64,000 nt of DNA from Rubritalea squalenifaciens DSM 18772 (GTDB lineage Bacteria > Verrucomicrobiota > Verrucomicrobiia > Verrucomicrobiales > Akkermansiaceae), in assembly GCF_900141815.1 (NCBI RefSeq), contig NZ_FQYR01000006.1, positions 62,001 through 126,000 on the forward strand, written 5' to 3'. How positions within the stretch are numbered: position 1 is the first letter of the stretch; every line of letters begins with the position of its first letter. Below, one piece after another: positions 1 to 64,000 of this stretch. Both the position numbers and the translations under genes were made by a program. A model generated the notes under the pieces. That model did no database searches. It saw only the letters and a list, made by a program, of their open reading frames with translations, and was not told the origin of the DNA.

Positions 1-696
1 CGTTACAAGAAGCCGGGTCGAGTGCTTGACGGGGTGATCGATCGTTATGGGGCGGATGCTGTCGTCCTGATGTCCCCGACGGTACATTGGTCTACCGAGG
101 CAGCGAGAAGGTTACCCACTTTTCAATTTGGAGGGGCGTTCTCTGCGAACCCCAGTTTAAGTTTGTGTAGCTTCGCCTTGGATAGTGAATTGGTCCCCTT
201 GATTCAGTTTTTTGTGGATCAGGGACACAGGAAGATCTTTGTTCCGACACCTAACGAAGAGTTGGTCAATGCGATCCAGAATGCCTACCGGAGCGTGTTT
301 GGTGATTCCATGACTCAGTCCGAGATGGATGAACTGGTGCAGGTGTTTCCCGAGAGGGTGCCTCAGGCATGGAGGGGATACTGGAAAAAGGCCTTGATGC
401 AGGTGAACCCGACAGCGGTCATGTTGTTAGATGACAATGCGATGCTCTCGCTCTATGGTTTTTGCGCGGAAGTGGGTATCAAGATTCCCAGAGATTTGTC
501 GGTACTGAGTTTGAGTTACGATGAGAGGTTCGAGTGGATGCAGCCGGTTCCCGTGATGACGCGCTTTCCGATCAAGAAGGCGATTAAGCTTTTCAAAAGC
601 TGGATGCGAGGAGGCTTGGAGTCCGTAGGAAAGAACTTCTTGCAAGTTGAGTTACGGAAGGGTGAAAGCATAGGCCCGGCGCGTAAAGGAGTCTAA
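1..696 (+). CDS. GntR-type regulator with sugar-binding-like effector domain, 5' truncated by window edge
   Basis: The reading frame is open from base 1 (it begins RYKKPGR before the GTG at 22), so the N-terminal DNA-binding part lies outside the window. What remains matches the effector half of two complete paralogues at 16163-17260 and 21220-22302: all share a (Y/H)xADA(V/I)(L/I) strand, a gG turn after a PTF/PTY/PVF segment, a GHRKI-like segment, QVNPTAVMLLDD and a conserved tail ending in KSWMRGGLESVG. The fold is that of LacI/GalR periplasmic-binding-protein-like sensors, so it probably binds a sugar or related metabolite and controls a nearby glycan gene. The convergent glycosidase-like gene at 798-3647 is an obvious candidate target, but no operator was recognised. 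The family call is confident; ligand and targets are unknown. Confidence 0.75.
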   Translation, partial: RYKKPGRVLDGVIDRYGADAVVLMSPTVHWSTEAARRLPTFQFGGAFSANPSLSLCSFALDSELVPLIQFFVDQGHRKIFVPTPNEELVNAIQNAYRSVFGDSMTQSEMDELVQVFPERVPQAWRGYWKKALMQVNPTAVMLLDDNAMLSLYGFCAEVGIKIPRDLSVLSLSYDERFEWMQPVPVMTRFPIKKAIKLFKSWMRGGLESVGKNFLQVELRKGESIGPARKGV

Positions 697-707
697 GCGG
701 TGAACAG

Positions 708-745
708 AAAAGCCTGCCGTACCAAGTGTACTAGCAGGCTTTTTA
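708..745. terminator. Bidirectional rho-independent terminator
   Basis: GCCTGC (712-717) pairs with GCAGGC (734-739), with an A-tract before and a T-tract after the stem. It lies between convergent genes ending at 696 and 798 and can serve both. Confidence 0.8.
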
Positions 746-797
746 TTGCAGTGAGTTATCGACGTCACGAAACGATTTCGTGTACTGGTTATGTGAG

Positions 798-3647
798 TTA
801 TTTGAAAATCACATAAGAGAATCCCTTAGCTGGAACCTTGATAGTGATGAAGGCTCGCTGGTTGGAGTCCAGTGTGGTGCTCTCGGCTTGTTTGCCATCG
901 ATGCTGAAGCGGACATTGCCGCTCAGGCCAGCATAGTAGAGCGGGACGGCGATCTGCTTGGTAATTTCTTTCTCCGTGGGGTTGAAAACGGCGAGAAGTG
1001 CTTTTTCCTTGAGCTGGGGATTGACGTGCAGCATCCAGTCGAGATCGAGCCCGTCCGCGCGTCGGCCATGGATGAGATCGGATTCAAGAATGTCGCGGTG
1101 CATCTTGAACCAGGAAACGACTTCAGTGACCATTTGCTTGGTGTCCTCCGTATCATAGATGCGAGTTCCGCGGTAGCAGGCCTGCACTCCGAGCGCGAGA
1201 TTGGAGAGCATCATGGTCTTGTAATGGGGGAGGTGCTCCTTGAGTGGCTCAATGGTGGCCGCTGCGCCGCCGCCATGGTACTGAGTGAGAGGGACGAACA
1301 TCCAGCCCATGGAGGGAGTTTTGAGCCAAGTGCCATCATAGATATTCTGGCGGGTGTGGATGCGCTGCATGGCACGTGGGAGGGACCAGTTCACTTCGCG
1401 GTATCCCATGGTGCATTTGTTAGCCCCGTTGAGGTAGTAGTAGTCCGGGAAGTTCATGAAGACGCCTTTGGCGCGGAGGTGCTTGAAGAAATCTGTCCAA
1501 AGTCTCCAGTGCACCCAGCGGGAATCGCTCAGGCCCTTCTGGAGTGGTGGGCGCGCAGTGGTGTCTTCATCACCAGGGTAGGTGCCGTCGTTCTCGAAGA
1601 CGGTGAATCCTGTCTTGTCAAAGCAGTTGTAGAGCTTGGCGAGGTATTTTTGCCCCCATTCGCTGGTGATGGACGGGCAGTTGCCGTGGGTGGGGCGGAC
1701 TCCCTTAGGTGGAACGATGTCGTTGCCGCCACCTATGCGGCGGGAGGAATAGAGTGAGTAGGAGCCCAGATCGATACCCTTGCTCTTGGCGTAGTCGTTC
1801 ACCTCTTTCCATTGGGCAAGGTAATCAGGAGAATCGTTCTCCATGTTGAAGCCGGAGCCGAAGGAGAGAATCACCATTTCAAAACCAGTCTCCGCAGCCT
1901 GGTCGATGGCAGTCTTGACGACCTTTGGGTCGGAGGACTTGCAGTGAAGCATGATCGGGTTCTCTGTGACCCAGGGAGCGATGGTGCGGTAGAGTTTACG
2001 GCGGGCTAGGCCGCGGCGTTCTCTGTCCGTCGAGTCCTGCACGAGCTCAAAGGTATAGAAACTCTCGAAGGTGTCGCCGGCCTTGATGGTTTGGTCTGGT
2101 CCGCGAGCGGGCTCGACTTTGAGGAGGCAGGGCGTCTTAAGCAGGTAGTTCACCTGGGTCTTGAAGGCTGGGTCAGTTTTCCAGAAAACGGAATAGCGGT
2201 CGGCGTTCTCTGCGGCGAGACCGCCCATGGCCATGTCTGTTTCTACGTCTAACACATCAGGGTGCTCGATCGGGCGACCGGCTCGCGACTCAACGAGGTT
2301 GTTCTTTTCGACAACGGCGAGTGTCTCGGCGTTGAAGCGGTCCAAGTTGATGTCTTTATCTGTGTTGTTAGAAACGGTGATCCACTTGCTGAGCGCTGGG
2401 ATGCCGTCGTAGATCTCGTAATGAACAGAAACGGTTACGTCTCGCTGGGATTTTTCTTTTTCAGCGAGATGTTGCAGCTTGTTCTGATCGAACATGGAAT
2501 AGAAAGAGATGCTGTTGATACGGAGGCGGACGAGCTCTCCGTCTGCGTCACGGTCAGTCGTGCCGCCTTTCATGTCGAGCTTACCAACGCGGAAGGCAGT
2601 TGCTTGCCCTGCTTGAACGGGCATCGGCAGCGTATGGTAGCTCTTCCATTGGCCGCCTGAGGGCCTCGCCTCGAAGTGGAGAGTCAGTCCTTCGATGCGG
2701 ATACGCAGAGTCCAGTCCTTGGAGAGATCGATCTTTTCGTTGCCACTGACATTGGGAAGTTCCTTGGTGCCATCCCAGATGCCAAGAACGGGGCGGTTCA
2801 CATTGGCGAGGCCTGCCGGGCGTAGGTTGAATTTGACTACGCGGTCCTTGTAGACGAGTGCAATGCCTGGCCCCCAGGAGGATGAGTCGTCTGTGCCGGC
2901 ATTGATCTCAGCCTCCACGAGTGAGGTTCCTTTCGGGAGTGGACGCTCGGCAACCACGGCAGTGTCAGGCAGGGTGTAGATTTCTCCCGGCTTGCCCTCG
3001 TTCTCAAAAGAGGATCGCTCGTGCTTTGGGCTGGTGCGAATCTTCCAGCCGGAGTCGATCTTCTTGAATTCGTCGTTATAGAGTAGTTTACGGCCAAGTG
3101 CAGAGGCTGTGGTGACTGAGCTTGCTAGATCGCTAGCGCTTGGTTCAGGCAGGCGGTAGTCGAGGCGGAGATACTTGCCCTTCGGTGGCCAGACGACGTT
3201 TGGAGCATGACGGCGGATTTTTCCCCACTGGAGGCGCTCTTTGGGGTCGCCGATCTCGTGACCGACGAGGGTGAGGGCATTCTTGGCAGGTTTCTGTGCC
3301 TTGAGGGTCGCTTCATCAATAAAGGCGCGATTGAGCTGACCGGTGACGCCGCCGATGGAGTAGGTGACACCATCGATAGTGACGGAGCCCTCCTGCTCGA
3401 CAGCCCGGATGACGGTCTGTCCTGTCATTAGGTTGTTGAACGCGGTGGTGGTGCCGAGCTTGGTGTCGATGACGCGTTCGAAGAGGCCATTGCTGAGGGT
3501 GATGGTGCTTGGACCGGTTTTGATCTCAGCCTTGAAGCTGGTGTTGTTTAAGAGCCAGTCCTGCTTGAGTTGGTAGTTCTGCGGCATCTGAGCCAGTGAG
3601 GTGCCCGCTAGTGCCAGTGAGAGGAGTAAGCCTTTAGAGAAATTCAT
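798..3647 (-). CDS. Large secreted glycosidase-like protein (alpha-galactosidase-like TIM barrel, family unassigned)
   Basis: 949 residues with a clear signal peptide (MNFSKGLLLSLALAGTSLA, cleavage before QMPQ). Residues about 25-540 look like beta-sandwich domains, including a part around 185-380 that reads like a concanavalin-type insert. Residues about 565-860 read as a (beta/alpha)8 barrel: ILSFGSGFNME, GIDLGSYSLYSSRR, FTVFENDGTYPGDED and GVFMNFPDYYYLNG. The END (about 685-687) resembles the end-of-strand acid of clan GH-D/GH31-type alpha-glycosidases. A C-terminal beta domain follows. I do not recognise a named GH family, so substrate and activity are inferred. It starts at an ATG preceded by an AC-rich leader without Shine-Dalgarno, and ends convergently with the regulator at 1-696. 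Confidence 0.6.
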   Translation of the reverse strand: MNFSKGLLLSLALAGTSLAQMPQNYQLKQDWLLNNTSFKAEIKTGPSTITLSNGLFERVIDTKLGTTTAFNNLMTGQTVIRAVEQEGSVTIDGVTYSIGGVTGQLNRAFIDEATLKAQKPAKNALTLVGHEIGDPKERLQWGKIRRHAPNVVWPPKGKYLRLDYRLPEPSASDLASSVTTASALGRKLLYNDEFKKIDSGWKIRTSPKHERSSFENEGKPGEIYTLPDTAVVAERPLPKGTSLVEAEINAGTDDSSSWGPGIALVYKDRVVKFNLRPAGLANVNRPVLGIWDGTKELPNVSGNEKIDLSKDWTLRIRIEGLTLHFEARPSGGQWKSYHTLPMPVQAGQATAFRVGKLDMKGGTTDRDADGELVRLRINSISFYSMFDQNKLQHLAEKEKSQRDVTVSVHYEIYDGIPALSKWITVSNNTDKDINLDRFNAETLAVVEKNNLVESRAGRPIEHPDVLDVETDMAMGGLAAENADRYSVFWKTDPAFKTQVNYLLKTPCLLKVEPARGPDQTIKAGDTFESFYTFELVQDSTDRERRGLARRKLYRTIAPWVTENPIMLHCKSSDPKVVKTAIDQAAETGFEMVILSFGSGFNMENDSPDYLAQWKEVNDYAKSKGIDLGSYSLYSSRRIGGGNDIVPPKGVRPTHGNCPSITSEWGQKYLAKLYNCFDKTGFTVFENDGTYPGDEDTTARPPLQKGLSDSRWVHWRLWTDFFKHLRAKGVFMNFPDYYYLNGANKCTMGYREVNWSLPRAMQRIHTRQNIYDGTWLKTPSMGWMFVPLTQYHGGGAAATIEPLKEHLPHYKTMMLSNLALGVQACYRGTRIYDTEDTKQMVTEVVSWFKMHRDILESDLIHGRRADGLDLDWMLHVNPQLKEKALLAVFNPTEKEITKQIAVPLYYAGLSGNVRFSIDGKQAESTTLDSNQRAFITIKVPAKGFSYVIFK

Positions 3648-3862
3648 GGTTGAGTGTATGCGTGTGCTTTGGTGCGTAGCCGACTATTACTGAGGTGAAA
3701 TAGAGAATGTTGCAGAGTTTCTCAAAATGACATAAATGATTTCTTTGAGTTTTTTTGAGGCGGCTTGTTAACAAATGGATGTGTGGCGTCCTGTAGAAAT
3801 GCATCCTTTGTATTCAACGGCTTAATGACGTGGTTTTAGGGGGGTGAACTAATACGCAGACA

Positions 3863-4711
3863 ATGAAACTTACACCAAATCTACTCATTACATTGGCGGC
3901 TATTGGGCTGACGCACAGTGCGAGCGCGGCTCTGGTAGCTCAATGGGAATTTGACGAGGGAGTGCCGACAAGCTCTCCGACTAACGGTTCCTATACGACA
4001 TACGAAACAGTCTCCGGCACCAACAGTGGAACGTTTTGGGGCGCCTCCGTACGCGCCTACGATAACTCCGCGGGAATCGGAGCTAGCCCACAAGGCGGGG
4101 GCCATGCCTATTTTGATGCTACAGGAACAGGCAATGATCCTCACGTGATTGTGGATACTACCGTACAAGGCAATCTGCCTGTGGGTAGCTCCAGCAGGAC
4201 GATCATGGCCTGGATCAATGCTGATGCCAGCCAGCCGCATACAGGAAATATTTTCTCCTATGGAACGAATCTTACTGGAGAGCGTGCCTCGTTCCGTCTT
4301 GATACCACAGGGGCGATCCGCTTCGAAGTCCAAGGTGGCTATACTTATGGTGGGGCTGATTTGCGTGGTGCAGGCTGGACTCACGTCGCCGTAGTGATCG
4401 ATGATTTTAATACCGACACCACCACAGATGTCAGCGAGGCCAAGCTCTATGTGAATGGTGTTGAAGTGGGTTCCTATACCAGTGCAGCACAGGCCATCAA
4501 TACGGTGGCTGGTGGGATCAATACCTCGATCGGCAACTCGAGCCAGAACTACGCCACTAGTGGCTTCAATGGCGGGATCGATGATGTACGTATTTACGAT
4601 ACCGCTCTGACTCAGGGGGAAATCGCATCGATTGTAGCCGTGCCTGAACCTAGCTCCACAGCCTTGATCGGGCTTGCTGGTCTCGGTTTTATCCTTCGCC
4701 GGAGGCGGTAG
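3863..4711 (+). CDS. PEP-CTERM protein with LamG/concanavalin A-like domain
   Basis: 282 residues. There is a signal peptide (about 1-22, ending SASAA), then a LamG-type jelly-roll: LVAQWEFDEG opens it, followed by RTIMAWINAD, WTHVAVVIDD, AKLYVNGVEVGSY and GGIDDVRIYDTALTQGEI, the signature order of LamG_3/ConA-like domains. The C-terminus is a PEP-CTERM tag: VPEPSS, a Gly/Leu-rich hydrophobic helix, then RRRR. Family knowledge says the tag is recognised by an exosortase at the inner membrane and the protein is delivered to the envelope or exopolysaccharide. It probably binds carbohydrate. It is followed by its own terminator and a second PEP-CTERM gene. Confidence 0.85.
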   Translation: MKLTPNLLITLAAIGLTHSASAALVAQWEFDEGVPTSSPTNGSYTTYETVSGTNSGTFWGASVRAYDNSAGIGASPQGGGHAYFDATGTGNDPHVIVDTTVQGNLPVGSSSRTIMAWINADASQPHTGNIFSYGTNLTGERASFRLDTTGAIRFEVQGGYTYGGADLRGAGWTHVAVVIDDFNTDTTTDVSEAKLYVNGVEVGSYTSAAQAINTVAGGINTSIGNSSQNYATSGFNGGIDDVRIYDTALTQGEIASIVAVPEPSSTALIGLAGLGFILRRRR

Positions 4712-4742
4712 TTAGATTCTGTTAAAGAGATACGTTTTGATC

Positions 4743-4774
4743 AGCGGTACTGCCTAAGGTGGTGCCGCTTTTTT
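4743..4774 (+). terminator. Rho-independent terminator
   Basis: AGCGGTAC (4743-4750) pairs, with one G-T, with GTGCCGCT, followed by TTTTTT. It ends the LamG PEP-CTERM gene. Confidence 0.7.
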
Positions 4775-4915
4775 GTGAAAAGAATGTCTCTGGAGACTTC
4801 AAGAAAAAAAGAATTCCAGGAAGTCTGTTAACGTCGAAGCACTCTTGATCCTAGTTTAGTTGTACTCTCTCTTTGCCCGTCATAGGGGAGCTCATAACAA
4901 TATGAAATAGAACCC

Positions 4916-5635
4916 ATGAAGTATAAATCTACAATACTCACTATCGCTGTCACGGGATTCATGATTACCGCATCGAATGCGGCAATCGTGTGGACAGGTG
5001 CAGCTGACACAAACTTCTGGAATGATGCGAACTGGGACTTCGGAGGCTCCTCCGTGACTGCCGGTGAATTCAATCCAAATACAGCGTTCAACGATGATGT
5101 TGTCATCAGCAACGCCACAGGAGTCACCACCGTCGACGGTGAAGGCATCCTGATCAACGACGGCTTCAGCCTGACCCTTGATAACTCAGACATCTTTGTT
5201 AACGGTGCCGCTGGTACCTCAGGCATCAAAGGTGTGGCTGCTGGTGCTGCCTCTACTTTCAATCTGGCCAATGGCTCTGTTCTCAACACACAGTTTGCTA
5301 CTACTGGTGCTGATGTGAATGTGGATGGTACCAGTGAGATCATTTTCCGAGGTGGTGGTGACCCGATCAACTCCCAGACTGATCAAACAAACATCTTCCT
5401 TGCGATCGGTGGTAAGTTGACCCTCCCTACTCTTGCTGAGTTCACTGAGCAGGCAGACACCCAGGGTGGTGCCATCTATGTGAATGGTGTGCAGGTGACA
5501 GGGTCTAACGTGAATGATCTCTTCACCTTCACAGACAACGGGGGTTCATTCACAGGTACAGCTGTTCCAGAGCCTAGCTCCACTGCTCTGATCGGCCTTG
5601 CTGGTCTGGGCTTGGTGCTTCGCCGCAGACGATAA
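4916..5635 (+). CDS. PEP-CTERM secreted protein, WTG/NW-type
   Basis: 239 residues with a signal peptide (about 1-22, ending ASNA) and an N-terminal block IVWTGAADTNFWNDANWDF that recurs in modified form in the proteins at 27678-28667 and 28850-29587. The body is low-complexity beta-rich (many G, T, N, D), like passenger-type beta-helices. Near the C-terminus is GGDPINSQ..QT followed by LTLP..AEFTEQ, nearly shared with 27678-28667, then VPEPSS-hydrophobic-RRRR. It is secreted, and anchoring by exosortase is inferred from the tag. No catalytic motif is visible; a structural or matrix role is a guess. Confidence 0.8.
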   Translation: MKYKSTILTIAVTGFMITASNAAIVWTGAADTNFWNDANWDFGGSSVTAGEFNPNTAFNDDVVISNATGVTTVDGEGILINDGFSLTLDNSDIFVNGAAGTSGIKGVAAGAASTFNLANGSVLNTQFATTGADVNVDGTSEIIFRGGGDPINSQTDQTNIFLAIGGKLTLPTLAEFTEQADTQGGAIYVNGVQVTGSNVNDLFTFTDNGGSFTGTAVPEPSSTALIGLAGLGLVLRRRR

Positions 5636-5664
5636 TCGATTGAGATAAATCGTAATACTATTCC

Positions 5665-5696
5665 AGCGGTACAGTGTGAGGCTGTACCGCTTTTTT
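5665..5696 (+). terminator. Rho-independent terminator
   Basis: Perfect 10-bp stem AGCGGTACAG (5665-5674) with CTGTACCGCT (5682-5691), followed by T6. It ends the PEP-CTERM gene at 4916-5635. Confidence 0.85.
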
Positions 5697-5748
5697 ATGG
5701 TGTGATTATGCTTGCTCAGATTTATTGAGGAAGATGAGGCCCTATGGT

Positions 5749-8391
5749 TTATTGCTTGTTGAGTCTTTTAAGTTGTTTGCCGGCAAGAGAGCCAGGAATC
5801 CAGATCGCGTTTTTGAGAGGCATTCTGTTCTCGGCTTTGTCTGGTAGGCCGATAAGCAGAGGGGTGCTGTTACGGCTGATATAGCGGGCGAGATCTTGAT
5901 CCAGACTTGCATCTTCTGGAAGGTAATAGTGGAGCTTCACCTCTTTGTTGAGGAGGTCCTTGTCTCCATTAATAACTTTGAGGATAGTGTAGGTGAAGTT
6001 GAGCGCTCGCATGCCGTCTGGAGTGCCGGACTTCTTCTGACCGGGTTTGAAGAGTTCGACCTGCTTGATCTTGCCGAAGCCGATGAAGGTGCCGTCAGCA
6101 TAGGCCTTGGCGAGTTCTTCATCGGAGCCGAGCAGTTTGGTACCTGTCTTGGTGTAGAGGTGCATGTCGTACTCACCGGCGGGGATGAACAGCTGCTGAC
6201 TGCCGTAGTCCAGAATCGGCTTGAAGGAGAGCAGGGCGTCTGCGCCGAGGATTCCGTCTACTTTCTCGTTCTTGACTTTGCCAATATCTCCGATGAGGGC
6301 TGGAATGCTGTCTACTGTGGCTGCACCGATCTGCATTTGGTCGATGCTATGCACTCCGATAGAGGCTTGATTAATTCCGCCTGCTCCCCTGACACGGCCA
6401 TCTACTTTCAAGGAGTCTAGCCCGAGGCGTTCTGCCGCATCGGAATAGATGATGGTGGAGGAGGCTCCTGTATCTAGCAGAAGGTGTGCTGGCTTACCGT
6501 TGATCAAGACATCAATGGTAATGTGATTTTTGGCGATGTGTAGAGGGTGTGGTTTCAAGTCTGAGCGCTGAGTGATCTCAGCGAGCTCGATCTTGCGGTT
6601 CTTATTGTAGTAAAGTTCATTGCTTGAGAGATCCATGACGGCGTGAATCTGAGAGAAATAGTCACCACCCAGTAGGGCGTCGAAACCATTGTTATGCAGG
6701 TTAGTGCTTCTGAACTCCTGTTTGTTGGCAGTGGCTTTTCCGAGTTGGAAAGTCTCTGTGGTGACGGTGTTGAGGTTGGCTAGACCACCGGCTCCTCTGG
6801 AGAATGCCAGTGAATCTTTTCCAGCTTCAAGACCGAGCTTGCTCAGACTGCCGGAATCCAGAACGGTAGATTGAGCTCCGGTGTCTAACATGAGAATGGC
6901 TTCCTTGCCGTTGATGCTGGATTTGACGGTCCAGTAGTTCTTGCCGCTTGGTTCCAAAGTCATGGCAAGCTTATGGGTGCCTTCAGGAACGGTAAGTTCA
7001 AGAGGTTTGGCTGCTTTGGATGCCTGCAGTGTTTTGAAGACGCGCTCGACTTGTTTTTCGTTCACCGGCACGCCTGCTTTGCGCATGGTCTCGCGGATTT
7101 CTTCCCTGGTGGAACCAGGTTGGAAGGAGAGGCCTACAGCATTACCTTTGTTATCGTTGAGACTCTGGAGTTGCTTGCGGATCATTTTGATGAAGGTGGC
7201 CGTAGTTGGGTGGCCGCCCTTCTCGAGAGCTTTTTGGATTTCCTCGTCTGTGGACTCAGCGTTGAGGCCACGTAGGTCGAAGCGTCGTGAGGTCTTTGGA
7301 GCCGATCTCTCCTTCTTGAGAGCCTGCTGTAATTCCTGAGTCTGTTTGACGGCGGCATCCAGTTGCTCGTCGCTGGCTTCTGCAGAGACATTGCTGATCA
7401 ACTTGCGAATGGCCTCTGGCTGGCTCATTGATGAGAGAAGGATGGAGCCAGTGCCGAAGTCTACGACTGCCCCACTTGCTTTGAGAAAGGGTGCCCCAAT
7501 GATGCCCCCGTATGGTGGTGCGCCTTCTGGAAGGGAAAGCTCGACAGTGCGCGGCATGGCGAGAAATTCTGCCTGCGGCAGGATGAAGTTGTCCGCAAAG
7601 GTGACGTTCTGAAGGCGTGCGATCTGTAGTTTGTCCAGTTGTCCGAGGGTGCCGCCTCGTACCTTGTGATTGCTGTCTCGAAGTTCGGCCTTAAGTTCGG
7701 TTGCTAATTTGGCGTCGATAATGTCTGAGCCAGCACCGGTATCCATGAGGAAGGAGTAGTCTTTGCCATTGATGTTCAGATAGAGGAAGGGGAGGCCCTG
7801 CGGGCTACGGTGCAGTGGCAGTGCCCAACCTCCCTTGGACAGGCAAGACTGGCGCTGCAGAGAGGATGGTATTTTATTTGTCGGGATGAAGAAGGTGTTC
7901 TCCGAATAGCTTACAATGGCGCGGGATAGATAGAGGAACTGTGATCCCAGCAGCCCTCCAAAGGGGAGTTCCTCAGTGCCGAAATCTTTTTCGAGCGGGA
8001 TGGGGGAGGCGATGACCTTTTTATTTTTGAGGACAATCGCACCGCCGATATTTATTTTGTCAAAGCTGGTGGAGTAGAGCTTCCCTTTACCAGTGATGCC
8101 TTGGACTTCTCCAGCATTTTCAAGTGTCTTGCCGAGGGATTTGGCGAGCTTCTCTGTGACGACGATTTCCTGGGAAGCACCACTATCGACCAAGAAAGCG
8201 GCTTTCCTGTCCTCGACTCCGACCACCGTGAGGAGGTGTGAGCCTTTGGTATCGCTGAGTTTGAGCTTGTGGTATCCTTGGCCTTTCTCGACCTGGTTTC
8301 GCTTGGGTGGAGCGGCTGGGGTGTCGTCTGCCAGCGCTGGAGTTAGCAGCGCTAGACCGAGAGATAGATGAAGGATCTTGTGTGTTTTCAT
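5749..8391 (-). CDS. Secreted protein with four retropepsin-like aspartic protease lobes
   Basis: 880 residues from the ATG at 8391, chosen because MKTHKILHLSLGLALLTPALA is a good signal peptide; the frame extends 15 codons further upstream. There are four single-lobe aspartyl-protease-like units, each with a hydrophobic-D(T/S)GA motif and a downstream hydrophobic-hydrophobic-G: LVDSGAS (D69) with GGLLG; LMDTGAG (D217) with GGIIG; LDTGAQ (D503) with ALLGG; LDTGAS (D640) with GILGA. Between lobes 2 and 3 (about 335-465) are helical repeats of the type TDEEIQKALEKGG / TREEIRETMRKAG. A unique C-terminal domain covers about 750-880. All four aspartates are present, so two intramolecular active sites are possible. 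Substrate unknown. It lies 93 bp downstream of the SGNH/sulfatase pair on the same strand. Confidence 0.75.
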   Translation of the reverse strand: MKTHKILHLSLGLALLTPALADDTPAAPPKRNQVEKGQGYHKLKLSDTKGSHLLTVVGVEDRKAAFLVDSGASQEIVVTEKLAKSLGKTLENAGEVQGITGKGKLYSTSFDKINIGGAIVLKNKKVIASPIPLEKDFGTEELPFGGLLGSQFLYLSRAIVSYSENTFFIPTNKIPSSLQRQSCLSKGGWALPLHRSPQGLPFLYLNINGKDYSFLMDTGAGSDIIDAKLATELKAELRDSNHKVRGGTLGQLDKLQIARLQNVTFADNFILPQAEFLAMPRTVELSLPEGAPPYGGIIGAPFLKASGAVVDFGTGSILLSSMSQPEAIRKLISNVSAEASDEQLDAAVKQTQELQQALKKERSAPKTSRRFDLRGLNAESTDEEIQKALEKGGHPTTATFIKMIRKQLQSLNDNKGNAVGLSFQPGSTREEIRETMRKAGVPVNEKQVERVFKTLQASKAAKPLELTVPEGTHKLAMTLEPSGKNYWTVKSSINGKEAILMLDTGAQSTVLDSGSLSKLGLEAGKDSLAFSRGAGGLANLNTVTTETFQLGKATANKQEFRSTNLHNNGFDALLGGDYFSQIHAVMDLSSNELYYNKNRKIELAEITQRSDLKPHPLHIAKNHITIDVLINGKPAHLLLDTGASSTIIYSDAAERLGLDSLKVDGRVRGAGGINQASIGVHSIDQMQIGAATVDSIPALIGDIGKVKNEKVDGILGADALLSFKPILDYGSQQLFIPAGEYDMHLYTKTGTKLLGSDEELAKAYADGTFIGFGKIKQVELFKPGQKKSGTPDGMRALNFTYTILKVINGDKDLLNKEVKLHYYLPEDASLDQDLARYISRNSTPLLIGLPDKAENRMPLKNAIWIPGSLAGKQLKRLNKQ

Positions 8392-8484
8392 AGAAATGCG
8401 GATATGTCTGCGTGTAGAACGCAACGGTATCCGCATTTTGCTGAAATGCGTCTCTGCTTAGAGTGGTGTAGAAATGGGTCCGGT

Positions 8485-9231
8485 CTAAGGCTTTTCCTTC
8501 AGGCCGAGCTTCTCAAGTTCGGGTTTAAGGGCGGTGGCCCAGATCTGGTAGCCTCTGGCATTGGGGTGGAGGCGGTCAGGCATAATGACCTTGGGGAGTT
8601 GGCCTTTGGGGTCGAGGAACTTGTTGCCGATGTCCGCATAGTGGACGTAGTCGCGCTCACCGAGCTTGGAGATGAGAGTATTGATCTTGTTATTGGTTAC
8701 GCGTTTGCCGTCCTTAGGGTTGGCACCACGCGGGAAAATAGCATGGAGGATGATCTGAGTCTCCGGGGAGCGCTGGTGAATTTCATCGATGATGAGCTGG
8801 ATGCCTGCGGCAGTTTCTTCCGCAGGCTGTCCTTTCTCAAAGCCGGTGTTGTTGGTGCCGATCATGACGACGGCGACCTTGGGTTTGAGGTCCTTTGGCC
8901 AGGCGCCATTCTGGAGGCGCCAGAGCACGTGTTCGGTGCGGTCACCACCAATGCCGAGGTTAAGCGCTCCGAACTTGGCGAAATTGTTTGCCCAGACTTT
9001 CTTTCCAGCGCGTTCCCAACTGTGGGTGATGGAGTCGCCGACAAAAACAAGCTGGTAGTCCTTGGTGTTGGTATTGGCGCGTTTGACGAGTAGTTCGTGA
9101 CGTTCTTTCCAGGATGGTGCCCATTTGTCCGTGCGCTCGGCAGGAACAGTGGAGCGGGAGTTGGCGACTTCGGTAGAGACCTGTGCGAGAAGTGGGGTAG
9201 CTAGTATTAGCGTCAGGAATAATGCTTTCAT
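8485..9231 (-). CDS. Secreted SGNH/GDSL hydrolase (PAF-acetylhydrolase-like esterase)
   Basis: 248 residues from the ATG at 9231, which gives a signal peptide (MKALFLTLILATPLLA); the frame stays open far upstream into the sulfatase gene, but those extra codons lack a signal. SGNH blocks are all visible: FVGDSITHSW (block I, nucleophile Ser), NLGIGGDRTEHVLWRL (II), IGTNNTG (III) and MPDRLHPNARGY (V, Asp/His). This is the GDSL lipase/acylhydrolase family, close to PAF acetylhydrolase beta/gamma subunits and to acetyl-xylan-type esterases. It starts 13 bp after the sulfatase stop, so the two are almost certainly one operon; together they suit removal of acyl and sulfate groups from a polysaccharide. 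Confidence 0.85.
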   Translation of the reverse strand: MKALFLTLILATPLLAQVSTEVANSRSTVPAERTDKWAPSWKERHELLVKRANTNTKDYQLVFVGDSITHSWERAGKKVWANNFAKFGALNLGIGGDRTEHVLWRLQNGAWPKDLKPKVAVVMIGTNNTGFEKGQPAEETAAGIQLIIDEIHQRSPETQIILHAIFPRGANPKDGKRVTNNKINTLISKLGERDYVHYADIGNKFLDPKGQLPKVIMPDRLHPNARGYQIWATALKPELEKLGLKEKP

Positions 9232-9244
9232 GGTGATGTGAGTG

Positions 9245-10708
9245 TTATTCGTTAAACTGCGGATAAACGGGGGATTTGGCCGATGGGCCGGGGTGTTTGA
9301 GGTCTGGAGTGTATTCTTGAGAGATGATGTTCTCCATTTCAGAAGCAATGTCAGGGTGTTTCTTGGCGACATCATTTTGCTCAGAAATATCGATATCCAA
9401 ATTATAGAGCTCGATAGGGTTGTTGCCGCGCTTGACGGCTTTCCAGGGACCACTGCGTACCGCGTGGTCAAGACGTTTGGCTTGGTGTGACCAGAATAAG
9501 AACTCATGTTGCGCCTGATTGCCGGCATTTCCAGTAAGTGTGGGGAGAATGGATAAGCCATCGATGTCCTGAGGAGGTTTTTGACCTGTTAGGTCGCAGA
9601 CGGTGGGGAGAAAATCGGCAAAGTAGGTAGGGAGCTTGGATACTGTGCCTTGCGGGGACCGCTGGGGCCAGTAAACGATCATGGGCACGCGCAGGCCGCC
9701 TTCATAACAATCCGTTTTTCCGCCGCGCAGTATGCCATTCGCTTGGAAGTAGGTAGAGGGTGCTGAGCCCCAGACTTTCTTGAGTTGACCTCCGTTGTCG
9801 GAGGTGAAGATGACGAGGGTATTCTCGCGGATGCCAAGCTCGTCAAGTTTCTTCATGATGGCGCCGACGGAGTTGTCTAACATGCGGATTTCAGCACCGA
9901 AATGACGCCTAGGCTGAGGCTGACGGATGTGAGAAACGGTATCAGCAGTGTAGGTTTCAGGCCACTTTTCTGCATCAAACTCCGGCGTGTTGATCGTGGT
10001 GTCATTGGCGATGATCTCTGTGTGAGGGAGAGTGAAGGCGAGATAGCAGAAGAAGGGTTGAGCGGGTTTTCTTTTCTGGTCACCGATGAAATCGAGTGCT
10101 GCGACGGTAAAGGCATCGTGGGTATGGAGCTTGCGGTCGGCTGGATTACTGGAGGTATTTCCGCGTGATCCCATGGTTTTGTTAGGGAGTGGATCTTTAC
10201 GGTTATTCTTGATGAGAAAGGATGGGTAGTGGCGGTGGCCGTGGCCTTGGTCGAGCATGCCGTAGAAGGTATCGAAGCCACGATCCAGAGGTGTTTGTCC
10301 GCTGCCTTGTCCTCCAATGCCCCATTTACCAAAGGCTCCATTGCGGTAGCCTGCTTTTTTAAGCATTTCAGCGACCGTGGGCGTACTGTCAGTGATGTCG
10401 ACGATGGCTTTGTTCACCTTGTAGGGGATGTGGCCTGAGTGGAGGCCTGTCATGAGTGAGGAGCGGGATGGGCCGCAGACTGTGCAGCCGGCATAGGCGT
10501 CTGTGAAGCGGATACCTTTCGCTGCGAGAGCATCGATATGCGGGGTAGTTAGGCGTTTTTGGCCGTAGCAACTCAGGTGATTGTAGCCGAGGTCATCGGC
10601 CATGATGAAAATGATGTTGGGCAGCTTGCTGGGAGCCTCGGAGGGGGCTGATTCACATGCTTGAGCGAGTGGCAAGGCCAGAAGAAGGGTGAGTAAGAGT
10701 GTTTTCAT
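9245..10708 (-). CDS. Secreted sulfatase (arylsulfatase A type)
   Basis: 487 residues with a signal peptide (about 1-18). The sulfatase signature is intact: ADDLGY metal-binding aspartates (about 38-39), then CGPSR at C78-R82 followed by SSLMTG, the motif whose Cys is oxidised to formylglycine. Further family features are GKWGIG, FTSDNGG (second metal cluster) and a C-terminal LYNLDIDISEQNDVA segment typical of S1 sulfatases. It is exported and should hydrolyse sulfate esters on a glycan in the periplasm or outside; substrate subfamily cannot be read by eye. It leads the two-gene operon with the SGNH esterase. No maturase (anaerobic sulfatase-maturing enzyme or FGE) is in the window. Confidence 0.9.
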   Translation of the reverse strand: MKTLLLTLLLALPLAQACESAPSEAPSKLPNIIFIMADDLGYNHLSCYGQKRLTTPHIDALAAKGIRFTDAYAGCTVCGPSRSSLMTGLHSGHIPYKVNKAIVDITDSTPTVAEMLKKAGYRNGAFGKWGIGGQGSGQTPLDRGFDTFYGMLDQGHGHRHYPSFLIKNNRKDPLPNKTMGSRGNTSSNPADRKLHTHDAFTVAALDFIGDQKRKPAQPFFCYLAFTLPHTEIIANDTTINTPEFDAEKWPETYTADTVSHIRQPQPRRHFGAEIRMLDNSVGAIMKKLDELGIRENTLVIFTSDNGGQLKKVWGSAPSTYFQANGILRGGKTDCYEGGLRVPMIVYWPQRSPQGTVSKLPTYFADFLPTVCDLTGQKPPQDIDGLSILPTLTGNAGNQAQHEFLFWSHQAKRLDHAVRSGPWKAVKRGNNPIELYNLDIDISEQNDVAKKHPDIASEMENIISQEYTPDLKHPGPSAKSPVYPQFNE

Positions 10709-10774
10709 GTGGATTAAGTTTCAGGTTTAGTATAACTATTCATTTTTGAGAAACTGTCATCTGCCTGTGTCATG

Positions 10775-13700
10775 TTACTCGGTGACTAGATCTGGAGGTT
10801 TATTCCAGATCCTCTGAGTAATATTGAGGACGAGTACCAGCATGGAAGGTAAGAAGGTGAGGGTGATGAAGGCGGTGAAGGCGAGACCAAAGAGAACGAT
10901 GGCTCCCAGACCGCGGTAGAGTTCGGTGCCAGCACCCGGGATGAAGACCAGCGGGGCGAGGCCCATGAGGGTGGTGCAGGTGGTCATCAGCACCGGGCGG
11001 AGGCGTGAGGAAACGGCGTCTTTCACCGATTCCAGCGGCGAGAGGCCGTTCTCACGATAGTTCTGCATGGTTCGCTCCACGATGAGGATGGGGTTGTTGA
11101 CCGCAGTTCCCAAGAGGATCAGGAAGCCCAGCATGGTGATCATGTCGAATGGCTGCTGAATAGGTGCTAGGCCGATAGAGGGGAGCATCCCGCCGATGTA
11201 GTTGAGCAGCCAGAGTCCTACAATACCTCCACTGATGCCGATGGGAACTGTGGTGAGAATGAGGAAAGGATGACCCCAGTGGCGGTAGATGACCACGAGC
11301 TGAAGGTAGCAGAGCACCACGGCGATCCACATGTTCTGGCCGAGCGATTTGCGGGTGGAATCCAGTTGGTCGCTTGCTCCTGTTAGGTTGATGCTGACTC
11401 CGGGTGGTAGGGCGCCAGACTCACGCAGCGGCTGAACAATGTTTTCCCGCACGGTCTGGACCCCGGTTTCCAGAGGAATGGAGCGAGGCGGTATGATGTA
11501 GAGGGTGACTGTCCGGCGGCCATCGACACGGCGAATCTCCGCGGTGTCGACAGTCTCTTCAATGGAGGCGATAGCGCCTACGGGTATGACGCCACCCCGT
11601 GGGCTATAGATGGGCAGTGTGGTGATGTCCTCGATGTTCTGGCGTTCCTCAGCCTTGCTGAAGAGGAAGATGTCGATCTTGTCGTCATTGAAATAGAACT
11701 CATCGACGAAGGCGCCGTCGCTGAGTGCGGCAGCGGCGAAGCCGAAATTTCGGGGTTCAAAGCCAAGTTCCTCCAGACGCTCCCACTTGGGTTTGATCTC
11801 TAGCAGAGGTTGTCCAAGAGTCAGAGAGGATGGTCTGGAGTTGATCTGGGCCTCTTTAATGTGTTCGCGGCTGAGCCGGTAGACTTCGAGAGCGGTGTTG
11901 TAGATTTCTGGCAGGTCGCGCCCGCTTATATCAAGCGCGACGGCGCGGGTGCCGCCGTCATTGCTGGAGATGATGGAACCGCGGGCAGAGAAGGCGCGCA
12001 TGCCGGGGTAGGAACGGAAGTGCTCATCGATAATGTCAATGTATGGGTCGATATGCTTGGGGTTCTTCGTGACGGCAATGACGCGCATGGATTCCGGACG
12101 GACGATGACGACGAAGCGGTCGAGTGCAGGGATCTTGGATTCCCCTGAGTCGAAGTTGGCGGGGTCGTCCTTGAGTGCGGGGAGAAATTTCTCCTGGGTT
12201 TCCAGGGCGACTTTCTCCATCTCCTTGAGGCTGTAGCCGGGCGGTGCGATCATCGTAGAGAAAGCTTTGGCTTCCTCTCCTTCCGGCAGGTATTCGGCGG
12301 GAGGCGTGAGGAAAAGGAAGGCGGCTGCGGTGGCGGCGAGGGTGAGAAGCATGCAGATGGCACGTCGCCATGCACTGCTGATCAGCCAGCCGATGGGCTT
12401 GATCAGGCGTGGCTCTTTCTTCGGCTTTTCGGCAAAGCTGTGTGCTCCGTCCTTCTTCCTTTTCAGGCCGGGCATGTAGGCGAAGGCAACAGGCACTACG
12501 GCAGTAGCGACCAGCATGGAAACAATGATGGAGGCTGAGATGGCGATGCCGATGTCTGAGAAAAGCTGGCCGGCTTCTTCCTTCACGAAGAGGATGGGCA
12601 GGAAGACCAGCACGGTGGTCATGGTGCCAGAGAGAACAGCGGTCCACACGGCCTTGAGTCCATCGTGGGCGGCATCCATGCGGGTCTTGCCTTTGCGCCG
12701 TTCCACCTCGATGCTTTCGAGTACCACGATGGTGTTATCTATAGTCATGCCGATAGCGAAGGCGATGCCAGCGAGGGAAATGACGTTGATGGTACGGTCC
12801 ATGACTAACAGACCGATGAAGCCAGCAACGATACAGACGGGCATGCCTAACATGCCGATGAGGGTGGCGGAACCGGAGCGAAGGAAGAGGAAGAGCACGA
12901 GGGTGGCGAGGCTGGCGCCGATGGCGATGTTCTTCACCACGTTGTCGATAGAACTCTGGACATACTGGACGTCGTCATTGGAGAGGGTCATTTCCAGCCC
13001 TTCTGGGAGTAGGATCTCTTGGTTGATGCGGTCGATTTCGGGCAGGGCTTTTTCTTTGATGTCGATGACATTGGAGCCGGTCTGCCTGACGAGGGAGAGC
13101 CGGATATTCGCTTCGCCCTCACTGTAGGAAAGATTGCGCAGTTCGGCATGGGTGAGTTCCACAGTGGCTATGTCTTGAAGGCGGGTGATGGAATCACCTC
13201 GGCGGACGATGATAAGCTCTCTGAGATCATCGAGGGTGTGAAAGCGGCCGACAGTGCGTAGCAGATAGCGGCGTTTGCCACTGTCTAGGTCACCAGCGGA
13301 GACATCGACATTACGATCACGGATGGCTTGGCGTACATCGTTGATCGAGAGCTTGCGCTCGGCGAGTTTGGCTGCATCGACAATGATGCGGATTTGACGC
13401 TCGGCACCGCCATTGACGCGGACTTGAGAGACGCCTTCGATTCTCTCTAGTGCCGGGCGTACGTTGTCATCCACGAAGTCTAACATCATGTTGATGTCGT
13501 GTCCCTTCGGGTTGCCTTTCACGGGGACGATACGGAAAGAGAGGAAGGGGTTGTAGGAAAAGGAATCGGAGCGCAACACTGGCTCGTCCACATTTTCCGG
13601 GTAGGAGGGTACCTGGCTGAGCGCGTTGTTGACTTCCAAGAGAGCTTCATTGGCATTGGTGCCGAAGGGGAATTCCAGTTCGATCTCAGCGCGCCCGGTG

Positions 13701-13948
13701 GAGGCGAGGGAGGTCATCCTTTTCAAGTTGGGGAGTCCGCGGAGGTATTCCTCCTGCTCGATGAGTATTTCCTTCTCCACGTCTTGCGGAGTGGCGCCGG
13801 GCCAGCGGGTATCGATGGAGATGATGCGTGTCTCCAGGTCCGGGATCATCTGTACCGGCACGCGGGTGGCGGCGACGATGCCCAGCACCATTAGCATGAT
13901 GACGGTGACGGCGACCAGTGTGCCGTGCTTGAGTAAGAAGCGGATCAT
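10775..13948 (-). CDS. RND efflux transporter permease subunit
   Basis: 1,057 residues, the usual length for an RND pump with 12 membrane segments and two large periplasmic loops. The N-terminus MIRFLLKHGTLVAVTVIMLMVLGI is TM1; RVPVQMIPDLETRIISI, EYLRGLPNLKRMTS and NPILIVERTMQNY are family landmarks. In TM4 the segment GMTIDNTIVVLES has Asp-Asn where AcrB has the Asp-Asp proton relay, and in TM10 AVNNPILIVE has Asn where AcrB has the relay Lys, so coupling residues differ from E. coli AcrB. It lies 4 bp downstream of its adaptor gene (13953-15089). The substrate (drug, metal or lipid) cannot be told. No TolC-type channel is adjacent. Confidence 0.9.
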   Translation of the reverse strand: MIRFLLKHGTLVAVTVIMLMVLGIVAATRVPVQMIPDLETRIISIDTRWPGATPQDVEKEILIEQEEYLRGLPNLKRMTSLASTGRAEIELEFPFGTNANEALLEVNNALSQVPSYPENVDEPVLRSDSFSYNPFLSFRIVPVKGNPKGHDINMMLDFVDDNVRPALERIEGVSQVRVNGGAERQIRIIVDAAKLAERKLSINDVRQAIRDRNVDVSAGDLDSGKRRYLLRTVGRFHTLDDLRELIIVRRGDSITRLQDIATVELTHAELRNLSYSEGEANIRLSLVRQTGSNVIDIKEKALPEIDRINQEILLPEGLEMTLSNDDVQYVQSSIDNVVKNIAIGASLATLVLFLFLRSGSATLIGMLGMPVCIVAGFIGLLVMDRTINVISLAGIAFAIGMTIDNTIVVLESIEVERRKGKTRMDAAHDGLKAVWTAVLSGTMTTVLVFLPILFVKEEAGQLFSDIGIAISASIIVSMLVATAVVPVAFAYMPGLKRKKDGAHSFAEKPKKEPRLIKPIGWLISSAWRRAICMLLTLAATAAAFLFLTPPAEYLPEGEEAKAFSTMIAPPGYSLKEMEKVALETQEKFLPALKDDPANFDSGESKIPALDRFVVIVRPESMRVIAVTKNPKHIDPYIDIIDEHFRSYPGMRAFSARGSIISSNDGGTRAVALDISGRDLPEIYNTALEVYRLSREHIKEAQINSRPSSLTLGQPLLEIKPKWERLEELGFEPRNFGFAAAALSDGAFVDEFYFNDDKIDIFLFSKAEERQNIEDITTLPIYSPRGGVIPVGAIASIEETVDTAEIRRVDGRRTVTLYIIPPRSIPLETGVQTVRENIVQPLRESGALPPGVSINLTGASDQLDSTRKSLGQNMWIAVVLCYLQLVVIYRHWGHPFLILTTVPIGISGGIVGLWLLNYIGGMLPSIGLAPIQQPFDMITMLGFLILLGTAVNNPILIVERTMQNYRENGLSPLESVKDAVSSRLRPVLMTTCTTLMGLAPLVFIPGAGTELYRGLGAIVLFGLAFTAFITLTFLPSMLVLVLNITQRIWNKPPDLVTE

Positions 13949-13952
13949 CGTA

Positions 13953-15089
13953 TCACTTGGTGGATTCCTTCTCAGGCAGAATGTTTACCGCCTGGTTATC
14001 CTGTAGTCCCTCGTTGCCTTTGAGGACGAGGGTTTCGCCGCCGTTCAGGCCTTCAATGACCTTGGCCATTACACCTAGCTCCCCCGTGGTCTTGATGATC
14101 CGGGAAACGACCTTGGAGCCGGAGTCTGATTGCTGCACGATCCATACTTTGGCGCTGCCGTCCGGGAAGCGGACTACGGCGTCCCTAGGGATCTGGACCG
14201 CCAGGCCATTCTTATGATGAGCGGCAAGTGTGGCTGTACCGGACATGCCGGGACCAGCGATGCTGTCTGGGTCAGAGATGGATAGTCTTGTTAGGAAAGT
14301 ACGCGAGATGGCATTTTTTACGGGGACAACGTAGGATAGCTTGGCCTCCAATGCCTTGTTGGGAAAGGCGTCGAGGGTGATGAGAGCCGATTCTGCATTT
14401 TTGACCCGGCCTATGAACTCCTGCGGAACTTGGATGTCGAAGCGCAGGTTCGTCATTTCCACCAGCTCCAAAACAGGAGTGCCGGTAGCGACCCATTCAC
14501 CAGCTTCCGAGAGTTTTTGTCCGATGATGCCATCAAAGGGGGCGACAAGCTTGTGGCGTGCGATCCTTTCCTCTTGGAGACCTTTGCGGACTTTGAGTTG
14601 CTTGAGCTTGGCTTCGGCGATGCGAAGGTTGGTAGAGAGGGTGATGGCTTCGGACTTGGGGAAGGCGCCGGACTTGGCGAGTGATTCGGCCTCATCGACA
14701 AGACGTTTGGCGTTGGCCAGCTCGATCTCGGCCTGCTCCTGCTCGGCTTCGATGAGTGAGAGTGCCAGTTCGCCGAGTTTTGTGTCCAGTTCCATGAGGA
14801 CATCGCCTTTTTTGACGGTGTGTCCAGAATCGACATTGAGCTTGTTGATCAGTCCGTCTGTACGGGAAGAAAGACGGGAGCGGCGCGGGGAAGTAACCGT
14901 GCCAGTGAGGGTGATCTTGCTTTCCAAGCCTTCTAACTTTTCCGCTTTGGTCACCACGACAGGCTTCGGCTTCTCTTGAGCCAAACTCGGTGCAGCGAGG
15001 CAGGCCGATGTAATGGCGAGTAGTGCTAGATGTCTTACCCGTCGTGTTTGAGGGCTTTGGTGAGAAGCTGGATGTGGATGCTCTATCAT
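13953..15089 (-). CDS. RND efflux periplasmic adaptor (membrane fusion protein)
   Basis: 378 residues with an N-terminal export signal (about 20-38, ending PSLAQ; the ATG at 15089 adds a charged extension). Domain order follows the HlyD/AcrA family: a split lipoyl domain (SRLSSRTDGLINKLNVDSGHTVKKGDVLMELD and LVAPFDGIIGQKLSEAGEWVATG), a helical hairpin between (LALSLIEAEQEQAEIELANAKRLVDEAE...), then beta-barrel (TLDAFPNKALEAKLSYV) and a membrane-proximal domain (IPRDAVVRFPDGSAKVWIV). It links the inner-membrane permease to an outer-membrane channel. It is directly upstream of, and surely co-transcribed with, the permease at 10775-13948. Confidence 0.9.
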   Translation of the reverse strand: MIEHPHPASHQSPQTRRVRHLALLAITSACLAAPSLAQEKPKPVVVTKAEKLEGLESKITLTGTVTSPRRSRLSSRTDGLINKLNVDSGHTVKKGDVLMELDTKLGELALSLIEAEQEQAEIELANAKRLVDEAESLAKSGAFPKSEAITLSTNLRIAEAKLKQLKVRKGLQEERIARHKLVAPFDGIIGQKLSEAGEWVATGTPVLELVEMTNLRFDIQVPQEFIGRVKNAESALITLDAFPNKALEAKLSYVVPVKNAISRTFLTRLSISDPDSIAGPGMSGTATLAAHHKNGLAVQIPRDAVVRFPDGSAKVWIVQQSDSGSKVVSRIIKTTGELGVMAKVIEGLNGGETLVLKGNEGLQDNQAVNILPEKESTK

Positions 15090-15257
15090 GCTGCAATGGA
15101 AAGGTGGAGATGGGCACAGGTAGTTTGTGCGTATGCCAATTGGTGGGCTGAGACACGCACGTAAACTAACACCTATTTCCTACACATATACCAAATGCAA
15201 ATACTTGCAAAGAATATGAGAGTCACAACTTGGCTGTGCTTGTGGATGTCCGTAGGC

Positions 15258-15288
15258 AAAAAGAGAGGGCTTCCGAAGAAGCCCTCTG
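15258..15288 (-). terminator. Rho-independent terminator
   Basis: Reading the minus strand, AGAGGGCTTC pairs with GAAGCCCTCT around a TTCG tetraloop, followed by CTTTTT. It terminates the PEP-CTERM gene at 15319-16017. Confidence 0.85.
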
Positions 15289-15318
15289 GAGGTTGAAATG
15301 GGATAAGAATGAAATCGA

Positions 15319-16017
15319 TTATCTGCGACGACGCATGATCAACCCGAGTCCGGCAAAGCCAAGCATAGCTGTGCTGGATGGTTCAGGCACAGAGCTGACG
15401 GTACCGTTCACGATGAAGCCAAGACTAGGGTCAGAGTTATTACCAATCAAAGGCTGGTAACCGAGTGTGTTGTCGGTGAGGACATCGTTTTTGACGATGT
15501 AGAGACGGAAGGTGACGTCGCTGGTTTGATTAGTGAGTGAGCCTTCGGATGACAAATCTACAATGAAGCGTTTGTCCGTGCTTGTATCATCAAGCGTGTC
15601 GGAGGCGATGTCGCTTGCAAAATTATCCAGACTGGTACGGACATACATAGTGTAGTCGCCTGCATTGGCTACATCATAGGTGAAACTCTCATAGGACACC
15701 TGGTATCCTGAATCTGGAGTGATCGTGAATTCGGTGTAATTGTCATTGATCGCGTCGCGATTGACGGCGTCATCCCAACGCCCAACCCACCGAGCTGCCG
15801 AGTTTGTGGCGTTGAAAGGGTTGTTTACGCGGTCGATGGTAGATACTGTGAGGAAGGAGGCGGTCTCGTCTGCCGAAGGAGTGCTGCCTTCGTTGAAGTA
15901 GTCCGGATTTGTGATATTGTCTCCAGAAGTCGGTGTCCAGCGAGCGAGGACTGCTGCATTAGCAGCTCCTGCGAGTACCAGTGAGGTGATGATGGTGAGG
16001 GTGTGTTTTATTGTCAT
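15319..16017 (-). CDS. PEP-CTERM secreted protein
   Basis: 232 residues. Signal peptide about 1-21 (ITSLVLAGAANAA), then a beta-rich body opening LARWTPTSGDNITNPDYF, with GYQVSYESFTYDV and YTMYVRTSLDNFA, and a C-terminal VPEPSSTAM-hydrophobic-RRRR tag. The body suggests a jelly-roll binding domain, but I do not recognise the family. Export and exosortase processing follow from the tag. It is divergent from the regulator at 16163-17260, with 145 bp between them, so a regulatory link is plausible. Confidence 0.8.
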   Translation of the reverse strand: MTIKHTLTIITSLVLAGAANAAVLARWTPTSGDNITNPDYFNEGSTPSADETASFLTVSTIDRVNNPFNATNSAARWVGRWDDAVNRDAINDNYTEFTITPDSGYQVSYESFTYDVANAGDYTMYVRTSLDNFASDIASDTLDDTSTDKRFIVDLSSEGSLTNQTSDVTFRLYIVKNDVLTDNTLGYQPLIGNNSDPSLGFIVNGTVSSVPEPSSTAMLGFAGLGLIMRRRR

Positions 16018-16162
16018 GACATTGATTGAGTGGTTTTGTGTTCAGTGTTGGGTGCTCAATTTGAGCAAGTGGCTGTAATTCTGTGTCATGTGCAATTGGC
16101 GGGCAATGCGAGGAAAGGTGATTGTTCTGGACTAAAGTTTGGTCCAGGCGTTCAATAGTCAG

Positions 16163-17260
16163 ATGAAGGAAAAGCTGGACCGCAGTCACTTGCCGGAGCG
16201 ATTGGCAGATCAAATAACGAATTTGATATTGGCGGGAGAGTGGACGGAGGAGTTGCCGGGTACACGTATCTTAGCCGAGCGATTTGGGGTGAGCCGTGGT
16301 ACTTGTGTGACTGCGATAGGAATTTTAGAGAGACGCGGTGTGTTGATGCCGACCGAACCTCGTAAAACGCGGAGAATTAACAGCTGTGAGGTGATAGACC
16401 GTGGTGAGGTACCCAAAACGCTATTGGCTCTGCATGATGCGGTGTCGCCTGTTCAGCCAGACAAGGCGACGGCGTTCATGGAGGCAATGGGGATCTGGGA
16501 ATTGTCTTGCGGCCCCGCCCATCAGGTTGCGGTGGATTTCAGCCGCAGTCAGATTCCAGGTAGGACTCTGAAGAAGCTGATCAATAAGTATGCAGCAGAT
16601 GCTATCTTGATAAGAAATGCGCCCAAAGCATGGATCGGGGCTGCCGTGTCATTGCTGCCCACATATGCTCTGGGTGGCTCGTTGCCAGATAGTGCTCGTG
16701 TTAGTCATTCGGCGTATGAAATCGATCAGCAGCTAGAAAAGGTGATTCGCTTATTGATGAGCATGGGGCATCGTAGCATCATGGTGCCCTGCCGTGATGA
16801 GCTTAATTACACGCGTGCAGCAAGTCAGAGGGTGCTTACGAAAAATCTAGGCTTATCATCCGCAGAAGTGAATACGCTCTGTCCAACCTACAGTGAGAAT
16901 GTCCCCGGTGTGTGGCCTGATTTCTGGAGAAGGGAATTGGGCCGTGTGCAGCCAACGGCCGTCATTCTTACAGATGGCGGTCATCTGGCATCCCTATATA
17001 CCTATTGCCTGTCATGTGGCATTCGAATCCCCCAGCAGCTTTCGATTTGTCTGATCAGTCATGAATCGATCCTGGAGTGGCTGCATCCACAGCCTGCGAT
17101 GATGCGGTTTCCTCATCATAAGGCGGTGGCTCATTTTCGAAAATGGATTGAGGGAGGTTTGGCCCCGTTGGGGTCAAAATTCCTTGAGCTAGACCTTATG
17201 TCTGGAGCGTCATTGGCTTCAGCGAGGAATGGGGTTCTTCAGGTCAGTGGTTTAGTTTGA
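16163..17260 (+). CDS. GntR-family transcriptional regulator with LacI/PBP-like effector domain
   Basis: 365 residues from the ATG at 16163; an in-frame TTG at 16139 is less likely. The N-terminal winged helix-turn-helix is GntR type: LADQITNLILAGEW, LPGTRILAERFGVSRGTCVTAIGILERRGVL (about 13-65). The rest (about 90-340) is a sugar-binding-protein-like domain with YAADAILI, GHRSIMVPC, VQPTAVILTDG and ISICLISHES. It is paralogous to 1-696 and 21220-22302. It probably responds to a sugar. Its stop overlaps the stop of the convergent GH36 gene by 9 bp; the divergent neighbour is a PEP-CTERM gene. Either may be a target. Confidence 0.85.
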   Translation: MKEKLDRSHLPERLADQITNLILAGEWTEELPGTRILAERFGVSRGTCVTAIGILERRGVLMPTEPRKTRRINSCEVIDRGEVPKTLLALHDAVSPVQPDKATAFMEAMGIWELSCGPAHQVAVDFSRSQIPGRTLKKLINKYAADAILIRNAPKAWIGAAVSLLPTYALGGSLPDSARVSHSAYEIDQQLEKVIRLLMSMGHRSIMVPCRDELNYTRAASQRVLTKNLGLSSAEVNTLCPTYSENVPGVWPDFWRRELGRVQPTAVILTDGGHLASLYTYCLSCGIRIPQQLSICLISHESILEWLHPQPAMMRFPHHKAVAHFRKWIEGGLAPLGSKFLELDLMSGASLASARNGVLQVSGLV

Positions 17261-19801
17261 GTGTTCCACTGTTTCCAGCTGGAGTACCAGACTCTGGTAG
17301 TCACCCTTGCCCCAGTGGAGGCCGAGGCCTTGCTGCAGTAGAGCGTCTCCACCGAGCTCCTTGCCGTGGTAACCGGAGATGAACTTGCCTTCCTTGGCTG
17401 GGTTGAGCTCGGTGATGCGGTAGCGTTTGGCGGGATCGAGTCCTTGCAGTGGAAGAGTGTCGAAGGGGCTCAGGAGTGAGATTCCCGTGGTGAAGGCGAA
17501 GAAGACGGCGCGGCCCTCTTCCTCGTTCACGTACATGAGGGCTGCGACGTGGCTTTCGTAGGGGGAGGAAAGGCGGTAGAGATCGCCTAACTGGACGGTG
17601 CTGCGGATGGATTTATAGACTTCGAGTGCTTTCATGGAGAACGCCATGTCAGCCTCGGGTACGCGCTCGGGGCGCAGCTCAAAGCCCAGACGACCAGTCA
17701 TGGCGACATCGAAGCGGAACTTGATAGGTGTGCTGCGCTTGGTCTGGTGGCTGGGGACCTCAGTGACGTGGTTGGCCGTGGCGATAGCCGGGTAGAGGTG
17801 GTTGATGGACCATTGCATTTTAATGCGTTCGAGAGCGTCGGTCACGTCGCTGGTCCAGAACTCGTGGTGGTAGCGCATGGCGCCGAAGTCGGTGCGGCCT
17901 CCTCCAGAGCCGCAGGCCTGGAAGGTTACATCGGGGTATTTGTTAGTGATCTTCTCAAGCACAGCGTAGTAGCCTTGGACGTAGTCGACGATGAGGCGTT
18001 CCTGCTGGTCGGCAGGGAGGTAGTTGGAGCCAGGCTGGGAGATTGAGCGATTGCAGTCCCATTTGACGAAGCTGATGCCGGGATGTTTCCCTAGCAGTTC
18101 ATCCATAAAGGAGAAGATGTAGTCCTGCACGGCCGGGTTGGAGAGATCGAGCACGAGCTGGGTGCGCATGAGGTGCTGGTCGCGGTGTGGTAGCTCAATG
18201 GTCCAGTCTGGATGTGTTTCGTAAAGTTCGGACTTGGGGTTCACCATTTCGGGTTCTACCCAGATACCGAAGTCAATTCCCTCCTGGTGCGAGTGGTCGA
18301 TGAGTCCCTGGATGCCGTCCTTTAGCTTGCTGGTGTTGATCATCCAGTCACCGAGACCGGCGCGGTCATTGTCACGCGGGTGTTTGCTGCCAAACCAACC
18401 ATCGTCTAACACAAAGAGTTCGATGCCGGCGCGGGCGGCATCCGTGATCATGTTCTTGATGAGCTTGTCGTCGAACTTGAAATAGGCGCCTTCCCAGGAG
18501 TTGAGGAGAATACGGCGTGGCTCGTGGCCTCCTCGGATACCGCTGTTGCGCGCCCAGCGGTGAAAGCTGCGTGAGGCGTGGCCCTTGCCCTTGGTGCTGT
18601 GGGTGAATATGAAGCGGGGAGTCTCCAGAGATTCTCCAGCGTTAAGCTGATAGCGGCTGAGTGTGGGGGCGTAGCCGGACTGGATGTAGACCTGCTTGGT
18701 AGCGGTTTGCTCGATACGGATGCGCCAGTTGCCAGACCAGGCGAGGGCGCCCATGATCACTTCGCCATATTCTTCTGAGGCAGGCAGGTCTTTGGAGAGA
18801 ATGAATGCGGGCTGGGCAGTTTGTGCCGTCCGAGTGCCACTGAGGCTGCGCAATTCGGTCACGCCTTGACCTAGCAGGTTTTCACTCATGATCGCCTCGG
18901 CTCCCCATACTCCTGTGAAACGGGTTAGATGATAGCGGCTGTGCTTGAGGTTGAGGAAGCCGGAGGCGGCGTGATTGAGCGTGATGGGTTGCTCGCCGTG
19001 GTTAGAGACGGTGGCCCAGCTTTCAATGACGTTTTCTGCAGCGTGGGCTAGATAGTGCAGCTCTACGCTGACAGGGTAGCTCGGGTCCTCAAGGAGTATG
19101 GTGAGGTGGGCCGCGTTCCCTTCTTTCACAAGCTTGTGCTCGCGGTAGTGGAGATCGAGCGAGACTTTGCCGTCGGCCTGGATGAGGGATATGGCGGATT
19201 CGGTGAGAGGCTGGTTGAGGTGAGCGGGGTAAGCGTAGTTCCACTGAGGGTGGATGTCTGCAGCGTTTGAAAGCCGTGGTCCCAAGTAGTGGCTATAGAG
19301 ATGGTTGCCTCCTATTTTAAATGCCATGGTGGTCTCAGCGGTTTCCAGAAGGAAGTAGTCTTCTAACCATTTTGGAGAGTCGCCTTCGTGCTCAATGCGG
19401 GCATTGGCCCAGATGGCGTGATTGCTGTCTGCCGGATCAGTGGTCGTGAGGACGAGAACGTTTACGCCTGTCAGGTCGATCTCCACCGGAATTGCTGAGT
19501 CAGAGCGGCGGAAGGTATCGCTCTCCCAGAGGAGCCTGCCGTCGCCGTAGGCTTTGAAGATGACGGCGGCATAGTCTTCACCCACGGCTGTATCGATTCC
19601 GATGTCTGCCTGCAGCTTTGTGGCAGTTCCATTCAGCTGGAGCCTGACCGAGGAATTGCCGTGGACTCCGATGCCGTGATCAAAGTTTTCTCCCTGGATG
19701 TGGAGTGGGTTGCCCCCGATGGATTGATTGGCTGAGATTTGGCACCAGCCAGAGCTGGCGTTTCCGAGTTCCAAGGTATCTAGATAGGTGCTGCGTGACA
19801 T
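17252..19801 (-). CDS. GH36 alpha-galactosidase with N-terminal NPCBM domain
   Basis: 849 residues. Residues about 5-138 form an NPCBM-type carbohydrate-binding module (NFDHGIGVHGNSSVRLQL, WANARIEHEGDS). Residues about 160-400 are the GH36 N-terminal beta-supersandwich, and about 425-740 the TIM barrel: FVLDDGWFG (464-471), EPEMVNP (517-522), VKWDCNRS with nucleophile D582, ACGSGGGRTDFG (629-640) and WTSDVTDA with acid/base D652. A C-terminal beta domain ends LGLHWGKGDYQSLVLQLE. It should cleave terminal alpha-1,6-galactosyl groups. Unlike the other glycan enzymes here it has no signal peptide, so a cytoplasmic enzyme is implied. It starts after an AC-rich leader without Shine-Dalgarno and is convergent with the regulator at 16163-17260. 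Confidence 0.92.
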   Translation of the reverse strand: MSRSTYLDTLELGNASSGWCQISANQSIGGNPLHIQGENFDHGIGVHGNSSVRLQLNGTATKLQADIGIDTAVGEDYAAVIFKAYGDGRLLWESDTFRRSDSAIPVEIDLTGVNVLVLTTTDPADSNHAIWANARIEHEGDSPKWLEDYFLLETAETTMAFKIGGNHLYSHYLGPRLSNAADIHPQWNYAYPAHLNQPLTESAISLIQADGKVSLDLHYREHKLVKEGNAAHLTILLEDPSYPVSVELHYLAHAAENVIESWATVSNHGEQPITLNHAASGFLNLKHSRYHLTRFTGVWGAEAIMSENLLGQGVTELRSLSGTRTAQTAQPAFILSKDLPASEEYGEVIMGALAWSGNWRIRIEQTATKQVYIQSGYAPTLSRYQLNAGESLETPRFIFTHSTKGKGHASRSFHRWARNSGIRGGHEPRRILLNSWEGAYFKFDDKLIKNMITDAARAGIELFVLDDGWFGSKHPRDNDRAGLGDWMINTSKLKDGIQGLIDHSHQEGIDFGIWVEPEMVNPKSELYETHPDWTIELPHRDQHLMRTQLVLDLSNPAVQDYIFSFMDELLGKHPGISFVKWDCNRSISQPGSNYLPADQQERLIVDYVQGYYAVLEKITNKYPDVTFQACGSGGGRTDFGAMRYHHEFWTSDVTDALERIKMQWSINHLYPAIATANHVTEVPSHQTKRSTPIKFRFDVAMTGRLGFELRPERVPEADMAFSMKALEVYKSIRSTVQLGDLYRLSSPYESHVAALMYVNEEEGRAVFFAFTTGISLLSPFDTLPLQGLDPAKRYRITELNPAKEGKFISGYHGKELGGDALLQQGLGLHWGKGDYQSLVLQLETVEHSN

Positions 19802-20072
19802 AGGTGTGGTGAGTGAGATTTCTGGAACGCTGACAGAGGTGTAGTGGGGTGCAAGATAGATTGGTTGATTCTTGGTGCTCCTATTTTGGGGCTATGGGTT
19901 GGTGCTGAAAAGCTCAGTAGGTTGAAGTTTCTGAAAGGCAACGGCTTGGGGGAATGGGGTGATGTCGGGAGAAAGGAGTGTCTACGCCTCTATGTGGCGT
20001 AGCAGGATGTTGTGAATCTTTTTTGAGAAGTAGCAGTTGCGCACGTAATTAGCAGTGCACACACACTCTAAT

Positions 20073-21014
20073 ATGATCAAAACACTCAAGTATACTTCAA
20101 TGGCCATGCTCTGTGCCTTGACGACGCTCTGCGCGCAGAACACGGAACAAGCTTTCACCTTTAGACCCATCAAAGTGGAGGCCACGGATAATGGCGGCCT
20201 CTTTACCGCTACAGTAAAAGTAGAGGATACGAATGCCCGCTTTCTGATTGATACAGGCTGCGCATACACACTTGCCTACGATACGGATTTCTTAAAATCG
20301 ATGGGCAAGGAGCTTACCGCCCAAGGGAGGGCTCGAGGAGTCGGTGGAGATGGAAAAGCCTTCCGGGCAGTGATAGAAAAATCCACCGTGGGGAATGTGG
20401 TGGAAGTCGGGAAGCAAGAGAACGCCAGAGTCTTACCCGTGAAGCACCTGGAGCACCTCAAGACAGGTGGTCAGCCTACTGAGATCCGAGGATTGCTCGG
20501 CGCTCCACTGATGAAGAAAGCGCGTGGGGTTTTTGACTATGGTAATCCGCGTATTCTGGTGCCGACTGGCAATGCTCCCAAGGGAGTTTATCAGATGGCG
20601 ATGAAGCAGCAGGGAGCAACTGTTTTGCCTCTGATGGAGGGGGAAAACAGCTTTCCTTACATCGATTTAAAAATCGGGGACACTACTTATGCCTTCCTGA
20701 TTGATACGGGAGCGAATGCTCACGTGATCTCCACCAAGCTGGTCGAGAAGCTGCAACTACAGACCGAGGACAAGGATGTGGCAGTGAGAGGGATGACTAA
20801 GGCACAAGGGGTCAAGGTTGTCCGAGTCAAAGATTCGGTGATGGGTAAGCACTTCCAGCTCTCCGAGTTGAAACTTCATGTGATCGATACCCAGAGCCTG
20901 ATGAAGGGGCCCGGAGGAATGGAGATCGGGGGAATCATCGGTACAGGCCTGCTCAAGCAGCTCAAGGCCCAGCTCGATTTTGATTCCTACACTCTGATTG
21001 TGCCCAAGCGTTAG
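20073..21014 (+). CDS. Secreted two-lobe retropepsin-like aspartic protease
   Basis: 313 residues from the ATG at 20073, preferred over an upstream GTG because it gives a signal peptide (MIKTLKYTSMAMLCALTTLCAQ). Two lobes each carry the aspartyl-protease signature: FLIDTGCAYTLAYD with IRGLLGAPLM, and FLIDTGANAHVIST with IGGIIGTGLL. The arrangement is like a pepsin-type fused dimer built from retropepsin-like lobes, and could make one intramolecular active site. It is related to the four-lobe protein at 5749-8391. Substrate unknown; it lies upstream of a GntR-type regulator, separated by a terminator. Confidence 0.75.
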   Translation: MIKTLKYTSMAMLCALTTLCAQNTEQAFTFRPIKVEATDNGGLFTATVKVEDTNARFLIDTGCAYTLAYDTDFLKSMGKELTAQGRARGVGGDGKAFRAVIEKSTVGNVVEVGKQENARVLPVKHLEHLKTGGQPTEIRGLLGAPLMKKARGVFDYGNPRILVPTGNAPKGVYQMAMKQQGATVLPLMEGENSFPYIDLKIGDTTYAFLIDTGANAHVISTKLVEKLQLQTEDKDVAVRGMTKAQGVKVVRVKDSVMGKHFQLSELKLHVIDTQSLMKGPGGMEIGGIIGTGLLKQLKAQLDFDSYTLIVPKR

Positions 21015-21096
21015 ACAGTTTTTTGTGTATACAATGGTATGCGGTGGAAAGTCGGCTCTTGTGAGGAGGGCTGGCTTTCCCAGCGTATGGAGTAAA

Positions 21097-21132
21097 GAAA
21101 AGCCCGTCTCTCTGATGAGAGGCGGGCTTTTT
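21097..21132 (+). terminator. Rho-independent terminator
   Basis: GCCCGtCTCTC pairs with GAGAGgCGGGC with a short loop, an A-tract before it and T5 after it. It separates the retropepsin-like gene from the regulator. Confidence 0.85.
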
Positions 21133-21219
21133 GTAAAGTTTTGTTGGTAGTCCATCTACCCTCTCTATGGGGGTAGATGTGGGTTGAGTTTTGGCCGTGA
21201 TCGTGATGCAATAGGGCTG

Positions 21220-22302
21220 ATGAGAAAGCTGCCTCTGAAGACGAAAGCTGAGCAACTGGCACGAATGATCGAGGAGATGATTCAAGCCGGAGAGTGGACG
21301 GAGACCTTGCCGGGGATGGAGGTGCTGGCTAAAAAGTATTCGGTGAATCCGAAGACGGTGCAGAGGGCATTACGTTTGGTGGAGCAGAATGGATGGCTCT
21401 TACCCTCAGAGCGACGCAAGGCGAGAAAAATTAATCCATCACGGCGTCAGGTCAAAGCTGGGAACCGAAAATCCTTGTTGATGCTCTATTCGGGGATTGA
21501 TGCTAAGGATTTGGTGGTCGGGACGGTGCTCCAGCAAATGTCAGATAGGTGGATGCGTCATGGAACTGCAGTAAATATGGAGCAAGTGGACTTTGCTTAT
21601 CATAAGGAGCCATCGAAGTACCTGCGAAGACTTGTCGAGAGGCATTCCGCGGATGCTATCTTGTTTTACAATGCGAGCCGTCGATGGATTGAGGTGGGAA
21701 TGAACATGCTGCCGGTATTTTGCTGTGGTGGAGGGATTACGGACAGTATGAAAATCACCTCGATGGGTTTTCGTTTCTCAAGTCAAATAGCTTGGCTTAT
21801 CCAGAAGTTAAATTCCATGGGTCATGAGAGGATCATGTTTTCGTATACGGACCCCGATAGAGGAATCCGTGAAGAAGTTCTGAGTGTGGACGCTTTTCCT
21901 GGGAAGCAGGAGAACCTACGAGGCCGCCGGTCGGACTACTGTGTCAGAGTGGCGGAGGACCTGCCTGATGTGTGGAGTGGAATGTGGGAGCGTGAGTTTA
22001 CAAGGCTACAGCCTACCGCTGTCATCGTGATGGAAGGGCACCATCTGCTGAGCCTGTATGCATTTTGTGCGAAACGAGGGATCCGAATTCCTCAGGATCT
22101 TTCCGTGGTGAGTCTGGTGGAATTTGAAGGAGGAAACTGGTTGGAGCCCGCGATTACCTATGCTCAATTTCCATACGCTAAGATGCTGAATTATTTTGAA
22201 AAGTGGATTAGGTCGGGCTTGAAACCTTTGGGCTACCGGGAAGTTTCGATGAAGTGGATGGAGACAGGTAGCTTGGGCGCAGCTCCGCGGCAGCGATCTT
22301 AG
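21220..22302 (+). CDS. GntR-family transcriptional regulator with LacI/PBP-like effector domain
   Basis: 360 residues from the ATG at 21220 (a TTG at 21184 would add 12 residues). The N-terminus is a GntR winged helix: LARMIEEMIQAGEWTETLPGMEVLAKKYSVNPKTVQRALRLVEQNGWLL. The effector half matches the other two regulators: HSADAILFYNASRRWIE, GHERIMFSYTD, LQPTAVIVMEG, DLSVVSLVEFE and a tail YFEKWIRSGLKPLG. It is likely a sugar-responsive regulator. katG follows 175 bp downstream on the same strand, but nothing shows that it controls katG; the retropepsin-like gene lies upstream behind a terminator. Confidence 0.85.
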   Translation: MRKLPLKTKAEQLARMIEEMIQAGEWTETLPGMEVLAKKYSVNPKTVQRALRLVEQNGWLLPSERRKARKINPSRRQVKAGNRKSLLMLYSGIDAKDLVVGTVLQQMSDRWMRHGTAVNMEQVDFAYHKEPSKYLRRLVERHSADAILFYNASRRWIEVGMNMLPVFCCGGGITDSMKITSMGFRFSSQIAWLIQKLNSMGHERIMFSYTDPDRGIREEVLSVDAFPGKQENLRGRRSDYCVRVAEDLPDVWSGMWEREFTRLQPTAVIVMEGHHLLSLYAFCAKRGIRIPQDLSVVSLVEFEGGNWLEPAITYAQFPYAKMLNYFEKWIRSGLKPLGYREVSMKWMETGSLGAAPRQRS

Positions 22303-22420
22303 CTAGTCGCCTCGGTAGGGTTAGAGTTTTGTTTACAATCCGGGGAAATGCCTTATGTCTATAGGGCGTATTTTTTTCGTGCGGCAGATGTTTGCACCTG
22401 TTGTTAGCTTTGCTGTATGA

Positions 22421-24688
<2,268 letters not shown>

Positions 24689-24715
24689 GTTCATCTCCCA
24701 TTCAAAGACTAACAG

Positions 24716-24750
24716 AAAAGCCAGCTCCCTGATGGGGGCTGGCTTTTTTT
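24716..24750. terminator. Bidirectional rho-independent terminator
   Basis: GCCAGC (24720-24725) pairs with GCTGGC (24738-24743), with AAAA before and T7 after. It is shared by katG and the convergent gene at 24771. Confidence 0.85.
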
Positions 24751-24770
24751 GATGGTGCTCTAGTGCTGGA

Positions 24771-25457
24771 TTATCGTCTGCGGCGAAGAAGCAGGCCGAG
24801 GCCAGCAAGCCCGATGAGTGCGGTGCTGGATGGCTCAGGAACGGCAGATACGTTCAGGGAGTAGACGTGGTCTTGGTCTGAAGCGTCGGCAAGGCCCCCG
24901 AATAGAGGATCGGAATCAGCATTTGCGATGTTTAGATAGGTGGATGAGTCTGGAACGCCCACTGTGTTCGTGTTCATGGATGTTCCCACGAAATTTCCAG
25001 CTGTGTCGTCAGAGGAGAAGACGAGGAAGATGTCGCGGTCCACGGTGAGCTCGATCCCGGAGAAGTTCCAGGTCATGGCTCCACCAAGAGTGCTAGTGCC
25101 ACCATCTCCAGCTGCGATCGAACTATAGTCGAAGGAGTTGATAGATGAACCGAGATAAGTGACTCCGGAGGAAGTGTCTGGCGCGAAGTCTGAGTCATTC
25201 TCCGCACTGGAGTTCGCCATATAAACATCGATGTAAAGTGTGGCTGAGCCACCGCCGAGGTCGCCTTTGTAAAAGGTGACATCATCCAGGCTGTAGGTGG
25301 AGGAGGTGGTGAATATGGCGGAATCGAGGCGGATTTCCTGGCCGTAGTCACCAACGCCGCTGTCGTTAGTCAAGTTGGTCTGGCTGATAGTCACAGCGCT
25401 GGCAGAGCTAAGGCTGGCAGCCGTTATGAGGGTTGTGAATAGGAGTGTATTTTTCAT
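24771..25457 (-). CDS. PEP-CTERM secreted protein
   Basis: 228 residues: signal peptide (about 1-21, LSSASA), a beta-rich domain opening ISQTNLTNDSGVGDYGQ with YSLDDVTFYKGDLGGGSATLYIDVYMANSSA and ELTVDRDIFLVFSSDDTAGN, then VPEPSSTALIGLAG-RRRR. The body resembles choice-of-anchor-type extracellular domains, a loose likeness rather than a firm family call. It is expected to be exported and processed by exosortase. It is the first of four PEP-CTERM genes within 5 kb. Confidence 0.8.
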   Translation of the reverse strand: MKNTLLFTTLITAASLSSASAVTISQTNLTNDSGVGDYGQEIRLDSAIFTTSSTYSLDDVTFYKGDLGGGSATLYIDVYMANSSAENDSDFAPDTSSGVTYLGSSINSFDYSSIAAGDGGTSTLGGAMTWNFSGIELTVDRDIFLVFSSDDTAGNFVGTSMNTNTVGVPDSSTYLNIANADSDPLFGGLADASDQDHVYSLNVSAVPEPSSTALIGLAGLGLLLRRRR

Positions 25458-25587
25458 GTTTGCTTTGTTGTGTATTGTACAAATGCGTTAAAGCGTTCCT
25501 CTTATCTCCTTTTCACGGTCTGACTACAATAGAGTGGTTTGTGCTTCGAGTGGTGTGCTGAAGGGGCCGGGTGGGGGTGTGGGTGAT

Positions 25588-25623
25588 GAAAAAGCCCGCT
25601 CTACACGAAGGCAGGGCGGGCTG
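25588..25623 (-). terminator. Rho-independent terminator
   Basis: On the minus strand AGCCCGCC pairs with GCGGGCT, followed by TTTTTC. It ends the ene-reductase gene. Confidence 0.75.
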
Positions 25624-25645
25624 GCAAAGAGAGTTGGAGGGTGGA

Positions 25646-26719
25646 TTAGATTTCGCAGGCGGCGTTGTCCAGGAATGGGTAGTCTGTGTAGCCCTCGGAG
25701 CCTTGAGCATAGAATGTCTCAGGAATAGGTTCGTTGAGCGGCGCATCTTTGGCGAATCGCTCGGGGAGATCTGGATTGGCGATGAAGAGACGACCAAAGG
25801 AAACCGCGTCCGCCGTTCCGGTCTGGATGAGGTTTTCTGCCTGAGCTTTGGTGAGTTCCTGGTTGGCGATGATGCCTTTGCCAAAGACTTGCTTGATGGC
25901 TGGGGTGAGGCGTTTGTTTGCTTTGAGATCCTCACGCAGGAAGATGAAGGCGATACCGCGCTGCTTACACTGCTCGGCCAGATAGCTGTATGTCTCCAGT
26001 GGGGTGGAGTCACCTGCATCATGGGCGTCTCCTTGAGGGGAGAGGTGGAGGCCTACATGCTCAGCGCCCCAGACGGAGATCAGGGCATCAAGGGCCTCAA
26101 GCATGAAACGTGCTCGGTTCTCGATGGAGCCGCCGTATTCATCTGTGCGGTGGTTCGTGGAGCTGTGGAGAAATTGTTCGGGTAAATAACCATTGGCGCC
26201 GTGTAGTTCCACACCATCGAAGCCTGCGTGTTTGGCATTTCGGGCAGCTGTGCGGTAGTCTTCAGTCGTCGCTTTGATATCCTCCACGCTGAGTGCGCGA
26301 GGGGTGACAAAGGGTTTCTCTGGACGGATCAGGGAGACATGTCCAGCTGGGGCGATGGCTGAAGGGGCTACCGGTAGTTCGCCGTTCAGGTAGCTAGGGT
26401 CCGAGATACGACCGACGTGCCACAGCTGGGCTAGTATCAGGCCTCCCTCGTTATGCACTGCAGCGGTGACTTTTTTCCAGCCTTCGACCTGGTCGTCACT
26501 CCAAAGACCAGGTGTGTCAGGGTAACCCACTCCCATTGGGTTGATGGAAGTGGCTTCAGACAGGATCAGGCCCGCACTGGCGCGCTGGGCATAGTACTCC
26601 GCCATCAGATCATTTGGTACACGTCCTTCGCTGGCGCGGCAGCGGGTGAGAGGAGCCATGACGAGACGGTTGCGGAGCGTAAAGGCTCCCAGCTGTAGTT
26701 CTTGCTGCAAAATGGACAT
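25646..26719 (-). CDS. Old yellow enzyme family alkene reductase (NemA-like)
   Basis: 357 residues, an FMN-dependent NAD(P)H ene-reductase. Landmarks in order: LVMAPLTRCRA (FMN-binding N-terminus), LWHVGR, ELHGANGYLPEQFLHSSTNHRTDEYGGSIENRARF (the family signature, with His and Asn for substrate binding and the conserved loop), and DAVSFGRLFIANPDLPERF near the C-terminus. Members reduce activated C=C bonds, N-ethylmaleimide and nitro-esters; the physiological substrate is rarely known. There is no signal peptide, so it is cytoplasmic. It is a single gene followed by a terminator, with no visible link to the PEP-CTERM neighbours. Confidence 0.93.
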   Translation of the reverse strand: MSILQQELQLGAFTLRNRLVMAPLTRCRASEGRVPNDLMAEYYAQRASAGLILSEATSINPMGVGYPDTPGLWSDDQVEGWKKVTAAVHNEGGLILAQLWHVGRISDPSYLNGELPVAPSAIAPAGHVSLIRPEKPFVTPRALSVEDIKATTEDYRTAARNAKHAGFDGVELHGANGYLPEQFLHSSTNHRTDEYGGSIENRARFMLEALDALISVWGAEHVGLHLSPQGDAHDAGDSTPLETYSYLAEQCKQRGIAFIFLREDLKANKRLTPAIKQVFGKGIIANQELTKAQAENLIQTGTADAVSFGRLFIANPDLPERFAKDAPLNEPIPETFYAQGSEGYTDYPFLDNAACEI

Positions 26720-26908
26720 AGTTTTCCTAGGTAAACTTGATTCAAGATTTAGCTAGGAAAATTTTCTCACAGAATGGTCAGAGGAGAAGTTGGGTGATTC
26801 TGGTGCGGTAAAATCTGACTATTGAATGTCTCTAGGTGACTGATGGGGCGCCTTGCGGGATGAGGGGGAAGTGTGGGTAGATGTCAGCGCACTTAATTAC
26901 TTGCACAC

Positions 26909-27592
26909 ATGAAAATGAATAACCTCATACTAATGACGGTCCTGGGCCTTAGCTCAGGAGCAAATGCAGCGATCTCTCTGGTTAATGGAGATTTCGAGGA
27001 TGGTACCGTAACGACTGGGTGGGATGCCTTTGGTGGAACTGGTAATGCGGAAACGACTGATCCTATTCTCGGATCTCAGTCCGTAGTCAGCACCAATTCC
27101 ACCTTTGCTCAGGATTTCTCTGATGCGAATGACGTCTTCAATTTCCAGCTGGATTTCGCGGTTCGCCTGACGAGCGTGAATAGCACGCAGCGGATTCGTC
27201 TGCGCGGTGATAACAATTCAGGTGATCTGATTACGATGCGCTTGAGCAGCGGTGGTATTGATACCTTCTCCGGAGCTTGGGGGCAGCGTGTGGCCGAGTC
27301 CATTACAGCGGGAACAGATTACTTTGTGCGTATTACTGGTACTGATTTGGATTCCGGGGACCGTGCCTACACTGTAGGGATTTCCACTGACGGCGTAACT
27401 TACAACACAGGAGCTGAAACCACTGCATTCCACTCAGCTGGTGTAGGCACAGGTTTCGAGACTATTGTTCTTGATAGCTCCTCTGGTGGTGCTGTTTGGG
27501 ATGGAGTCAGTGTGACTGCTGTGCCTGAGCCTTCTGGTGCAGCGCTTATTGGTTTGGCTGGTCTTGGGTTCATCCTGCGTCGTCGCCGCTAA
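26909..27592 (+). CDS. PEP-CTERM secreted protein, jelly-roll type
   Basis: 227 residues: signal peptide (about 1-20, SSGANA), then SLVNGDFEDGTVTTGWDAFGG, an opening typical of carbohydrate-binding jelly-rolls (N-G-x-F-E...GW), and a beta-sandwich body. The tag is VPEPSGAALIGLAG-hydrophobic-RRRR. Likely exported and possibly glycan-binding. The ATG follows CTTGCACAC, without Shine-Dalgarno. It is convergent with the PEP-CTERM gene at 27678 and shares a terminator with it. Confidence 0.8.
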   Translation: MKMNNLILMTVLGLSSGANAAISLVNGDFEDGTVTTGWDAFGGTGNAETTDPILGSQSVVSTNSTFAQDFSDANDVFNFQLDFAVRLTSVNSTQRIRLRGDNNSGDLITMRLSSGGIDTFSGAWGQRVAESITAGTDYFVRITGTDLDSGDRAYTVGISTDGVTYNTGAETTAFHSAGVGTGFETIVLDSSSGGAVWDGVSVTAVPEPSGAALIGLAGLGFILRRRR

Positions 27593-27619
27593 GACCTGTT
27601 TTGAGTATAGTGTGAATAT

Positions 27620-27654
27620 AAAAAAGCCAGTACCTGGAAGGGTGCTGGCTTTTA
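27620..27654. terminator. Bidirectional rho-independent terminator
   Basis: GCCAGtACC pairs with GGTgCTGGC, with A6 before and TTTTA after. It serves the convergent PEP-CTERM genes. Confidence 0.8.
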
Positions 27655-27677
27655 GTTTAAATATTGAGGCTAGTCGC

Positions 27678-28667
27678 TTATCTGCGGCGGCGAAGGATGA
27701 AGCCGAGACCAACCAGTCCGATCATCACTGAGGATGTCGGCTCAGGGACTGCGGTTGCGGTGGTGCCGTTGAAGCTGAGGATGCTTGTATCATTCGCGAA
27801 TGATACGCCGTTGACAAAGATGTCGGCGCCTTGCTCGGTGAATTCCTCCAGTGAAGCGAGTGTCAGTTGAGCGCCGACTTCCAGATTGATCGTGGTTTGA
27901 ACGGCCTGGGAATTGATGGGGTCTCCAGCGCCAGCCAGGCTGAGTGAGCTTGTAGCGTCGATGAAGACATCCACACCTTGAGTCAAGAAGGTGCTGGCCC
28001 ATGTCGAACCATTGGTCAGGTAGACGTTGCTGTCACCTGACATGCCTGTGAGGCTCGCTGTGGCTCCGTCCAGAGTCAGTGAATTGAAGACGACGCCTAC
28101 AGTGCCATTGGATGTAAAGGAGGAGGTGACGTTCAGGGAGGCCACATTGCCAGTGGTGGCATCATTGATCGCAGCTGTACCAGCGGTGAAGCTGGTATTG
28201 GTGGAATTGAGGGTGCCGCCAGAAGTAGTCAATGAAGATAGGTTGACTGTGGAGTCTGTGAATGAGTGGTTCTCGAATCCGGAAACATCACCCACGGAGA
28301 GTGTAGCGCCACCTTCGACGGTGAGTGTGGTGCCAGCGCCGCCACCGGTCACGTCAGATCTGCCGATAGATGCAAGTGTCTTGCCTCCGCCCACGGTCAG
28401 GCTGTTGCCCGATCCTGTCTGGAAAGTTCCGCCGAAGTTGCTGGGAGTACCGGTGCCGCTGGAGATTTCAATGAGTCCGCCGGTGTCAGCGGTGATGTCT
28501 GCGCCGCCGTTGATGGTGTTGGCGCCCGGTGTAGAGCCTTGGTCGTCTTGCCAGTTGGCTTCCTGGTAAAGGGAGATTGCGTCTCCTCCACCAGTCCAAG
28601 TCAGAGCTGCCTGACTGGTGGCAGTAGATGCTGCAGCCATCAGGGCATAGGTTGTGAGTTTGTTCAT
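27678..28667 (-). CDS. PEP-CTERM secreted protein, WTG/NW-type
   Basis: 329 residues with a signal peptide (about 1-20, STATSQA), then ALTWTGGGDAISLYQEANW, matching the openings of 4916-5635 and 28850-29587. The middle is a Ser/Thr/Gly-rich beta-helix-like stretch of short repeats (GNSLTVGGGKTLASI, TLTVEGGATLSVGDV, GTLNSTNTSFTAG). The end shares GDPINSQ..QTTI and LTLASLEEFTEQ with 4916-5635, then VPEPTSS-hydrophobic-RRRR. It is secreted and probably structural; no catalytic residues are evident. Confidence 0.8.
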   Translation of the reverse strand: MNKLTTYALMAAASTATSQAALTWTGGGDAISLYQEANWQDDQGSTPGANTINGGADITADTGGLIEISSGTGTPSNFGGTFQTGSGNSLTVGGGKTLASIGRSDVTGGGAGTTLTVEGGATLSVGDVSGFENHSFTDSTVNLSSLTTSGGTLNSTNTSFTAGTAAINDATTGNVASLNVTSSFTSNGTVGVVFNSLTLDGATASLTGMSGDSNVYLTNGSTWASTFLTQGVDVFIDATSSLSLAGAGDPINSQAVQTTINLEVGAQLTLASLEEFTEQGADIFVNGVSFANDTSILSFNGTTATAVPEPTSSVMIGLVGLGFILRRRR

Positions 28668-28789
28668 GTGTGTATTGTGTTTAGTGATAAGTCGTCTCTA
28701 TTTCTGGAAAAAAAGAGGCTACTTATCACCAAAGGATGGAGAGGTGCCGGATGTTAACGCGAAATCTGAAAAAAATGCGTGAGAGAACA

Positions 28790-28818
28790 AGAAGCCCGCT
28801 CGTGGCGAGCGGGCTTTG
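28790..28818 (-). terminator. Hairpin, probable terminator
   Basis: Perfect 10-bp stem AGCCCGCTCG (28793-28802) with CGAGCGGGCT (28806-28815). The T-tract on the minus side is weak (CTTCTTGTTC). It sits just after the stop of 28850-29587. Confidence 0.6.
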
Positions 28819-28849
28819 GAGTGAGTAGTGGAATATAAAACGGGTAGGG

Positions 28850-29587
28850 TTATTTACGGCGGCGGAGGATAAAACCCAGTCCGGTGAGTCCGATGAGAGC
28901 GGTGTTTGAGGGCTCTGGAATCGCAATGGCGTTTACCTGGGTACCGAGACCTCCGTTGATGGAAGTGAGTACGGCGTTGTCTCCAGCTTCGATCGCATAT
29001 GGATCTGAGCCCAATACAAGAGCATTGCCTCCGACGGTGATGACGGATTGATGCTCTGCCTGAAAGCTTGCAAGATCTTCGTTGAGGAAGCTCAAGGTGC
29101 TGTCTGTATCGAGAAAGTTGACTGTAGAGCTGCCGGGAAGTGGGGAGTTGCCGCCCCTCAATGTAAGTGAGGAGGCTCCGTCGAGTGTGATGGTCAGCGT
29201 GTTGATGAACTGGAGGTTCACGGTGCTGCCGCCCTGGATGGTGAAAGTGTGGCTGATGTTGGAGGCTACCAAGCCATAACTGCCACTGGAGGCGAGTGTC
29301 TGACCAGCTTCAAGAATGAGGTCGTTGTCACCGATGTTGAAGCTGTTGGTGCCGAAGTTGTTCGGAGAGCCGGTTCCGCTGGCGCCGATGATGATGAGGC
29401 CGCCGGTGATGGCTGTGTCGATCGCTTGACCTGGATTGATGGTGTCAGCTGCAGGTGTGCCTCCGCCGTCGGCCTCCCAGTTGGATTCAGCGTAGAGGGT
29501 GTTGTTGTTGCCCGTCCAAGTTAGTGCCGCCTGTGACTGGCTGCTCGCGAGTAAGAGAGCTAGAGATATTTTTGTGAGGTTTCTCAT
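28850..29587 (-). CDS. PEP-CTERM secreted protein, WTG/NW-type
   Basis: 245 residues from the ATG at 29587, chosen over one 10 codons upstream because it gives a clean signal peptide (MRNLTKISLALLLASSQSQA). It opens ALTWTGNNNTLYAESNWEADGGGTPAADTINPG, closely like 27678-28667 (same TP(A/G)A(D/N)TI spacing), so the two adjacent genes look like an old tandem duplication. A beta-helix-like body is followed by IPEPSNTALIGLTG-hydrophobic-RRRK, a slightly degenerate tag. Secreted; function unknown. Confidence 0.78.
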   Translation of the reverse strand: MRNLTKISLALLLASSQSQAALTWTGNNNTLYAESNWEADGGGTPAADTINPGQAIDTAITGGLIIIGASGTGSPNNFGTNSFNIGDNDLILEAGQTLASSGSYGLVASNISHTFTIQGGSTVNLQFINTLTITLDGASSLTLRGGNSPLPGSSTVNFLDTDSTLSFLNEDLASFQAEHQSVITVGGNALVLGSDPYAIEAGDNAVLTSINGGLGTQVNAIAIPEPSNTALIGLTGLGFILRRRK

Positions 29588-29751
29588 GTGTGTGTATGCG
29601 TTGAGTGTTTTTGTCATTAAGTGGGATAGCGCACCTCAACCACCGAATGGAAAGGGGCTACCAGTCTTACAGGAGGCATCTTGGTTGAATGTTAATAAGA
29701 AACTTCTTTTTTCTCTGGTAAGTGCTGGGCAGGAATCAGCTGTGAGAAAGA

Positions 29752-29780
29752 GAAAAGCCCGCTCGTGGCGAGCGGGCTTG
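29752..29780 (-). terminator. Rho-independent terminator
   Basis: The same 10-bp stem AGCCCGCTCG/CGAGCGGGCT as at 28790-28818, here followed on the minus strand by TTTTCTCTTTC. It ends the multidomain sulfatase gene. Confidence 0.75.
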
Positions 29781-29824
29781 GTGTTTTGGGTGAAGCTTCG
29801 TTGTGCGTGTGATAGGCAGGGCGC

Positions 29825-32800
29825 TTAGTTTAGCGTCTCTTTGATTTGTATTTTTGAGAAGGCTTTGGTCAGGGTAGGGAGTGGCACGGTGGTGCTCTGT
29901 CCGGCGCTGCTGGAGATGGTGACGCTGCTGATGCTGCCCCAGTCCACCAAATCATCCGAGAAGAGCACTTTGTAACTGATGGCTGAGGTGTTTCTGAACG
30001 GGGTGAACTGGAGGGCTAGGCCGTCCCCTTGGGGGACGAGAGTAAAGATATCCTCCGGTGAATTCGGGTTAAGCGGCGAGGTGCCCATGGAGAACTCGAC
30101 GAAGTTGGAGAGACCGTCTTTGTCTGGATCATCAGTGGAGAGGATGTCTTTGACGCCGTTCCAGTCGAAGGATCCGGACCATGCCTGGTAAAGTGGACCC
30201 TCGGTAGCGACGCTGAAGACGCGGAAGTAGTCGATCTTAGCCTGCAGGGCACCAGCCGAGTTGGTATTGGCCTGGAACTTGATGGTGTCGAGCTTCTGGG
30301 CTCCGGTGTAAGCTGTTGCATCAGCCAGGTCGATGGCTGCACCGCCATTGAGTTCCAGACTGGTGGAGATCGTCTTGTTGTCGAGGTCCAGAGTGGAGGT
30401 GACGACTGCATCGTTGATGGTGAGTCCAGCGATGGTGTGGAGGGTGACGGCGTTGTTGTTGGCTGGGTTGTTGTTGCGGACTTCCAGAATAATGTCGCTG
30501 CCGGACTTCTTGAATCGGACGATGCCGAAGTCTGAAGTGAGGGCTTGGTCTCTGAAGGAGAAGCCGAAGGCTGCGCCGTTGTCAGCGTTGCTCAGATCGA
30601 CATCCTGCACGCGGAAGCGGAAACGGTAGGAGCCGTTTTCATATGGGGTAGCGGTGATGTCCTGCGAGGTGCGGTTGTGGTTCTTGGTGTCGTTGGAGAG
30701 TACCAGGAGGCCTGAGCCGTCTGTGGCTACATTGGCGGAGGTGGTACCGGTGAAGGAAATTCCAGTCGTGCTGGTAGTGTTCTCCAGTTGAGTAGTCGCA
30801 GCGTCGTCAAATTCCCAAGCGACAAGGCCAGTCTCCGTGGAGACGTCTGGTAGCTCGATGTAAAGTGTGGCGGTGTCTGTCTGGGAAGCGGAATCGCTTA
30901 CGGTGTAGTCTATGGTGATACCTCCTGCGAATTCTGCCGGAGCATGGAAGGTGACTGTCTCTCCGTCTGTGGTAGCATAGCCGGTGGAAGGCTGGGTGAT
31001 AGAGGTGATCGTCATTTGACCTTCACCGAGGTCGTTGAGCAAGGGATAGATGATGCGCTCTTCCCCAGGGACCGAGGTGATATCATCATCGTTGAGTTGG
31101 AGGGCTAGTGCGTCGTCGGAGACGAGTGTGTGGACGGTGTTGCCGGTATTAGTCACTCCATTGTTGCTGGAGCCACTGGAAAATTCCCCGGAGGCATCAA
31201 TGCTGAAGCCGTTCCATCCGCCGAGGTTTTCTAGCTCGATCCGGTACTTGTATTTTTGACCGACGATGGAGGTGAAATGGGTATCGATATAGCTGGTCTG
31301 GCTGACCGGGACGTAGGCTATCTCACGGTAGGTTCCGTCTTCATCCGGGCTGCTGCGGTAGATGATCGCGTGTGTTGCATTGGTGGCATTTACTGTCCAG
31401 TCGAGCTGCAGGGCTGTCTCTGAGAGCTGGGTGACGGTGAGGTTGGATGGGGCTGCATCCGGTGGTGTGGGGAGGGCGCTGATGACGCCGTTGGAGACCA
31501 GGATCTCCTGTTCACTTTTCCAGGTATTGGATCCAGGCTTAGGCATTTTGGCTCCGGTTTCGAGGAACTGCTGGTAGACCTGGTGAAGCATTTCCTTGGC
31601 AAGATCCGGGCGGATCTCGGAGATATCGTTCTGCTCGTAGATGTCCGCGGCTAGGTTATAGAGCTCAACCTTACGCTGAACCATGAAGTAGAGGAGTTTG
31701 TAGTCCCCCTTACGGTAGGCGGCGAGGGCTGGGTTGCCTGTGCCCGTATTGGCATTGGTGAAGAAGTGGTGCAGGTCCTTGCGGGCGGAGAGCTCTGGAA
31801 GAGCAGCGGAGAGCATGAAGGAGACTGAGTCAGAAGATTCCGAGGACTGGCTACCGCCAGCCATGTCCACAAAGGAGGCGAAAAAATCTGCACCGTGAAC
31901 GAAGGAGCTAGAGTGGCTGCCTGCCGGGGTGACGCCCGGGTAGTAGACGATGAGTGGAATTTTCAGACCGCCTTCGTAAACCCAGGTCTTGCCTTGGCGG
32001 AAGGGATAGTTGGAGGTGGGGTAGGAGCTGTAGGCGTTTGGTGTGCCGGATTTATAAGCGCCCTTGCTCTCCACGTAAGTCGGTGCCGGGTTTACCGGGT
32101 CAGTGGAGTCATCTTCCAGCGATTTGCCGTCAGCGATTGGGGTGGTGGACTTGCCGCCGTGGTCAGAGGAGACCACGATGATGGTGGTCTCTGAGAGTTT
32201 CTTGCCTGGGTTGCGTGGATCGTCGGTAGTGGCGAGATAGGCGCGCAGGCTGGCGAGAGAGTCATCGTAGCTCTTGAGCATGGCGGCGTAGACGACGTTG
32301 TCTTGGATCATGCGGGTTTTGGAGGAGTAGTCCGTGATGAGTGGTGTGGAGGCCATCGGGTGGGTGGCCAGGGTGGAGGCCATGCCTTGCTTCTTGCTTT
32401 TGAAGTAGTCGATGTCAGTAGTCTTGGCTTCTGCTGGTGTGTGGACAGCGTAGTGGGCCAGAGTCATGCAGAAGGGGTCGCTGGCATGATTGCTGATGGA
32501 GTCTGAAATGAATCCGATGGCTTTCTGGGTAAGTCGGTCAGTGATGTATTCTCCGGCGATTGGTGCGGAGGTTCCCCAGCTGGTGTCATCGAGGTCTGGC
32601 AGCTCAAAGGTGTAGGAGCCTGTGGCGTGCTGGTTTTCTACAGAGAAGTAGGATGCTGGTGGAGCTCCGGCGTGGCCTGAAGCTATGGAAACATCAAAGC
32701 CTTGCTGGCGTGGGCCGCGGGCGGGCTGGTCGCCAAAGGTGTAGCCCGGGACAGCCACAAGAGAGGGGGATTCCCCCAGGTGGTATTTGCCGATGTAGCA

Positions 32801-33523
32801 GGTACGGTAGCCAGCGGACTGGAGGGCCTCGCCATAGGTTTCGTTGTCCGGGATGGTGACTCCGGCACCTGATTGGGAGCCAGAGACCGTGGTGCCGCCT
32901 GCGTAGATGCCGCCGCCGATCGGATCACCATCGTGATCGATGTAGAAATCGTTGTTTGGCACGGCTTCCGGGCGCCAGTCATATTTTCCGGTGAGAATGG
33001 AGCGGCGGGCGACCACGCAGCGAGGACCGGAGCAGTAGGCGTTATCAATGCTGACTCCATCGCTTACCAGCTGGTCCAGTGCAGGGGTTTCGTAGATACT
33101 TGGTCCATCAATAGATGGGTTGCGGAGTGCGGCGATATCCTTGTAGCCCATGTCATCGGCTAGGAAGAAAATGATATTCATTTTCAGGGTCGTGGTGGCG
33201 CTGCCAAGATCGTGCCAGGCTGAGCTGCTTCCAGAATCAATGGCGCGGACACGGTAGCTGTAGGTGGATTGCTCACTAAGGCCGCGATCGTAGTAATGGG
33301 TGGAGTTTGCGGGGACGGTGGCTACGAGTGCCCAGCTGTTGTCTCCGCCGTGGCGTTCGATTTCAAATCCAGTCTCGCTGGTGGACATGTCTTCCCAGGA
33401 AAGGGCAATGGCTGCGGGGCCTGCAGGTGAGGATATGCCCATGAGCGGGCTTTCCAATGCCGAGCCGCTGAGTTGCAAGCTGAGGCAGACGGCTGCGACG
33501 AGTCGTGGGTTTTGGAGTTTCAT
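29825..33523 (-). CDS. Multidomain secreted sulfatase with Fn3, cadherin-like and LamG-like modules
   Basis: 1,232 residues from the ATG at 33523, which gives a signal peptide (MKLQNPRLVAAVCLSLQLSGSA). Domain order: Fn3 about 30-112; sulfatase about 115-640, with LADDMGYKD metal aspartates and DHGGKS; a second Fn3 about 695-800; a cadherin/Ig-like module about 830-925; a LamG-like sandwich about 930-1110; and a C-terminal PDKDGLSNFVEFSMGTSPLNP segment of the type common in Verrucomicrobiota secreted proteins. The formylglycine site reads C169-VVAR-RSILTG: Cys, Arg and LTG are in register, but the usual Pro and Ser are Val and Ala. It is probably extracellular and active on a sulfated glycan, but activity hangs on whether this Cys is matured. 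Confidence 0.85.
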   Translation of the reverse strand: MKLQNPRLVAAVCLSLQLSGSALESPLMGISSPAGPAAIALSWEDMSTSETGFEIERHGGDNSWALVATVPANSTHYYDRGLSEQSTYSYRVRAIDSGSSSAWHDLGSATTTLKMNIIFFLADDMGYKDIAALRNPSIDGPSIYETPALDQLVSDGVSIDNAYCSGPRCVVARRSILTGKYDWRPEAVPNNDFYIDHDGDPIGGGIYAGGTTVSGSQSGAGVTIPDNETYGEALQSAGYRTCYIGKYHLGESPSLVAVPGYTFGDQPARGPRQQGFDVSIASGHAGAPPASYFSVENQHATGSYTFELPDLDDTSWGTSAPIAGEYITDRLTQKAIGFISDSISNHASDPFCMTLAHYAVHTPAEAKTTDIDYFKSKKQGMASTLATHPMASTPLITDYSSKTRMIQDNVVYAAMLKSYDDSLASLRAYLATTDDPRNPGKKLSETTIIVVSSDHGGKSTTPIADGKSLEDDSTDPVNPAPTYVESKGAYKSGTPNAYSSYPTSNYPFRQGKTWVYEGGLKIPLIVYYPGVTPAGSHSSSFVHGADFFASFVDMAGGSQSSESSDSVSFMLSAALPELSARKDLHHFFTNANTGTGNPALAAYRKGDYKLLYFMVQRKVELYNLAADIYEQNDISEIRPDLAKEMLHQVYQQFLETGAKMPKPGSNTWKSEQEILVSNGVISALPTPPDAAPSNLTVTQLSETALQLDWTVNATNATHAIIYRSSPDEDGTYREIAYVPVSQTSYIDTHFTSIVGQKYKYRIELENLGGWNGFSIDASGEFSSGSSNNGVTNTGNTVHTLVSDDALALQLNDDDITSVPGEERIIYPLLNDLGEGQMTITSITQPSTGYATTDGETVTFHAPAEFAGGITIDYTVSDSASQTDTATLYIELPDVSTETGLVAWEFDDAATTQLENTTSTTGISFTGTTSANVATDGSGLLVLSNDTKNHNRTSQDITATPYENGSYRFRFRVQDVDLSNADNGAAFGFSFRDQALTSDFGIVRFKKSGSDIILEVRNNNPANNNAVTLHTIAGLTINDAVVTSTLDLDNKTISTSLELNGGAAIDLADATAYTGAQKLDTIKFQANTNSAGALQAKIDYFRVFSVATEGPLYQAWSGSFDWNGVKDILSTDDPDKDGLSNFVEFSMGTSPLNPNSPEDIFTLVPQGDGLALQFTPFRNTSAISYKVLFSDDLVDWGSISSVTISSSAGQSTTVPLPTLTKAFSKIQIKETLN

Positions 33524-33693
33524 GGTGAAGAGTGTTTTTTGTGTTCTGGCGCCGAAAAACTGCTGCGCAGTCATCGGAGCACTCGGCGCGAGTATGAATA
33601 GAATTCTAAATTCCTATGAATGAGTGATTCCGAAAAGGAATCAGTGCTTTTAAAAAAACATGGATACTTGTTCGCAAACGAACTTCTCGGCAC

Positions 33694-33723
33694 AAAAAAA
33701 CCGCACCCTTGAGCAGGGTACGG
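33694..33723 (-). terminator. Rho-independent terminator
   Basis: On the minus strand CCGtACCCT pairs with AGGGTgCGG, followed by T7. It ends the GH84 gene. Confidence 0.85.
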
Positions 33724-33749
33724 CTGAGGAAAGAGGGGATGAAGTCGAC

Positions 33750-36236
33750 TTAGCGCCAGATGATCTCGAAGACGTGTGCCTTGCTGCCCGCGGCTGGGGA
33801 GATGGTCAGCTTGTTACCGTCTTGTTTGATAGCTTCCTTGGGTGCGTCCGTGATGAAAAAGGCTTTGGTGGCTTTATCGGGGCCAGTGAAGGTCTGCTCA
33901 TTCTCCATGGTGAAGTAGGTGGCGGGGTTTCCGTCCTCAGTGGCTGCCAGGGAGTTTTCCTTGGCGTCTTCCGGGATGTCGAACTTGAGCTGGTTGATGC
34001 GGAACTCGGCGGTCTCCTGTGAGGTGTTGACGAGTCGGAAGAAGCGGATCTTATGATTCACGTTTACTGGATTCTGGATCTCTCCTTTGCCTTTTCTGGC
34101 GTTGAAGGGTTTCCAGTTGGAGCCGTCGGTGGAGACTTCGATGTTGCATGCCTCGGCAGCCTTTTCGTTATCCAGCTTGATGTGGATGTAGGTGGCGAAG
34201 ATGCCCTCTGGCAGGGCGAGGCCGATGTGCTGCTGTGGCTCGAGCTTCACGACTTCAAGAATGCGGGTGAGGTTGACGTACTTGCCGCTGCGCTCAGCCT
34301 GGATGTTGTCCAGACCCTTGGCGTTCGAGAATGCCTTGTAGATGGCGCTGGTAGTGGTGCTCTTGCCACCGAGGAGCTTGTAGGCTTTGTCCCACTCGGT
34401 CTTGAAGATTTCGTCCACAAAGGGGGTGAGCACGAGAGTGGCCACCTTGCAGCCTTTGGCCCATTTCTTGTCACTCGGGAATGTTTCTTCGAAGTGGCGC
34501 TTCTTCTGCGCGTCTGAGAATTCCTGCTGGCGTGCCTTGGCTGTGGCGATGGCGGAGAAGAGCTTCATATGGGCCTCGCCGTTGCCAGCCTTGCCTGTAG
34601 CCAGAGTGATGGCGGCCTGCCCTGCCTCGCCGAGCTGTTCGAAGGATTTCACCCAGTACTCGATCTCATGCCAGAGTGCGGGATCGCTCTCTGGGAGCTT
34701 GCTGCTGATTTCTTGGGCCGCGGCCGTGATGTCGCGGAACTCCTTCATGAGTACCTCGGCTTCTTCCTGTGGAAGGGATTTGGTCTCACGGTACTTCTCC
34801 AGTGCGTTGTCCACGACGGGCTTCATGTCTACGGATTCCTCGCGGCGGTAGCCATGGCCATTCGGGCCTTGGTCCGAGTTGTGCTGGGCGAAGAGGAACA
34901 TCGGCTTGGCGAGGCCGGGGTAGAGGCGCGGGAATGAGGCGCGCCAGGAGTTTTCTGATTCGAAGGCGTCTACGTTCCACGCCCAGTCGGCGATGCTGAA
35001 GAGACCGATCTTGGAGGCCTCCGGTTTGTCCATCGGGTTGGAAGCGAAGCCTGAGAGTTTACCTTTGTTCGCTTTGTCCAGTCCGTAGGTTCGGCCTAAC
35101 AGGAGATTGTAGCGGCAGTAGTCATTGACTGGCCAGTTCCACCAGATGAAGGGCTTGCGCTGCCAGTGCTGGGAGACTTCTTGAACGACGCGGGATGGGA
35201 TGTCCGAGCAGATGCCGGGGCCGGTCCACATGATATCAATGTCTTTATCCAGGGCTGCGCCGAGGCTTTTCTTGTACTCACTGCCGTGGCCACCTGCGTA
35301 GTCAGTCGGGCACATGAGTAGTGGGGTGACGTCCTTCTTTTTCTTGATGAAGTCACGGTTGATCTGGTTGAGCATCTTGGCCTGCATTTCTGCCTTGGCT
35401 CCTTCTCCGCCGATGTCATCAAAGAAGACGGCAAAGGATCTGACACCCAGATCATACATGGCCTCGAGCTTCTTAATGGACACGAGGATGTCATCCGGGG
35501 TGCCGTCTCCATCCTTGTCATCCCAGCGGATGGAGGAACCGGGATGAAGAGCCCAGATGAAGTTGACGTGGCTCTGCTTGGCGGCTGCTACGAGTTCGGT
35601 GATCTGCTTAGCCTGCTCGGCAGGGTATTCGTCACGCCAGTGGTGGGAGTTGAAGCCAGAGTAGGGATCGTCTTTCGGTCCGTAGATGTAGGCGTTCATC
35701 TTGTACTTGCCATAGAACTGGATCTGGCTGAGGCGGCGCTGGTGTTCCCAGGGTTTGCCGTAGAAGCCTTCGATGGACCCGCGGAAAGGCATGTCCGGCC
35801 AGTCGGCGACTAAGCAATGTGTGAGCTTGCCGTCGGTTTCGATCATCTGGGCGAGTGTCTGTGTGGCGTAGAAAATGCCAGTTTCGTCCGTGGCGGCGAT
35901 CTTGATGCCAGTCTCAGAGACTTCGAGGACATAGGCGCCGGGGATATCGTTGACGGAGGCCTTTTGCAGGATGGCTTTCGCTGCCTCACCTTGTGTGGTG
36001 GTGATGGCGAAAGATCCCTTGGGCTCGATCTTGCGCGACTGGAGTGCGCTGGCGAGTGCGGGGAATTTCTTGGCGTCAGCGGAGAGCATGTCGGCGGTGG
36101 TTTCGGCTTTGCCGAGGTGGTTCACCTTCTGAGGCTTCGGGTAGACGTCTTTGGCTGGGTCGCCTGCGCTTGCCGATAGGCACAGAGCTGCGCTGGCAAG
36201 AGGAATCAATAGAGAGCAATTGCGTGTTTTCTTCAT
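33750..36236 (-). CDS. Secreted GH84 beta-N-acetylglucosaminidase
   Basis: 828 residues from the ATG at 36236 (signal peptide MKKTRNCSLLIPLASAALCLSASA); the frame is open for 18 more codons upstream. Residues about 30-150 form the GH20b-like N-terminal domain. The GH84 barrel runs about 150-450, with the signature FRGSIEGFYGKPW (151-163) and the catalytic Asp pair in FFDDIGGE (D273, D274), then WTGPGICSDIP and WWNWPVNDY. A helical region is about 470-600, and a C-terminal F5/8C-like sandwich about 680-828. It cleaves beta-linked GlcNAc by substrate-assisted catalysis (hyaluronidase/O-GlcNAcase family). Given export, mucin- or glycosaminoglycan-like polymers are likely substrates. Confidence 0.93.
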   Translation of the reverse strand: MKKTRNCSLLIPLASAALCLSASAGDPAKDVYPKPQKVNHLGKAETTADMLSADAKKFPALASALQSRKIEPKGSFAITTTQGEAAKAILQKASVNDIPGAYVLEVSETGIKIAATDETGIFYATQTLAQMIETDGKLTHCLVADWPDMPFRGSIEGFYGKPWEHQRRLSQIQFYGKYKMNAYIYGPKDDPYSGFNSHHWRDEYPAEQAKQITELVAAAKQSHVNFIWALHPGSSIRWDDKDGDGTPDDILVSIKKLEAMYDLGVRSFAVFFDDIGGEGAKAEMQAKMLNQINRDFIKKKKDVTPLLMCPTDYAGGHGSEYKKSLGAALDKDIDIMWTGPGICSDIPSRVVQEVSQHWQRKPFIWWNWPVNDYCRYNLLLGRTYGLDKANKGKLSGFASNPMDKPEASKIGLFSIADWAWNVDAFESENSWRASFPRLYPGLAKPMFLFAQHNSDQGPNGHGYRREESVDMKPVVDNALEKYRETKSLPQEEAEVLMKEFRDITAAAQEISSKLPESDPALWHEIEYWVKSFEQLGEAGQAAITLATGKAGNGEAHMKLFSAIATAKARQQEFSDAQKKRHFEETFPSDKKWAKGCKVATLVLTPFVDEIFKTEWDKAYKLLGGKSTTTSAIYKAFSNAKGLDNIQAERSGKYVNLTRILEVVKLEPQQHIGLALPEGIFATYIHIKLDNEKAAEACNIEVSTDGSNWKPFNARKGKGEIQNPVNVNHKIRFFRLVNTSQETAEFRINQLKFDIPEDAKENSLAATEDGNPATYFTMENEQTFTGPDKATKAFFITDAPKEAIKQDGNKLTISPAAGSKAHVFEIIWR

Positions 36237-36336
36237 GAGTAGTGCGTGAAATGTTTGAGTGTGGCATGTTGCCATGCCTGTCATAAACAATGATGCTGGT
36301 CTGAAGATAAGGCCAGAGGATTTCAGGTCATGAAAG

Positions 36337-36364
36337 CAAGCCCGCTTGGGAGGTGCGGGCTTAT
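36337..36364. terminator. Rho-independent terminator overlapping a stop codon
   Basis: AAGCCCGC pairs with GCGGGCTT; the stem overlaps the stop codon of the GNAT/C39 gene. The plus-side T-rich tract (TTATTTTT) is better than the minus one. Confidence 0.55.
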
Positions 36365-37467
36365 TTTTGAGGTTCCAGGATGACTGCGGAGTGGAAGCGT
36401 TTGCTGCCGTAGTTGATCATCTTGGCGAATTCGTTTTTGGCCACGGGGATGTACTGGCAGTCGAGGGGGCTGCGGGTGAGTTTTTCTACATCAGGGTCGT
36501 GCAGGTAGAAGCAGAGTGAATCGGAGGCTGTGATCACGACCCAGTGAGGGGCTTTGTCCCCGTTGAGGCGATAGCTGCTGATGAGGATGCAGATGGCGGC
36601 TCCAGCCTGAAGGTGTTGCTCGAGGCTGGCGTTGGTGATGCGTTGGTAGTGGATGGGGATGTCCTTGTCTTTCGCCTGTTGGAGGAAATGATGGTGTACG
36701 GTCTGCATGATGTCCTTTTTGTGTTCACTACGAACGCCATCCAGGAAGAGTGGGCACTTGTGGCTAAGCAGGACTCTGGGGTGATAGTGGCGGCGGTGGG
36801 CTGCAAGGGCGAGGCCTAGCGGGTGGCAGCCACCATGGCCAGAGGTCATGTAGATAGTGGTAGCCTCACGCCAGAGGTCTAGCTCAAGCTCCTGGGTGAA
36901 GCCGATGTCCGGCCGGATGCTGGCCATAGCCATCATGAGGGCGGCGGGGCCGCAGGTGAAGTCGGTGGTCTGCTGGTACCAAGGAACACGATTTGGAATG
37001 TGCTCTAGGTCGGGATGGCGGATGCGCTTCTGCATCCTCACGGCATCACTGTGGTCCTCGTAGTAGTCGTGGATTTCCTCAAAGGGGGCGTAACCTGTGG
37101 ACTGGTAGAGCTGACGCGCGGCTTGGTTGTTATCGCTGACCTCTAGGCGCATGAAGAAGCGGTCCTGTTTAGCGGCGGCTTCCTCGACGTCCTGCAGCAG
37201 CTTCTTGCCGAGGCCTTGCCCGCGGGCCGGATGGCTGATGGCGATGGAGTAGAGTCGGGCTAGGCGGGTGCCTCGGTGGAGCAGAACCAGTGCATAGCCG
37301 ACAAGCTGCCCGTCGCGCTCAATCACCCGGAGGATGGAGTTGGTGCCTGTGATCCAGCGTTGGAAGGAACGTCTGCTGAGGCGGTCGGTTTCAAAGCACG
37401 CCTGTTCGATGCGGAGGAGTTTCTCGAGGTCGTCCGTGCTCACATCGCGGATGAAGGTCTTGTTCAT
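36361..37467 (-). CDS. GNAT N-acetyltransferase fused to peptidase C39-like domain
   Basis: 368 residues from the ATG at 37467, which has a GGGAAG upstream (an ATG 9 codons earlier is less likely). Residues about 4-150 are a RimI-like GNAT domain with the acetyl-CoA loop HPARGQGLGKKLL (79-91) and LEVSDNNQAARQLYQSTGY. Residues about 160-365 are a papain-like C39-type domain: QQTTDFTCGPAALMMAM with C172, HWVVITASDS (His) and YLHDPD (Asp). The fused arrangement is a known family, often beside a RimK-type ATP-grasp gene in other bacteria, but no such gene is here. The combination suggests peptide modification and trimming; substrate unknown. Confidence 0.85.
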   Translation of the reverse strand: MNKTFIRDVSTDDLEKLLRIEQACFETDRLSRRSFQRWITGTNSILRVIERDGQLVGYALVLLHRGTRLARLYSIAISHPARGQGLGKKLLQDVEEAAAKQDRFFMRLEVSDNNQAARQLYQSTGYAPFEEIHDYYEDHSDAVRMQKRIRHPDLEHIPNRVPWYQQTTDFTCGPAALMMAMASIRPDIGFTQELELDLWREATTIYMTSGHGGCHPLGLALAAHRRHYHPRVLLSHKCPLFLDGVRSEHKKDIMQTVHHHFLQQAKDKDIPIHYQRITNASLEQHLQAGAAICILISSYRLNGDKAPHWVVITASDSLCFYLHDPDVEKLTRSPLDCQYIPVAKNEFAKMINYGSKRFHSAVILEPQK

Positions 37468-37576
37468 AGTTTCTTCCCGGCAAGCGGCGGGCAAGTCCCG
37501 CGTCCGGGACCATCCGAAGTATTGATTGCGGAGGGTGCTTAGTCGATCTCATTGTGAGGGCCTTGTTTAGAAAAAT

Positions 37577-37606
37577 AAAAAGCCCGCTCGGAGTGAGCGG
37601 GCTTTT
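37577..37606 (-). terminator. Rho-independent terminator
   Basis: AGCCCGCTC pairs with GAGCGGGCT, followed on the minus strand by TTTTTATTTTT. It ends the zeta-like/60-codon ORF operon. Confidence 0.85.
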
Positions 37607-37629
37607 GGGGAAAGCTTGTAATGTGGTTG

Positions 37630-37812
37630 TTAGGCCGGCTTGCGGATGATCTTGCCGTCCTTGTCCGCGACAATGAGTGGCAGGCCCTTGCGGCGGTAAT
37701 CTTCGCGTAGCTTGCGGGCTGCACGCTTCATCGCGCGATTGGCAAGCTTGGTCTGCTCATCCATCTCGCTCTCGGGAATACCTTTGAGGGTGATTTTGCG
37801 TACGTTGATCAT
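37630..37812 (-). CDS. 60-aa basic protein coupled to the zeta-like kinase gene
   Basis: 60 residues, rich in Lys/Arg (KLANRAMKRAARKLREDYRRKG, then LPLIVADKDGKII). The ATG overlaps the stop of the kinase gene in an ATGA, the classic sign of translational coupling, and a terminator follows. No known domain is recognised. A predicted helix followed by two short strands would fit a small binding partner. Its tight pairing with a zeta-like kinase suggests an antitoxin, neutraliser or substrate adaptor, but that is inference from gene order only; epsilon antitoxins usually precede zeta and are different. Confidence 0.6.
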   Translation of the reverse strand: MINVRKITLKGIPESEMDEQTKLANRAMKRAARKLREDYRRKGLPLIVADKDGKIIRKPA

Positions 37813-38363
37813 TCTGCAAGGAACTCTGTTACAGACAGGATAGTGTGGGAATCATGGTTTGCCAATACTTTTGGTGGAGTGATAGCTCCATTCCAGATCG
37901 TCCATTCATCTGCCAGTGGTAGGTAGGTACTTGTCAGGTTTTGCATCACCCTAGGGAAACGACGCTCAATATCTTTCAGGGGAACATCGTGTCCTCCTAA
38001 TTTCTTGCGTTGGGCAACACGCTGCTTGGATAGCTGGATAGATGGGATCCAGACGAAATGGAGTCTTGTCCTATATCCGGCTTTCTTGGCGCGCGCGATC
38101 AGTTGGGCATGGGTTTTGCCGCTGAGAGTGGACTCGATGGCTAGGCTATTGCCTTGTTTGATCTCTGATTTGACCTCTTGAATGAAAGTTCGGCCTGCTT
38201 TGATGGCGACGGCATCCACATCAAAGGGGGAGAGGCCCCGTGCGATTTCATCGGTATTGAGGAAGCGCAGTCCCTTCATTTCGTGAGTTAGGTACTCACG
38301 GGCGAAGGTGGTTTTGCCCGCCCCATTCGGGCCGCCGATAATGATGAGGAGTGGGGCGGGCAT
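37809..38363 (-). CDS. Zeta-toxin-like P-loop kinase
   Basis: 184 residues. Walker A is GGPNGAGKTTFAREYL (9-18 for the loop), followed by FLNTDEIARGLSP, matching the zeta/chloramphenicol-phosphotransferase-like group that begins II(G/A)GPNGAGKTT. Further features are ESTLSGKTHAQLIARAKKAGY and a basic RVAQRKKLGGHDVPLKDIERRFPRVMQNL lid with arginines that would contact phosphates. Zeta toxins phosphorylate UDP-GlcNAc; the housekeeping relatives have unknown substrates. It is followed by the overlapping 60-aa ORF. Whether this pair is a true toxin-antitoxin module is not shown. Confidence 0.8.
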   Translation of the reverse strand: MPAPLLIIIGGPNGAGKTTFAREYLTHEMKGLRFLNTDEIARGLSPFDVDAVAIKAGRTFIQEVKSEIKQGNSLAIESTLSGKTHAQLIARAKKAGYRTRLHFVWIPSIQLSKQRVAQRKKLGGHDVPLKDIERRFPRVMQNLTSTYLPLADEWTIWNGAITPPKVLANHDSHTILSVTEFLAE

Positions 38364-38384
38364 GAAGTATTGGTGATTTGGTTG

Positions 38385-40475
<2,091 letters not shown>

Positions 40476-40542
40476 TTAAAAGTTATTGGTTAATTGTTAA
40501 TAGGGACGGGTCGTTTTGAGAGTGACGATTGGGTGAGGGGGG

Positions 40543-40749
40543 CTATCTGGTTAATTTTTCGAATACGATGAGTCCGCCGACGAAGGAGATGGCGGCAGCA
40601 ATGAGGCAGAGACCAGCACCGGTGGGGGACGACTCAAATCCGGCATCAAAGCAATAGAAGGCTCCGCCGATGGCGGTGACGCCGGTGACGAGAACTCCTA
40701 CGCCGAGTATGGCGATGATCAAAAATCCATTGCTGTTGTCTTTACTCAT
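40543..40749 (-). CDS. Small two-TM membrane protein between the TPP riboswitch and thiC
   Basis: 68 residues: MSKDNSNG, then a hydrophobic segment (FLIIAILGVGVLVTGVTAIGG), a short loop with Cys-Phe-Asp and SSPTGAG, and a second hydrophobic segment (LCLIAAAISFVGGLIVF) ending EKLTR. I do not recognise a family. It lies downstream of the riboswitch terminator and 73 bp upstream of thiC on the same strand, so it should be read from the same TPP-controlled transcript unless it has its own promoter. A role in thiamine or precursor transport is tempting, but 68 residues is too small for known carriers. Confidence 0.65.
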   Translation of the reverse strand: MSKDNSNGFLIIAILGVGVLVTGVTAIGGAFYCFDAGFESSPTGAGLCLIAAAISFVGGLIVFEKLTR

Positions 40750-40821
40750 TCGGATTGAATTCTATTTTCGGTGCGCTTTCGGGAAGCGCTCACTCTATTT
40801 CTTCCTCCGCTTGAGAGAAAG

Positions 40822-40853
40822 AAAAAACCCGTCGGCAGCGGGTGCGGACGGGT
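40822..40853 (-). terminator. Riboswitch-linked attenuator
   Basis: On the minus strand ACCCGTC pairs with GACGGGT, followed by T6. It lies about 30 bases downstream of the TPP aptamer and upstream of the 68-aa ORF and thiC: the layout of a transcription-terminating riboswitch. Confidence 0.8.
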
Positions 40854-40882
40854 GGACGGATTTCTTTTGTTTGGTGAAATGC

Positions 40883-40979
40883 GACTCCCTTCGGCGGTGC
40901 TAACCGTATCAGGTTCGAAGGGTCACGTGCGGTGGTGCGCGTTCTCAGCCTCGTCGGCTCCCCTGTCTGAGAGGGAGTC
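40883..40979 (-). promoter_or_regulatory. TPP (THI-box) riboswitch aptamer
   Basis: Read on the minus strand: P1 GACTCCCT (plus 40972-40979) closes with AGGGAGTC (40883-40890). GGGGAGCC, then GGCTGAGA (40943-40950), are the pyrimidine-sensor half; ACCCTTCGAACCTGAT (40908-40923) and GGTTAGCACCGCCGAAGGGA are the pyrophosphate-sensor half. These are the conserved THI-box elements in the right order and spacing. TPP binding should favour the downstream terminator and shut off thiC. Confidence 0.95.
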
Positions 40980-40984
40980 TCGGG

Positions 40985-41221
40985 TTTTTTGAGGTGGGTG
41001 TCAAGTAGTGCTCACGCTGGGTTGAGATGTGAAGTGCTTTGACGGGATATGTAGCGTGATGTGTGAGAGTATTTCTTACGCACAGCAACATGAATTAGTT
41101 GCGGGAGCAGCTATGTGTCGTGATGTGTGTAATGTGGGAAGTGGTCGGCTGGTTATGCCAGACGATTGAGGATGAGTCAGGAGGAATCCTGCTCTAGGAA
41201 AGATTTGTTTGAATGCGGAGT
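40985..41221. other. Intergenic region without recognised gene
   Basis: No ORF above about 20 codons with support. It should contain the promoter for the riboswitch transcript (minus). A plus-strand terminator follows at 41222, so a small plus-strand RNA is possible but unproven. Confidence 0.4.
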
Positions 41222-41266
41222 GCAGGGCGGTCTGTTGGGTATGGGCCGCCCTGCCTATTTTTTATT
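41222..41266 (+). terminator. Rho-independent terminator facing plus strand, no upstream ORF
   Basis: GCAGGGCGG (41222-41230) pairs perfectly with CCGCCCTGC (41246-41254), then CTATTTTTTATTT. The T-tract suits plus-strand transcription, though the gene ending here (41262) is on the minus strand. Confidence 0.7.
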
Positions 41267-41642
41267 TCTGCAGCCAGAGATAGGCTTTGCTCTCACCGGC
41301 TGGTGTGACTGAGCGGATGCGCCAGCCCTGCTTGAGTAGCTCCTGCAGTTCTACGGGTTCCTTGCTGGTGAGGGAGATGGCGGTGGTGCCTTGGAGAAAG
41401 AGTAGCGTCTCCTCCACAGGGGGCTTGAGTGCGACGATGCTTTGTTTCAGTTCGCCGACTCGTTGGTTGAGGGTGCGCACCCGTGGGTGATTCTGATCCA
41501 GGCCATTGGCGAGAAGCTGGTTCACCTCGAGCTCAAGAGCGACGAGCTGTGCCTTGAGTTCCGCCCGAACCATGTTGTTTGGCCGCTCGTCAGCTATGGC
41601 AGGTAGGGTCAGTGAGAGTAGGATGACTAAGAAAGTACGCAT
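41262..41642 (-). CDS. Small secreted hypothetical protein
   Basis: 126 residues with a signal peptide (MRTFLVILLSLTLPAIA, then DERP). The middle (about 25-75) is helical and reads like a coiled coil (AELKAQLVALELEVNQLL, VRTLNQRVGELKQSIVAL). The C-terminal third is compact: LFLQGTTAISLTSKEPVELQELLKQGWRIRSV..AYLWLQK, reminiscent of DUF4177-like 'GWRVVSVT' domains, a loose likeness only. It has no obvious operon partner. Function unknown; periplasmic location inferred. Confidence 0.65.
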   Translation of the reverse strand: MRTFLVILLSLTLPAIADERPNNMVRAELKAQLVALELEVNQLLANGLDQNHPRVRTLNQRVGELKQSIVALKPPVEETLLFLQGTTAISLTSKEPVELQELLKQGWRIRSVTPAGESKAYLWLQK

Positions 41643-41717
41643 AAAGAATGAGACAATGACAGCGGCGGGGTGTTCGAATTATTGAGGGTGATCGTGTAGT
41701 CGTCCCCCTTCCAGTTC

Positions 41718-41834
41718 TTAGAGCCTGGTCTTCTTGTCTTTTCTGCCGGAAATCACGACGACGACTCCGATCAAAGAGCAGACAAACATGGCTACTACCA
41801 GAAGTGTCCCTAAAATGGCTGGATGTAATGACAT
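41718..41834 (-). CDS. 38-aa single-pass membrane microprotein
   Basis: Short ORF found by eye: it begins MSLHPAILGTLLVVAMF and continues with a hydrophobic stretch (CSLIGVVVVISG) into a basic tail (GRKDKKTRL) and TAA. About 24 hydrophobic residues followed by positive charges predict one membrane helix with an inside C-terminus. It begins 12 bp downstream of the stop of 41847-42359 and could be co-transcribed with it. It resembles no family I can name. The coding call rests on composition and position. Confidence 0.5.
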   Translation of the reverse strand: MSLHPAILGTLLVVAMFVCSLIGVVVVISGRKDKKTRL

Positions 41835-41846
41835 GGCTTAAGGGGG

Positions 41847-42359
41847 TTAAAGTGGATCGATAGGAAGATAGGCGACCTTTTGTTGGTGGAGTTGCTCAAG
41901 GTATTGGATGACCACACTCGCCTTAATTTTTCTATGGATGGAGATGAGGGCGTGCTTGGGTTTGCCCTGCGTAAAGGAAATCTTCTTCTCTGGCTCTTCA
42001 CGTAGTTTGAGGTGGACGGCGTCTTTGATGGGGCCGTCCTCCTTGTTCTTGATCTGATGGAGAAGGTTGATGCCAGTCCGGCTATCTAGCGTAGTGATCG
42101 GGATCTGTTTGCCACTGGGAGAAAGAACGGAAATGTTTGTCGGGGCGATATGTAGGAGCTTGTCACTCTGGACGAGTTTGATCACCTCGTCCCAGGTATC
42201 GGCCTCTTTGAGTTGGATGAGAACCTGGGCATCGCGGCCTAGCTTGGCTTGGGCGTCTTTATGATAGATTGCGCCATGATAGACGATGGCATCCTGGGCG
42301 CTCAGGTGACTGGCCAGCGCTAAGGGGGCGAAGAGGCTAAATATGCGGAGTCCAGGCAT
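41847..42359 (-). CDS. Secreted hypothetical protein
   Basis: 170 residues with a probable signal peptide (MPGLRIFSLFAPLALASHLSA, then QDAI). It is mixed alpha/beta, with KEADTWDEVIKLVQSDKLLHIAPTNISVLSPSGKQIPI and a C-terminal HALISIHRKIKASVVIQYLEQLHQQKVAYLPID. No family, catalytic motif or cysteines recognised. It lies in a run of small minus-strand envelope-type genes (41262-43387), possibly one transcription unit with the 38-aa ORF. Confidence 0.65.
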   Translation of the reverse strand: MPGLRIFSLFAPLALASHLSAQDAIVYHGAIYHKDAQAKLGRDAQVLIQLKEADTWDEVIKLVQSDKLLHIAPTNISVLSPSGKQIPITTLDSRTGINLLHQIKNKEDGPIKDAVHLKLREEPEKKISFTQGKPKHALISIHRKIKASVVIQYLEQLHQQKVAYLPIDPL

Positions 42360-42430
42360 ACTTGGTGCGGATGGCCGGAGGTTTGTGTTATCAGAAGTCG
42401 GAGGCGGGTGTTATTGTGAGTGTGCGAGGA

Positions 42431-43003
42431 TTATTCGAGTGTTAGTAGGATGAACTTGGCTTCAGGAAGGGTTTTGGAGAATTCTTTAAAGGATTCTATG
42501 CCGCGGCATATAAAGTATTTGTCGATTTGCTGGGCGTCATAAAATGTGTTCTCAGGGAGAATCATAAAGGCATCGAGCACTTCCTTTTTTTCTCGGAGTC
42601 TGCCGTAGCGGCTGCGATTGGCGTAGCTGGCTCGGAATCCGGTTTTGAGTTCTTCGCTATATATGGGGGTGCTTGAACTGGGGGATCTGTAACGCACTGA
42701 CCATGTATTCTTGTTTCCCCAATTGGGGTGAAATCTGAGACTGATGGCTTTTTCGTTGTCGTCTTTTTCTGCTAAACTAAAGGATGAAAGTTCAGAGGTA
42801 TTGCCTTGTTTTATGGATACAACTTTCACTGTCGAGTAGGGCTCGATATCCTTTAGTAAGACGAGTTTGGCTCCAGTGATTGTTTTGGTTTCGGCTTCAG
42901 CAAATGAAGATACTTCATCGTAGACGGTGACGGTGGGGAGTTTGTCTTCTTTGCAGGAGAGTAGAAGTAGGTAGAAGGGGAGGAGTGGTAGGATTTTTTT
43001 CAT
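42431..43003 (-). CDS. Putative lipoprotein
   Basis: 190 residues. The N-terminus MKKILPLLPFYLLLLSCKED has a lipobox-like LLSC, so the Cys should be lipidated after Lgt and signal peptidase II (lgt is at 50025). The rest is beta-rich with Ser/Lys (VTVYDEVSSFAEAETKTITGAKLVLLKDIEPYSTVKV) and a C-terminal helical part (DAQQIDKYFICRGIESFKEFSKTLPEAKF). No family recognised. It starts 15 bp after the membrane-protein gene at 43019, suggesting co-transcription. Confidence 0.65.
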   Translation of the reverse strand: MKKILPLLPFYLLLLSCKEDKLPTVTVYDEVSSFAEAETKTITGAKLVLLKDIEPYSTVKVVSIKQGNTSELSSFSLAEKDDNEKAISLRFHPNWGNKNTWSVRYRSPSSSTPIYSEELKTGFRASYANRSRYGRLREKKEVLDAFMILPENTFYDAQQIDKYFICRGIESFKEFSKTLPEAKFILLTLE

Positions 43004-43018
43004 AGAATCGCATTTATG

Positions 43019-43387
43019 TTAGATGGGGTATTGGACGTGAGCAATGGCTATACCTCCAGCGAAGGCGAGAGCCATGCCGAGCAGCGTGCCGAGCACAAAT
43101 AAGATTTTGCGACCGCGTATGTGGTAGAAATGTTCCCATTTGGTTTCCAGGACCCAGAACTCTGCTACATAGGCGAAGGTGTAGCAGATGTTGGCAGCGA
43201 TGGCGTATACGAAGAAGAGCCAGAGGACCATGGGCCAGCCGAAGGTGGATTGTGTTCCGTAGTAGGACTTTAAGTCGATTGTCACCTTGTAGGCTAATAG
43301 TGATGGAGGAACGAGGAGAGTGTTCCAGAGGATGCGCCTGCGTTCCCAGTATCTGATGGTTTTGGTTTTTTGGGTGGCGGCTTGCAT
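43019..43387 (-). CDS. Three-TM membrane protein of unknown function
   Basis: 122 residues from the ATG at 43387 (a GTG six codons upstream is an alternative). There is a basic N-terminus (MQAATQKTKTIRYWERRR), a TM at about 22-37, WPMVLWLFFVYAIAANICYTFAYV as TM2, and KILFVLGTLLGMALAFAGGIAIA as TM3. Aromatic residues and an EFWVLETKWEHFY loop lie between. Family not recognised. It is upstream of, and probably co-transcribed with, the lipoprotein gene at 42431. The REP/RAYT block begins just upstream. Confidence 0.6.
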   Translation of the reverse strand: MQAATQKTKTIRYWERRRILWNTLLVPPSLLAYKVTIDLKSYYGTQSTFGWPMVLWLFFVYAIAANICYTFAYVAEFWVLETKWEHFYHIRGRKILFVLGTLLGMALAFAGGIAIAHVQYPI

Positions 43388-43460
43388 GGTGTTAAACGAC
43401 AGCACATGCTAGATCCAGGCGTTGTGACGGGTCTAGCAAAAAGGGTGTGGAGTCAGAAGA

Positions 43461-43475
43461 CACCCCGGAGGGGTG
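43461..43475. repeat. REP palindrome (left flank of RAYT)
   Basis: CACCCCGGAGGGGTG, the inverse of the CACCCCTCCGGGGTG unit to the right of the transposase. It is followed by GATAGAAGGTAGCGCGGGGTTAAGCG, the reverse complement of the right-flank linker. Confidence 0.9.
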
Positions 43476-43545
43476 ATAGAAGGTAGCGCGGGGTTAAGCG
43501 CAGCGCAGCGAGCGTACCCCGGAAATAGATCCCCCCTTTCCTCAC

Positions 43546-43560
43546 CACCCCGGAGGGGTG
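43546..43560. repeat. REP palindrome (left flank of RAYT)
   Basis: Second CACCCCGGAGGGGTG, about 60 bp before the transposase ATG. Confidence 0.9.
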
Positions 43561-43621
43561 GCAGAAGGGTGTTCTGAGAATTATGCTGGAATCACGCAAC
43601 GGGAGAGTCTAACAGTGTATT

Positions 43622-44068
43622 ATGTCCTCTACTCATTCGTCTCTGCATGTTCACCTGGTTTTTGGGACAAAAGAGAGGGTGCCGTGGATCACGCAAGATT
43701 TGATTGTAGACTTCCATGCCTACATTGGTGGTTGTGCCAAGGGGGGCGGATCGCTTCCTCTTGCTGTGGGAGGGGTGGCGGATCACGTACATATTTTGCT
43801 GGGGATGGGTACGAGCCAGAGTGTGGCTAATATCGTAAGAGATCTGAAGAGGGAGAGTTCAAAGTGGATGAAATCACGGCGATCTATGGAGCCCTTTGCC
43901 TGGCAGGAAGGTTATGGAGCATTTTCGGTGGGTCCGATAGCTTTGGAGGAGGTAAAGCAGTATATTTGTCGGCAGGAGGAGCATCACCGGGAGCGGAGTT
44001 TTATGGAGGAGTATCGGATGATGTTGGAGAAAGCGGGAGTGAAGTATGATCCGAAGTATTTGGAGTAA
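43622..44068 (+). CDS. REP-associated Y1 transposase (RAYT, IS200/TnpA-like)
   Basis: 148 residues, a complete small HUH nuclease. SSLHVHLVFGTKERVPWI opens the fold; the HUH pair is in VADHVHILL (H55, H57); helix D has VKQYICRQEEHHRERSFMEEY with the likely catalytic tyrosine Y114; the tail GVKYDPKYLE is typical of this branch. RAYTs nick single-stranded REP hairpins and are thought to spread them. The gene is embedded in REP palindromes on both sides, which supports the call. No tnpB and no second transposase are present. It looks intact. Confidence 0.9.
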   Translation: MSSTHSSLHVHLVFGTKERVPWITQDLIVDFHAYIGGCAKGGGSLPLAVGGVADHVHILLGMGTSQSVANIVRDLKRESSKWMKSRRSMEPFAWQEGYGAFSVGPIALEEVKQYICRQEEHHRERSFMEEYRMMLEKAGVKYDPKYLE

Positions 44069-44080
44069 AAACGCTTCTGC

Positions 44081-44677
44081 CACCCCTCCGGGGTGGTTTT
44101 CATATAGAAGAACCTATCCCGGGGTACGCTTGCTTCGCAGCGCTTAACCCCGCGCTACCTTCTATCACCCCTCCGGGGTAGTCTGTCGTGCGGCCGATCA
44201 CTCAGGGTGGCTCTCCTCTTGGTTGCTTAACCCCGCGCTACCTTCTATCACCCCTCCGGGGTAGTCTGTCGTGCGGCCGATCACTCAGGGTGGCTCTCCT
44301 CTTGGTTGCTTAACCCCGCGCTACCTTCTATCACCCCTCCGGGGTGGTCTGTCGTGCGGCCGATCACTCAGGGTGGCGCTCCCCTTGGATGCTTAACCCC
44401 GCGCTATCCATCACCCCTTCGGGGTGGTTTTTATAAAAAAGGACCTATCCTGGGGTACGCACGCTTCGCAGCGCTTAACCCCGCGCTACCTTCTATCACC
44501 CCTCCGGGGTGGTCTGTCGTGCGGCCGATTACTCAGGGTGGCTCTCCTCTTGGTTGCTTAACCCCGCGCTATCCATCACCCTCTGGGGGGGTGTGTTGGG
44601 AGTAACCGTTTACCCAGGGTAGCATTTGCTTAGGATGAAGCAGACTTTGCGCTGCTTTCTATCACCCCTCCGGGGTG
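44081..44677. repeat. REP array: eight palindromes, three in 83-bp tandem
   Basis: Palindromes of the CACCCCTCCGGGGTG type start at 44081, 44166, 44249, 44332, 44412 (TTC variant), 44497, 44577 (degenerate) and 44663. Starts 44166, 44249 and 44332 are exactly 83 bp apart, and the linkers (GTCTGTCGTGCGGCCGATCAC, TCAGGGTGGCTCTCCTCTTGG, GCTTAACCCCGCGCTACCTTC) are nearly identical; later units are 80-85 bp apart. One linker type also carries GGGGTACGC..GCTTCGCAGCGCTTAACCCC, a second hairpin. The ORF crossing this array is a repeat artefact. Confidence 0.95.
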
Positions 44678-44758
44678 AGTAGGGTGATTTCATGTTTCGT
44701 GAGTTTGGGTTTTCCCTGTTTCTATTCGTGCCAGTTAGTTCATAGATGGCGTGATGAA

Positions 44759-44789
44759 ACAAAAAAGCGCATGCGGGGGCATGCGCTTC
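44759..44789 (-). terminator. Rho-independent terminator
   Basis: On the minus strand AAGCGCATGC pairs with GCATGCGCTT, followed by TTTT. It ends the DAHP synthase gene. Confidence 0.85.
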
Positions 44790-44818
44790 CAGGGTTGGTG
44801 ATTGTTTGTGCTAACAGC

Positions 44819-45859
44819 CTAGAGCTTGTCGGCGGTTTCGCGGACGAGGGTCTCGGTGGTGGCCCAGTCGATGCACTTGTCGGTGATGGACTGGCCGTAG
44901 GTGAGATCCTCGAGTGGTTGCGGGAATGACTGGTTGCCGGCGACGAGGTGGGACTCGAGCATGGCGCCGATGATCTTGGTGTTGCCGGCGGCACGCTGGC
45001 GGACGATTTCCTGATAGACGGCAGGCATCTTCTTGTCGTCCTTGCTGCAGTTGGCGTGGGAAGCGTCAATCATGATCGCATCGGAAGCGCCATTGCCAGT
45101 GAGGTATTCGATGGCTGTGGCTACGTCATCAGCACCGTAGTTCGGCCCCTTGTCTCCACCGCGGAGAATGATGTGGCAATCCGGGTTGCCGGAGGTGGTG
45201 ACGGCGGAGGCGACACCTTGCTCGGAGACGCCGAGGAAAGTCTGTGGCTTGCCAGCTGCCTTGATGGCATTGACGGCGGCGATGAGGTCACCGGTAGTGG
45301 TGTTCTTGAAGCCGAGTGGCATGGAGAGACCGGATGCCATCTGGCGGTGGGTCTGGGACTCGGTGGTGCGGGCGCCGATGGCTGACCAGGAAATGAGGTC
45401 CGCGATGTACTGCGGGGTGATCGGGTCGAGCAGCTCGGTGGCTGTCGGCAGGCCGCAGTCGATGACTTGGCGCAGGAAGGTGCGCGCCTGGCGAAGACCT
45501 TCCGGGATGTTATCTGAGCCGTCGAGCTTAGGATCCATGATGAGACCTTTCCAGCCAACGGTGGTACGCGGCTTCTCGAAGTACACGCGCATGACGATGT
45601 AGACTTTGTCCTTCACCTCCTCGGCGAGCTTCGCGAGCTTCTGGGCGTATTCGATTCCAGCCTTGGTATCGTGGATGGAGCAAGGGCCGACGATGAGAAG
45701 GAAGCGTGGGTCGGTGCCGTTGAGGATGTTACGGATGATTTCGCGGGACTGTGCCATGAACTCAGCCTGCTCAGGGCTGCGGGCTATCTCATTGAGGAGT
45801 AGCGCCGGGGCCGGAAGCGGGATGTTCTGGGTTACGTGGAGGTCGGTGACTTGGGCCAT
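44819..45859 (-). CDS. aroG: 3-deoxy-7-phosphoheptulonate synthase, class I (AroF/G/H type)
   Basis: 346 residues. It condenses phosphoenolpyruvate and erythrose-4-phosphate, the first step of aromatic amino-acid synthesis. Class I-alpha landmarks in order: LLIVGPCSIHD, YFEKPRTTVGWKGLIMDP, ATELLDPITPQYIADLISWSAIGARTTESQTHRQMASGL, GFKNTTTGD, HIILRGGDKGPNY, DASHANCSKD and ISDK-like QSITDKCIDW. There is no signal peptide; it is cytoplasmic. The isozyme letter is a convention: which feedback amino acid applies cannot be read here. It is a single gene with its own terminator. Confidence 0.93.
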   Translation of the reverse strand: MAQVTDLHVTQNIPLPAPALLLNEIARSPEQAEFMAQSREIIRNILNGTDPRFLLIVGPCSIHDTKAGIEYAQKLAKLAEEVKDKVYIVMRVYFEKPRTTVGWKGLIMDPKLDGSDNIPEGLRQARTFLRQVIDCGLPTATELLDPITPQYIADLISWSAIGARTTESQTHRQMASGLSMPLGFKNTTTGDLIAAVNAIKAAGKPQTFLGVSEQGVASAVTTSGNPDCHIILRGGDKGPNYGADDVATAIEYLTGNGASDAIMIDASHANCSKDDKKMPAVYQEIVRQRAAGNTKIIGAMLESHLVAGNQSFPQPLEDLTYGQSITDKCIDWATTETLVRETADKL

Positions 45860-45973
45860 GACTGAACAAAGAAGTGGAGTGTGATAGAGATATAAAAAAC
45901 TATTTGCAGTGCTCGGGGAGCACTTGCTGGTTCTTGGTTTACATAACTGGCTGCGGGTGGGTAGTCTTTTTTC

Positions 45974-47053
45974 GTGAAAGATAAGGCAGTATCACTTTTG
46001 AAGGACCTGACTGAAGCCCACAGTGTACCGGGCTATGAGGATGAAGTCAGGGCGATTTTCGTCAATGAACTCGAGGATGTGCGCGGGGAACTGAGTACGG
46101 ATAAAATGGGCGGAGTGTATTTCGAGAGCGGTAGCGGCCCGCGCGTATTGCTGGCGGGTCACATGGATGAGATTGGCTTCCGCGTGCAGAATATTACTCC
46201 GGATGGCTTTATTAAATTTGTTCCCGTCGGTGGCTGGTGGTCCCACACCCTGCTGAGCCAGCGTGTGGAGGTACTGAATCGCGACGGGGAGAAGATCCTC
46301 GGGGTGATCTCCAGCAAGCCACCGCATTTCCTGCCAGAGTCCGAGCGCACCAAGGTGCTGGACGTGAGTGCGTTGTTCATCGATATCGGAGCAGAGAGCC
46401 GTGCCGAGGTGGAGGATGAATTCAAGATCAAGCTGGGCGATCCGATCGCTCCCGTGAGCGAGTTTACCGAGATGAAGAAGCATGGCCACTACCTGGCCAA
46501 GGCCTTTGACAACCGCGTGGGCATGGCCTGTGCGATCCAGGCGGCGCAGGAAATCGTGGCGGAGGGTCACCCGAATACGCTCATCGCTGCCGGTACGGTA
46601 CAGGAGGAAGTAGGTCTGCGTGGAGCCAAAGCCGCTGCTCATAAAGTGAAGCCGGATGTGGCCATCGTGCTGGAAGGCCCGCCTGCGGATGATACGCCGG
46701 GCTTCCCGAAGAGTGAGTGCCAGGGGGCGCTTGGTGGTGGGGTGCAGATCCGTCTGCAAGACCCGAGTGCGATCATGAATCCACGTCTGGTGGACTTCGT
46801 CTGTAAAGTGGCAGAGGAAAACGGCATCCAGTATCAGGTCACGGTCAGAAGCAGCGGTGGAACCGATGCGGGATCCTTCAATATCGCCAACGAAGGGATT
46901 CCGAGCATCGTTTTAGGAACCCCGGCCCGCTACATCCATTCCCATAATGCGATGATCAATTTGCACGATTACCTGGAGATGGTGAAGCTTTCCAAGGCTG
47001 TGGTGAAAGCGCTTGATGAGAAGGCAGTGAGTGCTCTCACGGAATATTTGTAG
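45974..47053 (+). CDS. M42 family metallo-aminopeptidase
   Basis: 359 residues from a GTG at 45974. Dinuclear-metal aminopeptidase of the tetrahedral TET/PepA/YsdC type. Features: AHSVPGYEDEVR at the start, LLAGHMDEIGF (metal His and Asp), KAFDNRVGMA (bridging Asp), GTVQEEVGLRGA (catalytic Glu pair), VLEGPPADDTPG and ARYIHSHNAMI (last metal His). It probably degrades peptides released by cytosolic proteases; older names such as cellulase or endoglucanase for this family are misannotations. It is divergent from the DAHP synthase gene with 114 bp between, and is followed by a strong terminator. Confidence 0.93.
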   Translation: MKDKAVSLLKDLTEAHSVPGYEDEVRAIFVNELEDVRGELSTDKMGGVYFESGSGPRVLLAGHMDEIGFRVQNITPDGFIKFVPVGGWWSHTLLSQRVEVLNRDGEKILGVISSKPPHFLPESERTKVLDVSALFIDIGAESRAEVEDEFKIKLGDPIAPVSEFTEMKKHGHYLAKAFDNRVGMACAIQAAQEIVAEGHPNTLIAAGTVQEEVGLRGAKAAAHKVKPDVAIVLEGPPADDTPGFPKSECQGALGGGVQIRLQDPSAIMNPRLVDFVCKVAEENGIQYQVTVRSSGGTDAGSFNIANEGIPSIVLGTPARYIHSHNAMINLHDYLEMVKLSKAVVKALDEKAVSALTEYL

Positions 47054-47167
47054 CCGCCCTGGCGGGCGGAGTGGAAAGTTCCCAGTGTTCAGTTCGCAAG
47101 CGTGTGGGCTGAGATTGGGGGCTGTTTTCTCACTCAAGTATGCAGATAGTTTCAGAGACGGATCTAT

Positions 47168-47199
47168 AAAAAAGGCGGGCCAGTGCGGCCCGCCTTTTT
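47168..47199. terminator. Bidirectional rho-independent terminator
   Basis: Perfect stem GGCGGGCC (47174-47181) with GGCCCGCC (47187-47194), A-tract before and T5 after. It lies between convergent genes. Confidence 0.9.
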
Positions 47200-47225
47200 G
47201 GTGCATTATTGTGCTGGGTGATCTG

Positions 47226-49826
47226 TTAGGGGAGTGAGGCCTCGATTCGGTAGAAGCGCTGGGTGGCGGAGTTCCCGGAGGTGGTGTCTTGTAGGATGAG
47301 GAAGGTGTCGTTACCTTGCTTCGGGCCGTCTACGAGTGTCCAGGGATCGCTCTTGCCGAGATCGGTGGAGGTGTAGAGTGAGTACAGGCGTATGGATGAG
47401 GAATAGACGCTGGTGGAGAAATTTCCGCTCTGGTCCCAAGAGAAGGTGTCAGGATGAAGGCGGGAGCTGTTGTCCATCGGATCGGTGTTGGCGAGGAATT
47501 CCTGCAGGGTGGTTTTGTCGTCCTTGTCTTCATCTGCACTGGCGTCAGCACTGAGGATGTCTCCGTAGTACTGGTATTCCCATGAATCGGAAATGCCGTC
47601 GCCATCTGTATCGGCATGGATGGGCAGGTAGGCTCCGGTCTGGTCGTAGCAGATGTAGTCGATGTCTACGTTGTAGTTGTCTCCCAAGCTTCCGCTGGTG
47701 GTGTCTCCGATGATGAGTCTCTCGTCGTTGCTGGTGGAGTCATAGCTGACGCCGGCTACAGGTGTAAGGCGTACGCCGTCGCGCCAGAGGTGATAGACGT
47801 TGTTGTTAGCGTCATTGGCCACACGGAAGGTGTGGTAGGCTCCGTCGTTGTTCGTGTGGGCTACATCATAACGGGTGGAGAAAGAGGTGGTGCGGTCATC
47901 GTAAATGACGGGCATGGCGATATCATTGCCAGTGCCTAACCAGAGAGCGATCCCATTGGCGGCGGAGGTGACCTTCATGCGGATCTCCAGCGTCCAGTTG
48001 CTGTCATTGTTCGCAGACCATCCGGTGTTCGTGCCTTCCAGCCAGGCTCCTCCTGTGTAGCCGGTGTGGTCACGGCGGAGGTCGGTACCATCACCGACGA
48101 GGCTTTCTGCTGTGTCGGCTGGGGTGACTTCGGTCCAGCTGTTGATGTAGTTGCTGCCGTCGTAGATCTCATTCCCCTCATATTTGTTAGAGAAGGTGGA
48201 GCAGTCTTTTTCCTCGTGAGGTGGCGAGTTGTCAGCAGCTTCGTTCTCTGGTGTTTCCGTGAGGCCAAGACGGGCGGCGATGCGAGCTGCCACGTAGATC
48301 TCACCGGTGAGGTTGGGGTGGACGTTATCATGCGTCATGGTGACGGGGTCGAAGCCGGTGGAGGGATCGCAGACCCAGACGGATGAGGTGGCAGTAGTCT
48401 TGCTGTCCGCCAGTGCCTGCAGGAGGCCGTTGGTGGTGTCCACATTGGTCTGGAGTGAGGCGGCCTGGTTGGTGTGGAGGACGTGGTTGAGGAAGATGCT
48501 GACGTTTGGATTGGCTGCCTGCAGCTGGTCGATCATCAGGGAGATGTCATCCCTCACCTGGGTGGGCGAGGAGCCGCCTGCCAGGTCGTTGATGCCGATG
48601 AGGATGGAGGCGGTGTCCGGCGTGTAGGTGGTGCCGGTATAAGCCTTGGTAGTAGGGGCATCGCTGGTCTCAAAGGTGAGGCTCTGGCCTGTCCAGTTGA
48701 GCAAGGTGCCTTGGCCGAGGTTGTTGGTATTGTAGCGGCCCGATGGGAGGGGGACGCGGGCGTTTTCCCAGAAGGCGCGCCAGCCCCAGTGACCATCGTG
48801 GATATTGTCGAAGCTCTGGCCGTTGTGATCGGCCGTGGAGCCGGGATTGTTCTGATAAGCCCCGGTGACGGAGCCGACGAACTGGTAACCCGTGGTGGCA
48901 TTTTTCGGTACCGACTTCTCTGCCAAGTTCTTGAAGATCTGATAGCGGTAGCTGGAGTGACCGGCTCCTCCCTGAGTGATCGAGTCACCGATAAAGGCGA
49001 GCTTGCCGTACCAGCGGGAAACGATGTTTTGGGCGAAGAATTCCTGGGCGAAACGCTCCCCTGAGCGGATCTTGGCGGCTTTGGTGAGATGGAGGTTGTC
49101 GCCGCCCAGCTCGAGGTCGAGATTGTCGATGTAGCTGATGGTGGCATCGCCGGCTGCGAGGGAGGCGTGCTTGGCACGGGTGGTGTCTCTGGAGGAACCT
49201 GCGGCGGTGATTCCGCCGATCACGCCGTACATGTTGGTCGCATTGGGGAGGTCCGAGCGCAGGCTGGTGATGAGCTCGGTAAAGCGGGTATCCGCGATGC
49301 TGGCTTCGGTGCTGGTGTTACTCTCGCCCTGCACGTAGAGCAGGCCGACGATTTCAAAGGTGTCGCCATTGCTGGTGAGGGTAGTAGTGGCGGCGGTCAC
49401 GGTATCCACGACGTGGGAGTACATGTGGCCACCGGCGGACTTGGACCAGAGGGTGTTTCCCCCTCCGCCACGGCTGGCTTTGATAATGCCAAAATTGCGC
49501 ACGCCGGCGCGGTAGAGAGTACGGGAGAATTCGATCTCAGGTCCCCAGTGGGTGGCGCTGCCGGGATAGTAGCCGCCCTGCTGGTCCTGCAGGCTGGTGA
49601 AGACGCCGCCGGAGTCCCCCAGAGAGGTGGTGGCGCTCGCGACATTGTGCCAGTAGAATTTTACGTGATCATCTGCCGGGTCGGATCCGGAGGTGGGGTC
49701 GGCTTCGCCAAAATTAGTGACTCCCAGTGAGTTTGACTGGCCGGTCAGGACGAAGAGTTTGTAGTGCTCTGCGAGGGCGCTAGAGGCCGCGAGCAGGGTG
49801 AAGGCGAGGATGTGGAGAAGTCTCAT
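47226..49826 (-). CDS. Secreted protein with two SGNH esterase domains and a LamG-like module
   Basis: 866 residues, signal peptide MRLLHILAFTLLAASSALA. Domain 1 (about 20-265) is sialate O-acetylesterase/CE6-like: LFVLTGQSNSLG, ASRGGGGNTLW, YVQGESNT and GDNLHLT (Asp/His). Domain 2 (about 275-530) is GDSL/CE2-CE3-like: LAFIGDSITQGG, LIGINDLAGG and HDNVHPN. Residues about 555-725 form a LamG-like beta-sandwich (TLEIRMKVTSAANGIALWLG). The C-terminus (about 735-866) has DTDGDGISDSWEYQYYG and DEDKDDKTTLQEFLANTDP, calcium-binding-like repeats common in Verrucomicrobiota secreted proteins. Both esterase domains keep their Ser, Asp and His, so it should remove acetyl groups from polysaccharides with two specificities. 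Confidence 0.85.
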   Translation of the reverse strand: MRLLHILAFTLLAASSALAEHYKLFVLTGQSNSLGVTNFGEADPTSGSDPADDHVKFYWHNVASATTSLGDSGGVFTSLQDQQGGYYPGSATHWGPEIEFSRTLYRAGVRNFGIIKASRGGGGNTLWSKSAGGHMYSHVVDTVTAATTTLTSNGDTFEIVGLLYVQGESNTSTEASIADTRFTELITSLRSDLPNATNMYGVIGGITAAGSSRDTTRAKHASLAAGDATISYIDNLDLELGGDNLHLTKAAKIRSGERFAQEFFAQNIVSRWYGKLAFIGDSITQGGAGHSSYRYQIFKNLAEKSVPKNATTGYQFVGSVTGAYQNNPGSTADHNGQSFDNIHDGHWGWRAFWENARVPLPSGRYNTNNLGQGTLLNWTGQSLTFETSDAPTTKAYTGTTYTPDTASILIGINDLAGGSSPTQVRDDISLMIDQLQAANPNVSIFLNHVLHTNQAASLQTNVDTTNGLLQALADSKTTATSSVWVCDPSTGFDPVTMTHDNVHPNLTGEIYVAARIAARLGLTETPENEAADNSPPHEEKDCSTFSNKYEGNEIYDGSNYINSWTEVTPADTAESLVGDGTDLRRDHTGYTGGAWLEGTNTGWSANNDSNWTLEIRMKVTSAANGIALWLGTGNDIAMPVIYDDRTTSFSTRYDVAHTNNDGAYHTFRVANDANNNVYHLWRDGVRLTPVAGVSYDSTSNDERLIIGDTTSGSLGDNYNVDIDYICYDQTGAYLPIHADTDGDGISDSWEYQYYGDILSADASADEDKDDKTTLQEFLANTDPMDNSSRLHPDTFSWDQSGNFSTSVYSSSIRLYSLYTSTDLGKSDPWTLVDGPKQGNDTFLILQDTTSGNSATQRFYRIEASLP

Positions 49827-50024
49827 GACTTGACTGGGTTGATATAAGGCTTTGTGAGTGTGTTGGGGATGGGTACTCTAGCCCTTCTTTTCAAATCTCG
49901 CTAAGGGAAGCATCTGGTTTGGTCTTAAACCAGTTGGCTGGTCGGGGGAGTTGCGGCGAATAAAGGGCCCTTTCTGCCCCGAGATACCACTTTACATACG
50001 CGATGGGGGATCTAGGGTGCGGGC

Positions 50025-51059
50025 GTGTTAGCGACTTATATTCACGATCTGGATCCGGTGATTTTCAGCATTACGGATAGCATCAAGCTGCGTTGGTACG
50101 GACTGGCGTACTTGCTGGCCTTTGTCGTGGGGTATTACCTGCTGAAGTGGCTGGGGAATAAGAAACTGTGGGTTCTCCCGGGGAATCAGGCTGGGGATTT
50201 CATCGCTTACGCAGCCTTTTTTGGTGTCTTTCTCGGAGGTAGAATCGGGAATGTACTGATCTACCAGAGGGCTGAATTAATGGAGGATCCATCGATGATT
50301 TTCCGCGTCTGGGAAGGCGGGATGGCAAGTCACGGGGGGATTCTGGGGTTGATGATTTTTACCCTCGTGTATTCGAGGATGAAGAAGGTGTCTTGGACTG
50401 GTCTGGGGGATGCTCTCTGCGTGGTGGCTCCCTTGGGCTTGATGTTTGGGCGGATCGCTAACTTTATCAATGGCGAGCTCTATGGGCGTATTGACCGTGG
50501 TTTTGCCTGGGCCATGAAGTTTCCTGAAACGATGTGGGAGCCTGGGGCTCCTGAGTCTGAGCGTGTGAGTCAGGCGATGCTTGCCGCAGTGGATGCTGAC
50601 CCTCGTGGCACTTATGCCAAGTTCTATAATGAGATGGGACAGGGTATAGGGCCTGAGACCGGCGCTCTGAACCGCGAAGCTTTGCTGCAGGGAATCAGGG
50701 AGAGCGATAAGGTGAAGGAGGCCGTGGGGCAATACCTCGAGCCGCGTTATCCGTCCCAGTTGTTCCAGGCGGCTCTTGAGGGGCTTGCGCTATTTCTGAT
50801 TCTCTTCGCTGTACGGATGAAGTTCCCCAAGCTGGCGCACGGGGTGCTCACAGGCTTGTTCTTCATTTTCTACGCGATCTTCCGCATTTCTATGGAGAAT
50901 TTCCGCGAACCGGAAATTGTGAACCGTTCCTACTTCGGGATTGAAATCACCGAGGGTCAGTTCTGGTCCATCTTCATGATCTTCATCGGTCTGGCATTCC
51001 TGGTCAAAGCCAAGATCAGCGTGGGCAAGAAGAGTATCTTCAATCACGGTGGTTTGTAG
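50025..51059 (+). CDS. lgt: Prolipoprotein diacylglyceryl transferase
   Basis: 344 residues from a GTG at 50025, somewhat longer than E. coli Lgt because of an insert at about 165-250. A seven-TM inner-membrane enzyme that moves diacylglycerol from phosphatidylglycerol to the lipobox Cys. Signature elements: IKLRWYGLAYLLAF, GRIGNVLIYQR, WEGGMASHGGILG (essential His), FGRIANFINGELYGR (the Lgt signature with Arg and Asn) and RYPSQLFQAALEG. It serves lipoproteins such as the one at 42431-43003. No operon partner. Confidence 0.95.
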   Translation: MLATYIHDLDPVIFSITDSIKLRWYGLAYLLAFVVGYYLLKWLGNKKLWVLPGNQAGDFIAYAAFFGVFLGGRIGNVLIYQRAELMEDPSMIFRVWEGGMASHGGILGLMIFTLVYSRMKKVSWTGLGDALCVVAPLGLMFGRIANFINGELYGRIDRGFAWAMKFPETMWEPGAPESERVSQAMLAAVDADPRGTYAKFYNEMGQGIGPETGALNREALLQGIRESDKVKEAVGQYLEPRYPSQLFQAALEGLALFLILFAVRMKFPKLAHGVLTGLFFIFYAIFRISMENFREPEIVNRSYFGIEITEGQFWSIFMIFIGLAFLVKAKISVGKKSIFNHGGL

Positions 51060-51203
51060 CTTCCACCGTGGAGGATAGAGGCCAGCATGCGGTGGTTTTA
51101 TTGACCACGGAATACACGGAAGTTACGGAAAGGCTTGCTGAAGCGGGAAGTTTCTTTGTGTATGAACTTTCTCAACAGCTTTGGTGGTGATAAGCATGAC
51201 GTT

Positions 51204-51677
51204 ATGAGAAGTAAAATGCTCCTATCAATGGTATTAGTTTTCGTTCTCTCGTCTCTTTTTGGCTTTTCGCAGGATGTTGAAGTTGTTCAAGAAGTTAGGG
51301 ACAAGTTTCTTGTAGATCCTGTTGAGATGTCTGAGCTTACGGTGAAGGATCTTGGGCTTGCTAAAAAGTTAGAGGAAATTACCAGAGTGAGTCCCTATCT
51401 CAAGCAGGGTGATATGAAGATGCTGATGCACGCTTTTGGAGTGCATGATATTCTACCAGAGAGAAACTTTATTGAACTCAGAGAAGGATCTATTCGAGTT
51501 AAAGGGACACGATTATTCTGTATGCAGTGTAGCCGTATTTTATCAGCATTAACGCTGACGAATAATCTGAAGTTGGAGGAATTTTCTGTGCTAGGCGCAG
51601 GCTTTGCCTCTGGAGAAACTGAGAAGTACAATCAGCTTCTCAAGAAGCTAGGCCTGGACGTGCATGTTGATGAATAA
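51204..51677 (+). CDS. Secreted hypothetical protein with CxxC
   Basis: 157 residues from the ATG at 51204, which gives a signal peptide (MRSKMLLSMVLVFVLSSLFGFSQ); the frame opens 23 codons earlier. Mostly helical: DVEVVQEVRDKFLVDPVEMSELTVKDLGLAKKLEEI, then RNFIELREGSIRVKGTRLFCMQCSRILSAL with a CxxC, and a C-terminal YNQLLKKLGLDVHV. The CMQC might be a metal or redox site, but the surroundings do not match thioredoxin. Family not recognised. Base composition is more AT-rich than its neighbours, which could mean recent acquisition. Confidence 0.6.
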   Translation: MRSKMLLSMVLVFVLSSLFGFSQDVEVVQEVRDKFLVDPVEMSELTVKDLGLAKKLEEITRVSPYLKQGDMKMLMHAFGVHDILPERNFIELREGSIRVKGTRLFCMQCSRILSALTLTNNLKLEEFSVLGAGFASGETEKYNQLLKKLGLDVHVDE

Positions 51678-51686
51678 TGAATCAAC

Positions 51687-52616
51687 CTACTCCGCTTTCG
51701 GGGCGGTGTGTTCTAGCTTGTGGGAGCGGGTTTTGGGGTCGCGTTTGAAGATGGGGCCTACTTCGACGAGGGTGTTTTCGCCTTTGGCGCTGATCTTGGC
51801 GCAGTCAGGCGAGGCCTGTGGGGGCTTGTTCGGGTAAAAGGCGGTGCTCTTCTTGACCTTGGCGGGCTTGCCGTTGATTTGAGGCCAGCCGAAGGTGACG
51901 TTGACTTTCGGGATGTTAGAGCGGCGGATCTTGGCGGTGCTGTAGACCTCGACGAAAGCGGAGAGGTTTTTGCTGAAGGTGAAGCTGTCTCCCTCGAAGC
52001 GGAGTTTTCCGACCGGTGTCCATGTGCCGTCCGGGGATTTGATGCGGCACTCGAACCAGGTGTTCTTTTGCTCGTCAGTCTCGGCCTTGCGCACTTCGTA
52101 GGTCCAGGTGCCTTTGCCCCACTTGATCGGGCGGCGAACGCTGGCGAACTCGCCTTCATAGCCGGCACTCTCTACCAGACAGGATGGGTCGGCTGTCTGG
52201 ACGTGCTCCAGGCCGATGGGGGTTTTCTGGTCATGGGACCAACGGGAGAAGATGGCGCCGTGACCACGGTGGACGCGGGTGCGGGATTCCTTGTTGTCCC
52301 ATCCGTTGACGTTGGTCTGGATGCCGCCGTAGAACTGCAGGCCGTTGATCTTGCTGTTGCCGACTGGAGAGATATAGAGGTTGTAGGTATCGGGGACATC
52401 CCTGTCCACGGTGATGGTCTGGGAGAAGGATTCAAAATTTTTGACGTCTTCTTCGAGAGTCCAGAAGATGTTAGCGACGTGCCAAGGAGAGCGAGGCAGT
52501 TTGATGCCGAGTTCATCGGCCATTTCCTTTGGTGATGGCTGGGCGCAGAGATCTTCAGCGGCGGTGAGCGGAGAGATCAGCGGGAGGAGAGCAAGGAGTG
52601 CATGAGTAGGTTTCAT
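51687..52616 (-). CDS. Secreted beta-rich protein, DUF3472-like
   Basis: 309 residues with a signal peptide (MKPTHALLALLPLISPLTAA). The body is beta-rich with many Trp/Tyr: PDTYNLYISPVGNSKINGLQFYGGIQTNV and RVHRGHGAIFSRW recall the DUF3472 pattern (tYY..., GYFGIQ..., FSvW), and GTWTYEVRKAETD with WFECRIKSPDGTWTPVGKLRF continues a jelly-roll-like layout. I propose DUF3472-like at moderate confidence. Possibly a carbohydrate-interacting envelope protein. It lies downstream, on the same strand, of the DUF1080/dehydrogenase gene at 52696, 79 bp away. Confidence 0.6.
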   Translation of the reverse strand: MKPTHALLALLPLISPLTAAEDLCAQPSPKEMADELGIKLPRSPWHVANIFWTLEEDVKNFESFSQTITVDRDVPDTYNLYISPVGNSKINGLQFYGGIQTNVNGWDNKESRTRVHRGHGAIFSRWSHDQKTPIGLEHVQTADPSCLVESAGYEGEFASVRRPIKWGKGTWTYEVRKAETDEQKNTWFECRIKSPDGTWTPVGKLRFEGDSFTFSKNLSAFVEVYSTAKIRRSNIPKVNVTFGWPQINGKPAKVKKSTAFYPNKPPQASPDCAKISAKGENTLVEVGPIFKRDPKTRSHKLEHTAPKAE

Positions 52617-52695
52617 TTCGTTAGTATGTGTATGTTGAGAGCTTGGAATAATCCATTCACAGAGCGTTGCCAGAGAGAGATGTCGTCTTGAAATC

Positions 52696-55600
52696 TCACT
52701 CTTTGCCGGTAGTCAGGAATTTCATCAGGTCGCGCAATTCATCGGGATTCAATGAATAGATGAGGGCTGGAGGCATGGGGGAGGTGGTGGATGGGGCTAC
52801 GGATTGGATCTTGCTGGAATCGATGGTGGTTGTCTGCTGGAGGTCGAAGGCGGTGGTGGCGATGACGGTTTGTTTGTCGTCCCGGGAGAGGACTTTGCCG
52901 AAGAGGCTGGTGCCGTCCTTGAGGTTGATCTGCTGGAAGTGGTATTGCTCAGAGACTTCCGCGGAGGGGTCGACAATGGCCTTGAGGATGTCTTTCTTGC
53001 TAAAGCGGGTGGAGAGATTGGTGAGGTTGGGGCCGGAGTCTCCACCGGCATTGCCGTGGGTGTGGCAGCGGATGCAGAGGGTGGCGTGGAACATCTTGCG
53101 GCCATTCTCATAGCTGGCTTTGCTGAGGTCCTGGCTGGCGGCAAGGGCTGTCTGTACGGTCCAGGCCTGGCCGGGGCCTTTGGCCACGTAAACGGGTTCC
53201 TTTTTGGCCTTGGGCCTGGGGAGCTTGGCGATGCTTTGTTGAAGCTCAGGGCTGAAGCGCTTGAGGGCTTCTTTCTGGATGTTCTTGATGAAGCCTTTGT
53301 AGCTTGCGCCGCCGTCGCGCAGTTCGGCTTCATAGAGCCACTGGAAATAGCGGGTGGTGGTGGCTGGGTTCCAGCCCTGCTCGGCACTCATCAGGATGAG
53401 GGCGAACTGGATGCCTTTGGCGTTGGGCTGGTTGGCGAGCATCTTCTCAAAGTCCTTGCCGTAGCGGTCGTTTCCTTTGATGAGGTTCTGGTCGATGTCC
53501 TGCGCTTCATTGACCGAGGTCTCCATCAGGGTGAGGGTTTTGTTGAGGGCATCAGTGGAGCGCAGTTTGATGAGCTGGCGGGCGAGTTCGACGTTGCTGG
53601 CGAAGTCATCCGTGGGAAAGGATTTTTCTAACAAGATTCTTGTCTTGATCGATGCAGGGGAGTCGACAGGGAGCTGGTTGCGGATGTAGGCGAGGGAAAG
53701 AGCTCTGAGGTAAGCGAGCTTGTTCTCACGGTCTAGCTCGTCGAAGGGAAGTGTATTGAGTTTTTCTAACAAGGTTTCTCCGTTCTTGCCCAGTCTGGCA
53801 AGAGCGATGGAGGCGTGGATAACTTTGTAGGGATTGGTTTCGCTTCTGTATTGGTCTATCCAGTCCTTGAGTGGAATACCTTCGAGGGCGAGGCGGGCGT
53901 GGTAGCTGACTCGTCTGTCGGGATGATCGAGGTGTTTCCAGACAGTGTCGAGGTTCGGAGACTTGGTGAGGGTATCGGTCAGGCCTGCCAGAGGTGGGCG
54001 CTCGAGTGTGCTGGGTGATTCAGAGAGTTTACCTTTGTAGCTGACGCGGTAGAGGCTGGAGGCGAGTCTGCGACCACCCGTGAGAAAATATATGGCGCCA
54101 TCCGGGCCGATGGTGGCATCGGTGAGGGGGAGTGGTTTGCCGGAGATGAATTCTTCCTTGGTGGCGGTGTAGCTGGAGCCTTGCGGGCTGAGGTGGAGGG
54201 CGTAGATACGGCCGAAGGTCCAGTCGAGAATGAAGAGGGCATCGCGGTACTTTTGCGGGAAGTCAGCCTGGGTGCCGAAGAGGACACCTGTCGGGCTGCC
54301 GGGGCCGATGTCGATCATCGCGGGGAGGCTGTCGGCAAAGTATGCCGGCCACTTGGAGGTGCCGGTGCGCCAGCCGTATTCAGCACCCTTGGTGACGTGC
54401 ATGACGCGGGTGGGGCGGTACCAGGGCGTGCCGGCATCCCACTCCATGTCAGAGTCGTAGGCGAAGAGTTCACCTTGTGGTGAGAAGGCGATGTCGTAGG
54501 CGTTTCTGAATCCGGTGGCGATGATTTCCGGGTTTGAGCCATCAGCGCCGAATCGGACGATGTGGCCGCCTGGTGCCTTGATCTGGGTGGCGTGGCCGCG
54601 TGGGTCTAACAGTCGAGTGAGAAGGTGGTCTTCCTGCCAGTTTCCATTGCTGGGTGAGGTGGCGCCAGCGGGGAGTGGCGTGTGGTTGCCCGCGCTGTAG
54701 TAAAGTTCTCCAGTAGGTGACTGGACGATGGCGTGCAGGCCGTGTTCGCCGCCGGACTTGAGCTTGATGAGGAGCTCCTGTTGGTCGAACTTGCCGTCCT
54801 TGTTAGTATCGGTAAGACGGTAGACGCCGGGGTTCTTCATGGAGACGCCCATGTAGAGGGAGCCATTGGCCCAGCAGAGTCCCTGGGCCATGCCGGGGGA
54901 TTCAAGTTGCTCGACTTTGACAACCTTACCATTTTCTAACAAAATCCTGTAGAGTGCGCCGTGTTGGTCGCAGGCATAAAGGTTACCAGCGTCATCGAAA
55001 GTCATGGAGACCCAGGAGCCTTGCTCCTTCGGAACGGTGTAGAGTTTCTCTGTCTGGAATCCGGGCAGGGTGGTGATAGTCTCCGGCTTGTCGTTCTTGT
55101 CGTGGTCAAGCTCCAGCATCATGAGGTCCTTGAACTGGACTTTCATGGCCGGGCCTTGATGGAGCTGCAGGGCGATCCAGCCCTTGGCGTCCTTGTGCTT
55201 CTTGTCCTCATCGATGACTTCCACGGTCTTGTGGCCATTGATGAAATGCATGAGTTTATTCCCATCGGCTACGATCTTGTAGCTGTTCCACTCGCCGGGC
55301 TTGATGGATTTCTGGGCCAGTTCGCCAGAGGGTAGGGGCTCGGTCTGTTTCTTACCATCGGGCGAAATGCGCATCTTCTGGCCACGTTTGGCGACGATGC
55401 CGCGTCCGTCCTGATCGTAGAGGATGCCGCTGTAGTTGGTGCCGGTCTCTAGGTCGGCCTGATAGCCTTTGATGGCGAAACTGTCCTTGCTAGCCTGGCT
55501 GCGGTATTGGATGCCGGAGTTGCCTTGCTTGCTCAGGAAGCGGAAGGAGAGAGTGAGCTCGAAGTCTGAAAATTGTTTGCCTGTGTAGCGCAGGTAGGTG

Positions 55601-55779
55601 GTTTTGCTACAGGGGTGCTCTGGGGTAGACTCGGCAGTGATGGCGCCGTCCTCTACTTTCCAGTAAGTGGTATCTCCTTTCCACCCTTTGAGGGATTTGC
55701 CGTCGAAGAGCGGGATCTCATCGGCAAAGGCATGAGAGGAGAGCAGAGCAAGGGCGAAGATGAGCTTGGTCGATTTCAT
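52696..55779 (-). CDS. DUF1080 + dehydrogenase-like propeller + cytochrome c fusion (PVC type)
   Basis: 1,027 residues, signal peptide MKSTKLIFALALLSSHAFA. Residues about 20-215 are DUF1080/3-keto-disaccharide hydrolase-like (IPLFDGKSLKGWKGD, GNSGIQYRS, GYQADLETGTNYSGILYD). About 225-580 is a sorbosone/glucose-dehydrogenase-like beta-propeller (GSWVSMTFDDAGNLYACDQ, FRNAYDIAFSPQGELFAYDSDMEWD). About 600-860 is helical, HEAT-like. Near the end C902-IRC-H906 is a c-type heme site with a plausible distal Met in SPMPPAL. This membrane-bound-dehydrogenase architecture is characteristic of Planctomycetes and Verrucomicrobia. It is periplasmic and likely oxidises sugars, passing electrons to the heme domain. 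Confidence 0.88.
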   Translation of the reverse strand: MKSTKLIFALALLSSHAFADEIPLFDGKSLKGWKGDTTYWKVEDGAITAESTPEHPCSKTTYLRYTGKQFSDFELTLSFRFLSKQGNSGIQYRSQASKDSFAIKGYQADLETGTNYSGILYDQDGRGIVAKRGQKMRISPDGKKQTEPLPSGELAQKSIKPGEWNSYKIVADGNKLMHFINGHKTVEVIDEDKKHKDAKGWIALQLHQGPAMKVQFKDLMMLELDHDKNDKPETITTLPGFQTEKLYTVPKEQGSWVSMTFDDAGNLYACDQHGALYRILLENGKVVKVEQLESPGMAQGLCWANGSLYMGVSMKNPGVYRLTDTNKDGKFDQQELLIKLKSGGEHGLHAIVQSPTGELYYSAGNHTPLPAGATSPSNGNWQEDHLLTRLLDPRGHATQIKAPGGHIVRFGADGSNPEIIATGFRNAYDIAFSPQGELFAYDSDMEWDAGTPWYRPTRVMHVTKGAEYGWRTGTSKWPAYFADSLPAMIDIGPGSPTGVLFGTQADFPQKYRDALFILDWTFGRIYALHLSPQGSSYTATKEEFISGKPLPLTDATIGPDGAIYFLTGGRRLASSLYRVSYKGKLSESPSTLERPPLAGLTDTLTKSPNLDTVWKHLDHPDRRVSYHARLALEGIPLKDWIDQYRSETNPYKVIHASIALARLGKNGETLLEKLNTLPFDELDRENKLAYLRALSLAYIRNQLPVDSPASIKTRILLEKSFPTDDFASNVELARQLIKLRSTDALNKTLTLMETSVNEAQDIDQNLIKGNDRYGKDFEKMLANQPNAKGIQFALILMSAEQGWNPATTTRYFQWLYEAELRDGGASYKGFIKNIQKEALKRFSPELQQSIAKLPRPKAKKEPVYVAKGPGQAWTVQTALAASQDLSKASYENGRKMFHATLCIRCHTHGNAGGDSGPNLTNLSTRFSKKDILKAIVDPSAEVSEQYHFQQINLKDGTSLFGKVLSRDDKQTVIATTAFDLQQTTTIDSSKIQSVAPSTTSPMPPALIYSLNPDELRDLMKFLTTGKE

Positions 55780-55980
55780 GAGAGCAGCAGCCAGACAGTC
55801 ACAGGGTGACCGTCAGTGTTCCAGTTATCGCGCGTGACTGCAAGAACGGTCGGCGCACGAGCGGATTGGATGGCTACATGCCGGGACGGGGGGATCTTTC
55901 AAGGGGGAGCAAGTTTGCGGCCGGCGAGGGGAATAGCGAAGGCGGAATCGTATTTTCTTCGACCTCGAAGGGGTTAGAAT

Positions 55981-56418
55981 CTATTTGAGTGCTACTCCGT
56001 CTTCATCACACGGGGTGACAGAGATGATTTCTCCGCTTATGGCACGGAAGCCGCCTTCCAAGCCGAACGAGGATGAAAAATCAACGGTTAGCAAGGCGTG
56101 GTCGCTAGGTTCTTCGATTTCACGGATGATGAGCTCGAAGAGGACGTTTTGATAATTCCAATGATCTAGCTTTACATGGTCTACTCCATGGAAGCGAAAT
56201 GTAATCAGGTGGTGTTTACCGAGTTGATAGTGGCCTGACTCGGTAAGCTCTGAAGTCATTTCCCAAGCATGGAGGGTGAAGTCAATCGACGGGCTTCCCG
56301 TATCTGGTGCGCCTCGGTGGCATGACAGGCTGATGACCTCCGCATCATGAAACACCGGAAAGTAACCGAACGCCTCGGTGACTTGATGGACGTTTTTTAA
56401 GGGAGGAGTTTCAGGCAT
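55981..56418 (-). CDS. Imm50-like immunity-family protein
   Basis: 145 residues, no signal peptide. FGYFPVFHDAEVISLSCHRG near the start matches the (F/W)P-FHDAEV pattern of immunity protein family 50, and the alternating strands after it (SIDFTLHAWEM, HHLITFRFHGVDHVKLDHWNYQNVLFELIIREI) fit. In other bacteria Imm50 proteins protect against contact-dependent or polymorphic toxins. No toxin gene is beside it, so it may be an orphan or have another role. Confidence 0.6.
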   Translation of the reverse strand: MPETPPLKNVHQVTEAFGYFPVFHDAEVISLSCHRGAPDTGSPSIDFTLHAWEMTSELTESGHYQLGKHHLITFRFHGVDHVKLDHWNYQNVLFELIIREIEEPSDHALLTVDFSSSFGLEGGFRAISGEIISVTPCDEDGVALK

Positions 56419-56462
56419 GACAGGTAAGGGCGGTTCTAGGTAAGGGGATGCAATGCTTCCAC

Positions 56463-56477
56463 CACCCCGCCGGGGTG
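56463..56477. repeat. Solitary REP-like palindrome
   Basis: CACCCCGCCGGGGTG differs at the centre from the REP unit around 43.4-44.7 kb but has the same arms. A single copy in an intergenic gap. Confidence 0.65.
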
Positions 56478-56535
56478 AGGACTGAGGGCGAATGCTGATC
56501 AGTAATTAGTCATCACCGATCAGTAATTCCGATTT

Positions 56536-57474
56536 TTAATCGGGAATCGTGGTCTGGAGGATGGTGGTGTCTTTGGTAGCTGTTAGAGGAGTGGCGCCTT
56601 TGGGCATGAGGAGGAAGGAGCCGGGGGTGAAGGCGCGGCCTTCGGAGTCCATGAGCTTGCCGGAGACGATGGTGATGATGGAGAAGCGTAGTGGGTCGGG
56701 GTTGCCGACGGAGGCGCTTTCGCTGAGGGCGAGTTTCTCGACGTGGTAGTAGGGACACTTGGCGAGGGTGTGGCCCTGCGGGGTGTCCATGGTGGGTTCG
56801 AAGTCTTCGAAGTCGATGCACTCGAGGGATTCTTCGATGTGAAGGTCACGCGGTTTGCCGTCCAGGCCGAGGCGGTTCCAGTCGTAGACGCGGTAGGTGG
56901 TGTCTGAGTTCTGCTGGATCTCGTAGATGAGGAGGCCGGAGCCGATGGCGTGGAGGCGGCCGGAGGGAATGTGGATGGATTCACCGGTCTTGGGGTGGAT
57001 GGCGTGGACGGTTTCTTCGCATCTGCCTTCCTTGAGTGCCTGCTCGAAGCTTTCCTTGGTAACGCCTTTTTTGAGGCCGACGTAGATCTTGGCGTTCGGG
57101 TCGGCATCGGCAATGTACCACATCTCGGTCTTTGGCTCGCCGCCCATGGCGGGGGCGATCTGTGCCGGTGGGTGGACCTGGATGGAGAGGTCGCTGCGGG
57201 CGTCGAGGATCTTGATGAGGAGCGGGAAGCGCTCGCCCTCAATGTCTTCGCCGAAGATTTCGCCACGGTAGTCGCGCCAGAGGTCGTGGAGGGATTTGCC
57301 TGCGTAGTGGCCGTGGTCCACGACGGACTGCGCCTCCGGGCGGTCGGAGATTTCCCAGGACTCACCGTAGGGTGTATCTGCCTTGGGGAGCTTGCGGGCG
57401 TAGGTGCTCTCGAGTGAGCGCCCGCCCCAGACTCTTTCCATGTAGTGAGGGCTAAAGGTAATTGGTTTTTTCAT
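56536..57474 (-). CDS. manA: Mannose-6-phosphate isomerase, class I
   Basis: 312 residues from the ATG at 57474 (MKKPITFSPHYMERVWGG); the frame opens 20 codons earlier. A zinc enzyme interconverting mannose-6-phosphate and fructose-6-phosphate, feeding mannose into glycolysis or GDP-mannose synthesis. Landmarks: GESWEISDRPE, FPLLIKILDARSDLSIQVHPP (zinc His), EPKTEMWYI (zinc Glu), IHIPSGRLHAIGSGLLIYEIQQNSDTTYRVYDW (zinc His, active-site Arg) and a C-terminal cupin strand GSFLLMPKG. It is the short bacterial form. Divergent from the antiporter gene at 57538. Confidence 0.93.
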   Translation of the reverse strand: MKKPITFSPHYMERVWGGRSLESTYARKLPKADTPYGESWEISDRPEAQSVVDHGHYAGKSLHDLWRDYRGEIFGEDIEGERFPLLIKILDARSDLSIQVHPPAQIAPAMGGEPKTEMWYIADADPNAKIYVGLKKGVTKESFEQALKEGRCEETVHAIHPKTGESIHIPSGRLHAIGSGLLIYEIQQNSDTTYRVYDWNRLGLDGKPRDLHIEESLECIDFEDFEPTMDTPQGHTLAKCPYYHVEKLALSESASVGNPDPLRFSIITIVSGKLMDSEGRAFTPGSFLLMPKGATPLTATKDTTILQTTIPD

Positions 57475-57537
57475 AGCGGAAAATTTTTCAGGCGATTTTG
57501 GTTGGAGATCGTCCCGCTTTATGGATGTTACCATCGC

Positions 57538-58821
57538 ATGGAGTTACTCGATATTGCTGCCGTATTGCTGAGTTTGGCTGGTCTATTCGCCTATGTAAAT
57601 CATAGATGGATCAAACTGCCGACGACGATTGGTATTATGTTGATATCTCTGGGCTTGAGCCTGGGGCTTTTGCTGCTCGGCCAGGTGTGGGGCTACATGG
57701 ATGATTTTGCGGACCATTTCGTGGGATTGATTGATTTTAATGAGACTCTGATGGAGGGGATGCTGAGCTACCTGCTCTTTGCCGGTGCCCTGCATGTGAA
57801 CATGACGGACCTGAAGAAGCAGCGGAAGCTGGTGGCGGTGATGGCGAGTGTGGGTGTGGTGGTGACGACCTTCCTGGTGGGAAGTGCCGCGTATTTCTTG
57901 TTCGGCCTATTAGGCATCGATATCCCGTATATTTGGTGTCTTGTTTTTGGTTCGCTTATAGCACCAACGGATCCGGTGGCCGTACTGGGTATTTTGAAAA
58001 CAGCGGGGGCTCCTAAGTCCCTGGAAACCAAGATTACCGGGGAATCTCTCTTCAATGACGGCGTAGGCGTGGTCGTCTATCTGGCCCTGCTGGGCTTTGC
58101 GGGAGTCGGTGGTCATGCGGAGAGTCATGACAGCCCGGTGATGGAGGTGGTGAAGCTTTTCGCGATGGAGGCCGGCGGAGGTATCCTGCTGGGAGCGCTG
58201 CTGGGTGGCATTGCCTACTACATGCTCAAGAGCATCGATAACTACCACGTGGAGGTGCTTCTCACGCTGGCGCTGGTGACGGCGGGTTACCGTCTGGCGA
58301 TGGCGATGCACATTTCCGGTCCGCTGGCGATGGTGGTGGCTGGTCTGATGATCGGCAACCATGCCCGTGAGACGGCGATGAGTACGCGCACCCGCAAGTA
58401 CGTGGATACTTTCTGGGAGATCATTGACGAGGTGCTCAATGCGGTGCTCTTCCTGATCATTGGTCTGGAGATCTTCTTGCTGGAGTTCAGCGGAGCGGCG
58501 CTGCTGGCGGGCGTGATCCTGATTCCTATCACTCTAGCTGTTCGCTATATGTCTGTGCTTGTACCAGTTAGCGTGATGCGTAGTAGGCGGGAGTTTACGC
58601 CCGGAGTGGAGAAGATCCTGACCTGGGGCGGCATCCGTGGAGGGATTTCCGTGGCGCTGGCGCTGGCGATCCCGCAGAGTGCCGGAGTGGCGCGTGAGAT
58701 CATTCTGATAGCTACCTACGTGATCGTGATTTTCTCCATCTCGGTGCAGGGTTTGACCCTGAAAGGGCTGATCGCACGCTGCATTGGTGACAAGGCCGTC
58801 ACGAAATCGCCTTCCCACTAG
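57538..58821 (+). CDS. Na+/H+ antiporter, CPA1 family
   Basis: 427 residues from the ATG at 57538 (MELLDIAAVLLSLAGLF), chosen over a GTG 31 codons upstream that would add a non-hydrophobic, Arg-rich leader. About 12 membrane segments. The ion-binding core is typical of NhaP/CPA1: SLIAPTDPVAVLGILKTAGAPKSLETKITGESLFNDGVGVVVYLALLG, with paired acidic residues in TDPVAV and ESLFND. FLIIGLEIFLLEF and WGGIRGGISVALALAIPQS (Arg-containing TM11 signature) are also present. It exchanges monovalent cations for protons at the inner membrane for pH and salt homeostasis, apt for a marine host. No operon partner. Confidence 0.93.
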   Translation: MELLDIAAVLLSLAGLFAYVNHRWIKLPTTIGIMLISLGLSLGLLLLGQVWGYMDDFADHFVGLIDFNETLMEGMLSYLLFAGALHVNMTDLKKQRKLVAVMASVGVVVTTFLVGSAAYFLFGLLGIDIPYIWCLVFGSLIAPTDPVAVLGILKTAGAPKSLETKITGESLFNDGVGVVVYLALLGFAGVGGHAESHDSPVMEVVKLFAMEAGGGILLGALLGGIAYYMLKSIDNYHVEVLLTLALVTAGYRLAMAMHISGPLAMVVAGLMIGNHARETAMSTRTRKYVDTFWEIIDEVLNAVLFLIIGLEIFLLEFSGAALLAGVILIPITLAVRYMSVLVPVSVMRSRREFTPGVEKILTWGGIRGGISVALALAIPQSAGVAREIILIATYVIVIFSISVQGLTLKGLIARCIGDKAVTKSPSH

Positions 58822-58939
58822 GGTTCCAAGTGGCTAACATGTCTCGTGGGGGCTTATTTGACCCTTGACGAGGGATGTGGGAATGGTTGTTATCTGCTTG
58901 GCGTTTAAGCGCTGGTTAGACAACACCATTCCTTACAAA

Positions 58940-61276
58940 ATGAATTACTTCTATCAAACGGCATCCCGTTGGGTCTCTGCCGCTGTGTGTAGCTTGCTTG
59001 CTCTGTGCATGTTGGCCAGCACGGTGCACGGGCAAGACTTCTCCGGAAAGACGATCAACTCCATCTCTATCCGTTACGCTGGGTCCAAGAATGTGGACGA
59101 AGCACGCGTGCGTAACATGATGTCTGTAAAGACTGGCCAGAAATACAGTGCTGAAAAGCTGGATGATGACATCCGCTCCCTCGTAGAGAGTGGCCTGATC
59201 GATGACGTGCGCATCCTGGCGGAAGAGCAAGGCAATGGCGTAGGCCTAACCTTCGTGGTGGAAACCAAGCCTCGTCTCGCCGGTGTAGGGTTCGAAGGCA
59301 ACGTGGCTCTCCAGGACAAGGAGAAGATGGCTGAGGCTACCAAGATCAAGGTAGGTGTGCCACTCAGTGACGCGGCGATCTTTGAAGCCCGCAAGAACCT
59401 GCAGGAGTACTACCAGGGCTACGGCTATCCTGAGGTGGCTATCGACCACCGCTTGCAGAAGACTGACCGTGCCGGTTATGCTGATTTGATTTTCGTGATT
59501 CAGGAAGGTTCCAAAAACGAGGTCCGCAAGATCCGCTTCGAGGGCAACAACGCGTTCCCTGACCACAAGCTGGAGAACCAGATGAAGACCAAGGAAAAAG
59601 GTCTCCTCTCCTTCCTTACCAAGTCCGGCCGTATCGATCTGGACCAGCTCGCTGAAGACGAAGAGGCTGTGCTCGAGTTCTACCGTGACAATGGTTACCT
59701 CCGCGTGCGCAGCACTGGTTTCCAGCGTGTGCCAGTCAAGGGTGGTCGCGTGGATCTCGTGATGACTATCAACGAAGGCGCCCGCTACACCGTGAATAGC
59801 GTGGGCTTCGGCAAGATGAGCGTCTTCACTGCTGAGGAAATGGGCAAGGTACTTACCCTGAATGCTGGTGACAGCTACTCTTCCAAGAAGATGCGCCAGG
59901 ACATCACCACCATCCGCAGCTACTACGGCTCCCGTGGTTATGCCGATGCCGAGGTGAATCCGGACATCCGCAACGCTGGTCCAAACAGCGTGAACATCAT
60001 TTACCGCGTGATCGAAGGTTCACGCTATAAAGTAGGCCGCGTGACCATCGAAGGTAACAACGTGACCAAAGACAAGGTGATCCGCCGTGAGATCCCGCTC
60101 AAGCCGGGTGACAACTTCAACACCGTGGACCTGGAAACCACTCGCAAGCGTCTCCGTGGTCTGAACTACTTCAACAACGTCTACGCTGAAGGTGAGCCAA
60201 GTGGCCAGAGAGGCTACCGTGACATCAACGTGCTGGTAAACGAGAAGAAGACTGGCTCCGTCCAGTTCGGTCTCGGGTTCAGCTCCATCGACAGCATCGT
60301 AGGTTACATTAACCTCGAGCAGACCAACTTCGATATCACTGATCCATGGAGCTTCACCGGTGGTGGTCAGCGCTTCGGCATGAACCTCCGTCTTGGTACC
60401 GAGCGTCGTGACTTCAAGATCTCTCTCGTGGAGCCATGGTTCCTCGGTCAGCGTCTCTCCCTCGGTGGTGAGCTCTTCTACCGCGACCAGCTCTACCTTT
60501 CCGACGAGTACGACCAGCGCGACTTCGGTGGTGCGGTCTTCCTCCGCAAGCCTCTCAGCAGCAAATCCTACGTCCGTGGTGAGTACAGACTGCAGAAAAT
60601 CCGCATCGATGTGGAAGATGATGTGGCTCCGACTTCTGTCTTCCAGGAGTTCGATGGCGACTATGTACGTAGCTCCCTCGGTCTGACTTATGTTTACGAC
60701 AGCCGCGACGCTCAGGTGACTCCACGCAGTGGTCACAAGTTCGAAGCAGGTCTGGACGTAGCCGGTCAGTTCCTCGGTGGCGATGTGGATACCATCACTC
60801 TGAATATCGAAGGCTCCAAGCACTGGAACCTCTGGTTCGACAGTATCCTCACTCTTCGTGGCCGCGCTTCCGTGGTAGAGTCCGATGGTGTGACTCCGAT
60901 CTTTGACCGCCAGTTCCTCGGTGGTGCCCGTGACCTCCGCGGTTTCGAATACCGCGACATCGGTCCACGTGACACTGGTGTAGGTAACACGAACGAAGTT
61001 TACGGTGGTGATACCGCTGCCTACGCGACCGTCGAGTGGTCCTTCCCGATCGTGGAAACAGTCCGTGGTGCGATCTTCTACGACACAGGTTTCGTCAACG
61101 AGGACAGCTGGGACTTCGGTCCGGATGATCTCTACAGCGATGCTGGTGTTGGTCTCCGCCTGAACATCCCGGCAATCGGCCCACTGGCTCTCGACTACGC
61201 GGTGCCAGTTTCCTCTCCGGATGATGAGTCTGACCAAGGTGGTCAGTTCAACTTCTACCTCGACTTCGCATTCTAA
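58940..61276 (+). CDS. bamA: Outer-membrane assembly factor BamA
   Basis: 778 residues from the ATG at 58940, giving signal peptide MNYFYQTASRWVSAAVCSLLALCMLASTVHG. Five POTRA domains run about 33-400 (KTINSISIRYAGSKNVDEARVRNMMSVKTGQKYS; RPRLAGVGFEGN-like; NEVRKIRFEGNNAFPD; RYTVNSVGFGKM; RYKVGRVTIEGNNVTKDKVIRREIPLKPGD). The 16-strand barrel follows, with the lid-loop region GGARDLRGFEYRDIGP (the RGF motif) and a terminal aromatic YLDFAF, the C-terminal beta-signal. It folds and inserts outer-membrane proteins, so the cell is diderm. The coding sequence uses strongly biased codons, as expected for high expression. It has its own terminator. Confidence 0.96.
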   Translation: MNYFYQTASRWVSAAVCSLLALCMLASTVHGQDFSGKTINSISIRYAGSKNVDEARVRNMMSVKTGQKYSAEKLDDDIRSLVESGLIDDVRILAEEQGNGVGLTFVVETKPRLAGVGFEGNVALQDKEKMAEATKIKVGVPLSDAAIFEARKNLQEYYQGYGYPEVAIDHRLQKTDRAGYADLIFVIQEGSKNEVRKIRFEGNNAFPDHKLENQMKTKEKGLLSFLTKSGRIDLDQLAEDEEAVLEFYRDNGYLRVRSTGFQRVPVKGGRVDLVMTINEGARYTVNSVGFGKMSVFTAEEMGKVLTLNAGDSYSSKKMRQDITTIRSYYGSRGYADAEVNPDIRNAGPNSVNIIYRVIEGSRYKVGRVTIEGNNVTKDKVIRREIPLKPGDNFNTVDLETTRKRLRGLNYFNNVYAEGEPSGQRGYRDINVLVNEKKTGSVQFGLGFSSIDSIVGYINLEQTNFDITDPWSFTGGGQRFGMNLRLGTERRDFKISLVEPWFLGQRLSLGGELFYRDQLYLSDEYDQRDFGGAVFLRKPLSSKSYVRGEYRLQKIRIDVEDDVAPTSVFQEFDGDYVRSSLGLTYVYDSRDAQVTPRSGHKFEAGLDVAGQFLGGDVDTITLNIEGSKHWNLWFDSILTLRGRASVVESDGVTPIFDRQFLGGARDLRGFEYRDIGPRDTGVGNTNEVYGGDTAAYATVEWSFPIVETVRGAIFYDTGFVNEDSWDFGPDDLYSDAGVGLRLNIPAIGPLALDYAVPVSSPDDESDQGGQFNFYLDFAF

Positions 61277-61303
61277 GCAGTCGAATCAAGGAATGATTTT
61301 TAC

Positions 61304-61333
61304 AAAGCCCTGCGGGAAACCGCGGGGCTTTTT
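61304..61333 (+). terminator. Rho-independent terminator
   Basis: AAAGCCCtGCGG pairs with CCGCgGGGCTTTTT around a GAAA loop. It ends bamA. Confidence 0.9.
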
Positions 61334-61380
61334 GTGTCTGGCGCAGGGGGGTGGTGTCTAGGCAGGGTATTTTTTCTCAC

Positions 61381-61497
61381 CACGAATCGCACGAATCGCA
61401 CGAATCGCACGAATCGCACGAATCGCACGAATCTCACGAATCTCACGAATCTCACGAATCTCACGAATCTCACGAATCTCACGAATCTCACGAATGG
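61381..61497. repeat. 9-bp tandem repeat, 13 copies
   Basis: Five copies of CACGAATCG, seven of CACGAATCT and a last CACGAATGG, without a single spacing slip. Because 9 is a multiple of 3, every frame stays open, producing repeat ORFs (RFV.. / TNR..) that are not real genes. Confidence 0.97.
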
Positions 61498-61505
61498 AAG
61501 GGGGG

Positions 61506-61865
61506 CTAACGTTTACCCGCGACCACTAAGGACAAGTCATCACCTGTGCTGAGCGTTTGGTCTGCGCCGGCAGAAGTGAGGGTGCGGGTGGTGGGGCTGT
61601 AGTGGATAGGTGAGTTCCAGCTATCAGTTAGGCTTCCTTCGAAGTAGGGTGGATTAAGCTCACTGAGTTCTCCAAGCTGAGGATGGCCATCGCTTTCCAT
61701 ACGAATAATGGAGTCAGCCATCTCTTGCATTTGGGACTCTGTGTTTTCGTACTTAGCTTGGATACGCAAATTTGAGAAGAAGTCCCACGGAAGCAGAACG
61801 GTGAGCCAGGGTGCCGCCACGATGACAAGAGCTGCTATAAGCACGGTGATGTTTGTCTTCTTCAT
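61506..61865 (-). CDS. Signal-anchored protein with pseudopilin (GspG)-like C-terminus
   Basis: 119 residues from the ATG at 61865 (MKKTNITVLIAALVIVAAPWLTVLLPW), with one N-terminal membrane helix. The soluble part has a helix (IQAKYENTESQMQEMADSIIRME) and ends SLTDSWNSPIHYSPTTRTLTSAGADQTLSTGDDLSLVV, which follows the W-N-P-Y...S-G-A-D..G..DDL ending of type II secretion major pseudopilins, where calcium is bound. It lacks the usual GFTL(I/V)E prepilin site, so it may be a stand-alone relative. It lies beside the 9-bp repeat. Confidence 0.6.
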   Translation of the reverse strand: MKKTNITVLIAALVIVAAPWLTVLLPWDFFSNLRIQAKYENTESQMQEMADSIIRMESDGHPQLGELSELNPPYFEGSLTDSWNSPIHYSPTTRTLTSAGADQTLSTGDDLSLVVAGKR

Positions 61866-62143
61866 GATGATCCTCATCATGAACATAAAGATATCAGGTC
61901 TCTGCACCTAGTCGAGTGTGGTGTAAAGTGATGTGGCGTGAATGGGCTGAAAGTTTGGAGGTGAATTGGCGTGTGGTGGAGGCGAGATGAATATCAGGCA
62001 TGTTTTTGAGCCTCTAGTCTATTCACAGGTGAATCTCATTGGGTTTTAATCGCTGTCCGCTGGCCAAGTGCGTCTTGTTTGCAAGTTGATTGCAAATGAG
62101 GGCGTAGGAATAGGCCAGCTTTCACATTTCTACTCTCACATCT

Positions 62144-64000
62144 ATGATCTCCAGGTATTCGATACACAGGCTGCTTTTGGCGGCTGGACTAAGCTGCGGC
62201 ATCTTGCAGGCGGCGGAACCCGTGAACCCGAACCGTCAGGCTGACGGTACTCTGAAGCCATTGAGTGCGGAGGAGGGGCTGAAACTGATCGAGGTGCCGG
62301 AGGGGTACAGGATCGAGCTGGTGGCGAGTGAGCCGATGGTGCAGGAGCCGGTTTGCTTCACTTTCGATGCGGACGGGGCGCTGTTCGTGTGTGAGTGGAA
62401 TACCTACATGCAGGATCAGTACGGGACCGGGCAGGACAAGGCTGTCTGCCGGGTGGTCAAGCTGGTGGATACGGATGGTGACGGCAAGATGGACAAGCGG
62501 ACGGTGTTTGCAGATGGATTGATGATGCCACGATCGATACTCGCGTTGCATGACCGTATTCTTGTTAGAATGTCTCACGACAGTACGATCTGGTCGTTCT
62601 TTGATGAGGATAAGGACGGGGTTTCTGAACGTCGCGAGATGGCCTACAAGGGGACTAGGGTGGGAGGAAACATCGAGCACCAGGACAATAGCTTGGTGTG
62701 GAATGCGGATAACCGCATTTATGCGACCGGGCAGATCTATCGCTACCAGGATGGCAAGCTGACTCCGCAGAAGGGATCCGGGCGCTACGGTCAGTGGGGA
62801 TTGGCACGGGATGATGTAGGGGGCATCTATGGCAGTGGGAATAGTGTGCCGGTGAGTTCTTGGTCTTTGTTAGGTGGTTACCCGATGCTGAACCCGCCTA
62901 AGGACCAGAGTGTCTTCTACGCTAACTTCCTCTGTGATGTGGATGATGCCACAGACCCGGGCCATAATGTGACGGCGACCGGCGGGCAGACGATGATCCG
63001 CAGTGCTCAGCTAGGCAAGTGGTACGGCCACTATGTGATCCCTGATCCTGTGCGCCGTATGGTGAAGATGGTCAAGTTTGAGGAGAAGAACGGGCAGCGC
63101 GTGGCGACAGTGCCAGAGGAGTTCAAGAAGAGCGAGTTTGTCCGTAGCCCGGATACTTATTTCCGTCCAGTGTGGCTGGAGATGGGGCCGGATGGAGGGC
63201 TGTACATCGCCGACATGTCCCGAGGGATTATCCAGGAGTCCCAGTGGTTTCCTACGGAGAGGACTGAGAATCCGAAGCAGCGCTGGATCGAGCGCTATTA
63301 CCGTACCAAGGAATGGGACATGCTTGGGGTCAATAGTCGCGGGCGCATTTATCGGGTCATTCCGGAGGATGCTTCTCAGCTTGATGTCCAGCCGAAGCTT
63401 GCGAACCAATCCAGTGTAGAGCTGGTGCAGTATTTCTCCCATGCCAATGCCTGGTGGCGGGACACCGCACACAAGCTGATTGTGTGCCGAGGTGATCGGT
63501 CGGTAGTTCCGGCGCTGGTGGAGAAGCTGGATGCACCCGAGCCGATGGCGAGGCTGCTCGCCCTGCGCAGTCTGGAGGCCTTTGATGCCTTGGAGCCTGG
63601 ACAGGTAACGCAAGCGCTGCGGGACAAGGATGCCCGTGTGCGAACCACCGCGATTGCGATCACTGAGAAAATGGTGGCGAAGCATCCGGCCCTGGTGGAT
63701 GCGCTGCAGCCGCTGGCTGATGATGCGTCCTCGATAGTCTTGTGCCAGTTGTACCTGAGCCTGGGGAATATGCGTGAATCCAGAGCGCAGATGCTGCGCA
63801 AGGTTTTGTTAGCCAAGCATGCGAAGCATGAAGGTCTGGCAGCGATGGTGAAGAAGAGCCAGAGTCTGCCGAGGCATCTGCAGAAATACACGGCGGGTTA
63901 TAAGGCTTACTCAGGCTTCTGCGGTGACTGTCATGGCGACGGAGAAAAGGGTTTGCTGACAGATGGTAAGCTGATGGCTCCGGTTTTCTCTAACAATAAA
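62144..64000 (+). CDS. PVC-type membrane-bound dehydrogenase with cytochrome c, 3' truncated by window edge
   Basis: 619 codons are open from the ATG at 62144 to the window end, so the gene continues. Signal peptide MISRYSIHRLLLAAGLSCGILQA. The propeller part begins EGLKLIEVPEGYRIELVASEPMVQEPVCFTFDADGALFVCEW, with KLVDTDGDGKMDKRTVFADGL, VGGNIEHQDN and RPVWLEMGPDGGLYIADM, typical of the sorbosone-dehydrogenase-like PVC family. HEAT-like helices occupy about 440-580. A c-type heme motif CGDCH appears close to the visible end. It is similar in plan to 52696-55779 but lacks the DUF1080 module in the visible part. Periplasmic sugar oxidation is inferred. Confidence 0.85.
   Translation, partial: MISRYSIHRLLLAAGLSCGILQAAEPVNPNRQADGTLKPLSAEEGLKLIEVPEGYRIELVASEPMVQEPVCFTFDADGALFVCEWNTYMQDQYGTGQDKAVCRVVKLVDTDGDGKMDKRTVFADGLMMPRSILALHDRILVRMSHDSTIWSFFDEDKDGVSERREMAYKGTRVGGNIEHQDNSLVWNADNRIYATGQIYRYQDGKLTPQKGSGRYGQWGLARDDVGGIYGSGNSVPVSSWSLLGGYPMLNPPKDQSVFYANFLCDVDDATDPGHNVTATGGQTMIRSAQLGKWYGHYVIPDPVRRMVKMVKFEEKNGQRVATVPEEFKKSEFVRSPDTYFRPVWLEMGPDGGLYIADMSRGIIQESQWFPTERTENPKQRWIERYYRTKEWDMLGVNSRGRIYRVIPEDASQLDVQPKLANQSSVELVQYFSHANAWWRDTAHKLIVCRGDRSVVPALVEKLDAPEPMARLLALRSLEAFDALEPGQVTQALRDKDARVRTTAIAITEKMVAKHPALVDALQPLADDASSIVLCQLYLSLGNMRESRAQMLRKVLLAKHAKHEGLAAMVKKSQSLPRHLQKYTAGYKAYSGFCGDCHGDGEKGLLTDGKLMAPVFSNNK

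Follow-up and report, generated by a model that had tools for sequence, protein, structure and literature searches.

Two Bilobed Retropepsin-like Units Joined in One Predicted Aspartic Protease of Rubritalea squalenifaciens

A gene on the minus strand (5749..8391) of the window, by which we mean the whole 64,000-nucleotide stretch of Rubritalea squalenifaciens DSM 18772 DNA that was analyzed, encodes a polypeptide of 880 amino acids (plus stop codon) with four retropepsin-like lobes. The protein is likely to be exported and to act as an aspartic endopeptidase that has two composite active sites, derived from the fusion, by a helical linker, of two bilobed clan AA paralogs. Each half of the protein follows a known plan; the unusual feature is that one chain combines two such halves.

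Four lobes in one open reading frame

The first 21 residues of the protein (8329..8391, minus strand) read by eye as a putative Sec signal peptide, and from this N terminus the 880-residue protein is probably exported. A longer start is possible at 8436. The motif D(S/T)GA occurs exactly four times in the protein, at D69, D217, D503, and D640, which are the positions given in the original prediction. These aspartates lie in lobe 1 (residues 39–172, 7876..8277; D69 in DSGA), lobe 2 (residues 189–323, 7423..7827; D217 in DTGA), lobe 3 (residues 469–600, 6592..6987; D503 in DTGA), and lobe 4 (residues 613–745, 6157..6555; D640 in DTGA), all encoded on the minus strand. Each lobe had also been predicted to have its own downstream hydrophobic-hydrophobic-Gly partner. 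Such a triplet alone says little, since there are 11 in the whole protein, and it is their placement that bears this part of the prediction out: 4 of the 11 share a single column of the lobe alignment, one per lobe (LLG at 147–149, IIG at 297–299, LLG at 573–575, and ILG at 714–716), and the remaining 7 fall outside that column.

The lobes were scanned one by one against the PF13650 (Asp_protease_2) profile, which has a curated cut-off of 24.3 bits. Lobes 1–4 scored 38.6, 38.7, 46.6, and 71.6 bits (E values of 1.8e-9, 1.7e-9, 5.6e-12, and 9.4e-20, respectively), each above the cut-off, and these single-lobe scores exclude chance as the source of the four lobes. When the whole protein was analyzed, PF13650, PF13975, PF00077, and TIGR02281 each matched four stretches; a profile count had been proposed as a check, with fewer than four matches counting against the prediction. 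The same four PF13650 matches were recovered from the raw genome by a six-frame search. The score obtained with TIGR02281 (clan AA aspartic protease), 107.2 bits compared with a cut-off of 57.95, is a sum over the four stretches, as this profile is itself one lobe long (121 positions).

Lobes 2 and 3 are separated by a linker (residues 325–468, 6988..7419, minus strand) that is modeled as six helices between residues 325 and 459, with 10-residue confidence means of 40–84, so that the helical stretch expected at this place is seen with mixed confidence. No clear relative of the linker was found in 58 genomes, where the best match outside the gene itself had an E value of 0.0176. A match of the linker to PF25325 (EF-hand) reached 27.6 bits when the linker was scanned alone (cut-off 27) but 20.3 bits in the whole protein, and it was treated as chance. 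The chain ends in a domain of ∼135 residues (residues 746–880, 5752..6156, minus strand) that matched no Pfam family and for which no solved structure emerged as a convincing relative. This C-terminal domain aligns with L006 and L044, two-lobed proteins that are the two closest relatives of the C-terminal half, and it is absent from the four relatives of the N-terminal half in the same alignment.

Predicted fold and pairing of the lobes

In clan AA, two aspartates, one per lobe, activate water in a common cleft. Retropepsins (MEROPS A2) have one lobe per chain and are active as homodimers, whereas the protein described here has four lobes in one chain and falls outside the retropepsins as strictly defined. 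A full-length AlphaFold2 model, made from a shallow alignment of 12 rows, had a mean pLDDT of 55.1; in it, the N-terminal half was fairly confident (10-residue means mostly 70–90), and residues 460–740, where the alignment was almost without partners, were unconfident. A model of the C-terminal half, predicted on its own from a similarly shallow alignment of 13 rows, had a mean pLDDT of 70.9, and its residues 1–270, which hold the lobes, were mostly at 75–94. Because the N-terminal half and a paralog are among the rows of this second alignment, it presupposes the order of the lobes.

The best structural match of both halves was 9iy9, a putative Bacteroides fragilis endopeptidase that has two retropepsin-like lobes per chain. 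Residues 37–320 of the N-terminal half superposed on 9iy9 as one body in VIA-align (Z 19.2, rmsd 3.5, 253 residues aligned), and the model of this half also superposed on pepsins and renins (Z about 15–16, VIA-align). Foldseek ranked 9iy9 first for the N-terminal half (E value of 5.4e-11), but the superposition was loose (target TM 0.41, rmsd 7.9); tethered HIV-1 protease dimers came next (target TM 0.66–0.71, rmsd 5.2–6.4). The C-terminal half gave a Z of 21.8 on 9iy9 by VIA (rmsd 3.3, 259 residues aligned) and a TM of 0.51 of the target by Foldseek, whose superpositions were looser than those of VIA for both halves. This half also superposed on tethered HIV dimers (target TM 0.62–0.73, rmsd 4.8–6.5, Foldseek), on Rv0977 (4ehc; Z 16.2, rmsd 3.4, 222 residues aligned), and on pepsins and renins.

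Because both lobes are matched in one superposition, the lobes of each half appear to be placed roughly as they are in an active aspartic protease. Each half contains the two D-T/S-G loops of clan AA, each with its hydrophobic-hydrophobic-Gly psi-loop, and in the predicted models these would form one cleft. The pairing of lobe 1 with lobe 2 and of lobe 3 with lobe 4 that had been proposed from the sequence agrees with these results, since the model of each pair superposes as a unit on two-lobed aspartic proteases. Pairing across the halves (for example of lobe 1 with lobe 4) is unlikely, as judged from homology and the half models only. Since lobes 1 and 2 and lobes 3 and 4 each model and superpose as a two-lobed unit, the best reading of the models is that one chain would hold two composite active sites.

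Among solved chains, 9iy9 is also the best match by sequence (E value of 8.5e-5, or 5.7e-9 with a profile). It differs from the protein described here in having one lobe pair instead of two, at 14–18% identity, and no publication on it was found in a literature search. Pepsins (MEROPS A1) and proteases of the Rv0977/PecA type resemble each half in forming one cleft from two lobes, and the half models superpose on pepsins and renins as noted above; in contrast, no pepsin-family profile was among the eight Pfam families listed at E values up to 1, and the 21.2 bits obtained with NF038019 are far below its cut-off of 150, which sets the protein apart from PecA. The Rlo proteases of Pseudomonas aeruginosa are, by their description in the abstract of the report, also exported retropepsin-like bacterial proteases (PMC12239564).

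Relatives, origin, and rarity of the four-lobed plan

The genome of R. squalenifaciens encodes three further proteins of this family, all of which are two-lobed. One (313 amino acids; 20073..21011, plus strand) is in the window and belongs to the same clade as the N-terminal half, and the others are on contigs C4 and C5. The C5 paralog (L073:5262-6626) has 455 amino acids, an N-terminal extension, and lobes that are ∼100 residues apart; a similarly wide spacing recurs in other relatives, such as L011–L013. Clear two-lobed proteins were found in cyanobacteria, and two-lobed cases with a weaker second lobe were found in alphaproteobacteria and in a Phycisphaerae bin. The original prediction had considered only homodimeric retropepsins and two-lobed pepsins as points of reference. 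This framing was too narrow, as the three paralogs, the cyanobacterial proteins, and 9iy9 illustrate: two retropepsin-like lobes per chain is a common and widespread bacterial plan. The two-lobed bacterial Asp_protease_2 proteins L002, L003, L006, L034, and L044 have the same lobes, in the same order and with the same motif positions, and each is kin to one half or the other of the protein described here, from which they differ in having two lobes per frame.

Trees were built from frames with exactly two lobes that are <60 residues apart, with identical frames entered once; these criteria removed the C5 paralog, further relatives with wide spacing, and frames in which one lobe was matched. In a tree of 31 units, made up of both halves and 29 relatives, the N-terminal half was in a clade of eight with support of 100/99, and the C-terminal half was outside this clade. 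When six long-branched rows were dropped, the resulting tree of 25 units placed the N-terminal half in a clade of seven (support of 100/97), again with the C-terminal half outside. The two halves had been named as a group for testing before the 31-unit tree was seen, and the best tree that joins them was rejected (lnL lower by 29.3, AU p value of 0.00141, 25 units). Neither tree included the C-terminal half in a starred set. By path, L006 was the row nearest to it in both, but in the 25-unit tree a weak fork (64/71) separates it from L006 and L044, and some rows drew a warning from the tree program for long branches and odd composition. The tie of the C-terminal half to these two proteins comes from sequence matching, as both match it together with the C-terminal domain (L006 at residues 487–878, E value of 8.7e-29; L044 at residues 445–878, E value of 2.8e-23).

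Because the tree test rejects the two halves as sisters and the C-terminal domain is common to separate two-lobed proteins, the gene appears to have arisen by fusion of two different bilobed genes through a linker for which no clear relative was found, and this is its simplest history. An origin by tandem duplication of a single bilobed unit within the gene was rejected on the basis of the trees and of the distribution of the C-terminal domain. No DNA tandem repeat was found within positions 5700–8450. A source pair of adjacent bilobed genes was not found either; each region analyzed (those of L006, L034, L044, L007, and two of the paralogs from the same genome) had one lobe-bearing frame, and the L044 region in this analysis comprised only 3,951 bases. 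For pepsins, it has been suggested that an ancestor with one lobe was duplicated and the copies fused (PMC2761423). The gene described here appears to show a further step, in which two finished bilobed enzymes from different paralog groups were fused.

When the whole protein was used as the query, the only full-length match was in its own genome, both among 58 relatives and in samples of 260 genomes of the family, 386 of the order, 387 of the phylum, and 197 of a different class of this phylum. In the last four samples, scoring was limited to the best few candidates of each genome (thresholds of 1e-12 or 1e-8), and the samples overlap. The samples of 58 relatives and of the family included 11 other genomes of the genus, some of them incomplete, and one of these (G004) has a separate gene of the type of the C-terminal half, L006. 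Two peptide patterns were also run against GTDB contigs and yielded 11 relatives but no four-lobed ortholog, a weak negative because only these two patterns were used; the widest match, L051 (query residues 65–755), is a 433-residue frame that is not four-lobed. Five contigs in a viral collection (L057–L061) encode relatives of the lobes according to search A2, and searches P0001 and A3 of that collection found no relative.

A search of 194 genomes of the phylum with PF13650 at an E value of 1e-5 gave 112 matches in 72 genomes, located in 96 open frames. There was one match in 82 of these frames, two in 13, three in none, and four in one, which is the gene described here; these counts are lower bounds, since weaker second lobes are missed at this E value. 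Seven regions with long frames (618 to 892 amino acids) were analyzed: six gave a frame matched by the lobe profile, each with at most two lobes, and L081 had no match. Two of the long frames, of 798 and 892 amino acids, were considered as multi-lobed candidates and rejected, as each shows a single clear match to the lobe and, besides it, another D-T/S-G motif; by eye, both have a PDZ-like tail and long upstream read-through. In the titles and abstract openings returned by a literature search, no description of a four-lobed or tandem bilobed aspartic protease was found. The original statement that no protein of this plan has been described stands within the searches made, which yielded no second four-lobed protein.

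Proposed activity and alternative explanations

In the mechanism that we consider likely, lobes 1 and 2 would fold together so that D69 and D217 come to lie at a common cleft, and lobes 3 and 4 would do the same with D503 and D640 at a second cleft. Each pair of aspartates would then activate water for peptide cleavage, in the manner of pepsin and tethered HIV protease. The two halves probably differ in substrate preference, since they descend from different paralog groups, and their presence in one chain could favor two cuts in one substrate. It is possible, although we put this forward tentatively, that the protein is a natural double aspartic protease in which the linker sets the spacing of the sites, so that two coordinated cuts are made in one substrate; alternatively, one half might mature or control its partner. 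If this is true, the tetra-lobed plan would be unlike that of pepsins or retropepsins, and if both sites work, the protein provides a ready system to ask whether linking two aspartic protease sites alters specificity or processivity. The gene also draws attention to the bacterial bilobed retropepsin-like proteins as a group.

Activity may have been lost in some members of this group, since the motifs are altered in the two-lobed relatives L007:1348-2529 (DYGL and DVGA) and L042:1471-2463 (DIGS in lobe 2), which are possibly inactive forms. This makes it conceivable that only one half of the protein is a working protease and that the other, with its motifs kept, is a binding, inhibitory, or positioning module; we regard this as unlikely, because all four D(S/T)GA motifs and the four aligned psi-loop glycines are intact. 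Somewhat less probable still is that the chain is a precursor whose linker is cut after export to release two independent bilobed enzymes. Residues 364–374 of the linker, which have low model confidence and are rich in basic residues, would offer a place for such a cut, and the relatives whose frames were inspected carry at most two lobes, but helices are predicted on both sides of this stretch.

The lack of a four-lobed ortholog in any sample searched is also what would be expected if the fusion were a sequencing or assembly artifact, or a neutral accident in one strain. We consider this explanation very improbable. The open frame is uninterrupted over 902 codons and lies on a 163-kb contig of a genome assembled in 17 contigs, third-position GC is alike in all four segments of the gene (0.60–0.62), and a linker without clear relatives is not explained by a simple mis-join. 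As a singleton for which no ortholog was found, the fusion may be a recent event without consequence. Relative to these alternatives, we favor an exported endopeptidase in which each half would form an active site of its own.

Gene context did not point to a substrate, as no consistent partner was seen among the neighbors, which include two PEP-CTERM proteins, a GDSL hydrolase, a sulfatase, and an AcrB-type pump. A 949-residue protein that appears to begin with a signal peptide and that matched no Pfam family at an E value of 0.001 is encoded at 801-3647 on the minus strand. The two PEP-CTERM proteins are encoded by adjacent genes on the plus strand (3863-4711 and 4916-5635) and have nearly identical C-terminal sorting tails, and the first of them contains a LamG-type domain.
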